From positions 1 through 56,068 of the forward strand of contig NZ_PDWR01000025.1 in assembly GCF_010211755.1 (NCBI RefSeq): a stretch of 56,068 nt of DNA. The letters run 5' to 3'. The notes below the pieces were generated by a model that was not told the origin of the DNA, did not search any database, and saw only the letters and a list, made by a program, of their open reading frames with translations. The stretch's first letter is position 1; each line of letters begins with the position of its first letter. The position numbers were made by a program, and so were the translations under genes. This stretch comes from Pseudoxanthomonas sangjuensis. Its GTDB lineage: Bacteria > Pseudomonadota > Gammaproteobacteria > Xanthomonadales > Xanthomonadaceae. Of the stretch, positions 1-56,068 are shown one piece after another.

Positions 1-2
1 CC

Positions 3-902
3 GCTGCAACGACCGCGGATGCGACGCCGGCAGCCAGCGCGGCCACGGCCGTTGAAACCGCCGCCGCCGAAAACGCCCAGCCGGCCGATGCCGATGCGGC
101 CACCGGCGAAGGCACCGGTCGCCGCCGCCGCGGCCGTCGCGGTGGTCGCCGCCGCCGTCGCAATGGCAGCGAAGCCGCTGTCGGTGCCGATGCGCAGAAC
201 GTCGCGCCGGGCGACGAGACCGACGATGACGAGCCGGTGGTCGGCCTGGGCCTGCAACCGGAATTCGACTTCGACGACGTGCCGAGCCCGGCTGCCGGGA
301 AGCCGCAAACCACGACCGCGGCCGAGCGGGCCGATGCCGCGCCGGCCCCCGAACAGCCTGTCGAAGCCGTCGACCCACCCGCCAAGGCCGTCCCGGTCGA
401 AATCGCACCGGCCGTTGCGGCCGCTTCGTCCGCCGATGCAACGACTGCGCCGCGCGACGAAGCCGCCGCGCCGGCAGTCGCGGCAGCCGAAACCGTCGCC
501 GCCGACCCGGCGCCTTCCTTCGTCGAGCCCGTCGCAACCGATCCGGTTGTCGCGGGCGCCGAAACCGCGCCGTCCGAAGCGGTCCGCGCGCAGGAAACCC
601 CGGTCGCCACCGGCATCGACGATGCCATGCGCGAAATCGCACAGGAGCCGGCGGAAGCGGCGGCCCCCGCCGTGCCGGCAACCCCTGCCCCGCGCCCTGT
701 CGCCACCACCGGCTCGCTGTTCTTCGCCGCCGATGCCGACACGCCGGCCTCGGTGATCCGCCACCTGATCGCCGAGCCGACCGCGCAAAAGCACGAGGCC
801 GACCAGGAAGCCGAGGCGGAAGAGGAAGACGCGGAAACGCTGCTCGCGCGCGACACGCCGCCGGAGGACAACGGCGAAAACGCCGAGCGCAGCGCGACCT
901 GA
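3..902 (+). CDS. rne: Ribonuclease E, C-terminal part (5' end outside window)
   Basis: The reading frame is open from the window edge and ends with TGA at 900-902, giving the last 299 residues of a longer protein. The visible part is low complexity: Ala/Pro/Glu-rich, with an arginine block (RRRRGRRGGRRRRR) near nt 120-165, then an acidic stretch and GLGLQPEFDFDDV. This is the usual look of the disordered RNase E tail, which binds RNA and docks degradosome partners at the inner membrane; the catalytic S1/RNase domain is upstream of the window. Identification rests on tail composition and the Arg-rich block, so an Rne/Rng relative cannot be fully excluded. It converges on the response regulator with a 21-nt gap and no clear terminator. 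Confidence 0.72.
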   Translation, partial: AATTADATPAASAATAVETAAAENAQPADADAATGEGTGRRRRGRRGGRRRRRNGSEAAVGADAQNVAPGDETDDDEPVVGLGLQPEFDFDDVPSPAAGKPQTTTAAERADAAPAPEQPVEAVDPPAKAVPVEIAPAVAAASSADATTAPRDEAAAPAVAAAETVAADPAPSFVEPVATDPVVAGAETAPSEAVRAQETPVATGIDDAMREIAQEPAEAAAPAVPATPAPRPVATTGSLFFAADADTPASVIRHLIAEPTAQKHEADQEAEAEEEDAETLLARDTPPEDNGENAERSAT

Positions 903-923
903 CGCGCCGCTACCGCGCGCCGG

Positions 924-1571
924 TCACACCGAGCGCGCGGTATCGGTCAGCCCGTATTGCCCGGCCAGCCGCGCCAGCGCGATGCCGTCGCTGATGCCGA
1001 GCTTCTCGAACAGCCGCGACTTGTGCGTGTTCACGGTCTTGGCGCTCAGGCTCAGCCGCTTGGCGATTTCTTCCTGGCGCAGGCCCTGCACCAGCAACAT
1101 CGTGACTTCCAGTTCGCGCGGAGACAGCGCGTCGAACGGCGACGCGCCGCCGCCGACGTTCGACAGCGCCAGGTTCTGCGCCACGTTGCTGCCGAGGTAA
1201 CGCTTGCCGCGCGCGACGTCGCGCACCGCGCGCAATAGTTCCGTCGCATCGCCGGCCTTGCCGATGTAGCCGGCCGCGCCCGCCTCGAGCAGCCGCTTCG
1301 GCAACGGCCCGTCCTCGAGCACCGACACGATGATGACTTTCGTGCCGTAGTCGCTGCGCGCGATGCGCTCGGTGATTTCCAGCCCGCTCAGCCCGGGCAG
1401 GTGCAGGTCGCACAGCACGACGTCGGGCTTCAGCCTGCGCACCTGCGGCAGGCCTTCCTCGCCGCTGTCGGCATCGCCCACCACTTCGATATCGGTCTCG
1501 CCGGCCAGGATCATCTTCATGCCGGCGCGCACCAGCGCATGATCGTCGATCAGGAACACGCGAATCGTCAT
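924..1571 (-). CDS. GacA/UvrY-family LuxR-type response regulator
   Basis: A 215-residue two-component response regulator. The N-terminal receiver domain (about 1-120) has the acidic pair D9/D10, phospho-acceptor D55 in VVLCDLHLPG and the conserved lysine K105. The C-terminal LuxR/NarL helix-turn-helix (about 145-205) contains SPRELEVTMLLVQGLRQEEI and KTVNTHKSRLFEKL. Overall resemblance is to GacA/UvrY/SirA, which with a BarA/GacS-type kinase drive small regulatory RNAs of the Csr/Rsm pathway; that role is inferred from family likeness only. The start MTIRVFLIDD is used because the 35 upstream in-frame residues run toward the tRNA and are not receiver-like. No sensor kinase is adjacent. Confidence 0.88.
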   Translation of the reverse strand: MTIRVFLIDDHALVRAGMKMILAGETDIEVVGDADSGEEGLPQVRRLKPDVVLCDLHLPGLSGLEITERIARSDYGTKVIIVSVLEDGPLPKRLLEAGAAGYIGKAGDATELLRAVRDVARGKRYLGSNVAQNLALSNVGGGASPFDALSPRELEVTMLLVQGLRQEEIAKRLSLSAKTVNTHKSRLFEKLGISDGIALARLAGQYGLTDTARSV

Positions 1572-1648
1572 CCTCGTCCCCCTCAAGGATATGGTGCGGC
1601 CGAGACTATCCGTCGCGGCGACGCGCCTGCAAGCGGGGTGAACGATAT

Positions 1649-1738
1649 TGGCGGAGAGAGTGGGATTCGAACCCACGGTGGTATCGCTACCACGCCGGTT
1701 TTCAAGACCGGTGCCTTAAACCGCTCGGCCATCTCTCC
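1649..1738 (-). tRNA. tRNA-Ser (anticodon UGA)
   Basis: The minus strand reads GGAGAGAUGGCCGAGCGGUU, then the anticodon stem CCGGU-CUUGAAA-ACCGG with anticodon UGA (complement at 1702-1704), a long variable arm characteristic of serine tRNA, the T arm GGGUUCGAAUCCC, and an acceptor 3' strand closing with an encoded CCA (complement TGG at 1649-1651). The length is 90 nt including CCA. It lies between the response regulator and the LysR gene, both on the same strand. Confidence 0.97.
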
Positions 1739-1829
1739 GTTCGTCCATGCTGCCACACGAGCGACGCCGGCACACCGTCGTCGGGTTCGCCTTGTCGCAC
1801 GACGCATTTTCGCACGATGGCGTACGGCG

Positions 1830-2807
1830 TCACGATGCCTGCTTCGCCCGCGCCAGCGCCTTGTCCGCTTCCTCGCTGCACTTGCCGCCGCAATCCAGCC
1901 GCGAGGTTTCGATTTGCTGCGGCAGGTGTTCGGCGAGGAAATCGATGAACACCCGCACCGCCGGCAACAGGCCGCGGCGCGAAGCGAACACCGCGTGGCA
2001 AATGCCCTGCGGCAGCGACCACTGCGGCAACACCACTTCCAGCTCGCCCCTGCGCACCGCTTCGGCGCAGACCGTCTCCGGCAGCAGGGTGATGCCGTAG
2101 CCGTCCTTGGCCAGCGCCTGCAGCAGCGGGAAATCGAAGCCCATCAGCCGCGGTTGCAGTTCGATGCGCCGCACTTCGCCGTCGGGACCGTGCAGTTCCC
2201 AGCGCTGTCGCGCTTCGTCCTCGCTGATGCTCAGGGTGACGTGGTTGGCCAGGTCCTCCGGCGCCTGCGGGCGGCCGGCGCGCTTCAGGTACTTCGGGCT
2301 GGCGACCAGCAGCTCCTGGATCTGGCCGAAGCTGCGCATTACCAGGCTGCCGTCGTCGTCGAGCTTGGCGCGCACGCGCAGGGCGACGTCGTAGCCCTCG
2401 TTGATGATGTCGACGCGGCGGTTGTTGACGTGCAACTGCAGCCGCACCTTCGGGTACTTGTCGAGGAACATCGGCAGGATCTTCGGCAGCTGCATCTGCG
2501 CCACCGCCACCGGCACGCTGACCCGGACCACGCCGCGCGGCTCGGCGCTGAGCCGGTCGACCACTTCGCGCGCCGCCTGCGCCTCGGCCAGCATGGTCTG
2601 GGCGTGGCGGTGCACGCTCATGCCGACATCGGTCACGGCGAAGCGGCGCGTGGAACGCTGCAGCAGGCGCACGCCCAGGTCGCTCTCGAGCTGGCTGATG
2701 CGCCGGCTGAGGCGCGACTTCGGGATGCCCAGCGCGCGTTCGGCCGCGGCGAAGCCGCCGTGGTCGACGACCATGGCGAAGTAATAGAGGTCGTTGAGGT
2801 CCTGCAT
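1830..2807 (-). CDS. LysR-family transcriptional regulator
   Basis: A 325-residue LysR-type regulator. The N-terminal winged helix-turn-helix (residues 1-62) contains FAAAERALGIPKSRLSRRIS and LGVRLLQRSTRRFAVTD. The rest is the periplasmic-binding-protein-like effector domain (about 90-300). The start MQDLNDLYYF is the normal position for this subfamily. It is divergent from the azoreductase gene with 115 bp between the two starts, and that gap holds two inverted repeats, so by the usual LysR arrangement it probably controls the azoreductase and itself in response to an unknown quinone, azo or electrophile signal. The specific ligand is not visible from sequence. Confidence 0.9.
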   Translation of the reverse strand: MQDLNDLYYFAMVVDHGGFAAAERALGIPKSRLSRRISQLESDLGVRLLQRSTRRFAVTDVGMSVHRHAQTMLAEAQAAREVVDRLSAEPRGVVRVSVPVAVAQMQLPKILPMFLDKYPKVRLQLHVNNRRVDIINEGYDVALRVRAKLDDDGSLVMRSFGQIQELLVASPKYLKRAGRPQAPEDLANHVTLSISEDEARQRWELHGPDGEVRRIELQPRLMGFDFPLLQALAKDGYGITLLPETVCAEAVRRGELEVVLPQWSLPQGICHAVFASRRGLLPAVRVFIDFLAEHLPQQIETSRLDCGGKCSEEADKALARAKQAS

Positions 2808-2822
2808 GGCTTTTGTCCCGTA

Positions 2823-2886
2823 GACAGAACGATCAGTAATAAATAACCATATTTATTCCGAAATTACAAGCAAATATTGTTCTGTC
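2823..2886. promoter_or_regulatory. Divergent control region with candidate LysR operators
   Basis: Between the LysR and azoreductase starts there is a perfect 8-bp inverted repeat, GACAGAAC (2823-2830) and GTTCTGTC (2879-2886). Inside it sits a second perfect repeat, AATAAAT-N6-ATTTATT (2838-2857). The region is very AT-rich for this genome. Nested dyads between a LysR gene and a divergent target are typical of recognition and activation sites; actual binding is inferred. Confidence 0.55.
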
Positions 2887-2922
2887 CATCGCAGTAATGC
2901 GCCATTTTTGCAGGGCAAGACA

Positions 2923-3510
2923 ATGAAACTGTTGCATATCGACTCCAGCATTCTCGGCGACGGCTCGGTCAGCCGCCAACTGTCGGCCGCCGTGGTGGCC
3001 AACTGGCGCGCCGCCCGGCCGCAGGTCGAGGTCGAATACCGCGACCTCGCCGTCGAACCGCTGCCGCACCTGAGCGGCGCTTCGCTGGCCAAGGCCGATC
3101 CGGCCGAGGTCGAAACCGCCGAGCGTACTTTGCAGCAGTTCCTCGACGCCGACGTCGTCGTGATCGGCGCGCCGATGTACAACTTCGGCATTCCCTCGAC
3201 ACTGAAGGCCTGGATCGACCGCATCGCCGTGGCCGGCCGCACCTTCCGCTACACCGAGAACGGCCCCGAGGGCCTGGCCGGCGGCAAGAAGGTCGTGGTC
3301 GCCAGCGCCTACGGCGGCCTCCATGCCGGCACCGCCAGCGACTTCGTCGAGCCGTACCTGCGTCAGGTGTTCGGTTTCCTCGGTGTCACCGACGTGGAAT
3401 TCGTCGGCGCCGAAGGCATCGCCTACTCGCCGCGGCACCGCGAGCAGGCCATCGCCGGTGCGCTGGCGAAGATCGCCGGGGCAGACGCCGGGCTGGCCAA
3501 GGCCGCCTGA
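2923..3510 (+). CDS. azoR: FMN-dependent NADH-azoreductase / NADH:quinone reductase
   Basis: A 195-residue flavodoxin-fold oxidoreductase; E. coli AzoR is about 200. The N-terminal FMN-phosphate loop appears as [18 protein letters not shown] (residues 3-20), the AzoR hallmark [18 protein letters not shown] at 84-101, and SAYGG at 128-132. The family reduces quinones and azo compounds by two-electron transfer from NAD(P)H in the cytoplasm and protects against thiol or quinone stress. An in-frame TTG lies 15 nt upstream, but the ATG at 2923 follows an AGGGCAAGA ribosome site and begins at the family's normal N-terminus. It is probably controlled by the divergent LysR gene and ends before a strong terminator. 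Confidence 0.92.
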
Positions 3511-3560
3511 GCAGCGCGGTCCGGCGCTCTCCCCTCTCTCTCCCCGCGCCGGAAACGCGA

Positions 3561-3595
3561 CGGGCCCGCTCCACGAGCGGGCCCGATTCTTTTTG
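3561..3595 (+). terminator. Rho-independent terminator after azoR
   Basis: A 10-bp perfect stem, CGGGCCCGCT (3561-3570) and AGCGGGCCCG (3576-3585), with a 5-nt loop is followed by ATTCTTTTTG, a U-rich tract on the plus strand. It lies about 50 nt after the azoR stop and in front of the convergent serS gene. Confidence 0.85.
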
Positions 3596-3629
3596 CGTCT
3601 TGCACCGCCCGGCGACGGGGCGCCGGGAA

Positions 3630-5692
<2,063 letters not shown>

Positions 5693-5695
5693 GGC

Positions 5696-7006
5696 TCAGC
5701 CGGCCCGCAGCGAGAACCCGGCGCGGCGCGCCAATCCGTCGAAATCCGGGAACGATGTCGCCACGTTCGCCACGTCGCCGATTTCGACTTCGCCTTCAGC
5801 CACCTGCGCGGCGACCGCGAACGACATCGCGATGCGGTGGTCGCCGTGGCTGTCGACGCGGCCGCCCCGCAACGTGCCCGGGAAAATCGTCGCGCCGTCC
5901 GGCGTTTCGTCGACGCGCAGGCCGAGCGCGCGCAGGCCGGTAGCCATCGTCGCCAGGCGGTCGGATTCCTTGACCCGCAACTCGGCCGCGCCGCGGACGA
6001 CGGGCGGCCCTTCCGCGCATGCTGCGGCGACGAACAAGGCCGGGAACTCGTCGATCATGTCCGGTACCAGTTCCACCGGCACCTCGATGCCGCGCAACGG
6101 TGCGTGGCGCACCACCAGGTCGGCGACCGGCTCGCCGCCATGCGAACTGGCGTTCTCTTCGCGGATGTCCGCCCCCATCAGCCGCAATGCGGCGAGGAGC
6201 CCGGTGCGGCGCGGGTTCAGGCCGACCGCGCGCAGGCGCAGCTCGCTGCCCGGAACGATGCGCGCGGCGACCAGGAAGAACGCCGCCGACGAGAAGTCCG
6301 CCGGCACCGCGATGTCGGTCGCGCGCAGGCGCTGGCCGCCGCGCAGCTTCGCATAGCCGGGCGAGAACTCGATGTCGACGCCGAATGCCGACAGCATGCG
6401 TTCGGTGTAGTCGCGGGTCGGGTGCGGTTCGCGCACCGAGGTCGCGCCGTCGGCGTACAGGCCAGCCAGCAAGACCGCGGACTTGACCTGCGCACTGGCG
6501 ACCGGCGAGACGAAGTCGATGCCGTGCAGCCTGCGGCCGCCGTGGATGCGCAGCGGCGGCAGGCCGCCCTCTTCGGTATCGATCTTCGCGCCCATTTCGG
6601 CGAGCGGTGCCGAGACGCGGCGCATCGGCCGCTTCGACAGCGATTCGTCGCCGACCAGCACGCTGTCGAACTTCTGCGCGGCGAGCAGGCCGGCGAGCAG
6701 GCGCATGCCGGTGCCGGCGTTGCCGCAGTCGAGCGGGCCCGAAGGCGCCTGCAGGCCGTCGACGCCGACTCCGTGCACGATGCGCCGCGACGGTGACGGG
6801 GTCCCGATCTTCACGCCGAGTTGCGCGAACACCTTGGCGGTGGCACGGGTGTCCTCGCCTTCGAGGAAACCGTCGATCTCCGAGACGCCGTCGGCCAGCG
6901 CGGCGAACATCACCGCGCGATGCGAGACGGACTTGTCGCCGGGAATGCCGAGTTCGCCGCGCAACGGCGCGCCGCGCGCCGCGATCCAGTTCTGCTTGCC
7001 GCTCAT
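5696..7006 (-). CDS. aroA: 3-phosphoshikimate 1-carboxyvinyltransferase (EPSP synthase)
   Basis: A 436-residue enzyme of the shikimate pathway that joins phosphoenolpyruvate to shikimate-3-phosphate. Visible motifs are the N-terminal PGDKSVSHRAVMFAAL (22-37), the PEP-site loop CGNAGTGMR (94-102), and the C-terminal LRVKESDRL and HGDHRIAMSFAVAA motifs. The two-domain inverted alpha/beta architecture is full length. It lies four bases downstream of pheA and is the last gene of serC-pheA-aroA, an amino-acid block. It supplies chorismate, which pheA then uses. Confidence 0.96.
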   Translation of the reverse strand: MSGKQNWIAARGAPLRGELGIPGDKSVSHRAVMFAALADGVSEIDGFLEGEDTRATAKVFAQLGVKIGTPSPSRRIVHGVGVDGLQAPSGPLDCGNAGTGMRLLAGLLAAQKFDSVLVGDESLSKRPMRRVSAPLAEMGAKIDTEEGGLPPLRIHGGRRLHGIDFVSPVASAQVKSAVLLAGLYADGATSVREPHPTRDYTERMLSAFGVDIEFSPGYAKLRGGQRLRATDIAVPADFSSAAFFLVAARIVPGSELRLRAVGLNPRRTGLLAALRLMGADIREENASSHGGEPVADLVVRHAPLRGIEVPVELVPDMIDEFPALFVAAACAEGPPVVRGAAELRVKESDRLATMATGLRALGLRVDETPDGATIFPGTLRGGRVDSHGDHRIAMSFAVAAQVAEGEVEIGDVANVATSFPDFDGLARRAGFSLRAG

Positions 7007-7010
7007 TTCG

Positions 7011-8141
7011 TCAGGGCACCGCCACCGGGTACGACCCCAGCACCTTGACCTGCGCCGCGTGGTCCTTCAGTTCCGCCATCGCCTGCTTCATCGCCGGATC
7101 GTCGACGTGCCCGGCCAGGTCGATGAAGAACGCGTATTCCCACTTGGCGTGGTGCGACGGGCGCGACTCGATCCGGTTCATGCTGATGCCGTGCCGCGCG
7201 AACGGGCTGAGCACGTCGAACAGCGCGCCGGGCTTGTCGTGGATCGACACCAGCACCGAAGTGCGGTCGTGGCCCGACGGCGGGAAGATCTGCCGCCCGA
7301 TCACCAGGAAGCGCGTGGTGTTGTCCTTGTCGTCCTGGATCGACGACATCACCACCTTCTTCAGCCCGTACACGTGGCCCGCGCTCTCGCCGGCGATGCA
7401 GGCCGCGTCGTCGGCGTTGCGCGCGCGGCGCGCGCCCTCGGCGTTGCTCGACACCGGGATCTTCTCGACCTTCGGCAGGTTGGCGCGCAGCCAGCCCGCG
7501 GTCTGCGCGAACGACTGCGGGTGCGCGTAGATGCGCTCGATGTCCTCGATGTGGCCGCTGCGCGACAGCAGGAACTGGTGCACGCGCAGCTCGACTTCGC
7601 CGCAGATCTTCAGGTTCGAGGTCAGGAACATGTCCAGGGTGATCTGGATCGTGCCCTGCCCCGAGTTCTCCACCGGCACCACGCCGAAGTCGGCATCGCC
7701 GCTTTCGACTTCCTGGAAGACCTCCTCGATGCTGGCCAGCGGCAGGCCGTGCGCGGAACGACCGAAGTGCTTCAGCACCGCCTGTTGCGAGAACGTGCCC
7801 TCGGGGCCGAGGTAGCCGATCTTCAGCGGCTCCTGCTGGGCCAGGCACGCGGACATGATCTCGCGGAACACGTGCACCAGCAGCTCGTCGCTGAGCGGGC
7901 CCTCGTTGCGGTCGACGACCATGCGCAGCACCTGCGCCTCGCGTTCGGGCCGGTAGTAGTCGACCGCCGCGGCCAGCTTGCCCTTGGCGCGGCCGACCTG
8001 ATGGGCGAAGCGCGCGCGCTCGGCGATCAGCGCCTGGATCTGCCGGTCGATGCCGTCGATCTTGGCGCGCACGTCGGCGAGGTCGGGCTTCGCCTCGGCC
8101 GGCGCGGTCTTCTTCGGGGTTTTCTTCGGCTTCGACGCCAT
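7011..8141 (-). CDS. pheA: Bifunctional chorismate mutase / prephenate dehydratase
   Basis: A 376-residue fused P-protein. A Lys/Pro-rich leader (1-18) precedes an AroQ-type chorismate mutase domain (about 20-105: DIRQIQALIAERARFAHQVG-like helix, here IDRQIQALIAERARFAHQVG). The prephenate dehydratase domain (about 110-290) starts KIGYLGPEGTFSQQAVLKHF and contains the TTRFLVIG catalytic motif. A C-terminal ACT domain (about 298-376) carries MNRIESRPSHHAKWEY, the phenylalanine feedback site. It makes phenylpyruvate from chorismate. It is 36 nt downstream of serC and almost abuts aroA, so the three genes are probably co-transcribed. Confidence 0.96.
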   Translation of the reverse strand: MASKPKKTPKKTAPAEAKPDLADVRAKIDGIDRQIQALIAERARFAHQVGRAKGKLAAAVDYYRPEREAQVLRMVVDRNEGPLSDELLVHVFREIMSACLAQQEPLKIGYLGPEGTFSQQAVLKHFGRSAHGLPLASIEEVFQEVESGDADFGVVPVENSGQGTIQITLDMFLTSNLKICGEVELRVHQFLLSRSGHIEDIERIYAHPQSFAQTAGWLRANLPKVEKIPVSSNAEGARRARNADDAACIAGESAGHVYGLKKVVMSSIQDDKDNTTRFLVIGRQIFPPSGHDRTSVLVSIHDKPGALFDVLSPFARHGISMNRIESRPSHHAKWEYAFFIDLAGHVDDPAMKQAMAELKDHAAQVKVLGSYPVAVP

Positions 8142-8177
8142 TGCCTTGCGGGTTCCTTTCTTTGTTGCTTCGCCTGC

Positions 8178-9266
8178 CTAGCCGTTGAGCCGCTGGAAAT
8201 CGCGCATGAACGCCGCCAGCGCCTGCGCGCCGGCCACCGGCATGGCGTTGTACAGCGAAGCGCGGATGCCGCCGACCGCCTTGTGGCCCTTCAGCGCCAG
8301 CAGGCCCGCGGCCTTCGACTCGGCCACGAAGCGCGCGGTCAGCGTCTCGTCCGGCAGGAAGAACGGTATGTTCATGCGCGAACGGAAATCCGGCAACACA
8401 TGGTTGCGGTAGAAACCACCGGAGCCGTCGATCGCCTCGTAGACGATGCGCGACTTCTCGGCGTTGCGCTTGGCGAATTCGGCGACGCCGCCTTCGGCCA
8501 GCATCCACCGGAACACCAGCCCGGCCAGGTACCAGTTCCAGGTCGGCGGCGTGTTGAGCATCGAATCGCGCGCGGCGTGGGAACGGTAATCGAAGATGTC
8601 GGCGCGCGGCAGGCCTTCGCGCCCGAGCAGGTCGCGGCGCACGATCACCACCGCCACGCCGACCGGGCCCAGGTTCTTCTGCGCGCCGGCATAGATCGCG
8701 CCGTACTTCGATACGTCGATCGGTTCCGAGGCGATGCTCGAGCTGAAATCGGCGAACAGCGGCGCGTCGCCGACGTCGGGCGCGCCATTGCGGTACTCGA
8801 CGCCGTGGATGGTCTCGTTCGCGGTGATGTGCACGTAGTCGGCGCCCGGCGTCAGCTTCCACGTGTCGCGCGGCGGGATGTCGACGAAGCCGCCCGCTTC
8901 CGAGGAAGCGGCGATGTTGACCTTCACGTACGGCCGCACCTGCTTGATCGCGGTCTTGCTCCAGTGCCCGGTCACGACGTAATCGACGGTGCCGCCCGGC
9001 GAGGCGAAGTTCAGCGCCAGCAGCGCCTGCTGGGTGGTCGCGCCGCCGGACAGGAACAGCACCGCGTAGTCGTCGGGGACGGAAAGCAGCTGGCGCAGGT
9101 CGGCTTCGGCGCGCGCGGCGACCTCGATGAAATCCGCGCTGCGGTGGCTGATCTCGACGATCGAGGCGCCGATGCCGTTCCAGTCGAGCAGTTCGGCCTG
9201 GGCCTGGCGCAGGACCGGTTCCGGCAACGTGGCGGGGCCGGCGCTGAAGTTGAAGACGCGGGTCAT
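8178..9266 (-). CDS. serC: Phosphoserine aminotransferase
   Basis: A 362-residue class V PLP aminotransferase that converts 3-phosphohydroxypyruvate to phosphoserine in serine biosynthesis and also serves pyridoxal phosphate synthesis. It begins [18 protein letters not shown], the diagnostic SerC N-terminus. The PLP lysine is K197 in [13 protein letters not shown], and SGGATTQQ (73-80) is the phosphate loop. Arg/His substrate residues near NWHRSADF-type motif appear as HRSADF (41-46). The upstream open frame is not used because the conserved start is at 9266. It heads the serC-pheA-aroA block; the FHA gene ends 59 nt upstream on the same strand. Confidence 0.97.
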
Positions 9267-9325
9267 GGGGCACCTGGGGAAAAGGACGCCCAGTATGCCG
9301 CAGTGCGCAACGCCGCCGACAGGCC

Positions 9326-10120
9326 CTAGCCCACCCCGAACAGCAGCAGTGCGTTCAACGCCGCGCCCAGCAGCAGCGCGGCCAGCAACAGCCACGGCCA
9401 GCGCTTCGCCGCCTGCAGCGGCGGCGGCGGACGCACCGCTTCGTCATCCTCGTCCTCCGCGGCCTCGTCGCCCGCCGGCTGCTGCGCCTGCCACGGCACC
9501 TCGACCACGAAACGCCATTGCGGGCCGAACGCCACCTGGTCGCCGGCCGACAGCAGGGCTTCGCGCACCGCGACGCCGTTGACCAGGATGCCCTCCGCGG
9601 AGCCCAGGTCGGCCAGCACCACCCGGTCGCCCTGGCGCCACAGCCGCGCGGCGATGCCGGGCGAATCGATGCGGATGTCCGCGCCGGGCGCATCGCCCAC
9701 TTCGCAGGCGCGCGCAAGCGGGAAGCTGCGGCCATGCCAGGCGCCGCCGATGCCGCGCAGCACGATGCGCGGATCGTCCTCGTCCGGCGGCGTGGCCGGG
9801 CCCTGCAGCGCCGCCGGTGCGGGCCGCGCCGCCACGCCCCGGATCAGCAGTTCCACGCCATCGGCATAGACCGCATCGCCGGCGCGCAACAGGGCCATGC
9901 GCAATACCGGCCGACCGTTGACGTGGATGCCGTGCACTCCGCCGGCGACCTGCAGCCACAGGCCGCGGTCGTCGACGCAGAACTGCGCCAGCAGCGCACC
10001 CTGCACGGCGCCGCCGATCTCCAGCGTTCCGCCGGGACCGCGCACCAGCCGGTGCACGCCGGCATCGAGAGGCCAATCCGCCTGCTGGCGGTGCCTGAAA
10101 TGAATTCTCAGATTCTCCAC
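9326..10120 (-). CDS. Membrane-anchored FHA-domain protein
   Basis: A 264-residue protein with a GTG start. Residues 118-207 form a forkhead-associated fold ([22 protein letters not shown], then [15 protein letters not shown] and [15 protein letters not shown]). Residues 1-95 resemble a second, more degenerate copy ([30 protein letters not shown]). A linker rich in Glu/Asp and Pro (213-236) leads to one C-terminal membrane helix (241-262), so the FHA part should face the cytoplasm. FHA domains bind phosphothreonine, but the usual GR..S..H residues are poorly kept here, so phosphopeptide binding is uncertain. No kinase or type VI genes are nearby. It is divergent from the PHA-system gene. Confidence 0.75.
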
Positions 10121-10202
10121 GCCGCGGGAGACTAGCAGGTTGTCGCCCGACGATCACTCGCCACGCAATACAATGCGCATCCGCTCCATCCCGCACACAC
10201 CC

Positions 10203-10478
10203 ATGTCCAGCATCGACATCCTCCACCGGCACACGAAGGATCTGCAGCAGGCGCGCGAAGCGGTCGAGGACGTGGCGCGCAAGCTGGCCGAACGCTTCGA
10301 CTTCGCGTACCGCTGGGACGGCGACACGCTCAACTTCTCGCGCGCCGGCGTCGACGGCAGGATCCGGCTCGCGCCCGAGCAACTGCATGTCAGCGCCGAG
10401 CTCGGTTTCATGCTGTCGATGCTGCAAGGGCCGATCGAGAACGAGATCCGCCGCGTCCTCGCGGAAAAATTCCGCTGA
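10203..10478 (+). CDS. Polyhydroxyalkanoic acid system family protein
   Basis: A 91-residue protein beginning MSSIDILHRHTKDLQQAREA and containing FDFAYRWDGDTLNFSRAGVDG and LRLAPE/ELGFMLSMLQGPIENEIRR-type strands. This matches the small single-domain family named after PHA granule regions (PHA_gran_rgn), an SRPBCC-like fold. The biochemical role is unknown, and no PHA synthase is nearby, so the family name should not be taken as function. The ATG at 10203 is chosen over one 63 nt upstream because the conserved N-terminus (SIDI-RHTK) begins here. It is divergent from the FHA gene. Confidence 0.72.
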   Translation: MSSIDILHRHTKDLQQAREAVEDVARKLAERFDFAYRWDGDTLNFSRAGVDGRIRLAPEQLHVSAELGFMLSMLQGPIENEIRRVLAEKFR

Positions 10479-10599
10479 GCGGGCGCCCGGAATGGACCAG
10501 TTCCGAACCAATTCCCGGCAAAAATGCGCAAACATTCGTTGACCGGGACGGCGCTTGCGCGCACTGGCGGAACATAGCGTAAACAACCGCGAATGACTG

Positions 10600-10628
10600 T
10601 TGCAAAGCAACATGGAAGCGCGTAATTT
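10600..10628 (+). promoter_or_regulatory. Candidate sigma-70 promoter of a short RNA
   Basis: TTGCAA at 10600-10605 and TAATTT at 10623-10628 are separated by exactly 17 nt, in a locally AT-rich patch with no open reading frame. The predicted start site, about 10635, coincides with the beginning of a long hairpin that ends in a U tract. The next coding start is 160 nt further on, beyond that terminator. Confidence 0.45.
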
Positions 10629-10634
10629 TCTTCG

Positions 10635-10706
10635 CGAGGCCCGCCAGTCCTCCGAAGCACGTATGCTCCCCTCCCCTTACGACTTCGGACTGGCGGGCCT
10701 TTTTCG
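10635..10706 (+). ncRNA. Candidate small hairpin RNA or terminator-ended leader
   Basis: From about 10637 the strand reads AGGCCCGCCAGTCC, then TCCGAAG, a 25-nt loop, and returns with CTTCGGACTGGCGGGCCT (10683-10700) followed by TTTTTCG. The stem is about 18 bp with a 2-nt bulge and ends in a classical U run, preceded by a promoter-like pair at 10600-10628. Either this is a roughly 70-nt RNA, mostly one hairpin, or it is simply the terminator of upstream transcription; the PHA-system gene ends 157 nt before. I do not recognise a known RNA family. The terminator itself is secure; the RNA is a hypothesis. Confidence 0.4.
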
Positions 10707-10796
10707 TGCCCGCTTTTGGACCGGCAGCGCGCCTGCCGATTCCGCAGTTGACATAGAATCGCCGTCCCGACGGGATTCACGCTGCGAAGGCCCCCC

Positions 10797-11750
10797 ATGT
10801 CTGCCTGGTTGACCGGACTGCTCATCGCCCTGCTGCTGGGCATCGCCGCCAGCTTGTACCTGTGGCTGCTCCGCCGCCGCGCCGAAGAGAACGCCGCCGG
10901 CCTGCACGCGCTGGCAGGCATGCGCTGGCGCGAATTCGCCCGGCTCGTGCTCGCGGCGATGGAGCGTCGCGGCTACCGGCAGATTTCCGCGGGCCCCGAG
11001 GACGTGCGCGAGCAAAGCGCCAACTTCCTGCTGGGCAAGGACGGCAGGCAATTGCTGCTGGCCTGCAAGCATGGCTCGGCCTACCGCATCGGCTCCGCCA
11101 CGGTCGACGAGATCGCTGCCGACATCCGCCTGCGCGGCGCACAGGGCGGCATCCTCGTCACCCAGGGCATCCTCGACCAGGGGGGCCGCGACAAGGCCGC
11201 CAGGCACGACATCGAGGTGCTCGACGGCACCCGGCTGTGGGCGGAACTGAAGCCGCTGGTCGACGAGGGCCTGCGCAAGCACGTGGTCGACGACGCGACG
11301 ACGCGCGCGGGCCGGCACACCGGATTCGCATGGCTCGCCGCCATCGCCCTCGGCGCCGTCGTCGCACTGCTCCTGCCGGGCATGCCCGACGAGGCGAACG
11401 CAGTCGCCACGGCATCGCCGTCCGCCCCGGCGACCGCCACGCAGGCGAAAACCGCCCCGCAACCGCCCGTCGCCAGCGTGGCCGCCCCGCCTACCGAGGA
11501 AGAACTGGAAAAGGAACGCGCCGAAGTCGCCAAGTCGATGGCCGGCATCGACGGCCTGGTGCGCGGCATCTGGATTTCGCGTTCGACCCTGGCGGTGGAC
11601 CGCAAGGTCGGCGAAGACCTCGCGTGGTCGCTGGTCTGCACCGAACTGGCGCGCCACCCCAACCTGGCCCTGACCCGCGTGCAGATGAATCCGCCGCCGG
11701 GCAGCGACGAGCAGGTGCGCTGGCGGCAGTGCGAATCGATCCGGCGCTGA
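10797..11750 (+). CDS. Membrane-anchored Mrr-like (restriction-endonuclease fold) protein
   Basis: A 317-residue protein. A first membrane helix (3-25) is followed by an Mrr_cat-like domain (about 40-155: MRWREFARLVLAAMERRGY, then LLGKDGRQLLLACKHG and GGILVTQGILDQGGRDKAA). A second helix lies at about 176-194, then a Pro/Ala linker and a C-terminal domain of unknown type (about 230-317). Active Mrr nucleases carry Q/E-x-K at the second strand; here it reads A89-C90-K91, so the metal-binding residue is missing and nuclease activity is doubtful. A role in sensing or scaffolding at the membrane is possible. A TTGACA/TAGAAT-like patch lies at 10748-10759. It is followed by the acyl-CoA-binding protein gene. 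Confidence 0.7.
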   Translation: MSAWLTGLLIALLLGIAASLYLWLLRRRAEENAAGLHALAGMRWREFARLVLAAMERRGYRQISAGPEDVREQSANFLLGKDGRQLLLACKHGSAYRIGSATVDEIAADIRLRGAQGGILVTQGILDQGGRDKAARHDIEVLDGTRLWAELKPLVDEGLRKHVVDDATTRAGRHTGFAWLAAIALGAVVALLLPGMPDEANAVATASPSAPATATQAKTAPQPPVASVAAPPTEEELEKERAEVAKSMAGIDGLVRGIWISRSTLAVDRKVGEDLAWSLVCTELARHPNLALTRVQMNPPPGSDEQVRWRQCESIRR

Positions 11751-11860
11751 CACCACCACCGGAACCGCGACGCACCGGACCAACCGCGCACGACTGGCGT
11801 TGACCCGTCATGCCCTGCGTGGCGTAATTGCACGCGGTCTCCTCAGGCGGAGGTGCAACG

Positions 11861-12118
11861 ATGGCCGACCTGAAAACCGCTTTCGACAGGGCATCCGAAG
11901 ATGTCCAGCACTTGCCGGAACGCCCCGACAACGCGACTTTGCTGCGCCTCTATGCGCTGTACAAGCAAGGCACCGAGGGTGACGTGAAGGGCGACAAACC
12001 CGGCTTCTTCGACTTCGTCGGCACCGCCAAGCACGAAGCCTGGACCCAACTCAAGGGCATGCCGCCGGAAGACGCGCAGAAGAAGTACGTCGGGCTGGTG
12101 AAGAAACTCAAGCGCTGA
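11861..12118 (+). CDS. Acyl-CoA-binding protein
   Basis: An 85-residue four-helix acyl-CoA-binding protein (ACBP). Family residues include LYALYKQGTEGDVKGDKPGFFDF (LY-LYKQ-T-GD--G-PG) and KHEAWTQLKGMPPEDAQKKYV (K--AW----G-S---A---Y), where Tyr, Lys and Trp contact the CoA and acyl chain. It buffers long-chain acyl-CoA in the cytoplasm. The start at 11861 follows GGCGGAGGTG as ribosome site; an upstream in-frame ATG is spaced worse. It ends two bases before a bidirectional terminator. Acyl-CoA enzymes occur elsewhere in the window but are not adjacent. Confidence 0.93.
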   Translation: MADLKTAFDRASEDVQHLPERPDNATLLRLYALYKQGTEGDVKGDKPGFFDFVGTAKHEAWTQLKGMPPEDAQKKYVGLVKKLKR

Positions 12119-12120
12119 GC

Positions 12121-12157
12121 GGCAAAAAAAGCCCCGACGATCCGGGGCTTTTTTGCC
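12121..12157. terminator. Bidirectional terminator between ACBP and pirin genes
   Basis: GCCCCG (12131-12136) and CGGGGC (12143-12148) form a stem flanked by A7 on one side and T6 on the other; the pairing extends through GGCAAAAA and TTTTTTGCC. It can stop transcription of both convergent genes. Confidence 0.9.
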
Positions 12158-12172
12158 CGTGCCGCAAATGGC

Positions 12173-12892
12173 TCAGTTCGGTTCCCAGCCGGTTTCCGGC
12201 AGGTCGAACACCAGCAGCTCGGCGTTGCTGCCGTTCGCCACGGCGACCAGCGGCTCGGCCTGCATCAGCAGCGCATCGCCGCCGGACACGCGACGGCCGT
12301 TGACCTCGGCTTCACCGCGGATCACGTGCACGTAGGCCAGGCGGCCCTTGTCGAGCACCAGCTCGGCCTTCTCGTCGCCGTCGAACAAACCGGCGTACAT
12401 CCGCGCATCCTGCTGGATCGACACCGAGCCCCCGGCGCCGTCCGGACTGACCACCAGGCGCAGCCTGCCGCGCTTTTCTTCGTCGCCGTAGGTCTTCTGC
12501 TCGTACGACGGCTTGATGCCCAGCTTGTTCGGGATGATCCAGATCTGCAGGAAGTGGGTCTGCCCTTCCTTGTCGTAGTTGAACTCGGAATGGGTCACGC
12601 CGGTACCCGCGCTCATGCGCTGCACTTCTCCCGGCACGATGGTGGCCTTGTTGCCCATCGAATCCTGGTGGCCCAGCCCGCCATTCAGCACGTAGCTGAC
12701 GATCTCCATATCGCGGTGGCCATGGGTGCCGAAGCCCTGCCCGGCCGCGACCCGGTCCTCGTTGATCACGCGCAGCGGACCCCAGTGCACGTGGCTGGGA
12801 TCGTAGTAGTTGGCGAAGGAGAAGCTGTGCCACGAATCCAGCCAGCCATGGTTGGCGTGGCCGCGCTCCTTGGCGGGACGAAGGGTGATCAC
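12173..12892 (-). CDS. Pirin family protein (bicupin)
   Basis: A 239-residue cupin-superfamily protein. The N-terminal cupin holds the metal ligands H57, H59, H101 and E103 (GTHGHRDME and GVTHSEFN), matching the iron-binding set of pirins and YhhW, some of which have quercetinase activity. The C-terminal cupin spans about 145-235. The start is taken as GTG at 12892 (VITLRPAKERGHANHGW) because it sits right after GAGGAGG and matches the family N-terminus; an ATG 114 nt upstream adds a non-homologous stretch. It is convergent with ACBP. The physiological substrate is unknown. Confidence 0.9.
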   Translation of the reverse strand: MITLRPAKERGHANHGWLDSWHSFSFANYYDPSHVHWGPLRVINEDRVAAGQGFGTHGHRDMEIVSYVLNGGLGHQDSMGNKATIVPGEVQRMSAGTGVTHSEFNYDKEGQTHFLQIWIIPNKLGIKPSYEQKTYGDEEKRGRLRLVVSPDGAGGSVSIQQDARMYAGLFDGDEKAELVLDKGRLAYVHVIRGEAEVNGRRVSGGDALLMQAEPLVAVANGSNAELLVFDLPETGWEPN

Positions 12893-13073
12893 GGAGGCCT
12901 CCTCGGCTGTTTTCGGAATGGCCTCAGGATGCGCCGATTCACGTATGCGAGTAAGCGGGCCGCGGCCGACGGACTGTTTCGCCAGAGAAACGATAAAGAA
13001 TCCCAATGGGCAATGGTTCGAAAATCGAAACGGGGCATCTGGCGACGGTTCCAGCTGCCTTGACAGGTTCGCG

Positions 13074-13718
13074 ATGCGCCTGACCGGGCCGATCGCCGCG
13101 TGGACCGCGTCCGCCCTGCTGGCCGTCTCATGCGCGCGGCAGGCGCAGGCGCAAGCGCAAGCCTTCTATCCGGAAGCCGCGGACACGGCAGCGGTAACGG
13201 CGGCCGGCGACCCGGCATCGAATCCGGGGGAGGCCCTGCTCACCGACGCGCTCGACTGCCGGGTCGACGATGTCGGCTTGCCGGGCCTGCTCGCGCGCCT
13301 GCGCCAGACGCGCCCGGGCGATTTCATGCAGGCCGAGCGGCAGTATTCCGCGCCGGACATGGACCTGTACCGGCTGGCCCAGCCGGTACGGGCCTGGGGC
13401 AGCGAGGGCGACGCCGTGGTCGTCGCCGCGAACCGCGTGCTGCTGGCGGTCGCCGCCTCGCCCGACGAGACCAGCCAGCGGGTCGACCAATACCTGGAAC
13501 GAAGCGGCGATTCGCCGGTATCGGGACGGCTCGACGCGCGGCATGGCCTGGTCGTCTACCCGGCCGGGCTCGCCGGCCTGGAAGGCATGACCCTGGTCGG
13601 TTGCGAGTACCGCATCGAAGGACTGTCGCTGCTCGACGATCCGGCCGACGACTGGCGCAGGCAGCCACTGCCGGGAACCGAAATCGGCATGCGCACCGAT
13701 CCCGACCCGCGCCAGTGA
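13074..13718 (+). CDS. Secreted protein of unknown function
   Basis: A 214-residue protein with a plausible Sec signal peptide (MRLTGPIAAWTASALLAVSC-ARQAQAQA, cleavage near residue 28). The mature part contains two cysteines (ALDCRVDD and LVGCEYRIEG) that could pair, a segment LLARLRQTRPGDFMQAERQYSAP, and no recognised catalytic motif. I do not recognise the family; similar small secreted proteins occur near housekeeping genes in related bacteria. It diverges from pirin across about 180 bp and is closed by a terminator shared with the sugar transporter. Confidence 0.6.
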   Translation: MRLTGPIAAWTASALLAVSCARQAQAQAQAFYPEAADTAAVTAAGDPASNPGEALLTDALDCRVDDVGLPGLLARLRQTRPGDFMQAERQYSAPDMDLYRLAQPVRAWGSEGDAVVVAANRVLLAVAASPDETSQRVDQYLERSGDSPVSGRLDARHGLVVYPAGLAGLEGMTLVGCEYRIEGLSLLDDPADDWRRQPLPGTEIGMRTDPDPRQ

Positions 13719-13756
13719 CGGCCGGGCCGCGACACTCCCTTCCACTGCGCCCGCAT

Positions 13757-13787
13757 GAAAAAACCCCGGCCAGTGCCGGGGTTTTTT
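13757..13787. terminator. Bidirectional terminator
   Basis: The stem CCCCGGC (13764-13770) and GCCGGGG (13775-13781) with loop CAGT is flanked by A6 and T6. It lies between the secreted hypothetical gene (plus) and the convergent sugar transporter gene (minus). Confidence 0.9.
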
Positions 13788-13811
13788 CGCATCAGGGCGG
13801 GAACGCGTGGC

Positions 13812-15260
13812 TCAATGCCCGCCTTCGGCGCTGAGCTTGTCCAGGTCGATGCCCTGCCGCTTGAGCACGCCGCTGGCGCGCAGCGCGTAGAACGCCAGGT
13901 AGGTGAAGCAGGCCACGCCGACCCAGAAGCTCATGTGCAGGCCGACCGAATCGGCCAGCGTGCCCTGCAGCCAGCTGACGATGCCGCCGCCCATGATCAT
14001 CATGATCAGCAGGCTGCTGCCCGTATTGGTGTTCTTGCCCAGGCCGGCGATGGCCAGTGCGAAGATGCACGGCCACATCGTGCTGCAGAACAGTCCCACG
14101 CTGATGAAGGCCACCGCACTGGCCTTGCCGGTGGTGAACATGCCGATCAGCAGCGCGGCGATGCCGCACAGGGCAAAGTACAGCAGCATCCGCGCCGGGT
14201 TGCCGCGGGTCGTCAGCGTGACCGCAATCATGATCGCGATGATGGCCACGTAGCCGAAGAACTGCCTCACGTCGTGCTGGGCGATGGCGTTCACCGCGAG
14301 GAACACGCCGAAGGCCAGGAACGGCAGGATCAGGGTCAGCAACCGCTTCGCCCCGGCGCCCACCTCGAACGCGCCGGCGGCACCGGTCCAGCGGCCGATC
14401 ATCAGGCTGGCCCAGTACAGCGATACGTATGGCGCCAGGTTGTGGGTTTCGATGCCCAGTCCTTCGTGCAGGTAGGCCGGCAGGTTCGCCACGGTGGACA
14501 CCTCCACGCCCACGTAGACGAAGATCGCGAGCATGCCCAGCACCAGCTGCGGATAGGCGAAAACCGACGCCTTGTGGATCAGCTTGCCTTCGTCCTGCGC
14601 CTCGGAGGCGCTGACTTCTTCCAGGTCGATATGGTTGGGTACCGACGAGAACTTGATGAAGGCCGCCACCAACAGGAATGCCGCGCCCAGCACCAGATAC
14701 GGCACCTTGACGCTTTCGATGCTGGCATTGGTGCCGCCGGCGGCGACGCTGCCGAAGATCGCCAGGCTGACCAGCAGAGGGCCGATGGTGGTGCCGAAGT
14801 TGTTGACGCCGCCGGCCATGGTCAGGCGCTGCGCGCCGGTGGCCGGGTTGCCCATGACGATCGCCAGCGGATTGGCCGCGATCTGCTGCAGCGAGAAGCC
14901 GAGGCCGACGATGAACAGGCCCGACAGCATCAGGACGAACGAGCCGGTATTCGCCGCCGGATAGAAAAGCAGCGTGCCCAGCGCGGAGATCGCCAGGCCG
15001 ACGCAGATGCCGTTCTTGTAGCCGATCCTGTTCAGCACGTCCTGGCCCATCGACTTGGATACGCCGAAGTAGATCAGCGAACCGACCGTGTAGGCCACGT
15101 AGAACGCCACCGACACCAACTGGCTCTGCCCCTGCGTGAGGTCGAACGCGTTCTTGAACACCGGGATCAGGATGTCGTTGCTGGCAGCGACGAAGCCCCA
15201 GAAGAAAAACACGGTGATGAGCACACCGAATTGCGACCAGCGGGTCTGTTGTGTCGTCAT
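13812..15260 (-). CDS. Sugar MFS transporter, FucP/GluP (glucose/galactose) family
   Basis: A 482-residue 12-helix major facilitator. FucP-family features are the first helix VFFFWGFVAASNDILIPVFK, SLQQIAANPLAIVMG in helix 4, GVNNFGTTIGPL, and FCSTMWPCIFALAIAGLGKNT in the C-terminal half. The family moves L-fucose, glucose or galactose with protons across the inner membrane; this subgroup is usually annotated glucose/galactose transporter. The ATG at 15260 fits the conserved N-terminus; the open frame further upstream is non-coding in character. No sugar kinase is adjacent. It stands as a single gene with a 288-bp upstream region. Confidence 0.9.
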   Translation of the reverse strand: MTTQQTRWSQFGVLITVFFFWGFVAASNDILIPVFKNAFDLTQGQSQLVSVAFYVAYTVGSLIYFGVSKSMGQDVLNRIGYKNGICVGLAISALGTLLFYPAANTGSFVLMLSGLFIVGLGFSLQQIAANPLAIVMGNPATGAQRLTMAGGVNNFGTTIGPLLVSLAIFGSVAAGGTNASIESVKVPYLVLGAAFLLVAAFIKFSSVPNHIDLEEVSASEAQDEGKLIHKASVFAYPQLVLGMLAIFVYVGVEVSTVANLPAYLHEGLGIETHNLAPYVSLYWASLMIGRWTGAAGAFEVGAGAKRLLTLILPFLAFGVFLAVNAIAQHDVRQFFGYVAIIAIMIAVTLTTRGNPARMLLYFALCGIAALLIGMFTTGKASAVAFISVGLFCSTMWPCIFALAIAGLGKNTNTGSSLLIMMIMGGGIVSWLQGTLADSVGLHMSFWVGVACFTYLAFYALRASGVLKRQGIDLDKLSAEGGH

Positions 15261-15542
15261 GTTCGTAGTAATGGTTTTGGAATCGAGACTGGAAACGCCG
15301 CACCTGCCCCGCGCCGCACGCTTCCGGGCAAACCGCGCTGGACGCCGTACGCCCGCCGTGCAGCGTACGTGGCGATGCTGCCCAGCAGCATCATGCACTG
15401 CAGCAATCGCAAGACCAAAGGCGTACCAACAATGTGGCGAACACATGGCAGTGGCACAACGACCATGACGCTTCGACCGCCCGAACCGGATTCACCCGCG
15501 AAGAGTCCGGCGCATCCGCTTCTCGAATTCCGTCGCGGCAAG
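15261..15542. other. Intergenic region upstream of the sugar transporter
   Basis: About 280 bp without a convincing gene. Reading frames here lack the strong third-position GC of the neighbours. It must contain the promoter of the sugar transporter on the minus strand, but I cannot identify convincing -35/-10 hexamers. A 6-bp inverted repeat, GTACGC (15347-15352) and GCGTAC (15363-15368), is a possible operator, with no regulator assigned. Confidence 0.5.
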
Positions 15543-15570
15543 AAAAAACCCCGGCCAGGCCGGGGTTTCG
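15543..15570 (-). terminator. Terminator after the acyl-CoA dehydrogenase gene
   Basis: CCCCGGCC (15549-15556) and GGCCGGGG (15558-15565) form the stem. On the minus strand it is followed by a T6 run (complement of A6 at 15543-15548). It lies 30 nt past the acyl-CoA dehydrogenase stop. Confidence 0.85.
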
Positions 15571-15599
15571 TTTTCCATTGTTTCGTCCGGCTCGGCCGT

Positions 15600-16748
<1,149 letters not shown>

Positions 16749-16811
16749 GTTCCGACCCCTTCGATTGCAATAGATGCAATTGTAACCATCCGCCCCGCAC
16801 CCAAGCGCGGC

Positions 16812-16840
16812 TTGACCGCGGACGGCGTCGGCCGGACAAT
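16812..16840 (+). promoter_or_regulatory. Promoter of the methionine-cycle operon
   Basis: TTGACC (16812-16817) and GACAAT (16835-16840) are separated by 17 nt. The predicted start is near 16847, about 22 nt before the ATG. The -10 and start region are covered by the adjoining palindrome, which would allow direct repression. Confidence 0.6.
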
Positions 16841-16867
16841 ATCCTTTCATCGCGATGGGAAGATATT
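16838..16867. promoter_or_regulatory. 30-bp palindromic operator (candidate SahR/ArsR-type site)
   Basis: The half-sites AATATC (16838-16843) and GATATT (16862-16867) are perfect, and 12 of 15 positions match across a 30-bp dyad with CATCG/CGATG at the centre. It spans the -10 element, the predicted start site and the GGGAAG ribosome site, and ends one base before the ATG of the ArsR-family gene. Repressors of this family commonly bind such dyads in their own promoters; occupancy by this protein is inferred. Confidence 0.6.
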
Positions 16868-16868
16868 T

Positions 16869-17798
16869 ATGGATCTGGAAGACTGGTCCGCCCGGCTGAA
16901 GGTCTTCGCCGACGCCACCCGCGTGCGCCTGCTGGCGCTGCTGGAGCAGGAAGAACTGACCGTGGCCGAACTGTCGGCGATCACCCGCCTCGCCCAGCCG
17001 CGCGTCTCCACCCACCTGGCCAGGCTGAAGGAAGCCGGGCTGGTCCGCGACCGTCGCGCCGGCGTATCGGCCTACTACCGCTTCGACGAAGCCCAGCTCG
17101 ACCCCGCGCAGCGCTCGCTGTGGCAGGCGCTCAGCCATGGCAGCGACGACCCGCTGCTGCGCCAGGACGCCGAGCGCGTGGCCGGCGTGCTCGCCAATCG
17201 CGCCGCCGACCAGAACTGGGCCGACAGCGTCGCCGGCGACATGGAGCGCCACTACTCGCCCGGCCGCACCTGGGAAGCGCTGGCGCGCACCGCGCTGCCG
17301 CTGCTGGAAACCGGCGACGTGCTCGACATCGCCTCCGGCGACGGCGTGCTGGCCGAACTGCTGTCGCCGCACGCCAAGCGCTACGTCTGCGTCGACACCA
17401 GCGCCCGCGTGGTCGCCGCCGCCGGCGAACGCCTGCGCCGCTTCCCCAACGTCGAAGTGCGCGAGGGCGACATGCACGAACTGCCGTTCAAGGACGCCAG
17501 CTTCGACCTGGTGGTGCTGATGCATGCGCTGACTTATTCCGGCAAGCCCGCACAGGCGGTTTCCGAAGCCGCCCGCGTACTGCGCCGGGGCGGGCGCCTG
17601 CTGCTGAGCAGCCTCGCCAGGCACGAGCACCGCACCGTGGTCGAGGCCTACGGCCACGTCAACCTCGGCTTTGCCGACAGGGAGCTGCGCAAGTTCGCCG
17701 AGAAGGCCGGACTGGACGTCACCAGCCTGGAAACCGTGACCCGCGAGCGCCGGCCGCCGCATTTCGAAGTGATCTCGCTCATAGGAGTGAAGCAATGA
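16869..17798 (+). CDS. ArsR-family regulator fused to a SAM methyltransferase-like domain (SahR-like)
   Basis: A 309-residue two-domain protein. Residues 1-85 are an ArsR winged helix ([37 protein letters not shown]). Residues about 115-309 are a class I SAM-binding fold with motif [10 protein letters not shown] (151-159), YVCVDTS and EGDMHELPF. The architecture and its position at the head of metH match SahR, a repressor of methionine-cycle genes that responds to S-adenosylhomocysteine. That identification follows from architecture and context. Whether the second domain still methylates anything is unknown; in this family it is thought to be the sensor. The stop overlaps the next start (ATGA). 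The operator lies directly upstream. Confidence 0.82.
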
Positions 17799-18930
17799 GC
17801 ATCGATGCGAATCCCCCGCGGAAAACCGCACATCGTGCGGGGATCCAGCTTCCCTGGCTGCACCCCGAGCGCGCCGGGAAACTGCTGCACGCTCTGCGCG
17901 AGCGCATCCTGGTCATCGACGGCGCGATGGGCACGATGATCCAGCGCCACGACCTGCAGGAAGCCGACTACCGCGGCGAACGCTTCGCGGAAGGCTTCGA
18001 CAGCGCCCGCCCGCCGGAAGGCCACGTGCACGGCGCCGGCTGCGGCTGCGACCTGAAGGGCAACAACGACCTGTTGCTGCTGACCCGCCCGGAGATCATC
18101 GCCGGCATCCACACCGCCTACCTCGAGGCCGGCGCCGACCTGGTCGAGACCAACACCTTCAACGCGACTTCGGTGAGCCAGGCCGACTACCGCCTCGAAC
18201 ACCTCGTGTACGAGTTGAACAAGGCGGGCGCGAAGGTCGCGCGCGAATGCTGCGATGCCGTCGAGGCAAGGGACCCGGGCAAGCCGCGCTTCGTCATCGG
18301 CGTGCTCGGCCCGACCAGCCGCACCGCGTCGATCAGCCCGGAGGTCAACGATCCCGGCTTCCGCAACACCAGCTTCGACGAATTGCGCGAAACCTACCGC
18401 GAAGCCGCGAACGGCCTGATCGACGGCGGCGCCGACGTCCTGATGGTCGAGACCATCTTCGACACGCTCAACGCCAAGGCCGCGCTGTTCGCGATCGAGG
18501 AAGTGTTCGACGAGCGCGGCGCGCGCCTGCCGGTGATGATCTCCGGCACCATCACCGACGCTTCCGGCCGCACCCTGTCCGGGCAGACCGCCGAGGCCTT
18601 CTACACTTCGCTGGCGCACGCGCGGCCACTGTCGATCGGCTTCAATTGCGCGCTCGGCGCGAAGGACCTGCGCCCGCACGTCGAAACACTGGCGGGCGTC
18701 GCCGACGCCTACGTCAGCGCGCACCCGAACGCCGGCCTGCCGAACGCCTTCGGCGGCTACGACGAAACCCCGGAAGACATGGCCGGCGTGCTGAAGGAGT
18801 TCGCGCAGTCCGGCCTGCTCAACCTCGTCGGCGGCTGCTGCGGTACCACGCCCGACCACATCCGCGCGATCGCCGATGCCGTCGCAGGCATCGCCCCGCG
18901 CACGCTGCCCGCGCAGGAACGCAAGGCCGC

Positions 18931-18934
<4 letters not shown>
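17795..18934 (+). CDS. metH: Methionine synthase, homocysteine-binding half (split MetH)
   Basis: A 379-residue homocysteine S-methyltransferase domain. The barrel begins [20 protein letters not shown]; zinc ligands are C285 (GFNCALG) and C348/C349 ([10 protein letters not shown]), which bind homocysteine. [17 protein letters not shown] and [15 protein letters not shown] are conserved MetH segments. This is only the first module of the usual single-chain enzyme of about 1,200 residues; the rest is encoded by the next gene, which overlaps by ATGA. A split like this is common in Xanthomonas relatives and is not a frameshift: the downstream gene has its own start and the two frames differ at a coupled overlap. 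It acts in the cytoplasm, making methionine from homocysteine. Confidence 0.94.
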
Positions 18935-21617
<2,683 letters not shown>

Positions 21618-21621
<4 letters not shown>

Positions 21622-22778
21622 ACCCGCCCGCGATACCGCAGCTGCGGCTGGCGGGCTTCTACTTCGCCTACTACGCCGCGCTGGGCGCGTTCACCCCGTA
21701 CTGGAGCCTGTACCTGCAGGACAAGGGCATGCGTGCGACCGCGATCAGCGTGCTGATGAGCCTGTGGTACGCGACCCGGATCGTCGCGCCGAGCACGTGG
21801 ACCACGCTGGCGGCGCATTCGCCGCGGCCGATCCGCTGGCTGCGCATCGGCGCGGCGCTGACCCTGGCCAGCTTCGCCGCCTTCTTCCTGCCGCTGGGCT
21901 TCGCCGGCCTGTTCGCGGCGATGTGCCTGTTCTGCTTCTTCTACAACGCGGTGATGCCGCAGTTCGAATCGATCACCCAGTCGCACCTGGAAGGCCGCAA
22001 CGAACTGTACGGGCGCATCCGGGTCTGGGGCTCGATCGGCTTCATCGCGGTGGTGGTCGCGCACGGCTGGCTGATCGACCGCTTCGGCATCGCGCGGCTG
22101 CCATGGCTGATGCTGCCGTTGTTCGCGCTGATGCTGGCCTTCGCCTTCGCCAACCGCTACGCGCACCGACCGGACGAAATCGACCATTCGCTGGATGGCG
22201 GCTTCCGTGCGCGATTGCGGCGGCCGCAGGTCGTCGCCTTCTTCGCATCCGCGTTCCTGACCCAGGTTTCGTTCGGCCCGTTCTACACGTTCTTCTCGAT
22301 CTACCTGGAAGCGCACGGTTATGCGCCGACCGCGCAAGGCCTGCTGTGGGCGGCCGGCGTGCTCGCGGAGATCGGCGTGTTCTTCCTGTCCGCGCGCATC
22401 TTCCGCCGCTGGGACGCAGGCAAGGTACTGGCCTTCTCCATGGCGACCGCGGCGCTGCGCTGGTGGGCCGTCGCGCTGTGGCCGGGCCATGAAATTGTCA
22501 TGCTCGTGGCGCAGGCCAGCCATGCGCTGAGTTTCGGCGCGTTCTTCGCCGCGGTGATGCAGTTGCTGGCGCGGTTCTTCCCGGGGCGCATGAACGGCCA
22601 TGGCCAGGGCGTGTTCTACGGCCTGTCGTCCGGCATCGGCGGCGTGGCCGGCGCGCTGCTGGCCGGGCAACTGTGGCGATTCGGCGGCAATGTCGCCTTC
22701 GCCGTGGCGGGGTTCGTCGCGCTGGCGGCCGCGTTCATCGCCTGGCGCGGGCGGGTGCGCCCGCCGGCCACGGCATAG
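21618..22778 (+). CDS. MFS transporter, PPP/HcaT-like family
   Basis: A 386-residue, 12-helix permease. Helix 1, [20 protein letters not shown], and [12 protein letters not shown] with [17 protein letters not shown] are characteristic of the phenylpropionate-permease/nucleoside-symporter-like MFS branch that includes HcaT. The start overlaps the metH stop by ATGA, so it belongs to the methionine operon. The substrate is not predictable from sequence. Given the operon, a methionine-cycle compound is conceivable, but the family is often placed opportunistically and I would not assign one. Confidence 0.82.
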
Positions 22779-22787
22779 CCGCGACGA

Positions 22788-23414
22788 TCACCAGACCAGG
22801 TCGTCGGGCACCTGGTATTTCGGGTCGGAATACGGATCGTCTTCGGCCGGCGCGTTCGGATCGACCTTCAACGCGACCGCCTGCGGGAAGACCGCTTCGG
22901 CCTCGGCCAGCGTCGCCGCGTCGACCAGCAGGTAGCGGCCGTTCAACTGCACCACGCCGAGCTCGCCGGCGTTGAGCGCCTTCAGCTGCGCTCCGGTCAC
23001 GTGCACGCGCTTGATCTTGCCGCCGTAAGGGAAGTGGCGCGCGACCTCGGCCGCCGGATCGTTCAGCGCCCTGCCCTGCAGCAACGCTTCCAGCTTCGCC
23101 TTCGCTTCGCGGCGCTGGCGCGCCTCCTCCTGCTTCTGCCGCTCGGCCTCGATGCGCTCGTCCTTTTCCTTCTGCGCGCGGATCGCATAGGCCTTGGCCA
23201 GATCGATTTCCTCGCGCATGCGCGCCGGCTTCGACGACGAGGCAGGCTTGCCCTTGCCATGCGGCTGCGGATCGCCGCGCCTGCGCGCATCGGCGGAAGC
23301 GGGCTTCCCGTGTTCCGGCTTGCGTCCGGGATGGCCCGTCTTCGGCTGCCGTGAAGGTTTCGGCGCCGGCTTGAAACCCAGGCCCAGCAGTTGATCGCGC
23401 AGGCTGTCGCTCAT
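22788..23414 (-). CDS. DUF2058 family protein (YaiL-like)
   Basis: A 208-residue protein starting MSDSLRDQLLGLGFK, the signature N-terminus of DUF2058. A basic low-complexity segment (15-65, Lys/Pro/Arg-rich) is followed by a charged coiled coil (about 66-115, EEIDLAKAYAIRAQKEKDER). The conserved C-terminal domain contains HFPYGGKIKRVHVTGAQLKAL and ends PYSDPKYQVPDDLVW. E. coli YaiL belongs here and is described as nucleoprotein/polynucleotide-associated; the precise function is unknown. It converges on the operon transporter with a 9-bp gap and lies 15 nt downstream of slyX. Confidence 0.88.
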   Translation of the reverse strand: MSDSLRDQLLGLGFKPAPKPSRQPKTGHPGRKPEHGKPASADARRRGDPQPHGKGKPASSSKPARMREEIDLAKAYAIRAQKEKDERIEAERQKQEEARQRREAKAKLEALLQGRALNDPAAEVARHFPYGGKIKRVHVTGAQLKALNAGELGVVQLNGRYLLVDAATLAEAEAVFPQAVALKVDPNAPAEDDPYSDPKYQVPDDLVW

Positions 23415-23429
23415 GGTGGTGCAAAAAAC

Positions 23430-23666
23430 TCAGTAGTGCGGCGGGGGCGGTTCGTCGGCCGGATCGGCGTACAGGCTGGCGCGCAACTTGCCGAGGTCCT
23501 CGAGCAGGTGGCGCAGCAGGCTGGCGTTGCGGGCGCTCTCGGCGCGCGCATCGGCCAGGGCCTCGCTCAACTCGGCCAGCGCCTGTTCCTGGAAGGTCAG
23601 GCGCGTTTCCATTTCGATCAACCGCTGCTCGAGCAGGCGGTCGCGGCCGGCGAACTCAGGCTGCAT
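23430..23666 (-). CDS. slyX: SlyX family protein
   Basis: A 78-residue coiled-coil protein. The heptad-rich segment [26 protein letters not shown] (in two parts across residues 12-37) and the C-terminal PPPPHY are the SlyX family hallmarks. Function is unknown even in E. coli, where slyX lies next to slyD. Its 5' end overlaps the 3' end of ugd by 11 bp on the same strand, so it is probably co-transcribed with ugd. Confidence 0.88.
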
Positions 23667-24996
23667 GCAGCGAACGCCCCCGGCCGATGCCGTAATAGGC
23701 CACGCCGGCTTCCTCGACCTCGGCCGGCTCGTAGAGATTGCGGCCGTCGAAGACCACCGCGTCGGCCAGCACGTCCTTCAGGCCGGCGAAGGCCGGGCTG
23801 CGGAACTGCTTCCATTCGGTGACCACGACCAGCGCGTCGGCGCCATGCAGCGCTTCACTGGCGGTGTCGCACAGCAACAGGTCGTCGCGCTCGCCGAAAA
23901 TGCGCTGCGCTTCGTGCCGCGCCTCCGGGTCGTAGGCGCGCACCTTCGCACCGGCCTGCCACAGCTGCGCCAGCAGGCGGCGGCTGGAGGCCTCGCGCAT
24001 GTCGTCGGTGTTCGGCTTGAACGCCAGGCCCCACACCGCGAAGGTCTTGCCGGCCAGCTTGCCGCCGTAGTGTCGCGAGATCAGTTCGAACAGGTGGTCC
24101 TTCTGCGCGTCGTTGACCGCCTCGACCGAATCCAGCAACCGCGCCGCATAGCCGTGCTGCGACGCGGTCTTCGCCAGCGCCTGCACGTCCTTCGGGAAGC
24201 ACGAACCGCCGTAGCCGGCGCCGGGATAGATGAAGTGCCAGCCGATGCGCGGGTCGGAGCCGATGCCCTTGCGCACCATCTCGACGTCGGCGCCGACGCG
24301 CTCGGCGATGTTGGCGATCTCGTTCATGAAGCTGATCTTGGTCGCCAGCATCGCGTTGGCCGCGTACTTGGTCAGTTCGGCCGAACGCACGTCCATCGCC
24401 ACGATGCGCTCGTGGTTGCGGTTGAACGGCGCGTACAGGCGCTTCATCTTCTCGACCGAGGCCGGGTCGCTGGCGCCGATGACGATGCGGTCCGGGCGCA
24501 TGCAGTCGTTGACCGCGTCGCCTTCCTTGAGGAATTCCGGGTTGGAAACCACGTCGAACGCGACCTGCACGCCGCGCGCCCGCAGTTCCCCCGCGACGGT
24601 CGCGCGCACCTTGTCGGCGGTGCCGACCGGCACGGTCGACTTGTCGACGACCACGGTGGGCTTGTCGATGTGCCGGCCGATGGTCGCGGCCACCGCCAGC
24701 ACGTACTTCAGGTCGGCGCTGCCGTCTTCGTCCGGCGGTGTGCCGACTGCGATGAACACGACCTCGCCGTGCGCGATCGCCGCGGCCGCGTCGGTGGTGA
24801 AGCGCAGGCGCCCGGCGGCGTGGTTGGCCTTGACCATCGGTTCCAGGCCGGGCTCGTAGATCGGGACGACGCCGTTGTTCAGCCCCTCGACCTTGGCCGC
24901 TTCGATGTCCACGCAAACCACGTCGTGGCCGACTTCGGCCAGGCAGGTACCCGTCACCAGGCCGACATAGCCGGTTCCGAAAATCGCTACGCGCAT
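23656..24996 (-). CDS. ugd: UDP-glucose 6-dehydrogenase
   Basis: A 446-residue NAD-dependent enzyme that makes UDP-glucuronate for surface polysaccharides or lipid A modification. The Rossmann N-terminus is [35 protein letters not shown] and the catalytic loop [12 protein letters not shown] with nucleophile C266 are present. The C-terminal UDP-binding domain shows [14 protein letters not shown]. Length is normal. It overlaps slyX at its 3' end. No exopolysaccharide cluster is adjacent. Confidence 0.96.
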
Positions 24997-25041
24997 ACCG
25001 TTCCTGTATTCCTCGGGTTGATCGGGAGTTGTCCCGTCGGT

Positions 25042-25986
25042 TTATTGCAGGATGCCGAGCAGCTCGACGTCGAAGGTCAAGGTGGCGTTCGGCGGAATGC
25101 CGCCCTGCGGCTGCCCCTGCGGGCCGTAAGCGAGTTCGGACGGGATCCAGAAGCGATACTTGGCGCCGACCGGCATCAGCGGGATGCCCTCGGTCCAGCC
25201 CGCGACCACGCCGGTCAGCGGGAATTCGGCCGGCTGGCCGCGCTTGTAGGAGCTGTCGAACACCTGCCCGCCGAGCAGCTTGCCCTCGTAGTTGACCCGT
25301 ACCGTGCTGTTCGGCGTCGGGTGCGGGCCGCTACCCGGGCGCAGCACTTGGTACTGCAGGCCGGAGGGCGTGGTGATCACGCCCTTCTGCATCTTGTTCT
25401 TCGCCAGGAACTCGGCGCCCTCGGCGCGGTTCTTCGCCCCGGCCTCGCTCTGCTTGCGGGACAGATAGGCCGCCATCGTCGCCTGCGCCTCGCCTGCGCT
25501 GAGCAACGGCTGGCCCTTGGCGAACGCCGTGCGGATCGCCTGGATCAGCAGCGGCAGGTCGATCTCGTCCTTCAACGGCAGCAAGCTCGGCCCGACCATG
25601 CGGTCGCCCAGCATCAGCCCGACCTTGGCCTTGTCCACCGCCGGCGGCTGGCTGCCCGGCGGCATGCCCGGCGGGGTCTGGCCCTGGCTGGCGGCGAGGT
25701 TGATGCGCAGCGCGCTGTCGGTGGCGCGGGCTTCGTCTTCGCTCTGCAGCGGCGCGCCGCCGGCGAACGCATTGCGCACCGCCTTCTCGAACGTGCCGAG
25801 ATCGACGAACGGCGCCAGCGGCTCGAACGAACGCGCGATGTCCAGGCCGATCGCGTAACTGACCTTCTCGCGCTCGCTGTTCAACGCGGCCTTGTCGCCC
25901 GCGGTACTCTGCGCGGCCACGTTGCCGCCGATCATGGCCAGGGTGGCCGCCACTGCCGCGGCCACGCCGCGCATCAAACGCTTCAT
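25042..25986 (-). CDS. FKBP-type peptidyl-prolyl isomerase (FkpA/Mip-like)
   Basis: A 314-residue periplasmic or secreted isomerase. A Sec signal peptide covers residues 1-25 (VAAAVAATLAMIGGNVAAQ). An FKBP_N dimerisation region with two weakly similar helical halves (about 35-190: KVSYAIGLDIARSF and KVGLMLGDRMVG) is longer than usual. The FKBP_C catalytic domain (about 205-314) has VRVNYEGKLLGGQVFDSSYKRG and IPSELAYGPQG. It assists folding of envelope proteins. The ATG at 25986 follows AGGAGCT. The duplicated N-terminal half suggests the FkpA/Mip branch with an internal repeat. Confidence 0.88.
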   Translation of the reverse strand: MKRLMRGVAAAVAATLAMIGGNVAAQSTAGDKAALNSEREKVSYAIGLDIARSFEPLAPFVDLGTFEKAVRNAFAGGAPLQSEDEARATDSALRINLAASQGQTPPGMPPGSQPPAVDKAKVGLMLGDRMVGPSLLPLKDEIDLPLLIQAIRTAFAKGQPLLSAGEAQATMAAYLSRKQSEAGAKNRAEGAEFLAKNKMQKGVITTPSGLQYQVLRPGSGPHPTPNSTVRVNYEGKLLGGQVFDSSYKRGQPAEFPLTGVVAGWTEGIPLMPVGAKYRFWIPSELAYGPQGQPQGGIPPNATLTFDVELLGILQ

Positions 25987-26068
25987 CGATAGCTCCTGGT
26001 GAATCCGGTTGGCGCGGCCGCGCCGCGCATGGCGGCATTGTCGCATGCGCGACGCGATACCGGCTGCA

Positions 26069-26629
26069 TCATTTGCCGGTGGGCGGCGCCTTCAGCGCGT
26101 TTTCCACTGCCTGCACCAGCCGCGGGTCGTCGGGCTCGACCTTGCTCGGGAATTGCGCAAGCACGCGGCCGTCGCGACCGATCAGGTACTTGTGGAAATT
26201 CCAGCCCGGCGCAACGCCGGTTTCGCGGGCCAGCGCCTTGTACAGCGGCGTCGCTTCGTCGCCGACCACGTGCACCTTCTCGAACATGGGGAACTTGACC
26301 CCGTAGGTCAGGGTGCAGAACTCCTGGATCTGCTGCTCGCTTCCCGGCTCCTGGCCCCTGAAGTCGTTCGACGGAAAACCGAGCACGGCGAAACCCTGCG
26401 CCGAATACTTCTGGTGCATCGCCTCCAGGCCCTCGTACTGGGGCGTGAAACCGCACTTGCTGGCCGTATTGACCACCAGCAGCACCTTGCCGCCATAGGC
26501 CTTGTCCAGTTCCACCGGCGTTTTGCCCGCCAGCGGACGGTAGGTCACGTCGAGCAGGCCACCCGCATGGGCGTCGAAAACCGCCAATACGGCCACGAAG
26601 GCGAGTAATTTCAATGACTTGAACACCAT
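26069..26629 (-). CDS. Glutathione peroxidase-family protein, exported
   Basis: A 186-residue thiol peroxidase of the GPx/BtuE family with a signal peptide (MVFKSLKLLAFVAVLAVFDAHA). The peroxidatic cysteine is C59 in VNTASKCGFTPQY; the Gln of FPSNDFRGQEPG and the Trp-Asn of GWNFHKYLIGRDG complete the active site. A second cysteine in EFCTLTYGV could be resolving, so it is likely thioredoxin-dependent. It probably detoxifies peroxides in the periplasm. The ATG at 26629 is preferred because GGAGG lies 7 nt before it; a TTG two codons upstream is too close to that site. Confidence 0.9.
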   Translation of the reverse strand: MVFKSLKLLAFVAVLAVFDAHAGGLLDVTYRPLAGKTPVELDKAYGGKVLLVVNTASKCGFTPQYEGLEAMHQKYSAQGFAVLGFPSNDFRGQEPGSEQQIQEFCTLTYGVKFPMFEKVHVVGDEATPLYKALARETGVAPGWNFHKYLIGRDGRVLAQFPSKVEPDDPRLVQAVENALKAPPTGK

Positions 26630-26695
26630 TTCCAAACCTCCACTACGGCCCCATGGCCTGTGTCTTCAGTTGGGTTCCCGGTTCATTGCAGCTTG

Positions 26696-26723
26696 TTGAC
26701 AAGCCGTGTTTAGGTGTTATAGT
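26696..26723 (+). promoter_or_regulatory. Strong promoter of the YtrA-type operon
   Basis: TTGACA (26696-26701) and TATAGT (26718-26723) are separated by 16 nt, a near-consensus sigma-70 promoter. The predicted start is near 26730, about 29 nt before the first gene, which has an AAGGGGGAG ribosome site. Confidence 0.8.
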
Positions 26724-26736
26724 TACATACAACACC
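26713..26736. promoter_or_regulatory. GntR/YtrA-type operator, GGTG-N16-CACC
   Basis: GGTGTT (26713-26718) and AACACC (26731-26736) form a perfect 6-bp dyad, and the outer bases read GGTG-N16-CACC. From memory, this is the palindrome reported for the YtrA regulator of Xanthomonas. It overlaps the -10 hexamer and start site, so binding should repress. The cognate regulator is the second gene of the operon. Confidence 0.72.
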
Positions 26737-26758
26737 ACTCACCCCGAAGGGGGAGTCA

Positions 26759-27016
26759 ATGAAACCGAGCCCGCTCAAATCGCCGTACCTGCTGCTGGCG
26801 TCCGCCGGCCTCTGCGGCCTGGGTTTGCTGGCCGCGGCGGGACGGCACGCCGACACCAACGCCGAGGGCGGCCTCGTTCCGGCGGTCGCGGATACCCCAA
26901 TGATACAGGCCGACGACGCGACTGCCGTGACGCCGCGCCACCTGCTGCGCCGTCGCCACGGCGTCCTGTCGATGCCCTACTTCTCCTTTGCGCGTTCGCT
27001 GCGCCCCGGGAACTGA
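26759..27016 (+). CDS. Small exported or membrane protein, first gene of YtrA operon
   Basis: An 85-residue protein with a hydrophobic N-terminal segment (SPYLLLASAGLCGLGLLAAAG, residues about 8-28) that could be a signal peptide or one membrane helix, followed by a polar, weakly conserved-looking part ending RRRHGVLSMPYFSFARSLRPGN. I do not recognise a family. It has an excellent ribosome site (AAGGGGGAG) directly under the operator-controlled promoter, and ends 2 nt before the GntR gene, so it is genuinely positioned as the lead cistron. Function unknown. Confidence 0.6.
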   Translation: MKPSPLKSPYLLLASAGLCGLGLLAAAGRHADTNAEGGLVPAVADTPMIQADDATAVTPRHLLRRRHGVLSMPYFSFARSLRPGN

Positions 27017-27018
27017 AC

Positions 27019-27384
27019 ATGATGAGTCCATCCGTCCAATGGAGCGACGGCGCTCCGATCTACCGCCAGCTGAAGGACCGCGTGATCGCGATGATGCTGG
27101 ACGGCGTGCTGAAGCCCGGCGACGCCCTGCCCTCGGTACGCCAGGTGGCCGCCGAATACCAGCTCAACCCGATCACCGTGTCGCGCGCCTACCAGGAGCT
27201 GGCCGACGAGGCCCTGGTCGAGAAGCGCCGCGGGCTGGGCATGTTCGTCACCGAAGAGGCGGCGAAGAAGCTGCTGGGCAGCGAGCGCGAGCGCTTCCTC
27301 AACGAGGAATGGCCGGTCGTGGCCGAACGCATCCAGCGCCTGGGACTGACTGCCGAAGAACTGCTGAAGGGGATCGACAAGTGA
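27019..27384 (+). CDS. GntR-family regulator, YtrA subfamily
   Basis: A 121-residue regulator. The winged helix-turn-helix occupies about 10-78 (PIYRQLKDRVIAMMLDGVLK, ALPSVRQVAAEYQLNPITVS). Only a short C-terminal dimerisation tail follows (about 80-121), which defines the YtrA subfamily, normally encoded with ABC transporters. It likely represses its own operon through the GGTG-N16-CACC site upstream and is released by an envelope or antibiotic-type signal; the signal is not visible. Its stop overlaps the GTG start of the ATPase gene (GTGA), implying coupling. Confidence 0.9.
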   Translation: MMSPSVQWSDGAPIYRQLKDRVIAMMLDGVLKPGDALPSVRQVAAEYQLNPITVSRAYQELADEALVEKRRGLGMFVTEEAAKKLLGSERERFLNEEWPVVAERIQRLGLTAEELLKGIDK

Positions 27385-28256
27385 ATACAACGAGTACTTC
27401 CGCGGTCGTTTCCGCGCACGGCCTGCGCAAGGCCTACAAGAACAAGCTGGCGCTGGACGGCGCGGGTTTCGACATCCCGGCCGGCCGCATCGTCGGCCTG
27501 ATCGGGCCGAACGGCGCCGGCAAGACCACCGCGCTGAAGGCGATCCTCGGCCTGATCCCGTTCGAGGGCGAGCTGAAGGTGCTGGGCCTGGACCCGCGCA
27601 AGGACCGCGACCAGTTGATGCGCGACGTGTGCTTCATCGCCGACGTGGCGGTGCTGCCGCGCTGGATCCGGGTCAGGGAAGCGGTCGATTTCGTCGCCGG
27701 CGTGCACCCGCGCTTCGATCGCGCCAAGTGCGAGCGTTTCCTCGCCAACACGCAACTGAAGCCCAACCAGCGCGTGCGCGAGATGTCGAAGGGCATGATC
27801 GTGCAGCTGCACTTGGCGCTGGTGATGGCGATCGACGCCAGGCTGCTGGTGCTGGACGAACCCACGCTGGGCCTGGACATCCTGTACCGCAAGCAGTTCT
27901 ACCAGCGCCTGCTCGAGGACTACTTCGACGAGGAGAAGACCATCCTGGTCACCACCCACCAGGTCGAGGAGATCGAGCACATCCTCACCGACGTGATGTT
28001 CATCCGCGACGGGAAGATCGCGCTGGCCGCGCAAATGGACGAAGTCGGCGCGCGTTACACCGAAGCGCTGGTTTCGGCCGAGAAGATCGACGAAGCCCGC
28101 GCGCTGAAGCCGATCGACGAACGCGCCCTGCCCTTCGGCAAGACCGTCCTGCTGTTTGACGGCGTGCCGCGCGACCGCCTGGCCGCGCTGGGCGAAACCC
28201 GCAACCCCGGCCTGGCCGACCTGTTCGTCGCCATCATGAAAGGAACCTACGCATGA
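27381..28256 (+). CDS. ABC transporter ATP-binding protein
   Basis: A 291-residue ATPase subunit with a GTG start coupled to the GntR stop. Walker A is GPNGAGKTT (42-50) and Walker B LLVLDEPTLGLD; the switch histidine is in VTTHQVEEIEH. The signature loop reads REMSKGMIVQLHLALVMA, SKGM in place of LSGGQ, a degenerate form frequent in YtrB-like and antibiotic-type exporters. A C-terminal extension of about 60 residues follows the catalytic core. It pairs with the permease encoded next (ATGA overlap). Confidence 0.92.
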   Translation: MNTTSTSAVVSAHGLRKAYKNKLALDGAGFDIPAGRIVGLIGPNGAGKTTALKAILGLIPFEGELKVLGLDPRKDRDQLMRDVCFIADVAVLPRWIRVREAVDFVAGVHPRFDRAKCERFLANTQLKPNQRVREMSKGMIVQLHLALVMAIDARLLVLDEPTLGLDILYRKQFYQRLLEDYFDEEKTILVTTHQVEEIEHILTDVMFIRDGKIALAAQMDEVGARYTEALVSAEKIDEARALKPIDERALPFGKTVLLFDGVPRDRLAALGETRNPGLADLFVAIMKGTYA

Positions 28257-29239
28257 ACGCCGTCGTCGTGAACAAGAGCAAGTTCGACACCTTCAAATGG
28301 CTGCTGAAGCGCGAGTTCTGGGAAAACCGCGGCGGTTTCCTGTGGTCGCAGCTGATCACCGGCGCGGTCGTCGCCGGGTTGACCCTGATCGGCGCGGTGC
28401 TGGGCGGAGTCAAGATCAACGGCCATTTCGTCGACGACTTCCACGACGTCGACACGGAGGCGGGCGCGCACGCGATCGGCCAGTTCATCGAGGGCGTGGT
28501 CAGCATGGGCATGGGCATCAGCCTGCTGGTGCTTACCTTCGTGGTGTTCTTCTACACCCTGGGCGCGCTGTTCGACGAACGCAAGGACCGCAGCGTGCTG
28601 TTCTGGAAATCGATGCCGGTGTCCGATGCCGCCACCGTACTGTCCAAGCTCGCCTGGGCGCTGTTGCTGGCGCCGCTGCTGGCGATCCTGCTGGGCGCGG
28701 TACTCGGCCTGGTTCTGTGGCTGATCGCCGCGCTGGGCATCGCCATCAGTGGCCTGGGCATGGTTGGCTTCACCGCGATGTTCACCGATGCGCACGTGTT
28801 CCGGCTGATCGGCAGCGGCATCGCCGCCCTGCCCGTCTACGTGGCCTGGGCGCTGCCCACCGTCGGCTGGCTGCTGTTCGTTTCGTCCTGGGCACGCAGC
28901 AAGCCGTTCCTGTGGGCCGTGCTGGTACCGGTGCTGGGCTGCGCCAGCATCAGCCTGATCTCGTTGATCCTGGGCCTGGACCTGCCGCTGAAGGAACTGT
29001 GGTCGACCATCGTCGGCCGGGGATTGGGCAGCGCGGTGCCGGGCATCTGGTCACTGTGGTACGGACACGACGCCATCGTCACCGGCGACGCGAAGACCAG
29101 CATCATCGGCCTGTACAACTTCGTCGCGCACAGCTGGCACGCGTTCAGCCTGCTCAACACCTGGATCGGCGCAGTTGTCGGCGCGGGCTTCATCTTCGCC
29201 GCGATCCACCTGCGCCGCTGGCGCGAACTGGCCGACTGA
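28253..29239 (+). CDS. ABC transporter permease (ABC-2 type)
   Basis: A 328-residue membrane protein with about six helices (about 32-53, 85-108, 130-175 as two helices, 185-215, 222-245 and 300-320). The N-terminal amphipathic stretch FKWLLKREFWENRGGFLWSQ is typical of ABC-2 permeases. A polar loop after helix 1 (GVKINGHFVDDFHDVDTEAG) should be periplasmic. It overlaps the ATPase gene by ATGA. Transport direction is most likely export, by family; the cargo is unknown. Confidence 0.86.
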   Translation: MNAVVVNKSKFDTFKWLLKREFWENRGGFLWSQLITGAVVAGLTLIGAVLGGVKINGHFVDDFHDVDTEAGAHAIGQFIEGVVSMGMGISLLVLTFVVFFYTLGALFDERKDRSVLFWKSMPVSDAATVLSKLAWALLLAPLLAILLGAVLGLVLWLIAALGIAISGLGMVGFTAMFTDAHVFRLIGSGIAALPVYVAWALPTVGWLLFVSSWARSKPFLWAVLVPVLGCASISLISLILGLDLPLKELWSTIVGRGLGSAVPGIWSLWYGHDAIVTGDAKTSIIGLYNFVAHSWHAFSLLNTWIGAVVGAGFIFAAIHLRRWRELAD

Positions 29240-29260
29240 TCCCGCCTCGGAGAGCCGACG

Positions 29261-29908
29261 ATGAAAAAACTGCAAGCCACCACCCTCGTCCTGGCCCTGC
29301 TGCTGCCGCTGGCGGCGCAGGCCGGCGACACCCGCGACGAAGTCCGCCAGGAACTGGCCGAAGCGCGCAGTGAGGTTCACGCCGATCTCGCCAAGGCCCG
29401 CACCGAGCTGGAAACCGAAAACCTGGAAGTCGGCAACGGCTTCCATTTCGGCAAGGACGGCAAGAGAAAACCGCCGCACGACGAAAAGCTGCCGAAGGCG
29501 GAAATCAGCCCGCAAGGCGACTTCCTGATCGATGGCAAGGCCGTGGCCGTCAACGCGGTACAGCGCCAGCAACTGCTCGGCTATCGCGGCCTGATCATAG
29601 ACATTGCCAAGGATGGCATCGACGCTGGCGAACACGCGGCCATGGCCGCGATCGAAGCCGCCGACACCTCGTTGTTCGGGCTGATCGTGGGCGGCCTCAC
29701 CGGCAGCCTGGAGCGGCGCGTCGAGCGCACGGTCAAGCAACACGTCGAACCGATGGTACGCCGGATCTGCCGGCGCCTGCCCGACGTGCTGGCCTCGCAG
29801 CAGCAACTGGCCGCCAGCCTGCCGCAGTTTCGCCCCTACGCCACGCTGGAAGCCGACGACGTCGAGGACTGCGAAAACGACCTCCGCCGCGACTTCGCCA
29901 TGCACTGA
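29261..29908 (+). CDS. YggN-like (DUF2884) periplasmic protein
   Basis: A 215-residue protein with a signal peptide (MKKLQATTLVLALLLPLAAQA). The helical, acidic N-terminal part (25-55) is followed by PKAEISPQGDFLIDGKAVAV and the C-terminal LASQQQLAASLPQFRPYATL, both found in YggN-type DUF2884 proteins. Two cysteines (RRICRRLPD and VEDCENDL) may form a disulfide. Function is unknown. It sits 21 nt after the permease and 15 nt before a paralogue, so it is probably an envelope component of the YtrA-controlled system. Confidence 0.78.
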   Translation: MKKLQATTLVLALLLPLAAQAGDTRDEVRQELAEARSEVHADLAKARTELETENLEVGNGFHFGKDGKRKPPHDEKLPKAEISPQGDFLIDGKAVAVNAVQRQQLLGYRGLIIDIAKDGIDAGEHAAMAAIEAADTSLFGLIVGGLTGSLERRVERTVKQHVEPMVRRICRRLPDVLASQQQLAASLPQFRPYATLEADDVEDCENDLRRDFAMH

Positions 29909-29923
29909 CCCGAGGCAACGACC

Positions 29924-30736
29924 ATGAACAGACTCCGCATCCTTGCGCTCGCCGCCGTACTGCCGCTGGCCGCCTGCGGCGAGAAGCCGGCGCCGGCGCC
30001 CGCCGGCAGCGGCGCATCGCAACCGACCACCTTCATCGGTTCGAAGGTCCAGCAGGCCATGGACAAGGCCAAGGCCGAACTGGAAACGAAGAACATCAAC
30101 ATCGGCAGCGGCGGCGTCGACATCAATGTCAACGGCCGCAAGATCAAGCGCGACAGCAACCTGCCCAAGGCCGAGATCACCCCGCAGGGCGAATTGCTGA
30201 TCGAAGGCGCGAAAGTCGCGACCACGCCGGAACAGCAGGCGTTGCTGAAGCAATACCGCGGCGAGCTGATCGAAGTGGCCAAGGCCGGCATGGACATCGG
30301 CGCGCAGGGCGCCGACCTGGGCATAAAAGCGGCCGGCGAAGCGCTGAAGGGCTTGTTCAACGGCGACGACGACAAGGCCATCGAGAAGCGCATCGAGGCC
30401 GAGGCGGAAGGGATCAAGGCGGGGGCGAAGCAACTGTGCGGCCGCCTGCCCGCGCTGCTGGCCTCGCAGCAGAAACTCGCGGCCGCGCTGCCCGAGTTCC
30501 AGCCGTATGCGACGATGAACCAGGGCGACATCGACGACTGCGCCGACGACATCGATGGCCATGGCGCCGCCGCGATGTCGGACGAGGAGCGCGCCGAACT
30601 TCGGCAGGACATTCGCCAGGGAATTCGCGACGGGATCCGCGAAGCTACGCAGGCCGTCGCCGGCAAGGACGAACCGCCGGCACCGCCCGCGCCCCCGGCG
30701 GCACCCGCGCCGCCGGCGCCAGTCGCCAGGCAATAG
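29924..30736 (+). CDS. YggN-like (DUF2884) lipoprotein, paralogue of the preceding gene
   Basis: A 270-residue predicted lipoprotein: MNRLRILALAAVLPLAACGE has a clear lipobox (LAAC, Cys19). The core repeats the plan of its neighbour: PKAEITPQGELLIEGAKVAT and LASQQKLAAALPEFQPYATM, with cysteines in KQLCGRLPA and IDDCADDI at equivalent places. It adds a repetitive GIR/GQD-rich helix (RQDIRQGIRDGIREATQAVA) and a Pro/Ala tail. The pair is a tandem duplication in which one copy is anchored and the other soluble. The operon ends at the following terminator. Confidence 0.8.
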   Translation: MNRLRILALAAVLPLAACGEKPAPAPAGSGASQPTTFIGSKVQQAMDKAKAELETKNINIGSGGVDINVNGRKIKRDSNLPKAEITPQGELLIEGAKVATTPEQQALLKQYRGELIEVAKAGMDIGAQGADLGIKAAGEALKGLFNGDDDKAIEKRIEAEAEGIKAGAKQLCGRLPALLASQQKLAAALPEFQPYATMNQGDIDDCADDIDGHGAAAMSDEERAELRQDIRQGIRDGIREATQAVAGKDEPPAPPAPPAAPAPPAPVARQ

Positions 30737-30746
30737 GCAGCAAAAG

Positions 30747-30776
30747 AAAAACGGGCGCCGAGAGGCGCCCGTTTTC
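30747..30776. terminator. Bidirectional terminator of the YtrA operon and rplI operon
   Basis: The 12-bp perfect stem AAAACGGGCGCC (30748-30759) and GGCGCCCGTTTT (30764-30775) with loop GAGA has A and T tracts built into its base. It lies between the convergent YggN lipoprotein gene and rplI. Confidence 0.9.
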
Positions 30777-30800
30777 GGTACCGCTGGCCGTGCCGGAGGA

Positions 30801-31250
30801 TCAGGCTTCGGCTTCGACGACGACCTTCAGCGTGGTTTCGACGTCGGCGTGCAGCTTGGCGATCACTTCGTACTCGCCGACGTTGCGGAACGCGCCTTCG
30901 CCCAGCACCACTTCGCTCTTCTCCAGCGGCAGGCCGGCGGCGGTGAAGGCCTCGGCGATGTCGCGCGGGCCGACCGAGCCGAACAGCTTGCCTTCGGTCG
31001 ATGCGTTGGCCTTGATGGTCACGCTGGCGCCTTCCAGCTTGGCCTTGCGGGCTTCGGCTTCGTCGTGCGCGGCCTTGGCCTTGGCTTCGTACTCGGCGCG
31101 CTTGGCTTCGAACGCGGCGATGTTTTCCGCGGTGGCCGGCACGGCCTTGCCCTGCGGCACCAGGTAGTTGCGGCCATAGCCCGGCTTGACGTTGACCTTG
31201 TCGCCAAGGCCGCCGAGGTTGGTCACTTTCTGCAGGAGGATCAGTTCCAT
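30801..31250 (-). CDS. rplI: 50S ribosomal protein L9
   Basis: A 149-residue ribosomal protein. The N-terminal domain [20 protein letters not shown] with [13 protein letters not shown] is the L9 signature that binds 23S rRNA. A long helix (about 45-75) leads to the C-terminal domain containing [15 protein letters not shown]. It is the last gene of rpsF-rpsR-rplI and is followed by a terminator. Confidence 0.98.
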
Positions 31251-31362
31251 TTTGTTGCTCCGTATTCGTTAGCGGACCCGATGGAGCGGGTCCGCAACTG
31301 TTGGCTGTCCGAACGGACGGGGTCGCGCCCTGCGGAAGGCAGGCCGAGGCCTGCCTCCGCGA

Positions 31363-31593
31363 TCAGACGTCGTGGTTGTCGGTGTACGGGATCAGCGCGA
31401 GGAAACGCGCGCGCTTGATCGCGGTCTGCAGCTGGCGCTGGTAGCGCGACTTGGTGCCGGTGACGCGGCTCGGCACGATCTTGCCGGTCTCGGTCAGGTA
31501 CTGGCGCAGGGTGTTGAGATCCTTGTAATCGATCTCCTTCACGCCTTCGGCGGTGAACTTGCAGAACTTGCGGCGACGGAAGAACTTGGACAT
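31363..31593 (-). CDS. rpsR: 30S ribosomal protein S18
   Basis: A 76-residue ribosomal protein. [20 protein letters not shown] and [20 protein letters not shown] are diagnostic for S18. It pairs with S6 on the small-subunit platform; the two genes are adjacent here with 11 nt between them. There is no priB between rpsF and rpsR, unlike E. coli. A 112-nt gap separates it from rplI. Confidence 0.98.
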
Positions 31594-31604
31594 GGGCTAT
31601 CTCC

Positions 31605-32009
31605 TCAGGCGGCTTCGGCGGTTTCGGCATCGGCGGAACCGGGGCCCTCTTCGTCGTCGCGGCGGCGACGCTCGCCCTTGTCCTTCTCGTCCTTGCTCTT
31701 CAGGATGAAGGACGGCTCGGTGTCCGGACCATCGCGCTTGATGACGAGGTGGCGCAGCACCGCGTCGTTGAAGCGGAAGTTCTCGGTCAGCTCGGCCAGC
31801 ACCGACTGGCCGGCCTCGATGTTGAGCAGCACGTAGTGGGCCTTGACCAGGTTCTGGATCGGGTAGGCCAGCTGGCGGCGGCCCCAGTCTTCCAGGCGGT
31901 GGATCTTGCCGCTGCCGTTCTCGACCAGCGCCTTGTAGCGCTCGATCATCGCCGGCACCTGCTCGCTCTGGTCCGGATGGACCAGGAACACGATTTCGTA
32001 GTGACGCAT
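31605..32009 (-). CDS. rpsF: 30S ribosomal protein S6
   Basis: A 134-residue ribosomal protein with a ferredoxin-like fold: [20 protein letters not shown], then [18 protein letters not shown] and [16 protein letters not shown] charged C-terminal tail ([19 protein letters not shown] and beyond) extends past the core, as in proteobacterial S6. It starts the operon. The ATG at 32009 is preceded by CACAAGGTAACC, a good ribosome site; upstream in-frame codons belong to the leader. Confidence 0.98.
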
Positions 32010-32011
32010 GT

Positions 32012-32058
32012 TTTGGTTACCTTGTGGATGATGGCCAGCGCCAGCGGCGCCGGCCGGA
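32012..32058 (-). promoter_or_regulatory. rpsF leader hairpin (candidate S6:S18 autoregulatory element)
   Basis: On the minus strand just before the ribosome site, GGCCGGCGCC (complement of 32046-32055) pairs with GGCGCTGGCC (complement of 32033-32042) across a 3-nt loop, with one mismatch. A CCG lies next to the stem. Leaders of rpsF in many bacteria carry a structure bound by the S6:S18 complex; this hairpin is in the right place, but I cannot confirm the consensus. Confidence 0.4.
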
Positions 32059-32118
32059 CAGCCCCCCGCCGTGGCGGTGGAGCAAGGACTCCCCAGGCAG
32101 GGCCCGTGGGAGCCGCGC

Positions 32119-32147
32119 ATTATGGCATTTCAAACACTTAGGCGCAA
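32119..32147 (-). promoter_or_regulatory. Promoter of rpsF-rpsR-rplI
   Basis: On the minus strand, TTGCGC (complement of 32142-32147) and CATAAT (complement of 32119-32124) are separated by 17 nt. The predicted start near 32112 gives a leader of about 100 nt that contains the hairpin next to rpsF. Confidence 0.6.
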
Positions 32148-32245
32148 ACCGAAGGCCATCCGGCCACGGACCCGACGGGGTCCCGGCCCCCGCCCGCCAA
32201 CCGGCGCTAACATCCGCCGGACGCCGCGCCGATGGGGGGGACGGA

Positions 32246-32956
32246 ATGGAACGGGAGACGAAGCCACGCCTGCTGCTGGTCGAAGACGACCCGGTCAGCC
32301 GCGATTTCCTGACCGCCGCGCTCGAGGCCCTGCCGGCCACGGTCGACACCGCCGCCACGCTGGCCGAAGCCACGGCCGCCGGTGCCGGCTGCGACCTGTG
32401 GCTGATCGACGCCAACCTGCCCGACGGCAGCGGTGCCGAACTGTTGGCGCGGCTGCGCCGGCACGCCCCGCGCACGCCGGCGCTGGCGCACACCGCCGAC
32501 GGCTCGCCGACGACGCGCGAGCGCCTGCTTGCCGACGGCTTCGTGGAGGTGCTGGTCAAGCCGCTGTCGGCCGGCGACCTGCAGGCAGCGGTCCGGGAAA
32601 CGCTCGGTCTGGCTGCCGGTGCCCCGGCCGGGGCTGCCGCGCCCCGCGACGGAACCGGGCTGCCGCTCTGGGACGACGCCGCGGCACTGGCGGCGCTGAA
32701 GGGCAATGCCGGCAACGTTGCCGCACTGCGCCAGTTGTTTCTGGCCGAACTGCCGAAACAGCGGGCCGCCATCGCCGCGGCGGCGGCGAACCGGGACCAC
32801 GAAGCCCTGCACCGCGAACTGCACCGGCTCAAGGCCAGTTGCGGCTTCGTCGGCGCGGCGCGGCTGCAGTCGGCGGCGGCGGCGTTCGACCGCACGCTGC
32901 CGGATCTTTCACTGCTCGACGAATTCGACGAGATCGCGAAGCAGACCCGCCTGTAG
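32246..32956 (+). CDS. Response regulator receiver with C-terminal Hpt domain
   Basis: A 236-residue signalling protein. The receiver domain (about 7-122) has E13/D14/D15 in LLLVEDDPVSR, phospho-acceptor D55 in LWLIDANLPDGSG, T83 and K105 (VEVLVKPLS). A linker leads to a histidine phosphotransfer domain (about 140-236) with H193 in ELHRLKASCGFVGA, the Hpt motif. There is no DNA-binding or enzymatic output, so it should act as a phosphorelay intermediate. No kinase is adjacent, which makes it an orphan relay protein. It is divergent from the rpsF operon. Confidence 0.86.
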   Translation: MERETKPRLLLVEDDPVSRDFLTAALEALPATVDTAATLAEATAAGAGCDLWLIDANLPDGSGAELLARLRRHAPRTPALAHTADGSPTTRERLLADGFVEVLVKPLSAGDLQAAVRETLGLAAGAPAGAAAPRDGTGLPLWDDAAALAALKGNAGNVAALRQLFLAELPKQRAAIAAAAANRDHEALHRELHRLKASCGFVGAARLQSAAAAFDRTLPDLSLLDEFDEIAKQTRL

Positions 32957-33027
32957 GCGCAGGCCGGGCCGCGACCGGGAACCTTCCATTCGCCCGCGCA
33001 GCATGGCGCCCGCGCGCGAGCGCGATC

Positions 33028-33753
33028 CTACCGTTTCAGCCGCCCCAGTTCGCCGATCATCTCCCACGACTTCAGGCCGCGCGGACCGAGATGGTGCGCC
33101 AGCACCCCGCGCATCGGCAGGCGCAGGCTGGCAAGGTCGTCGTGGTCCGGCGTTTCGTCGGCCGCCAGGGCGAGCAGGCCGCGGCCGGTGGCGAACGTGC
33201 TGCGTTCCCCATGGCCGCGATCGCTGCCGACGCGGCGCGGGCCGTGCTCCGGGTCGATCCGGTAACGCGCCGCCGGGTCGATGGCCGCGCCATCGCCATC
33301 GCAGTCGAGAGCGAAACCGAATCCGAGCGCGCCCAGCAGGTCGCGCTCGAAGCGGCGCAGGGTCCACGCCAGCACGTCGCCGGCGCGCAGGCGTTCGCGG
33401 GCGCGCGCGTAGGCGGCGAACAGTTCCGGATGCGGGTCGTGGCGCGGTGCCAGGCGCAGCACCAGTTCGTTGAGGTAGAACCCGGCCATGACGGCATCGC
33501 CGGCCAAGCGCGGCGCGATGTCGAGCGCTTCGGCCGCGTGCAACTGCGCCAGTTCGCCGCGCAGCACGGCATCGAAGCGGATGTGCTGCAGCGGCTGCAG
33601 CGCCGAACGCAGCACGTGCGCCTTCGGCCCGCGCACGCCGCGCGCGACCAGGCCGATGCGGCCATGCCCGGCCGCCAATACCTCGACCAGCAGGCTGGTT
33701 TCGCGCCAAGGACGCGCGTGCAGGACGAAGGCAGGTTGGGCAATCAGGCGCAT
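33028..33753 (-). CDS. recO: DNA repair protein RecO
   Basis: A 241-residue recombination mediator that with RecR loads RecA on SSB-coated gaps. The N-terminal OB-fold region includes [20 protein letters not shown] and [37 protein letters not shown] is the conserved central helix, and LLRPMR-like [20 protein letters not shown] lies near the end. No zinc cysteines are present, as usual in this group. It is the last gene of lepA-lepB-DUF4845-rnc-era-recO and is separated from era by a REP pair. Confidence 0.93.
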
Positions 33754-33762
33754 CGGCTCATT

Positions 33763-33856
33763 GTAGGAGCGGCGTGAGCCGCGACCACGAAAATGGCGCT
33801 ACGCGGGTAATTCCCGAAGACGGAAAGTTTACGGTCGCGGCTCACGCCGCTCCTAC
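33763..33856. repeat. GTAG-type REP pair between era and recO
   Basis: Two 24-bp arms, 33763-33786 and 33833-33856, are perfect inverted copies; each begins GTAGGAGCGGCGTGAGCC and ends GCGACC. Each arm can itself fold (GCGGC-GTGA-GCCGC). Elements starting with GTAG are the known REP class of Stenotrophomonas and Xanthomonas relatives (SMAG), moved by RAYT transposases. The right arm's GTAG provides the TAG stop codon of era, and the left arm starts 9 nt before the recO start codon. Confidence 0.9.
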
Positions 33857-34752
33857 TCGTATCCAAACGCCTTCAGCGCCGCCTCGTCGTCCGACCAGCC
33901 CTCGCGCACGCGCACCCAGGTTTCGAGGAAAACCTTGCGGCCGAACAGCTTCTCCATGCTGATCCGCGACTTGGCGCCGATTTCCTTCAGCCGCGCGCCG
34001 GCCTTGCCGATCACGATGGCCTTCTGCCCTTCGCGCTCGACCCAGATCACCGCGCCGATGCGCAGCAGCTCGCCTTCCTCGACGAAACGCTCGATTTCCA
34101 CGGTCGTCGAATACGGCAGCTCGGCGCCGAGCTGGCGCATCAGCTGCTCGCGCACCAGCTCGCCTGCGAGGAACTTGGAACTGCGGTCGGTGATTTCGTC
34201 CTCGCCGAACATCGGCGGCGCTTCCGGCAGCAACGCGAGCAGGTCCTTGGCCAGCGCCTGCAGGCCGTTGCGCTTCAGCGCCGAAACCGGATGCACCGCG
34301 GCGAACTTGCGGCCTTCGCTGACCTGGGCGAGGAACGGCAGCAGCGCCGCCTTTTCCTTCAGCCGGTCGACCTTGTTGACCACCAGGATCACCGGTACGC
34401 CGGCATCGCCGAGGACGTTGCAGGCCAGCGTGTCCTCGTCGTCCCAGCGCCCGGCCTCGATCACCAGCAACGCCGCGTCCACGCCTTCCAGCGCGCCGCG
34501 CGCGGCACGGTTCATCACCCGGTTCATCGCCCGCTTCTGTTGCTTGTGCAGGCCGGGCGTGTCGACCAGCGCGACCTGCCCTTCCGGGAAGGTGGCGATG
34601 CCGAGCAGGCGATGGCGCGTGGTCTGCGGGCGGTTGGAGACGATGCTGACCTTGGCGCCGACCAGCGCATTGACCAGGGTCGATTTGCCGACGTTGGGGC
34701 GGCCGACCACGGCCACGCTGCCGCTGCGGTGGGTTGGTTCGGGAGTGGACAT
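33853..34752 (-). CDS. era: GTPase Era
   Basis: A 299-residue GTPase needed for 16S rRNA maturation and 30S assembly. G motifs are GRPNVGKST (G1), VDTPGLH (G3) and VNKVDRL (G4). The C-terminal KH domain shows [21 protein letters not shown] and ends ALKAFGYE. The stop codon TAG lies inside the flanking GTAG repeat. It is downstream of rnc, as in most proteobacteria, with 70 nt between. The start [17 protein letters not shown] is used because the open frame upstream is not Era-like. Confidence 0.97.
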
Positions 34753-34822
34753 GCGGCGATTGTAGAGGCAGTTGGCCGCCAGTAGTCCGGGACCGACGGC
34801 AAAGGCCCGGCCGGCCGCCGAA

Positions 34823-35512
34823 TCAGCGATCGGCCGCCAGCGACTCCAGCAAGGCCGCCGCCGCGGCCTGTTCCGCATTGCGCCGCGAGCTGCCCTCGCC
34901 TTCGGCGGACAACACGGGCTCGACGATGCTGCAGCGCGCGCGGAACACCTTCGCGTGCTCGTCGCCGCTTTCGTCGACCAGTTCGTAGACCGGCAGCGGC
35001 CGCTGCCGCGCCTGCAGCCATTCCTGCAGACGGGTCTTGGCGTCCTTCCCCGGCTTGCCGACCGGCAAGGCGGCCAGCGCCTCCTCGAACCACGGCAGCA
35101 CCGCCGTACGGCAGGCCTCGAAGCCGGCGTCGAGATAGATCGCCGCAACGACCGCCTCCACCGCGTCGGCCAGGATCGAATCGCGGCGGTGGCCGCCGGA
35201 TTTCATTTCGCCCGGCCCCATCACCAGACGCGGGCCGAGGTCCAGCCGGCGCGCTATGGCGGCCAGCGAGGCTTCGCGCACCAGCTCGGCGCGGGCGCGG
35301 GTCAGCGCGCCTTCGTCGGCCTTCGGCCAGCGCGCGAACAGCGCCTCGGCGACCAGCAGGTTGACCACGCCGTCGCCGAGGAATTCCAGGCGTTCGTTGT
35401 GCTTCGGGCCGGCGCTGCGATGGGTCAGCGCCCGCTCCAGCAACGCGGGGTCGGCGAAGCGGTGGCCGATGCGGTCGCCGCCGCCGGAAAAAGGATTACT
35501 CGCCGCCACCAC
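34823..35512 (-). CDS. rnc: Ribonuclease III
   Basis: A 229-residue double-strand-specific endoribonuclease that processes rRNA precursors. The RNase III domain has the signature [21 protein letters not shown]; the usual Ser after GD is Gly here. The second acidic cluster is [20 protein letters not shown]. The C-terminal dsRNA-binding domain (about 155-225) has [14 protein letters not shown] and [19 protein letters not shown]. The start is a GTG at 35512 overlapping the end of the DUF4845 gene by 17 bp, with no clear ribosome site, so translation is probably coupled; the exact start is uncertain by a codon or more. Confidence 0.95.
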
Positions 35513-35879
35513 CGCGCCGGGTCAGGTCCTGGGAAATGTCGAACTTGCCGACCACGTCGAGGTTGCCGACCAGCGACTTGCGCACCTCGTAGTTGACCTT
35601 CATGTTCCAGCCGTTGTCGATGCGCTCGATCTTGACGTTTTGCGGCTTCACGTTTTCGGAGTAGTTGATGTACAGGCGGCGGAAGAACAGGTCCTGGATC
35701 TTCGCCGGGTCCATGTCGCCGACGCCGGGTTCGGTGGCCAGGCCCTTGGCCGCCGTCTTCACCGCGTAGAACTCCTGGTACATCGGGAACAGCTTCATGC
35801 CGATGAAGGCGGCGAACCCCACCACCGCCAGCACGATCAGGAAGCCGATGAAGGTGATGCCGCTCTGCTTGCGTTTCAT
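35496..35879 (-). CDS. DUF4845 membrane protein between lepB and rnc
   Basis: A 127-residue protein of the DUF4845 family, which is almost always encoded between lepB and rnc. The N-terminus [23 protein letters not shown] resembles a type IV pilin-like hydrophobic helix (residues 6-30), including a G-I/T-F-I start, so it might be pilin-processed; residues 31-127 are soluble and probably periplasmic ([20 protein letters not shown]). It ends with GGGGE just before the rnc start. Function unknown. Confidence 0.88.
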
Positions 35880-35980
35880 GGTGCCAAGTCCCCCTTGGAG
35901 CCGATGCCGTTATGGCGGATGCCGCGGATGATGCCCGATCGCCCGCGCCCGGACTGTGCCGAAGATACCCGAATCCGCGA

Positions 35981-36838
35981 TCAGCGGATCCGGGTGCCGA
36001 TGCGCGACGGGTTGAAGCCGTTGCTGCAGAACCAGCCGGAGCAGTTCAGCCAGACCAGGAAAGCCTTGCCGCGCAGGTCCTTCTCCGGCAGCACCCCCCA
36101 GAAGCGGCCGTCCTCGCTATTATCGCGATTGTCGCCCATGACGAAATAGTGCCCGGCCGGCACCACCCATTCGCCGGACACCACGTGGGCGTCCAGGTTC
36201 TCCAGCACCTCGTGCGGCCGGCCCGGCAGTTCTTCCTTCAGGAGCTGCGCGCCCGGTACCCCGGAGCGCGGGTCGGCGTAGGCGCCGAGCGGCTGGTAGG
36301 CCAGCGGCTTGCCGTTGATCGACACCGTGTTGTCCTCGAACGAGATCCTGTCGCCCGGCAGGCCGATCACCCGCTTGATCCAGTTCTGGTTGACCACCGG
36401 CGTTTCCGGCTGGTAGCAGTAGCGGTCGCCGCTGCGCACGATCTTGCCGTCGACCTCGCACGGATAGCCCGGGTAGTGGAACACCACCACGTCGCCGCGC
36501 TTCGGCTCGCCCAGCGCCACGAACTTGTGGTTGTTGATCGGCAGGCGCAGGCCGTAGGCGAACTTGTTGACCAGGATGAAGTCGCCGATCTCCAGATTCG
36601 GATACATCGACGCGGTCGGGATCTTGTACGGCTCGACCACGAAGCTGCGCAGCACCAGCACGATGGCCAGCACCGGGAAGAACGCGCGCGAGTAGTCGAC
36701 CAGCACCGGCTCCTCGTCGAGCAGGCCGCCCCTCTCCGCGCGGCGCTTGGCGAAGAACAGCTTGTCCAGCAGCCAGATCGCGCCGGTCAGCAGGGTCGCC
36801 ACGACGAGGATTGTTTCGAACGCTTCCAACCAGCCCAT
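35981..36838 (-). CDS. lepB: Signal peptidase I
   Basis: A 285-residue inner-membrane protease that removes signal peptides from exported proteins. It has an N-terminal helix (about 6-27), a second hydrophobic segment (52-66), then the periplasmic catalytic domain. The nucleophile S77 is in KIPTASMYPNL and the general base K155 in NWIKRVIGLPGD; GHYFVMGDNRDNSEDGRFWG is box E. Length is normal. It lies 43 nt downstream of lepA in the standard order. Confidence 0.97.
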   Translation of the reverse strand: MGWLEAFETILVVATLLTGAIWLLDKLFFAKRRAERGGLLDEEPVLVDYSRAFFPVLAIVLVLRSFVVEPYKIPTASMYPNLEIGDFILVNKFAYGLRLPINNHKFVALGEPKRGDVVVFHYPGYPCEVDGKIVRSGDRYCYQPETPVVNQNWIKRVIGLPGDRISFEDNTVSINGKPLAYQPLGAYADPRSGVPGAQLLKEELPGRPHEVLENLDAHVVSGEWVVPAGHYFVMGDNRDNSEDGRFWGVLPEKDLRGKAFLVWLNCSGWFCSNGFNPSRIGTRIR

Positions 36839-36881
36839 TTTTCTTGTTCCTTTGGAACGGTGTTCCGTCTCTTCTTGCCCG

Positions 36882-38675
36882 TTACTTGTTGTCCATCTGC
36901 AACACCGCCAGGAACGCCTCCTGCGGGATCTCGACACGCCCGACCTGCTTCATCCGCTTCTTGCCCTCCTTCTGCTTCTCGAGGAGCTTCTTCTTGCGGG
37001 TGACGTCGCCACCATAGCATTTCGCCAGCACGTTCTTGCGCAGCGCCTTGACCGTGCTGCGGGCGATGATCTGCGAGCCGACCGCGGCCTGGATGGCCAC
37101 GTCGAACATCTGCCGCGGGATCAGGTCCTTCATCTTCTCGCACAGCTCGCGGCCGCGGCGGTCGGCCTGGCTGCGGTGCACGATCAGCGACAGCGCGTCC
37201 ACGCGGTCGCCGTTGATCAGCGTGTCCACCCGCACGAACGGACCGGCCTGGAAGCGCAGGAAGTGGTAGTCCAGCGAAGCGTAGCCACGGCTGACCGACT
37301 TCAGCTTGTCGAAGAAGTCCAGTACCACCTCGGCCATCGGCAGCTCGTAGGCGATCTGCACCTGGCTGCCCATGTAGGTGATGCCGAGCTGGCTGCCGCG
37401 CTTCTCCTCGCACAGGGTGATGATCGCGCCGATGTAGGCCTCGGGCGTCAGGATGTTGGCGCGGATGATCGGCTCGCGGATCTCGTCGATCTGGTTCACC
37501 GGCGGCAGCTTGGCCGGGTTGTCCAGCGAGACGACGCTGCCGTCGGTCTTCACCACCTCGTACACCACGGTCGGCGCGGTGGTGATCAGGTTGAGGTCGT
37601 ACTCGCGCTCCAGCCGCTCCTGCACGATCTCCATGTGCAGCATGCCGAGGAAGCCGCAGCGGAAGCCGAAGCCCATCGCCTCGGAGCTTTCCGGCTCGAA
37701 GCGCAACGCGGCGTCGTTCAGGCGCAGCTTCTCCAGCGCCTCGCGCAGCGCCGGGTAGTCCTCGGCGTCCACCGGGAACAGTCCGGCGAACACGCGCGGC
37801 TGCATTTCCTGGAAGCCGGGCAGCGGCTTCGGCGCCGGATCGCCGGCCAGGGTCAGGGTGTCGCCGACCGGCGCGCCGTGCACGTCCTTGATGCTGGCGG
37901 TGACCCAGCCCACCTCGCCGGCGCCGAGCTTGGGCAGCACCTTCCGCTTCGGCGTGAACACGCCGACGTTGTCGACCTGGTGGGTGCGGCCGGTGCTCAT
38001 CACCAGCAGCTTGTCGCCGGGCTTGATCTCGCCCTGCACGATGCGCACCAGCGACACCACGCCCAGGTAGTTGTCGAACCACGAATCGACGATCAACGCC
38101 TGCAGCTTGTCGGTGTCGCCGGGCTGCGGCGGCGGGATGCGCTGGACGATCGCCTCCAGCACTTCCTGCACGTTGAGGCCGGTCTTGGCGCTGATCGCCA
38201 CCGCTTCGGAGGCGTCGATGCCGATCACCGCCTCGATCTCGGCCTTGGCCCGGTCGATATCGGCGGTCGGCAGGTCGATCTTGTTCAGCACCGGAACGAC
38301 TTCCAGGCCCTGCTCCACCGCGGTGTAGCAGTTGGCGACCGACTGCGCCTCGACGCCCTGCGCGGCGTCGACCACCAGCAGCGCGCCCTCGCAGGCGGCC
38401 AGCGAGCGGCTGACCTCGTAGCTGAAGTCGACGTGGCCGGGGGTGTCGATGAAGTTGAGCTGGTAGGTGCGGCCGTCGCGCGCCTTGTACGGCAGCGACA
38501 CCGACTGCGCCTTGATGGTGATGCCGCGCTCGCGCTCGATCGGGTTCGAATCGAGCACCTGCGCCTCCATTTCGCGGGCCTCGAGGCCGCCGCAAAGCTG
38601 GATGATGCGGTCCGCCAGCGTCGATTTGCCGTGGTCGACGTGGGCGATGATGGAAAAGTTGCGGATATGCTGCAT
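36882..38675 (-). CDS. lepA: Elongation factor 4 (back-translocating GTPase LepA)
   Basis: A 597-residue translational GTPase. It begins [20 protein letters not shown] with G1 [10 protein letters not shown]3 is [10 protein letters not shown] and G4 LNKIDLP. Domains II-V follow as in EF-G lacking domain IV, ending in the LepA-specific C-terminal domain ([20 protein letters not shown]). It helps 30S initiation complex formation and remobilises stalled ribosomes. It heads the lepA-lepB-rnc-era-recO series. Confidence 0.98.
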
Positions 38676-38711
38676 GGGGGCGGCGCGTGGCCGTCATGGT
38701 GAGAACGGCGC

Positions 38712-38720
38712 ATTATCGCA
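38712..38720 (-). promoter_or_regulatory. Extended -10 promoter upstream of lepA
   Basis: The minus strand reads TGC-GATAAT (complement of 38712-38720), an extended -10 without a good -35, placing the start near 38705, about 30 nt before the lepA ATG. Confidence 0.4.
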
Positions 38721-38790
38721 TGCCGCGCGCCTGCGCCTGCGCCCGAAGCCCGCGCCCGGCTAGCACCGGGCGCGGGGGGATCCGCAGCCG

Positions 38791-40323
38791 TCAATCCTTC
38801 GCCGCGGTCACCGCGACGAACTGGCTGGCGCCGCTGCGCGGGCTGCGCACCAGCAGCATCACCACGTCGCCGGGCTTCACCCCGGCCAGGGCCTTGTTGA
38901 AGGCGGCGACGCTGCCGACCTTGGTACGGCCGACCTGGGTAATGATGTAGCCCGCCTGCAGGCGCGCTTCCAGGGCGGTGGAACCGATGATGTCGGTGAT
39001 CTGGATGCCCTCGCCGGCGGACAGGCCCAGTTGCTTGCGGTCATCGGCGCTGAGGTCGGCGACCTCGATGCCGAGCAATTCGGCCTTCGCGGTCGTCGCG
39101 GAACCCGTGCCGGAATCGTCGTCGCCCTCCCCACCGGACGGGCCGATGCCGGCGTCTTCCTTCAGTGCGGTCAGGGTCACGTCGATGTCGTGCAGCTTGC
39201 CGTCGCGCCACACGCCCAGCCTGACCTTCGTGCCCGGCGCCATCGCGCCAACCATCGGCGGCACCTCATTGAAGGTATCGATCTGCTTCCCGTTGATGGA
39301 ACGGATGACATCGCCGGGCTGCAGGCCGGCCTTCTCGCCCGCGCTGCCGTCCTGCACGTCGTTGATCAGCGCGCCCCGGGAATCGGGCAAGCCGAACCCC
39401 TTGGCCGTATCGGAATCGATCTGGCCGACGACCACGCCGATCTGCCCGCGCTGGATCCTGCCGGTCTTCTTCAGCTGCTCGGCCGCGCTCATCGCCAGGT
39501 CGATCGGGATCGCGAAGCTGACGCCCATGTAGCCGCCGGAGCGCGAGAAGATCTGCGAGTTGATGCCGACCACTTCGCCGCTGGTGTTCAGCAGCGGACC
39601 GCCGGAATTGCCGGGGTTGATCGCCACGTCGGTCTGGATGAAGGGCACGTAGCGCTGGTCGTTGCCGGTGCTGCGGCCCACCGCGCTGACCACGCCGGCG
39701 GTGACCGAGTGGTCCAGGCCGAACGGCGAACCGATCGCCACCACCCACTGGCCCGGCTTGAGCGTGTTCGAATTGCCGATGCGGATGCTTGGCAGGTTGC
39801 TGGCGTCGATCTTCAGCAGGGCCACGTCGTATTGCTGGTCGCTGCCGATCACCTTGGCCTTCAGCTCGCGGCGGTCGGACAGCTTCACCGTCACCGTGTC
39901 CGCACCGTCGATGACATGGTGGTTGGTCAGCACGTAGCCGTCGGGCGAGATGATGAAACCGCTGCCCGACGAAACCCCGCCGCGTTCCTGCGGCCCCGGC
40001 ATCTGGAAGCCCGGGCCGAAGAAGCGGCGGAAGAATTCCGGCATCTCCTCGTCATCCGGCATTTGCCGCTGGGCCCGCGACAGCTTCGGCGTGACCTTGG
40101 CCTCGACGTTGACCACGCCCGGGCCGACGGTCTCCACCAGCCTGGTGAAATCCGGCAGGCCGGTGACGATCTGCGGCGCGCTGCTCTGCGCGATGGAACT
40201 GGTCGCGGCCGGCGTGGAACCATCCGCCGCGACGGGGGCCGGCCGCGCGCAGGCGGCCAGCGGGGTGGTCAGGATCAGCAGGCCGAGCAGGCCGTTGCGG
40301 GCACGAAGGTTCATCGAAGGCAT
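38791..40323 (-). CDS. mucD: Periplasmic serine protease, DegP/MucD (HtrA) family
   Basis: A 510-residue HtrA-type protease/chaperone of the envelope stress response. The N-terminus has a lipobox-like LTTPLAAC (Cys25) or ordinary signal peptide. The protease domain carries the triad H136 (LTNHHVIDG), D166 (QYDVALLKID) and S240 (NPGNSGGPLL). Two PDZ domains follow (about 305-390 and 410-500: AGLQPGDVIRSINGKQ and ARLQAGYIITQVG). It lies downstream of rpoE and the anti-sigma gene, the standard mucD place. The usual separation from the anti-sigma gene is missing: the frame is open through both genes. The start at 40323 is taken from the MucD N-terminus; no good ribosome site is visible there. Confidence 0.93.
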   Translation of the reverse strand: MPSMNLRARNGLLGLLILTTPLAACARPAPVAADGSTPAATSSIAQSSAPQIVTGLPDFTRLVETVGPGVVNVEAKVTPKLSRAQRQMPDDEEMPEFFRRFFGPGFQMPGPQERGGVSSGSGFIISPDGYVLTNHHVIDGADTVTVKLSDRRELKAKVIGSDQQYDVALLKIDASNLPSIRIGNSNTLKPGQWVVAIGSPFGLDHSVTAGVVSAVGRSTGNDQRYVPFIQTDVAINPGNSGGPLLNTSGEVVGINSQIFSRSGGYMGVSFAIPIDLAMSAAEQLKKTGRIQRGQIGVVVGQIDSDTAKGFGLPDSRGALINDVQDGSAGEKAGLQPGDVIRSINGKQIDTFNEVPPMVGAMAPGTKVRLGVWRDGKLHDIDVTLTALKEDAGIGPSGGEGDDDSGTGSATTAKAELLGIEVADLSADDRKQLGLSAGEGIQITDIIGSTALEARLQAGYIITQVGRTKVGSVAAFNKALAGVKPGDVVMLLVRSPRSGASQFVAVTAAKD

Positions 40324-41361
40324 GTGTCGATTGTGATGGGTTCTTGGTCGTGGGTTCCTGGTTGTCGGCCGGCGATCGACTGCGGCGGTTTTCCCGCCGG
40401 CAACCCGACAACCAGGAACCTCCAACCACATTGCTTCAGGGCAGTCCTGCGGCTCCGCTTCCGCCGGCGATTCGCCCGGCGGGGCATCCGGCATCAGCCG
40501 CGGTTCGAACGGATAGAAGACATGCGTCGCGTTGCCGCCGCCGGGATAGCTGGCGGTGAAGCCGCCATTGCCCGGGTACGACTGCAACACCGAACGCGGC
40601 CATGGCCGCGCGGCGGGCACGTGCGCCTGCGCCTCGATGCCGGCGGTGGAGAACGGGTCGCGGTCGCGGGCGCGGCTCTCGCCGGCAGCGCCGGCGACCA
40701 GCACCGGTGGCGCCACCGGCGGGGCAGCGACCATGGCGGCGGCACGCCGCGGTTCGGCTTCGCGGCGCGCCAGCGCCGTGCTGCGCGCGGCCTGCTGGGT
40801 ACGGGTGGCGCTGCGCCGCGTCGCGGCGACCGGGCGCGGGGCGACCGAGGCCACGACCGGCGCCGGCGCGGCGGGGTCGGCGTCGGCAAGGCTGACATCC
40901 GCGGCGGACGAGGCGACGGGCGATCCGGCCGTGGCCGGTTCGGCGGCGGGGGCCGCAGCCAGGGGGGCCGGCTCCGCATCGCCGGGCGCCTGCTGGCGGG
41001 CGAAGAACAGGGCCACGACCGCCACCGACGCGGCGAGCGCGCCGCCCCAGCGGACCAGGGCTCCGCGCGAACGCGCCGTCGATGCCGATGCGGTGGAACC
41101 GGCAATGGCCGGCTCGGCGGCGATCGCCGCACCGACGCGCTCGGCGAAGCCGGCCGGCGCCGGCGCCGTGGCCTGCCCGCGCAACACGTCGGCCAGCAGT
41201 TGCCAGCGCTCCCATTGCGCGTTCAGTTCGCCGTCGTGCTGCAGGCGGCGCAGCAGGAAGCGCGCCTCGTCCGGCGACAGGTCGCCGTCCATCAACGCGG
41301 ACAGCTGCTGCCGGTAATGCAGTTCGAACTTGTCGGCGGGAAGGGGGTTGGAAGAACTCAT
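40324..41361 (-). CDS. rseA: Anti-sigma-E factor, RseA/MucA-like, lacking its own stop codon
   Basis: Starts MSSSNPLPADKFELHYRQQL. The N-terminal RseA domain (about 12-65, LSALMDGDLSPDEARFLLRR and WERWQLLADVLRG) binds sigma-E, one membrane helix lies at 104-121, and an Ala/Pro-rich periplasmic part with FEPRLMPD follows. It is 11 nt downstream of rpoE. There is no stop: 346 sense codons run directly into the ATG of mucD, and the frame ends only at 38791, making a possible 856-residue fusion. The last about 33 codons are encoded by a palindromic repeat at 40340-40428, so the original stop was probably overwritten. The coordinates given end where mucD starts; the real C-terminus is unknown. Confidence 0.75.
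40340..40428. repeat. Palindromic intergenic element between rseA and mucD
   Basis: Perfect 16-bp arms, GGTTCCTGGTTGTCGG (40353-40368) and CCGACAACCAGGAACC (40405-40420), enclose a second dyad (CCGGCG at 40369-40374 with CGCCGG at 40395-40400). The outer flank reads GGTTCTTGGTCGTG. A related element occurs at 52836-52917. When translated, such repeats give runs like PTTRNPRPRTHHN and NDQEPEF, which I treat as repeat-derived and not as protein. Confidence 0.8.
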
Positions 41362-41372
41362 GGGCAATGCAC

Positions 41373-42047
41373 TCAGGAACGGTTGCGCTCGCGGGTGGCG
41401 CTGGGGCTGTCGAGCAGGGGCCGCAATTCGGCGTCGATGGCTTCGCGCGCGCGGAAGATGCGCGAGCGCACCGTGCCGATCGGGCAATCCATCTTCTGCG
41501 CGATTTCCTCGTAGCTCAGGCCGTCCACCTCGCGCAGGGTGATCGCGGTCCGCAGTTCCTCCGGCAGCGCGTCGACCGCCTTCATCACCGTGCGCTCCAG
41601 TTCCTGCCGCATCAACTCGCGCTCGGGCGTGTCGGTGTCGCGCAGGCGCGCACCGGCATCGAACTGTTCGGCGTCGGCGGCGTCCACGTCGTCGGTGGGC
41701 GGGCGGCGGTTGTGGGCGACCAGGTGGTTCTTCGCTGTGTTCACGGCTATCCGGTGCAACCAGGTGTAGAACTGGGCGTCGCCGCGGAAACTGCCCAGCG
41801 CGCGGTATGCGCGCAGGAAGGTCTCCTGGGCCACGTCCTGGCTTTCGCTCCAGTCGTGCACGTACCGCCCGACCAGCGCCACGATCCGGTGCTGGTACTT
41901 GCGCACCAGCAGGTCGAATGCCGCGCTGTCGCCGCGCTGTACGCGCTTGACCAGCTCGAGGTCCAGCTCCTGCGGCGAGCCACCCTCCGGCAGGTCCACC
42001 TTCGAAGGGTCGTGCTTCATCTCGTTTTTGCTCACCGCATCGGCCAT
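41373..42047 (-). CDS. rpoE: RNA polymerase sigma factor RpoE (ECF sigma-E)
   Basis: A 224-residue ECF sigma factor. Region 2 (about 25-95) contains DSAAFDLLVRKYQHRIVALV and ESQDVAQETFLRAYRALGSF; region 4 (about 145-215) contains LRTAITLREVDGLSYEEIAQ and CPIGTVRSRIFRAREAI. It directs envelope-stress genes, including its own operon, when the RseA-like protein is degraded. The ATG at 42047 (MADAVSKNEM) is preferred: an AGGAG lies 11 nt upstream, whereas the in-frame GTG at 42059 is too close to it. It is followed by rseA after 11 nt. Confidence 0.94.
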   Translation of the reverse strand: MADAVSKNEMKHDPSKVDLPEGGSPQELDLELVKRVQRGDSAAFDLLVRKYQHRIVALVGRYVHDWSESQDVAQETFLRAYRALGSFRGDAQFYTWLHRIAVNTAKNHLVAHNRRPPTDDVDAADAEQFDAGARLRDTDTPERELMRQELERTVMKAVDALPEELRTAITLREVDGLSYEEIAQKMDCPIGTVRSRIFRAREAIDAELRPLLDSPSATRERNRS

Positions 42048-42088
42048 GCCGAACCGCACTCCTGTCGATCCGGCATTGAACCGGACTC

Positions 42089-42115
42089 TGTGACAACCCG
42101 GGTGGAAAAAAGTTC
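42089..42115 (-). promoter_or_regulatory. Candidate sigma-E promoter of rpoE
   Basis: The minus strand has GAACTT (complement of 42110-42115), 16 nt, then TCACA (complement of 42089-42093). The -35 matches the sigma-E core GAACTT; the -10 keeps only TC at the start. It lies about 45 nt upstream of the rpoE ATG, where an autoregulated promoter is expected. Confidence 0.6.
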
Positions 42116-42273
42116 ACGGCCCGCCCGAACGGGACGCACAAGGGCCATTCGAACCGCAAACCCGCCGCCTGGCCCGTGCCGGCGGTCACGCCAAAGGCAT
42201 GGGGATTTGACGGAAGTTGAACAAGCCCCGGATGATAGTCGCCTTTCCCATACGCAAACGGATGGTCCCTCCC

Positions 42274-44340
42274 ATGGCGACGAGCTTCGATGGGCTGCGA
42301 TTCAGTCACTGGCGCACCGAATTGCGCGACGACGGCGTCGTCGTGCTCGGTTTCGACCGCCAGGGCGCATCGGTCAACGCCTTCTCCCAGGACGTCCTGA
42401 TCGAGCTGGCCGACATCATCGAGCGCCTGTCGATCGACCCGCCGAAGGGGCTGGTGCTGCGTTCGGCCAAGCCCAACGGCTTCATCGCCGGTGCCGACCT
42501 GAAGGAATTCCAGGAGTTCGACCGCAAGGGCACCACCAACGACGCGATCCGCCGCGGCCAGGTCGTGTTCCAGAAGCTGGCCGAGCTGCCCTTCCCCACC
42601 GTCGCCGCGATCCACGGCTTCTGCATGGGCGGCGGCACCGAGATCTCGCTGGCCTGCCGCTACCGCGTGGCCAGCAGCGACGGCTCGACCCGCATCGGCC
42701 TGCCCGAGGTCAAGCTGGGCATCTTCCCCGGTTGGGGCGGCAGCGCGCGACTGCCGCGGCTGGTCGGCGCGCCGGCGGCGATGGACATGATGCTGACCGG
42801 ACGCACGCTGTCGGCATCGGCCGCGCGCGCCATGGGCCTGGTCGACAAGGTGGTGGCGCCGGAGCAGTTGCTCGATGCGGCGATCGCGCTGCTGGGCAAG
42901 GGCGCCGAGCGCCCGTTCAAGCAGAAATTCCTCGGCTGGGCGACGAACACCTGGCCGGCACGGCAGGTCCTGGCCCCGCAGATCGCCAAGACCGTCGCCC
43001 GCAAGGCGCCGAAGGCGCACTACCCGGCCCCGTACGCGCTGATCGGCGTCTGGAAGAACGCCGGCGGCAAGGGCATCCAGGGCCGCCTCGACGCCGAGCG
43101 CAAGGCGGTGGTGAAACTGGCCTCGACGCCGACCGCGCGCAACCTGGTGCGCATCTTCTTCCTGACCGAACGAATGAAGGGCCTGGGCGGGAAAGATCAC
43201 GGCATCTCGCGCGTGCACGTGGTCGGCGCCGGCGTGATGGGCGGCGACATCGCCGCGTGGGCCGCCTACAAGGGCTTCGAGGTGACCCTGCAGGACCGCG
43301 AGCAGCGCTTCATCGACCCGGCCCTGGCCCGCGCGCAGGAACTGTTCGCCAAGCGGGTGAAGGACGAAGCCAGGCGCGCGTCGGTGGCGGCGCGGCTGAA
43401 GGGCGACCTGGCCGGCGAAGGCGCGGCCGATGCCGACCTGGTGATCGAGGCGATCGTCGAGAACCCCGACGCCAAGCGCGAGCTGTACCAGTCGCTGGAG
43501 CCGCGGATGAAGGCCGACGCGCTGCTGACCACCAACACCTCGTCGATCCCGCTGACCGAACTGCGCGGACACATCGCACGACCGGCGCAGTTCGCCGGCC
43601 TGCACTACTTCAACCCGGTGGCGCAGATGCCGCTGGTCGAGATCATCCGCCACGACGGCCTGGCGCCGGAAACAGAGCGGCGGCTGGCCGCGTTCTGCAA
43701 GGCCATCGACAAGCTGCCGGTGTCGGTGACCGGCACGCCGGGCTTCCTGGTCAACCGCATCCTGTTCCCGTACATGCTGGAAGCGGCGACGGCGTATTCG
43801 GAAGGCATCCCCGGCGCGGCGATCGACAAGGCGGCGGTGAAGTTCGGCATGCCGATGGGCCCGATCGAACTGATCGACACCGTGGGCCTGGACGTGGCCT
43901 ACGGGGTCAACAAGGAACTGGCGCCGTTCCTCGGCCTGCAGGTGCCGCCGGCGTTGGCGGCGGCGCCCGAGCCGGGCAAGCGCGGCAAGAAGGACGGCCA
44001 GGGCTTCTACAAGTGGGAGAACGGCAAGCCGGTGAAGCCGGAACTGCCGAAGGACTACCAGGTGCCGGCCGACCTCGAGGATCGCCTGGTCCTGCCCTAT
44101 CTCAACGAAGCGGTGGCCTGCCTGCACGACGGCGTGGTCGGCGACGCCGACCTGCTCGACGCGGGCGCGATCTTCGGTACCGGCTTCGCGCCGTTCCGCG
44201 GCGGCCCGATCCAGTACATCAGGGCCACCGGCGCCGACGAACTGCTGGCGCGGTTGAACACCCTGCACGCCCGCTACGGCAGCCGCTTCGCGCCGCGGCC
44301 GGGCTGGGATTCGCCGCTGCTGCGCGAGAAGCCGGTCTGA
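42274..44340 (+). CDS. Fatty-acid oxidation multifunctional enzyme (enoyl-CoA hydratase / 3-hydroxyacyl-CoA dehydrogenase), FadB/FadJ-like
   Basis: A 688-residue bifunctional beta-oxidation protein. The crotonase half (about 1-190) has GFIAGADLKEFQEF and HGFCMGGGTEISLACRYRVA with RIGLPEVKLGIFPGWGG. The NAD-binding half starts VHVVGAGVMGGDIAAWAAYK (about 310-330), followed by NTSSIPLTEL and HYFNPVAQMPLVE, and the C-terminal dehydrogenase dimer domains. It hydrates enoyl-CoA and oxidises the 3-hydroxyacyl-CoA. It would pair with a thiolase encoded elsewhere; none is next to it. The start is taken at MATSFDGLRFSHWR from family alignment; no strong ribosome site is visible, and in-frame ATGs at 42232 and 42259 are alternatives. 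Confidence 0.92.
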   Translation: MATSFDGLRFSHWRTELRDDGVVVLGFDRQGASVNAFSQDVLIELADIIERLSIDPPKGLVLRSAKPNGFIAGADLKEFQEFDRKGTTNDAIRRGQVVFQKLAELPFPTVAAIHGFCMGGGTEISLACRYRVASSDGSTRIGLPEVKLGIFPGWGGSARLPRLVGAPAAMDMMLTGRTLSASAARAMGLVDKVVAPEQLLDAAIALLGKGAERPFKQKFLGWATNTWPARQVLAPQIAKTVARKAPKAHYPAPYALIGVWKNAGGKGIQGRLDAERKAVVKLASTPTARNLVRIFFLTERMKGLGGKDHGISRVHVVGAGVMGGDIAAWAAYKGFEVTLQDREQRFIDPALARAQELFAKRVKDEARRASVAARLKGDLAGEGAADADLVIEAIVENPDAKRELYQSLEPRMKADALLTTNTSSIPLTELRGHIARPAQFAGLHYFNPVAQMPLVEIIRHDGLAPETERRLAAFCKAIDKLPVSVTGTPGFLVNRILFPYMLEAATAYSEGIPGAAIDKAAVKFGMPMGPIELIDTVGLDVAYGVNKELAPFLGLQVPPALAAAPEPGKRGKKDGQGFYKWENGKPVKPELPKDYQVPADLEDRLVLPYLNEAVACLHDGVVGDADLLDAGAIFGTGFAPFRGGPIQYIRATGADELLARLNTLHARYGSRFAPRPGWDSPLLREKPV

Positions 44341-44436
44341 ACCGGGCCCGGAACCGGAATTCGGTCATGGATGCGGCGCGAGGCGAGGCGGCATAATCGC
44401 CCGCATCCATTCCACGCTACCGAGGCCATTCCCCGC

Positions 44437-44610
44437 ATGTTCAACCTGAGCGCACCCACCACCGGCATGTTCTTCCTTTCGCTGCTGCTGGGCGGCATCG
44501 GCGTGGCGGCGAAGCTGCACTACATCCCGGTGCTGGTGCCGTACGCCTTCTGGCTGGTTGTCGCCGCGCTGGTGGTGTTGCTGCTGGGAAATCTGTTCAA
44601 GGGGCTGTAA
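44437..44610 (+). CDS. Small two-helix membrane protein
   Basis: A 57-residue protein with two hydrophobic segments (about 10-26, MFFLSLLLGGIGVAAKL, and 31-53, PVLVPYAFWLVVAALVVLLL) and a polar end NLFKGL. It probably forms a hairpin in the inner membrane. I do not recognise a named family, although similar short hypothetical proteins are common in this bacterial group. It follows the FadB-like gene by 96 nt and is closed by a terminator. A degenerate copy of its 3' end occurs at 45449-45473. Confidence 0.65.
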   Translation: MFNLSAPTTGMFFLSLLLGGIGVAAKLHYIPVLVPYAFWLVVAALVVLLLGNLFKGL

Positions 44611-44640
44611 GCGGCTTCGCTTCCCGTCCTGCGGATGAAG

Positions 44641-44672
44641 GAAAGCCCCCGCGATGCGGGGGCTTTCCGTTT
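44641..44672. terminator. Terminator between small membrane protein and SH3 protein genes
   Basis: The 12-bp perfect stem GAAAGCCCCCGC (44641-44652) and GCGGGGGCTTTC (44656-44667) has a 3-nt loop. The T tract is short (CTTTCCGTTTG on plus), so efficiency is uncertain, but its convergent position fits a bidirectional terminator. Confidence 0.65.
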
Positions 44673-44686
44673 GCAATGCCGGGCGA

Positions 44687-45274
44687 TCAACGCGTGCGCT
44701 GCTGCGACTTGCCGGCGGGATCGCGCCAGGCCACCTTGCGCGAACCGTTGCCGCGATCCGGCGCGTTCTTCTGCCGCGACTGGTGCTGCATGACGCCCTT
44801 GCCCGGAACCTGCGGCTTGACCACCACCGGTCGCGGTTGCGGCTTCACCACCACGATCCGCTGCACCGGCGGGCGATAGCCGGCCCACTGGTTGCGCTGC
44901 GCGTACCAGGTACGGTAGCGGTAGTGGTCGTTCCAGTAACTGTTGAAGGTGAAGCGGATCACCGGCAGGCCGAGGCCCACGCCGTAGCGGCTGACGGCGA
45001 CGCGGTGACCGCGCGAGTAGGCATCCAGATGGCCCGCGGAAACCCAGCCGCGGTCGCGACCGACGCTGACGTCGCACCACGACCAGTCGTTGATGCAGCC
45101 GTAAACCTGCAGCGGCGTGCCGGCGCGCAGCGTCGCCACGCGCGGGTAGCCGGCGTCGGGGCCGGTGCGCAGGCTGACGGTGGAGTTGGCATAGGCGGTG
45201 GTGGCGGCAGACGCCATCGTCGGCGCAGCCAGCAAACCGAGTGCAACGAATGCGGTGGTAGCCAGCTTCTTCAT
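44687..45274 (-). CDS. Exported bacterial SH3-domain protein
   Basis: A 195-residue protein with a signal peptide (MKKLATTAFVALGLLAAPTMASA). An SH3b domain follows (about 25-90: VSLRTGPDAGYPRVATLRAG and VYGCINDWSWCDVSVGRDRGWV), with cysteines 60 and 67. The C-terminal half is basic and repetitive (RIVVVKPQPRPVVVKPQ, then RQKNAPDRGNGSRK). SH3b domains often bind peptidoglycan peptides; the role here is inferred as cell-wall contact. The ATG at 45274 is preferred over one three codons upstream because AGGATGGG precedes it at good spacing. It is a single gene. Confidence 0.8.
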   Translation of the reverse strand: MKKLATTAFVALGLLAAPTMASAATTAYANSTVSLRTGPDAGYPRVATLRAGTPLQVYGCINDWSWCDVSVGRDRGWVSAGHLDAYSRGHRVAVSRYGVGLGLPVIRFTFNSYWNDHYRYRTWYAQRNQWAGYRPPVQRIVVVKPQPRPVVVKPQVPGKGVMQHQSRQKNAPDRGNGSRKVAWRDPAGKSQQRTR

Positions 45275-45402
45275 GGTGCCCATCCTGTCGAATGCGGACG
45301 CGGTGTTGCGCCGCTTCGGTACGGATAACGGGACAGGAATTGCGAAGTTGACCGGGATTTTTGCCTGTTCAGGTTTCGGTTCGCTTTGCCGGAACGGTTG
45401 AT

Positions 45403-45425
45403 GGGCGGGTCACGACCCGCCCTAC
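45403..45425 (-). repeat. Single GTAG-type REP
   Basis: On the minus strand the element begins GTAGGGCGGGTCGTGACCCG and folds with an 8-bp stem (GGGCGGGT 45403-45410, ACCCGCCC 45415-45422) and a 4-nt loop. It shares the GTAG head and stem-loop plan of the other copies, but its stem sequence differs, so it belongs to another subtype. Confidence 0.7.
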
Positions 45426-45447
45426 CCTTGCTGGGGCGCCGATCCCG

Positions 45448-45473
45448 GGGATCCTGTTCAGGGGGCTGTAAGC
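45448..45473 (+). pseudogene. Degenerate copy of the 3' end of the small membrane protein gene
   Basis: ATCCTGTTCAGGGGGCTGTA and the following AGC nearly match ATCTGTTCAAGGGGCTGTAA and GC at 44591-44612, differing by a base or two and one indel; the encoded end is ILFRGL-stop against NLFKGL-stop. It is also followed after some 25 nt by a terminator hairpin, as the intact gene is. Nothing else of the gene is recognisable. It may be a remnant of a tandem duplication flanking the SH3 gene, or chance similarity. Confidence 0.4.
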
Positions 45474-45496
45474 AGCCGGTCCAGCGCCGGATACGG

Positions 45497-45525
45497 AAAA
45501 GCCCCGCATGTCGGGGCTATTTTTC
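45497..45525. terminator. Bidirectional terminator after pilZ
   Basis: GCCCCG (45501-45506) and CGGGGC (45512-45517) form the stem; TATTTTTC follows on plus and an A4 run on the other side gives TTTT on minus. It closes the pilZ-holB-tmk-mltG gene series on the minus strand. Confidence 0.85.
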
Positions 45526-45572
45526 ATGAGGCGGGACCCGCCTCGCCGTTTTGCCGCAGGTACGCCGTCGCG

Positions 45573-45929
45573 TCACATCGTATGCGTCGGCTTGTCCGCG
45601 TTGAGCGTGCCGGCCAGCAGCGTCTCGATCTTGTTCTTCACCGCCTCGCCTTCGCTGCTCTCGGTGAACTGCACGCCGATGCCGGCCACGCGCGCGCCCT
45701 GCGCGCCGACCGGGGTTACCCACACCACCTTGCCGGCCACCGGCAGGCGTTCGCTCGACTCGGGCAGGGTTAGCAGCAGGAACACCTCGTCGCCGAGGAA
45801 ATAGCGCTTCGGCGTCGGCACGAAAATGCCGCCACCCTTCACGTACGGGATGTAGGCGTTGTACAGCGACGCCTTGTCCTTGACCGCCAGCGACAGGATG
45901 CCCTGGCGCCCGCCTGTTGCTGCATTCAT
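45573..45929 (-). CDS. pilZ: PilZ-domain type IV pilus protein
   Basis: A 118-residue single-domain PilZ protein of the original type. GGIFVPTPKRYFLGDEVFLL and GKVVWVTPVGAQG are conserved. The RxxxR and D/NxSxxG c-di-GMP-binding motifs are not present, as in canonical PilZ, which works in pilus assembly by partnering PilB and FimX and does not bind the nucleotide. The ATG overlaps the holB stop (ATGA), the usual holB-pilZ arrangement. It is the last gene of the cluster. Confidence 0.92.
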   Translation of the reverse strand: MNAATGGRQGILSLAVKDKASLYNAYIPYVKGGGIFVPTPKRYFLGDEVFLLLTLPESSERLPVAGKVVWVTPVGAQGARVAGIGVQFTESSEGEAVKNKIETLLAGTLNADKPTHTM

Positions 45930-46984
45930 GCACTGCCTCCACGTTCCCCGACGCCGGCCGCGCGGTTGACGCCGCGCCAGGCCACTAGCAGGTCGACCAT
46001 CGCCAAGTCGCCGCGCACCGTGGTGCGCAACAGGTCACGGGTGCGGTTGGCGGCGTCGAACCACGACGCCAGCTTGTTCATCTTGGCCATGTCCGTCAAG
46101 TCGCCGGCCCGGGCCAGCGCCAGGTCCGCGGCATGGCGCAGGCGCAGGTCGACGAATTCGTCGGAAGACCAGCGCTGTGCGATCTCCGTCGCCGTGCCCT
46201 GCCCGCGCTCGAGCTTGTCCAGGTCCTCGGCGACCTGCCGGCGCAGGACGAGTCCTTCGCCGCGCAGCCATTCGTCGGCCAGGCCCGGATGGCCGCGCGC
46301 GGCATCCAGCGCTTCGATCGCCGACTTTTCCGGATGGCCCTGCCCGCGCAACCAGGCCAGCGCCTCGGCGCGCGGCGGCAATTTGACTTCGAGCCTTTGC
46401 ACGCGGCTGCGGATCGTCGCCGGCAGGCGCATGGGATTTGCCGTTATCAAGAACAAGTAACGACCTGGAACTGGTTCCTCGAGCGTTTTCAGCAACGAAT
46501 TGCTCGCACTTTCGTTCAGGGCGTCGGCCGGTTCGATCAACGCGATGATATTTCCGCCGAGTTGCGCCGTCTTGAACAGACGCTCGGTCAAGTCGCGCAT
46601 CTGGTCGACGACGATCTGAGTCCACATGCTCTTTGTGGATGATTTCGGATTCAGCGCAAAACCGATAAAAATCGCATCCGGGTGCGTCGGATGCCCATCC
46701 GGATGCGACGGCGACTTGTCGGGCCGATGTTCCAGCGGATCGCGCTGCGAACGCGACTGGTACAAAAGGCAGCTCTTGCACTTGCCGCATGGCTGTCCGT
46801 CGTACCGGTCCACGCAAAGCACATACTGACCGAACTTCTCCACGACATCTCGCTTGCCCAAGCCAGCAGGACCGCTTATCAACTGTCCATGACCAAGCCG
46901 TCCAGCATCGAAAGCGGCCACCAGATGGTCATAGGCACGCTGTTGCCAGGGCGCAATCGTATTGCCGGAGCCAGACGTGCTCAC
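45926..46984 (-). CDS. holB: DNA polymerase III subunit delta-prime
   Basis: A 352-residue clamp-loader subunit. The Walker A-like loop is SGPAGLGKR (37-45), zinc-module cysteines are C57, C66, C69 and C72 (CVDRYDGQPCGKCKSC), and sensor-type NSLLKTLEEP is conserved. An insert SHPDGHPTHPDA follows the zinc module. The start is a GTG at 46984 overlapping the tmk stop (GTGA). The 5' half of the gene, 46441-46980, is about 57% GC by hand count, well below the about 70% of both flanks and of its own 3' half, which suggests recombination in that segment. Confidence 0.93.
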   Translation of the reverse strand: MSTSGSGNTIAPWQQRAYDHLVAAFDAGRLGHGQLISGPAGLGKRDVVEKFGQYVLCVDRYDGQPCGKCKSCLLYQSRSQRDPLEHRPDKSPSHPDGHPTHPDAIFIGFALNPKSSTKSMWTQIVVDQMRDLTERLFKTAQLGGNIIALIEPADALNESASNSLLKTLEEPVPGRYLFLITANPMRLPATIRSRVQRLEVKLPPRAEALAWLRGQGHPEKSAIEALDAARGHPGLADEWLRGEGLVLRRQVAEDLDKLERGQGTATEIAQRWSSDEFVDLRLRHAADLALARAGDLTDMAKMNKLASWFDAANRTRDLLRTTVRGDLAMVDLLVAWRGVNRAAGVGERGGSA

Positions 46985-47634
46985 TGCGGCTTCGCGTCCA
47001 GCCATTGCGCCAACGCCTTCGTCACCGCCGCCGCGACCTCGGCCGGCGGTTGCGAAGCGTCTATGACACGGAAGCGTTGCGGTTCGGCGGCGGCGCGCCT
47101 GCGGAAGCCCTCGCGCACGCGTTCGAAGAAATCGTCCTGCTCGCTCTCGATGCGGTCCGGCCACAGGTCGCGGCCGGCGGTACGCGCGCGGCCCTCGCGC
47201 ACGTCGAGGTCGAGCAGCAGGGTCAGGCCGGGCTGGATGCCGACCACGCGCCGTTCCAGTTCGGCGACCAGCGCCTCGTCGAGGCCGCGCCCCGCCGCCT
47301 GGTAGGCGTAGCTGGAATCGGTGAAGCGGTCGCTGACCACGAAGGCGCCACGGCGCAGCGCCGGGCGGATCACCTCGCGCACGTGCTGCGCGCGCGAGGC
47401 GAACATCAGCAGCAGCTCGGTTTCCGGTGCCAGCTTCTCGCCGTCGCTGGGGGCCAGCAGCAGTTCGCGGATGCGTTCGGCCAGCGGCGTGCCGCCGGGT
47501 TCGCGGGTGACCACGACCTCGTGGCCGCGCGCGTGCAGCAGATCGCGGATCGCGGCCAGCGCGCTGGTCTTGCCCGCGCCCTCGCCGCCCTCCAGGCTGA
47601 CGAAATGCGGGTGGCTGACGACGGCTTCGGTCAT
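46981..47634 (-). CDS. tmk: Thymidylate kinase
   Basis: A 217-residue kinase that phosphorylates dTMP to dTDP. The P-loop is EGGEGAGKT (15-23), the TREPGGT motif follows, VVSDRFTDSSYAYQ is the DR-Y-S substrate segment, and LDLDVREGRARTAGR precedes the LID region. Length is normal. Both ends overlap neighbours by four bases (mltG stop with tmk ATG; tmk stop with holB GTG), a tightly coupled cluster. Confidence 0.97.
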   Translation of the reverse strand: MTEAVVSHPHFVSLEGGEGAGKTSALAAIRDLLHARGHEVVVTREPGGTPLAERIRELLLAPSDGEKLAPETELLLMFASRAQHVREVIRPALRRGAFVVSDRFTDSSYAYQAAGRGLDEALVAELERRVVGIQPGLTLLLDLDVREGRARTAGRDLWPDRIESEQDDFFERVREGFRRRAAAEPQRFRVIDASQPPAEVAAAVTKALAQWLDAKPQ

Positions 47635-48710
47635 TGCGCTGCGGTTCCCTTCGCTTTCTCTTTCCCGGCGGTGCGCCGTTGCCGCAGTTGCTGCAGGTAA
47701 GCGGCGACGGCGGCATTGTGTTCGCTCACCGACCTGGAGAATACATGGCGGCCGCTGCCGTCGCCCACCGCGACGAAGAACAGCGCGTCGCCGCCGGCCG
47801 GGTTCGCCGCCGCTTCCAGCGCCTGCCGGCCGGGCATCGAGATCGGCGTCGGCGGCAGACCGACCCGGGTGTAGGTGTTGTACGGCGTGTCGGCCAGCAG
47901 GTCGCGCTTGCGGATGTTGCCGTCGTAGGCCGCGCCCATGCCATAGATCACGGTCGGGTCGGTCTGCAGCAGCATACCGGCCTTCAGCCGCCGCGCGAAC
48001 ACGCCGGCGATCTGCGGGCGCTCGTCGGCCACGCCGGTTTCCTTTTCGACGACCGAAGCGAGGATCAGTGCCTCGTACGGGGTCTGCAGCGGATTGTCGG
48101 CCGCACGCCTGTCCCACGCATCGGCCAGCGCCTTGTCCATCGCGTCGTAGGCGCGTTTCAGCACGTCGAGGTCGCTGTCGCCGCGCGAGTAGGCATAAGT
48201 CTCCGGCAGGAAGCGGCCCTCCGGGTGCTCGCCCGGATGGCCCAGCGCCTTCATCAGCGCCGCGTCGTCCATGTTCGCCGTTTCGTGCTGCAGCGGCTCG
48301 GCCTTCGCCAGTGCGGCGCGCACCTGGCGGATGTTCCAGCCTTCGACGATAGTCACCTGGTGCTGCACGACCCTGCCGTTGCGCATGTCGCGCAGCAGGT
48401 CCAGCGGCGTCATGCCCGGGCGCAGCGCGTATTCGCCGACCTTGAGCCGGGCGGCCACGTCCATGCGCCGCGCCAGCAGCCGCCATTCGATGTCGGACCC
48501 GTTGCGCACGCCCTGGCCGCGCAGTTTGCGCAACACCCGGGCGAAAGAATCGCCGGATTCGACCACCACCGCGTCCCCGGCCTGCAAACCGGCGATGGGC
48601 TGGTTGGCGAAGCTGTCGTAGCGTTGCCAGACCCACGCGCCACCGGCGACCGCGGCCAGCAACAGGACGATGGCGATGTTGCGGCAGCCGCGCATGAAAC
48701 GTGAAGCCAC
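47631..48710 (-). CDS. mltG: Endolytic murein transglycosylase MltG
   Basis: A 359-residue inner-membrane lytic transglycosylase (YceG family) that cuts nascent glycan strands and sets their length. An N-terminal membrane helix (about 10-27) is followed by a LysM-like region and the YceG catalytic domain with Glu222 in ASVVEKETGV. GRFLPETYAYSRG and LPPTPISMPGRQALEAAANPAGG are family signatures. The GTG at 48710 is chosen because GAGG lies 5 nt before it; the ATG at 48695 is an alternative. It overlaps tmk by ATGA and is separated from pabB by a REP pair. Confidence 0.94.
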   Translation of the reverse strand: MASRFMRGCRNIAIVLLLAAVAGGAWVWQRYDSFANQPIAGLQAGDAVVVESGDSFARVLRKLRGQGVRNGSDIEWRLLARRMDVAARLKVGEYALRPGMTPLDLLRDMRNGRVVQHQVTIVEGWNIRQVRAALAKAEPLQHETANMDDAALMKALGHPGEHPEGRFLPETYAYSRGDSDLDVLKRAYDAMDKALADAWDRRAADNPLQTPYEALILASVVEKETGVADERPQIAGVFARRLKAGMLLQTDPTVIYGMGAAYDGNIRKRDLLADTPYNTYTRVGLPPTPISMPGRQALEAAANPAGGDALFFVAVGDGSGRHVFSRSVSEHNAAVAAYLQQLRQRRTAGKEKAKGTAAQ

Positions 48711-48767
48711 GAATACCTCGATTCGTTGTGTCGGTGCCGGCAGGATACCCGCTGGCCGTCTCAATCT

Positions 48768-48835
48768 GTAGGAGCGGCGCAAGCCGCGACCGGCGCCCGC
48801 GACCGCGTGCCGGGTCGCGGCTTGCGCCGCTCTAC
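48768..48835. repeat. GTAG-type REP pair between pabB and mltG
   Basis: Left arm 48768-48791 begins GTAGGAGCGGCGCAAGCC and ends GCGACC; right arm 48813-48835 is its inverted copy with one base missing (TCTAC for TCCTAC). It belongs to the same family as 33763-33856, differing mainly in the loop (GCAA for GTGA). The right arm's GTAG supplies the TAG stop of pabB. Confidence 0.9.
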
Positions 48836-50187
48836 AGGGCCTTCAGCAGGCCACGCGCCTTGGCCCGGGTCTCGTCCAGTTCCCTGTCGGGAATGGAATC
48901 GGCGACGATGCCGGCACCGGTGCGGAACCGCACTTCGCTGCCCTGCCCGGCCGAACGCACCTCGGCACTGCGGATCAGGATGTTGAGGTCGAGGTCGCCG
49001 TCGCGGTTGAGCCAGCCGAACGCGCCGGTGTAGGCGCCGCGCGCTTCGCGTTCCAGTTCGGCGATGATCTGCATGCAGCGCACCTTCGGGCAGCCGGTGA
49101 TGGTGCCGCCGGGGAAGGTCGCGCGGATCACCGCGCCGGGCGTGGCGTCGCCGCGCAGCCGGCCGCGCACGTTGCTGACGATGTGGTGGACGTGGGCGTA
49201 GCTTTCCACCGTCATCAGCTCGTCGACTTCGACGCTGCCCGGCACGCACACGCGGCCCAGGTCGTTGCGCTCCAGGTCGATCAGCATCACGTGCTCGGCG
49301 CGCTCCTTCGGGTGGCCGACCAGCTCGCGGATCCGCGCCGCGTCGTCGTCGCCGGGAAAGCGCGGGCGGGTGCCGGCGATCGGCCGGGTCTCGGCCACGT
49401 CGCCGCGCACCGACACCAGCCGTTCCGGCGACGAACTGACCACCGCCCAGCCGCCCCCGGCGAACAGGCCGGCGAACGGCGCGGGATTGGCGTTGCGCAA
49501 GCGCGCGTACAACGCCGCCGGCTCAAGCGGGCCATCGAAGTGCGCAACCCAGCCGCGCGACAGGTTGACCTGGAAGATGTCGCCGGCGGCGAGGTAATCG
49601 AGGATGCGGCCGACGCCGTCGGTGAATCGCCGCGGCTCGTCCTCGTCGACCCGCGCCGGCGGCCGCCAGTCCGGCAACGGCGCGAACCCGCGCGAACGCT
49701 CGATGTCGGCAAGCAGCGCATCCAGCAGCCCGTCGCGACCGGCCTCGGCCAACGCCACGCAGTCGCCGCTGGCGCGGTCGCGCAGGATCGCCGCCGGGCA
49801 GCGCAGCGCCACCGCGACCGGCAATCCGCCGTCGCCGCGCGGCAGCTCGAGCACCGGCTCGACCTGTCCCGCCAGTTCGTAGCCGAGCAGCAGGGCCCAG
49901 CCGCCGCGGAACGGCCAGCGCGGCTCCTCGCGCGGGATGCGCTGCGACGCCCCCTGCGCGTCGAGGGCGGAAAGGAAATCCCCTTCGACCGGGTTGCCGG
50001 CGAGGTCGCGCGTCGCTCCATCGGCGTCCAGCCGCAGGCCTTCGCCGTTCGCCGCGAGCAGCAGGTCCCAGCGCCCCTGCGCGGTGCCGGACGCGACCGA
50101 TTCCAGCAGCAGCGGGTAACGCGACGGCGCCAGCCGGTGCAGCGCCAGCAGGTCGATGTCGGGGCGAAGCGCGCGGGTCCGGATCAT
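48832..50187 (-). CDS. pabB: Aminodeoxychorismate synthase component I
   Basis: A 451-residue chorismate-binding enzyme that, with PabA, makes 4-amino-4-deoxychorismate for folate synthesis. The C-terminal catalytic domain (about 185-451) shows GDIFQVNLSRG, the PIAGTRPR box, LIDLERNDLGRVC, and ATFPGGTITGCPK, whose lysine is the PabB active-site residue. It ends with the radical-free chorismate signature RTGAGIVADSIPDRELDET. The ATG at 50187 follows GAGGCGAG. The stop codon TAG is part of the flanking REP. It sits 67 nt after fabF. Confidence 0.94.
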   Translation of the reverse strand: MIRTRALRPDIDLLALHRLAPSRYPLLLESVASGTAQGRWDLLLAANGEGLRLDADGATRDLAGNPVEGDFLSALDAQGASQRIPREEPRWPFRGGWALLLGYELAGQVEPVLELPRGDGGLPVAVALRCPAAILRDRASGDCVALAEAGRDGLLDALLADIERSRGFAPLPDWRPPARVDEDEPRRFTDGVGRILDYLAAGDIFQVNLSRGWVAHFDGPLEPAALYARLRNANPAPFAGLFAGGGWAVVSSSPERLVSVRGDVAETRPIAGTRPRFPGDDDAARIRELVGHPKERAEHVMLIDLERNDLGRVCVPGSVEVDELMTVESYAHVHHIVSNVRGRLRGDATPGAVIRATFPGGTITGCPKVRCMQIIAELEREARGAYTGAFGWLNRDGDLDLNILIRSAEVRSAGQGSEVRFRTGAGIVADSIPDRELDETRAKARGLLKAL

Positions 50188-50254
50188 CTCGCCTCGTTCG
50201 CCCCCATCCGCCCCCGGCACCTTCCCCTGCTCACGGGGGAAGGAACCGTTGCGG

Positions 50255-51493
50255 TCAGATCCGCTTGAACACCAGCGTGCCGTTGGTGCCGCCGAAGCCG
50301 AAGCCGTTCGACACGGCGACGTCGATCTTCTTCTGCCGCGCGACGTTCGGCACGTAGTCGAGGTCGCAGCCCTCGCCCGGCTCGTCGAGGTTGATCGTCG
50401 GCGGGACGATGCCGTGGTGGATCGCCAGCACCGAGAAGATCGCCTCGACGCCGCCGGCCGCGCCGAGCAGGTGCCCGGTCATCGACTTGGTCGAGCTGAC
50501 CATGATCTTGTAGGCGTGGTCGCCGAGCGCGCGCTTGATCGCCAGCGTCTCGGCCACGTCGCCGAGCGGCGTCGAGGTGCCGTGCGCGTTGAGGTACTCG
50601 ACCTGCCCGGTCGAAACCTTCGCGTCCTTCAGCGCCGCGGCCAGGCAGCGCGCCGGGCCCTCGCCGTTCTCGCTCGGCGCGGTCATGTGGTGCGCGTCGG
50701 AACTGGAACCGAAGCCGGCCAGTTCCGCGTAGATGCGCGCGCCGCGCGCCTTGGCGTGCTCGTATTCCTCGAGGATCAGGATGCCGGCGCCGTCGCCGAT
50801 CACGAAGCCGTCGCGGTCCTTGTCCCAGGGACGCGAAGCGCGGGCCGGATCGTCGTTGCGCGTGGACATCGCCTTCATCGTGCAGAAGCCGGCCACCGAG
50901 GTCGGCGACGAACCGAGTTCGGCGCCGCCGGCGACCATCGCGTCGGCGTCGCCGTACTGGATGGCGCGCATCGCGGTGCCGATGGAATGATTGGAGGTGG
51001 CGCAGGCCGAGACCACCGAGAAACTGGGGCCCTTGATGCCCTTCAGGATGGTCAGCTGACCGGGCAGCATGTTGATGATGGTGCTGGGCACGTAGAACGG
51101 CGACACCTTGCGCGCGCCGCCTTCGTGCAGGCGCAGGGTCTGTTCCTCGATGCCATGGATGCCGCCGATGCCGGAACCGATGATCGCACCGATGCGCTCG
51201 GCGTTGGCCTCGGTGATCTCCAGCCCGGAATCGTCCAGCGCCATGAACGACGCGGCGAGCCCATAGTGGATGAACGGGTCCATCTTCTTCGCGTCCTTGG
51301 CGGACACGAAACTGGTCGGGTCGAAGTCGCGGACTTCGCCGGCGATCTTGGTGGTGAAGCCCTCTGTATCGAACGAGGTGATCTGGCCGATGCCGGAACG
51401 GCCGTTGACGATGCCATCCCAGCTGCTGGCCAGGTCGTTGCCCAACGGCGAAACCATGCCCATGCCGGTGATGACGACGCGACGCTGGCTCAT
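50255..51493 (-). CDS. fabF: 3-oxoacyl-ACP synthase II
   Basis: A 412-residue condensing enzyme of fatty-acid elongation, also key for temperature control of unsaturated fatty acids. The active-site nucleophile is C164 in [13 protein letters not shown], with histidines in [11 protein letters not shown] and [13 protein letters not shown]. The N-terminus [18 protein letters not shown] is standard. It lies 178 nt downstream of acpP in the conserved fab order. Confidence 0.98.
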
Positions 51494-51671
51494 ATGCGGC
51501 TCCTTACGTTTGTTGCGGCCGGCGCACGCGCCGGTTCCGGTTTCACATACGCGCGGGGCCGCATCCGCGGCCCCGGTTGTACTTCCCCGGCTGCACTGGC
51601 GTCACGAATGCGCCAGGCCTTTCCACGGGAAGTCCGGCCATGGACGGCCGGGCTCTTGTCAGGGACGAACC

Positions 51672-51911
51672 TCAGGCCTTGACGTGGGCCTTGACGTAGT
51701 CGATGGCCTGCTGCACCGAGGTGATCTTCTCGGCTTCCTCGTCCGGGATCTCGCACTCGAACTCTTCTTCCAGCGCCATCACCAGTTCGACGGTGTCCAG
51801 CGAGTCGGCACCGAGGTCGTCGACGAACGACGCGCTGTTGGTGACTTCCTCTTCCTTGACGCCAAGTTGTTCGACGACGATCTTCTTGACGCGTTCTTCG
51901 ATGCTGCTCAT
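51672..51911 (-). CDS. acpP: Acyl carrier protein
   Basis: A 79-residue acidic four-helix protein. The 4'-phosphopantetheine attachment site is S37 in [17 protein letters not shown]. It carries growing acyl chains for the fab enzymes encoded around it. The 160-nt gap to fabG contains an AT-rich promoter-like patch, consistent with extra expression of this abundant protein. Confidence 0.98.
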
Positions 51912-52041
51912 GTGGTATCGCTCCAGACGGAGTTGGGGTTACGAGAAATTGTGGCTTGGAAACCGGAGTGCCATCGCGGGGCGGCGGCGACCGGGCATAG
52001 TGTAGTGGAATCCGGCGGCGGCGGGCACCCGCCACGACCGT

Positions 52042-52072
52042 ATTCTAATCAATTACTTACACTGGAAATCAA
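52042..52072 (-). promoter_or_regulatory. AT-rich promoter-like region upstream of acpP
   Basis: On the minus strand, TAGAAT (complement of 52042-52047) lies 19 nt after TTGATT, in an AT-rich island of about 35 bp inside a 70% GC region. The spacing is longer than ideal. It would give acpP its own promoter within the fab cluster. Confidence 0.4.
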
Positions 52073-52073
52073 G

Positions 52074-52817
52074 TTACGGCATGTACATGCCGCCGTTGAC
52101 GTGCAAGGTCTCGCCGGTGATGTAGCCGGCCGACGGACCCGCCAGGAACGCGACCGCGCGGGCGATGTCGGCGGGTTCGCCGAAGCGGCCCAGCGCGATC
52201 TGCCCGAGCATCGCGTTCTTCGCGTCCTCCGGCAGCGCCTTGGTCATGTCGGTGTCGATGAAGCCCGGCGCGACGACGTTCACGGTGACGCCGCGGCTGC
52301 CGATCTCCTTCGCCAGCGACTTGCTGAAGGCGATGATGCCGGCCTTCGCCGCCGCGTAATTGGCCTGCCCCGCGTTGCCGGTCACGCCGATCACCGAGGC
52401 GATGTTGACGATGCGGCCCTTGCGCGCCTTCATCATCCCGCGCATCACCGCCTTGCTGGTGCGGTAGACGCTGCTGAGGTTGGTGTCGAGGATCGCCTGC
52501 CAGTCCTCGTCCTTCATCCGCATCAGCAGGTTGTCGCGGGTGATGCCGGCGTTGTTGACGAGGATGGAAACCGGGCCGAATTCCTTGGCGATGGCGTCGA
52601 TCAACGCCTCGACCTGCGCGCCGTCGGCGACGTCGAGCACGCGCCCCGCCCCGCCCTTCGCCGCGAGGCGCTCGCCGATGGCCGCGGCGCCGGCTTCGCT
52701 GGTCGCGGTGCCGATCACGGTCGCGCCCTGCGCGGCGAGCTCGTCGGCGATGGCGGCGCCGATGCCGCGGCTGGCGCCGGTGACGAGGGCGATTTCGCCT
52801 TTCAATGCTTCACTCAT
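52074..52817 (-). CDS. fabG: 3-oxoacyl-ACP reductase
   Basis: A 247-residue short-chain dehydrogenase of fatty-acid synthesis. The NADP site is LVTGASRGIGAAIADELA, the NNAG motif LVNNAGITRDNLLMRM, and the catalytic set S141, Y154, K158 lies in IASVIGVTGNAGQANYAAAK. It ends GGMYMP. The upstream in-frame extension (residues like RTNDQEPEF) is encoded by the palindromic element and is not protein; MSEALKGEIALVTG is the start. Confidence 0.97.
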   Translation of the reverse strand: MSEALKGEIALVTGASRGIGAAIADELAAQGATVIGTATSEAGAAAIGERLAAKGGAGRVLDVADGAQVEALIDAIAKEFGPVSILVNNAGITRDNLLMRMKDEDWQAILDTNLSSVYRTSKAVMRGMMKARKGRIVNIASVIGVTGNAGQANYAAAKAGIIAFSKSLAKEIGSRGVTVNVVAPGFIDTDMTKALPEDAKNAMLGQIALGRFGEPADIARAVAFLAGPSAGYITGETLHVNGGMYMP

Positions 52818-52835
52818 TTCCGGAATCCCGAATTC

Positions 52836-52917
52836 TGGTTCTTGGTCGTTGGTTCTTGGTTGCTGGCTGCGATGGGTGCGATTACCGCCCCAACCAACAA
52901 CCACGAACCGACAACCG
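52836..52917. repeat. Palindromic intergenic element between fabD and fabG
   Basis: Left part reads TGGTTCTTGGTCGTTGGTTC and continues TTGGTTGC; right part CCAACCAACAACCACGAACC and GACAACCG, an imperfect inverted repeat. It shares the flank GGTTCTTGGTCGT and the GACAACC end with the element at 40340-40428. It occupies almost the whole gap between the fabD stop and the fabG ribosome site. Confidence 0.7.
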
Positions 52918-52919
52918 TA

Positions 52920-53861
52920 TCACTTCCATTCTTCCAGCGCGCCGGCGAAATCGGCCGGCGCCGCCAGCGAACGCGCGTCCAGCGCCTTGTCGATGCGCTT
53001 GACCAGGCCGCTCAGCACCTTGCCCGGGCCGCACTCGGCGATGCGGGTCGCGCCGCCCGCGGCCAGCGCCTGCACGCATTCGGTCCAGCGCACCGGCAGG
53101 TACAACTGGCGCACCAGCGCGTCGCGGATCGCGTCGACGCCATCGTGCACCCTGGCATCGACGTTCTGCACCACCGGCAGCCGCGGCGCGTGCCATTCCA
53201 GGCCGGCCATCGCCTCGGCCAGGCGGTTGGCGGCCTCGCGCATCAGCGGCGTGTGCGACGGCACGCTGACCGCGAGCTTGACCACCTTGCGCACGCCGCG
53301 TTCGCCGAGCAGCGCGATCGCGCGTTCGACCGCGGCGGTGGCGCCGCCGATGACGATCTGCCCGGGCGAATTGAAATTGGCCGGCACCACGACCTGCGAG
53401 TCCGACGCTTCCTCGCAAACCGCGGCGACCAGCGCGTCGTCGGCGCCGAGCACCGCCGCCATCGCGCCGACGCCTTCCGGCGCGGCGTCCTGCATCAGCT
53501 GGCCGCGCAGGCGCACCAGGTGCGCGCCGTCCTTCAGCGACAACGCGCCGGCCGCGACCAGCGCGGTGTATTCGCCGAGGCTGTGCCCGGCAAGTTGCGC
53601 GGGCGTCGCACCGCCCTGCGCCTGCCACAGGCGCCACACCGCGATGCCCGCGGCGAGCAGCGCCGGCTGGGTGTATTCGGTGCGGTTGAGCATTTCCTCG
53701 GGGCCGCCCTGCGACAGCGCCCACAGGTCGGCGCCGGCGCCGTCGGAGGCTTCGGCGAAGGTGTCGCGCACGCCCGGATGCAGTTCCGACAGCTCGGCGA
53801 GCATGCCGATCGACTGCGAACCCTGGCCGGGAAAAACGAATGCGAGTTGCGCTGCGGTCAC
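52920..53861 (-). CDS. fabD: Malonyl-CoA:ACP transacylase
   Basis: A 313-residue transacylase that loads malonyl groups on ACP. It has FVFPGQGSQSIGM at the N-terminus, nucleophile S94 in LAGHSLGEYTAL, and the catalytic His in VSVPSHTPLMREAA. The full length and the EYTQPALLA motif match FabD. A terminator-like hairpin lies between fabH and this gene, so it may have its own promoter. Confidence 0.97.
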   Translation of the reverse strand: MTAAQLAFVFPGQGSQSIGMLAELSELHPGVRDTFAEASDGAGADLWALSQGGPEEMLNRTEYTQPALLAAGIAVWRLWQAQGGATPAQLAGHSLGEYTALVAAGALSLKDGAHLVRLRGQLMQDAAPEGVGAMAAVLGADDALVAAVCEEASDSQVVVPANFNSPGQIVIGGATAAVERAIALLGERGVRKVVKLAVSVPSHTPLMREAANRLAEAMAGLEWHAPRLPVVQNVDARVHDGVDAIRDALVRQLYLPVRWTECVQALAAGGATRIAECGPGKVLSGLVKRIDKALDARSLAAPADFAGALEEWK

Positions 53862-53989
53862 GCGGGAATCCGTCGGAAAAATCGAGCGGCGATGATACGG
53901 GCGAAACCCGCGTTTTGTCTGTACCTGTGCGTATGTAGGCGCGAAGCGGCGACGCGCGGCATTCGCCCCGGCGACGCTTCCCGCCGAAA

Positions 53990-54020
53990 CGGAAAACGGC
54001 CCTTGCAGGGCCGTTTTCGC
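53990..54020 (-). terminator. Terminator-like hairpin after fabH
   Basis: The 11-bp perfect stem AAAACGGCCCT (53993-54003) and AGGGCCGTTTT (54007-54017) with loop TGC; on the minus strand it exits into TTTTCCGTTT. It lies 25 nt past the fabH stop and could attenuate read-through into fabD. Confidence 0.7.
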
Positions 54021-54044
54021 GTGCGCATCGTTTCGCCGCGCGGA

Positions 54045-55031
54045 TCAGTAGCGCAGCAGCGCCGAGCCCCAGGTGAAGCCGCCGCCGAAGGCTTCCAGCA
54101 GCAACAGCTGGCCGCGCTGCACGCGGCCGGAACGGATCGCCGCATCCAGCGCCAGCGGCACCGAGCCCGACGAAGTGTTGCCATGCTTGTCGACGGTGAC
54201 GATCACCTGGTCCATCGACATCTCCAGGCGCTTGGCGGTGGCTTCGATGATCCGCAGGTTGGCCTGGTGCGGGATCAGCCAGTCGAGGTCGCGCTTGTCC
54301 AGGCCATTGGCGGCGAGGGTCTCGTCGACCACGCCGTCGAGCGCCTTCACCGCGTACTTGAAGACGTCGTTGCCCTTCATGTTGATCTTCGCGCCGCCGT
54401 TCGGCTCGTCGCTCCTGAAGCCCGCGGAAACGCCGACCGGGTTCCACAGCAGGTCATTCTTGCTGCCGTCGGCGTGCAGGTGGGTGCTGAGGATGCCGGT
54501 TTCCGCGTCGGCCTTCAGCACCGCCGCGCCGGCGCCGTCGCCGAACAGCACGCAGGTGGTGCGCTCGGTCCAGTCGACGATGCGGCTGAGGGTCTCGGTA
54601 CCGATGACCAGCACCGTCTTCGCGTCGCCGCAGCGGATGAACTTGTCGGCCACGCTCAGCGCGAACACGAAGCCGGAGCAGGCGGCATTGACGTCCATCG
54701 CCGCGCAGCCTTCCGCGCCGAGCTTGGCCTGGACCAGGCAGGCGGTGGACGGGAAGACGAGGTCGGGCGTGGTGGTGCCAACCACGATCATGTCGAGCTC
54801 GGCGGCGGTCACGCCGGCGGCTTCCATCGCCCGCAGCGCGGCCTCGTAGCCGAGGTCGCCGCTGGTCTGGCCTGCGGCGGCGATGTGGCGCTCGCGGATG
54901 CCGGTGCGGCTCCGGATCCACTCGTCGCTGGTGTCGACCATCTTCGCCAGGTCGTCGTTGGTCAGTACCTTTTCGGGCAGGTAGCTGCCGGTGCCGGCGA
55001 TGCGGGAGTAAATGCGGCCCGTCTGGGTCAT
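54045..55031 (-). CDS. fabH: 3-oxoacyl-ACP synthase III
   Basis: A 328-residue initiating condensing enzyme joining acetyl-CoA to malonyl-ACP. The triad is C118 ([14 protein letters not shown]), His in [11 protein letters not shown] and Asn in [14 protein letters not shown]. It ends [13 protein letters not shown]. The start [15 protein letters not shown] is the family position. It follows rpmF; plsX, which lies between these genes in E. coli, is absent here. Confidence 0.97.
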
Positions 55032-55162
55032 GCCTGTTCCTCTGTATTCGGGGGTGCCGGTTGCGGGCACGGCTACGCGGTTTTCCGTCGCGCAGACACG
55101 ACGAAGGGCCGGCAGTTTACCCGCCAGCCCCGGTCAACGCGATGGAACTGCGTCAACTTTGC

Positions 55163-55357
55163 TTATTCTTCGTCGACGACCACGGCCTTGGTCTGGATGA
55201 CCTTCTTGCCGCGGTAGTAGCCGTCGGCGGTCACGTGGTGGCGCAGGTGGGTTTCGCCGCTGGTCGGGTCGGTCGACAGCTGCTTGGCGGTGAGGGCGTC
55301 GTGCGAACGGCGCTGGCCGCGGCGGGACGGGGTGACGCGGGATTTCTGTACAGCCAT
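55163..55357 (-). CDS. rpmF: 50S ribosomal protein L32
   Basis: A 64-residue ribosomal protein starting [20 protein letters not shown], the L32 signature; the C-terminus [10 protein letters not shown] is conserved. There are no zinc cysteines, as in proteobacterial L32. It is 72 nt downstream of yceD in the standard yceD-rpmF-fab order. Confidence 0.98.
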
Positions 55358-55429
55358 GGTTTTGCTCCAGTTGGATCCCGATGGTTTTTTAGTTGGATTG
55401 CATTCGGACGAATGCTGCCACCGGGAGGG

Positions 55430-55963
55430 TCAGTTTTTCTTCAACGACGCGAGCGCCGCGAAGGGATTGGCTTTCGCCAATTCTTCTTCCTGGGCCGGCC
55501 AGTCGCGTTCCACCGCTTCCGAGCCCGGCGCCACCGGCACCGGCGGGACCGCCAGCACCAATTCGTCTTCCACTATGTCCAGCAGTTGCAGCTGCCCGTC
55601 TTCCGGCACCAGCAGCGCCTCGTAGTCCGGCGGCAGCCCGGCCTCGTCCGCTTCGTCGCGGATCAGGCCCAGCCGCTGCCCGATGCGCACCGGCAGCAGG
55701 AAGCGGTTCAGGCTGCGCTGGCACTGCAGCGGCAATTCCGCTTCCAGTTGCAGTTCCACGTAGGGCACCTGCAGGCTGTCGCGGTCGAACTGCAGCCGCC
55801 ACGCGACTTCGCCCTGCGCATCCAGCAACAACCCCTTCAGGCGCTCGAAGGCCGCCAGCGGTACGCGGCCTTCGTAACCGCGCCGCGCCGCCACCGCGCG
55901 CCAGGCGTCCACTGCCTCGGGCACCCTGGCTTCGTGGCCGTGCTCGCGTTCGCCTGTGGACAT
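55430..55963 (-). CDS. yceD: YceD/DUF177 family protein (23S rRNA accumulation protein)
   Basis: A 177-residue member of the YceD/DUF177 family. Conserved parts are LQLEAELPLQCQRSLNRFLL (the C-x-R-C motif reduced to CQRS), DIVEDELVLAVPPVPVAPGS and the C-terminal ANPFAALASLKKN. In E. coli the gene is needed for normal 23S rRNA levels. The ATG at 55963 fits the family N-terminus; an upstream in-frame TTG is in fact the -35 hexamer of the promoter. It heads the yceD-rpmF-fab cluster. Confidence 0.9.
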   Translation of the reverse strand: MSTGEREHGHEARVPEAVDAWRAVAARRGYEGRVPLAAFERLKGLLLDAQGEVAWRLQFDRDSLQVPYVELQLEAELPLQCQRSLNRFLLPVRIGQRLGLIRDEADEAGLPPDYEALLVPEDGQLQLLDIVEDELVLAVPPVPVAPGSEAVERDWPAQEEELAKANPFAALASLKKN

Positions 55964-55972
55964 AAGCGACCA

Positions 55973-56002
55973 ATTATCAAGGAGATACCGAACCCCTGTC
56001 AA
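55973..56002 (-). promoter_or_regulatory. Promoter of the yceD-rpmF-fab cluster
   Basis: On the minus strand, consensus TTGACA (complement of 55997-56002) and GATAAT (complement of 55973-55978) are separated by 18 nt. The start is expected near 55966, only about 3 nt before the yceD ATG, so the transcript may be leaderless. The remaining bases to 56068 show no gene. Confidence 0.65.
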
Positions 56003-56068
56003 ACCGCAGCCGCCGCTGCGCCCCCGGTTTTGCCGGAACCGTCGCGAACCGGCAGACTCCCTTTCCCC

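Follow-up and report, generated by a model that had tools for sequence, protein, structure and literature searches.

In the sigma-E cascade of Escherichia coli, RseA works at the inner membrane with DegS, an anchored protease that is a protein of its own and has one PDZ domain. In Xanthomonas campestris, the genes rpoE, rseA and mucD reportedly form an operon. The rpoE promoter of Stenotrophomonas maltophilia was described as sigma-E dependent in sections of a study that also quote GAACTT / TCTCA as the sigma-E promoter for Xanthomonas (PMC4229105). Bacterial small repeats (MITE, ERIC and RPE) that are translated in frame with genes are treated in passages of a review (PMC2229807), and heptameric repeats of xanthomonads, (GGGAATC)n, were characterized, in portions of another paper, as lying for the most part between genes and closer to the gene on their 5' side (28 nt on average; PMC4692102). 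No RseA-MucD fusion was found in the literature at the level of the titles and abstract openings listed.

The window, which is the whole 56,068-nt stretch of Pseudoxanthomonas sangjuensis DNA analysed here, carries rpoE, rseA and mucD on the minus strand. The last two are joined in a frame of 856 sense codons that runs from an ATG at 41361 to a TGA at 38791 without an internal stop. An earlier note on this DNA had described such an uninterrupted frame, with 346 codons before mucD and 856 in all, and both counts were confirmed; the 346 codons are the distance from the rseA ATG (41361) to an ATG at 40323. We lean towards a lineage-specific stop-loss fusion of rseA to mucD, in this one assembly, as the explanation of the locus, and in our view it arose recently and is being tolerated, not refined by selection. 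The features used in the analysis were as follows.

41373..42059, minus strand: rpoE (sigma-E), NCBIfam TIGR02939 (RpoE_Sigma70), 350.4 bits against a cut-off of 236.15
40444..41361, minus strand: rseA, 306 codons homologous to the complete RseA of relatives, from PF03872, sister C-termini and hydropathy
40441..40443, minus strand: sense codon TGC (codon 307) at the place of the probable ancestral rseA stop, from the alignment of RseA C-termini
40436..40438, minus strand: out-of-frame TGA, from sequence reading and a frame check
40315..40443, minus strand: junction of 43 sense codons, from codon 306 to the inner mucD ATG, GC3 0.53
40345..40428, minus strand: palindromic repeat of degenerate heptameric units, arms at 40345-40368 and 40405-40428
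40325..40328, minus strand: decayed mucD Shine-Dalgarno sequence, GACA (GAGG in close relatives), from comparison with relatives and duplex energy
40312..40314, minus strand: conserved inner ATG, likely the native mucD start (28/28 relatives; the database protein P0001 begins here)
38791..40314, minus strand: mucD, 507 codons and TGA, TIGR02037 at 492.5 bits against a cut-off of 416.2
52837..52916, minus strand: palindromic repeat, second copy within the window, 73% identical over query positions 4-92, also seen in a 16-mer scan

The rpoE product also matches Pfam Sigma70_r2/r4_2, and the gene directly precedes rseA, with 11 nt from its TGA (ending at 41373) to the rseA ATG (41361). A sigma-E-like promoter match, GAACTT-16 nt-TCACA, lies before rpoE at window positions 42089-42115 (minus strand); its resemblance to the sigma-E promoter suggests that rpoE may be autoregulated.

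When the 856-codon frame was treated as a single protein, Pfam placed RseA_N at residues 18-96, Trypsin_2 at 466-600 and PDZ_2 at 639-730. The sigma-binding domain RseA_N (PF03872) scored 55.7 bits against a cut-off of 24, while the score against NCBIfam PRK10863 was just 41.2 with a cut-off of 263, which makes this RseA a distant member of its family. Hydropathy peaks of the fused chain were located at residues 102-120 (1.88, the strongest), in a proline-rich stretch at 208-226 (1.58) and in the MucD signal at 357-375 (1.43). RseA_N had one match in this genome, so no spare RseA was found, and PF03888 (RseB) had no match in the genome.

RseA is expected to have about 280-320 residues and a stop of its own. 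The homologue search covered about 190-605 aa, and the 120 matches listed of 759 are 275-318 aa long. The nearest RseA proteins among the matches listed, P0121 (86% identical) and P0122 (84%), have 301 aa each, align to window residues 1-306 without a frameshift and both end in EAEPQD, and in the relative L005 a TGA follows the same CCGCAGGAC at the RseA end. Since the sisters end at codon 306 and L005 has its TGA there, the ancestral rseA stop most likely sat exactly at the position of codon 307 and has been lost. The C-terminal alignment that the earlier note proposed for locating this stop thus puts the end of RseA at codon 306, and its statement that rseA has no stop holds, as codon 307 is TGC and no stop follows before 38791. 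The out-of-frame TGA at 40438-40436 may be this stop in a shifted place, or may have arisen by chance.

The rseA-mucD junctions of relatives were collected for comparison. A 317-aa RseA query matched 60 of 61 genomes, the window's own among them. The first junction set comprised 28 relatives with both genes, from 29 fetched loci (L008 was without mucD); the second drew on 80 named loci, 77 of which have an rseA match (none in L057, L069 and L114); and the third comprised 25 of 32 further stretches, the other seven having no same-strand mucD in the stretch or running off the contig. In about a dozen more distant stretches of the third set, mucD does not adjoin rseA and lies 1-1.6 kb further. 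None of the junctions read in the three sets is fused. With identical junctions taken out of the first two sets and of the third's same-genus part, 106 junctions remained, which are distinct sequences and not independent lineages, the original sets overlapping. None of these 106 is fused and all keep the rseA stop, in agreement with the usual order of separate genes with a stop between them from which the earlier note had started. One locus of Stenotrophomonas type, L077 (JAHREJ010000001.1), is titled Bacillus subtilis SK7B5 and is probably mislabelled or contaminated.

Both genes share one frame in 38 of the 106 distinct junctions, where about one third is expected, and a conserved in-frame design with readthrough of the rseA stop in relatives was therefore rejected; in the first genome set alone, which holds many close species, the share was 17/28. 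The rseA stop is the sole separator of two genes in the same frame in 28 of the 106, so that a fusion takes one step. The openness of the frame was itself rejected as evidence. Upstream, the same frame stays open to 44268 (1825 aa) across rpoE, whose own reading frame is a different one, and an open frame by itself is weak evidence at this G+C; it becomes meaningful through the homology on both sides of the junction. Given that 25% of mononucleotide-shuffled junctions were open and that same-frame junctions occur in relatives at about the chance rate, openness is unremarkable, and the oddity of the locus is the lost rseA stop.

The alignment of MucD to TIGR02037 (Do family) spans positions 2-425 of the 434 in the model, and one PDZ stretch passes in Pfam, where two such domains are expected for the family. 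The motifs TNHHV, DVALLK and GNSGG are present, which we take to be the His-Asp-Ser catalytic motifs; their residues H133, D163 and S237 are residues 482, 512 and 586 of the fusion. On these features, MucD is a Do (HtrA) family protease with a predicted catalytic His-Asp-Ser. A signal with the lipobox-like LLILTTPLAAC follows the start at 40314 and is internal in the 856-codon frame; the LAAC motif was present in 7/7 MucD proteins looked at, the window's included. The genome encodes a second Do-family protease, on C66. Identity with DegS (TIGR02038, cut-off 422.95) was rejected, since neither of the two Trypsin_2 proteins passes (MucD 251.6, the second Do protease 302.5). Among genus relatives G001-G015, two Trypsin_2 matches below 1e-30 were seen in 15/15; in G006 the second match lies in a 363-aa frame, and G005 has a third match at 2.9e-25.

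The mucD start had been placed at 40323 in the earlier note, and this assignment was not borne out. The inner ATG at 40314 is kept in 28/28 relatives, preceded by a purine-rich ribosome site, whereas 11 of the 28 have another codon (CCG, AAG, GAG, CTG, TTG) in the place of the ATG at 40323. In close relatives, the start region reads TCGAGGC, one codon and then NTTCGATGA, giving a GAGG-type site and the inner ATG; its counterpart in the window is AATCGACACATGCCTTCGATGAACC. By this comparison, the native start is at 40314 and GAGG has changed to GACA. Duplex energies were calculated with what we take to be the anti-Shine-Dalgarno tail sequence. The window mucD gave +0.4 kcal/mol, where the median of 87 relatives was -9.5; only one of these relatives (L097) has a ribosome site as weak. 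These 87 were drawn from 109 loci by dropping those with a late-starting mucD match or no ATG at the place, and a few genomes are represented two times. For comparison, 37 further ORFs of the window were picked by GC3; 0/37 were without a better site within their first 40 codons, a generous control in that the best of several starts was taken; at the first start, 5/37 had a weak site.

The junction differs from both genes in composition. Its GC3 is 0.53, compared with 0.88 in rseA and 0.92 in mucD, and 0/771 sliding 42-codon windows of the two genes were as low. Judged by this low GC3, the linker is young or unselected, with codon use like that of non-coding DNA. The view of the earlier note that the junction is repeat-derived was right in large part, as the palindrome with arms at 40345-40368 and 40405-40428 occupies much of it. 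The arms are 24 nt each and 88% complementary, and the junction RNA fold reached -64.1 kcal/mol (z-score -4.5), with 0/200 shuffles equally stable. The arms do not cover the lost stop; the stop loss and the repeat are thus separate changes which jointly keep the frame open. We infer that the palindrome is a xanthomonad-style heptameric element in what would have been the intergenic gap.

A search of the own genome with the repeat gave 16 matches at E<=1, including the query and several short ones or reversed arms, and 4 matches at E<=0.001, query included; at the latter threshold none was found in 40 relatives. Read by eye, the genome copies are inverted arrays of a seven-base TGGTTNN-like unit. 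The pattern TGGTTNNTGGTTNNTGG occurred 24 times, often with overlaps inside one array, and its reversed control 9 times; matches of the pattern step by 7 bases at several sites other than the junction, whose copy is too degenerate to be found by the exact pattern. Steps of 14 nt were located in the window at 40339/40353 (junction copy) and 52837/52851 (second copy). The second copy, at 52837-52916, sits where two same-strand ORFs meet (52074-52904 and 52920-53861), a place comparable to that between rseA and mucD, and the copies L034 (on C15) and L042 (on C33) of the own genome start about 6 nt past an apparent gene-end TGA. The repeat may often be placed such that it would extend a neighbouring gene upon stop loss. 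Two RNA family matches to the palindrome, both to animal microRNA models and far below gathering scores, were rejected as hairpin chance. As candidates for the RAYT transposase that goes with REP elements, the genome has 3 Y1_Tnp matches, 2 of them over the cut-off; a short-motif scan around these loci gave one match, at one of the three, and so established no link between the repeat and a transposase.

In the protein database, P0001 (507 aa) equals the window MucD exactly and begins at 40314, so that an annotation pipeline took the internal start. Two contigs are recorded for its cluster, which has 5 members; the longest, at 507,787 bases, exceeds the present contig of 56,068; this being a figure for a 90% cluster, the longer contig may hold the same gene or a relative at least 90% identical, and its support as a second assembly is uncertain. 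No separate RseA more than 86% identical was present among the 120 matches listed of 759, which is expected, with MucD matched exactly, if no stop ends RseA. The pattern indirectly fits a stop-less frame in which the internal start was annotated and rseA was left uncalled. No fused protein of this species was found, as the 120 matches listed of 1161 cover at most 60% of the query. A fused-protein search among the 7993 candidates sharing most words, at about 471-1498 aa, gave P0241 alone, from another species (595 aa, RseA_N and trypsin, on a 5,005-base metagenome contig). It was rejected as a second fusion, since by eye the C-terminal part of its RseA turns arginine-rich and the protease breaks past the start of the serine region, as after a frameshift. 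The RseA and MucD parts of the window are without frameshift relative to their homologues.

The fusion is supported by the open frame, the domains, the sister proteins that end at codon 306, the absence of fused junctions among relatives and the decayed mucD ribosome site. If it is translated, a ribosome finishing rseA would meet no terminator before 38791 and would make an RseA-linker-MucD protein of 856 residues, with RseA at its N terminus. In that protein the anti-sigma domain would stay in the cytoplasm and a single span (102-120) would cross the membrane, the part from MucD being periplasmic or clipped. Free MucD would have just two sources: proteolysis of the fusion, or ribosomes that start internally at 40314, where a good ribosome site is missing. 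The MucD signal inside the fusion would either pass to the periplasm or insert reversed, leaving the protease in the cytoplasm, and this possible reversal appears to be the main structural doubt over a working fusion. Selection for the fusion is opposed by the junction GC3, the intact lipoprotein-type signal of MucD and the lack of a fused protein of this species in the database searches above. A functional fusion, in which unfolded periplasmic proteins would switch on the MucD half, which would then cleave the RseA half of the same chain and release sigma-E, seems to us quite improbable. We would give equally little credence to its corollaries, that there would be no separate site-1 protease and that the lost ribosome site would be an adaptation to obligatory co-translation.

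The DNA frame may also be fused while MucD is mostly made separately from 40314 and exported by its own signal, so that the fusion product would be minor, clipped or irrelevant; in effect, this would be a near-neutral loss of the rseA stop. The conserved start, signal and lipobox, the start of P0001 at 40314 and the unadapted junction codons agree with it. We consider it unlikely, if a serious contender, since 40314 has lost its ribosome site, a strong hairpin has its end some 30 nt upstream of that start, ribosomes from rseA would cross the start without termination-reinitiation, and RseA itself would remain fused. A stop could instead be masked by an error of sequencing or assembly at the palindromic junction or next to it, the genes being separate as in relatives. 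The stop retained in all 106 distinct junctions would fit such an error, as would the location of the anomaly at a palindrome, which can be error-prone, the frame-broken look of P0241, by which breaks can mimic fusions, and the uncertain independence of the 507,787-base contig. However, the stop was lost at 40443, outside the repeat arms, the MucD of this species is among the matches listed and a separate RseA is not, rseA and mucD are frame-perfect, and the ribosome-site change is a further, separate difference; an error is accordingly rated as distinctly unlikely. A -1 slip on C-CCU-GA just past codon 306 would lead to the out-of-frame TGA, which lies in that frame two codons beyond the ancestral end, and would yield both fused and near-normal RseA. 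In its favour, the stable hairpin starts about 8 nt later; there is no tandem slippery heptamer, and we find this reading scarcely credible.

If real and translated, the stop-loss fusion would join the sigma-E inhibitor and a protease one-to-one in a single chain. It would offer a natural test of RseA function with a large C-terminal cargo, and of a Do-family protease acting on RseA in cis. A tethered anti-sigma factor and protease is a possible arrangement, and the signal inside the fusion, which would be wrongly oriented if inserted in the membrane, weighs on this idea. The locus also indicates that stop loss beside a short intergenic repeat can fuse neighbours, with 28 of the 106 relative junctions standing one stop codon away. 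At the level of sequence, it would be a one-genome curiosity of modest interest.

The three genes and their order agree with the rpoE-rseA-mucD operon of X. campestris and S. maltophilia. That operon, like the Stenotrophomonas and Xanthomonas loci with an rseA match, has RseA and MucD as separate genes; the present locus has lost both the rseA stop and the mucD ribosome site. As with DegS and RseA of E. coli, an HtrA-type protease and RseA belong to one pathway; unlike DegS, the partner here is a Do-family MucD joined to the RseA C terminus. A short palindromic intergenic repeat that ends up within an ORF recalls the MITE, ERIC and RPE cases. Those treated in the passages of the review insert into or extend one gene, while the present repeat bridges two complete genes of one pathway. 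A seven-base unit is shared with the (GGGAATC)n repeats of xanthomonads, though the junction copy is degenerate, and the unit here is TGGTTNN-like in inverted arrays, not the GGGANTN of the xanthomonad repeats.
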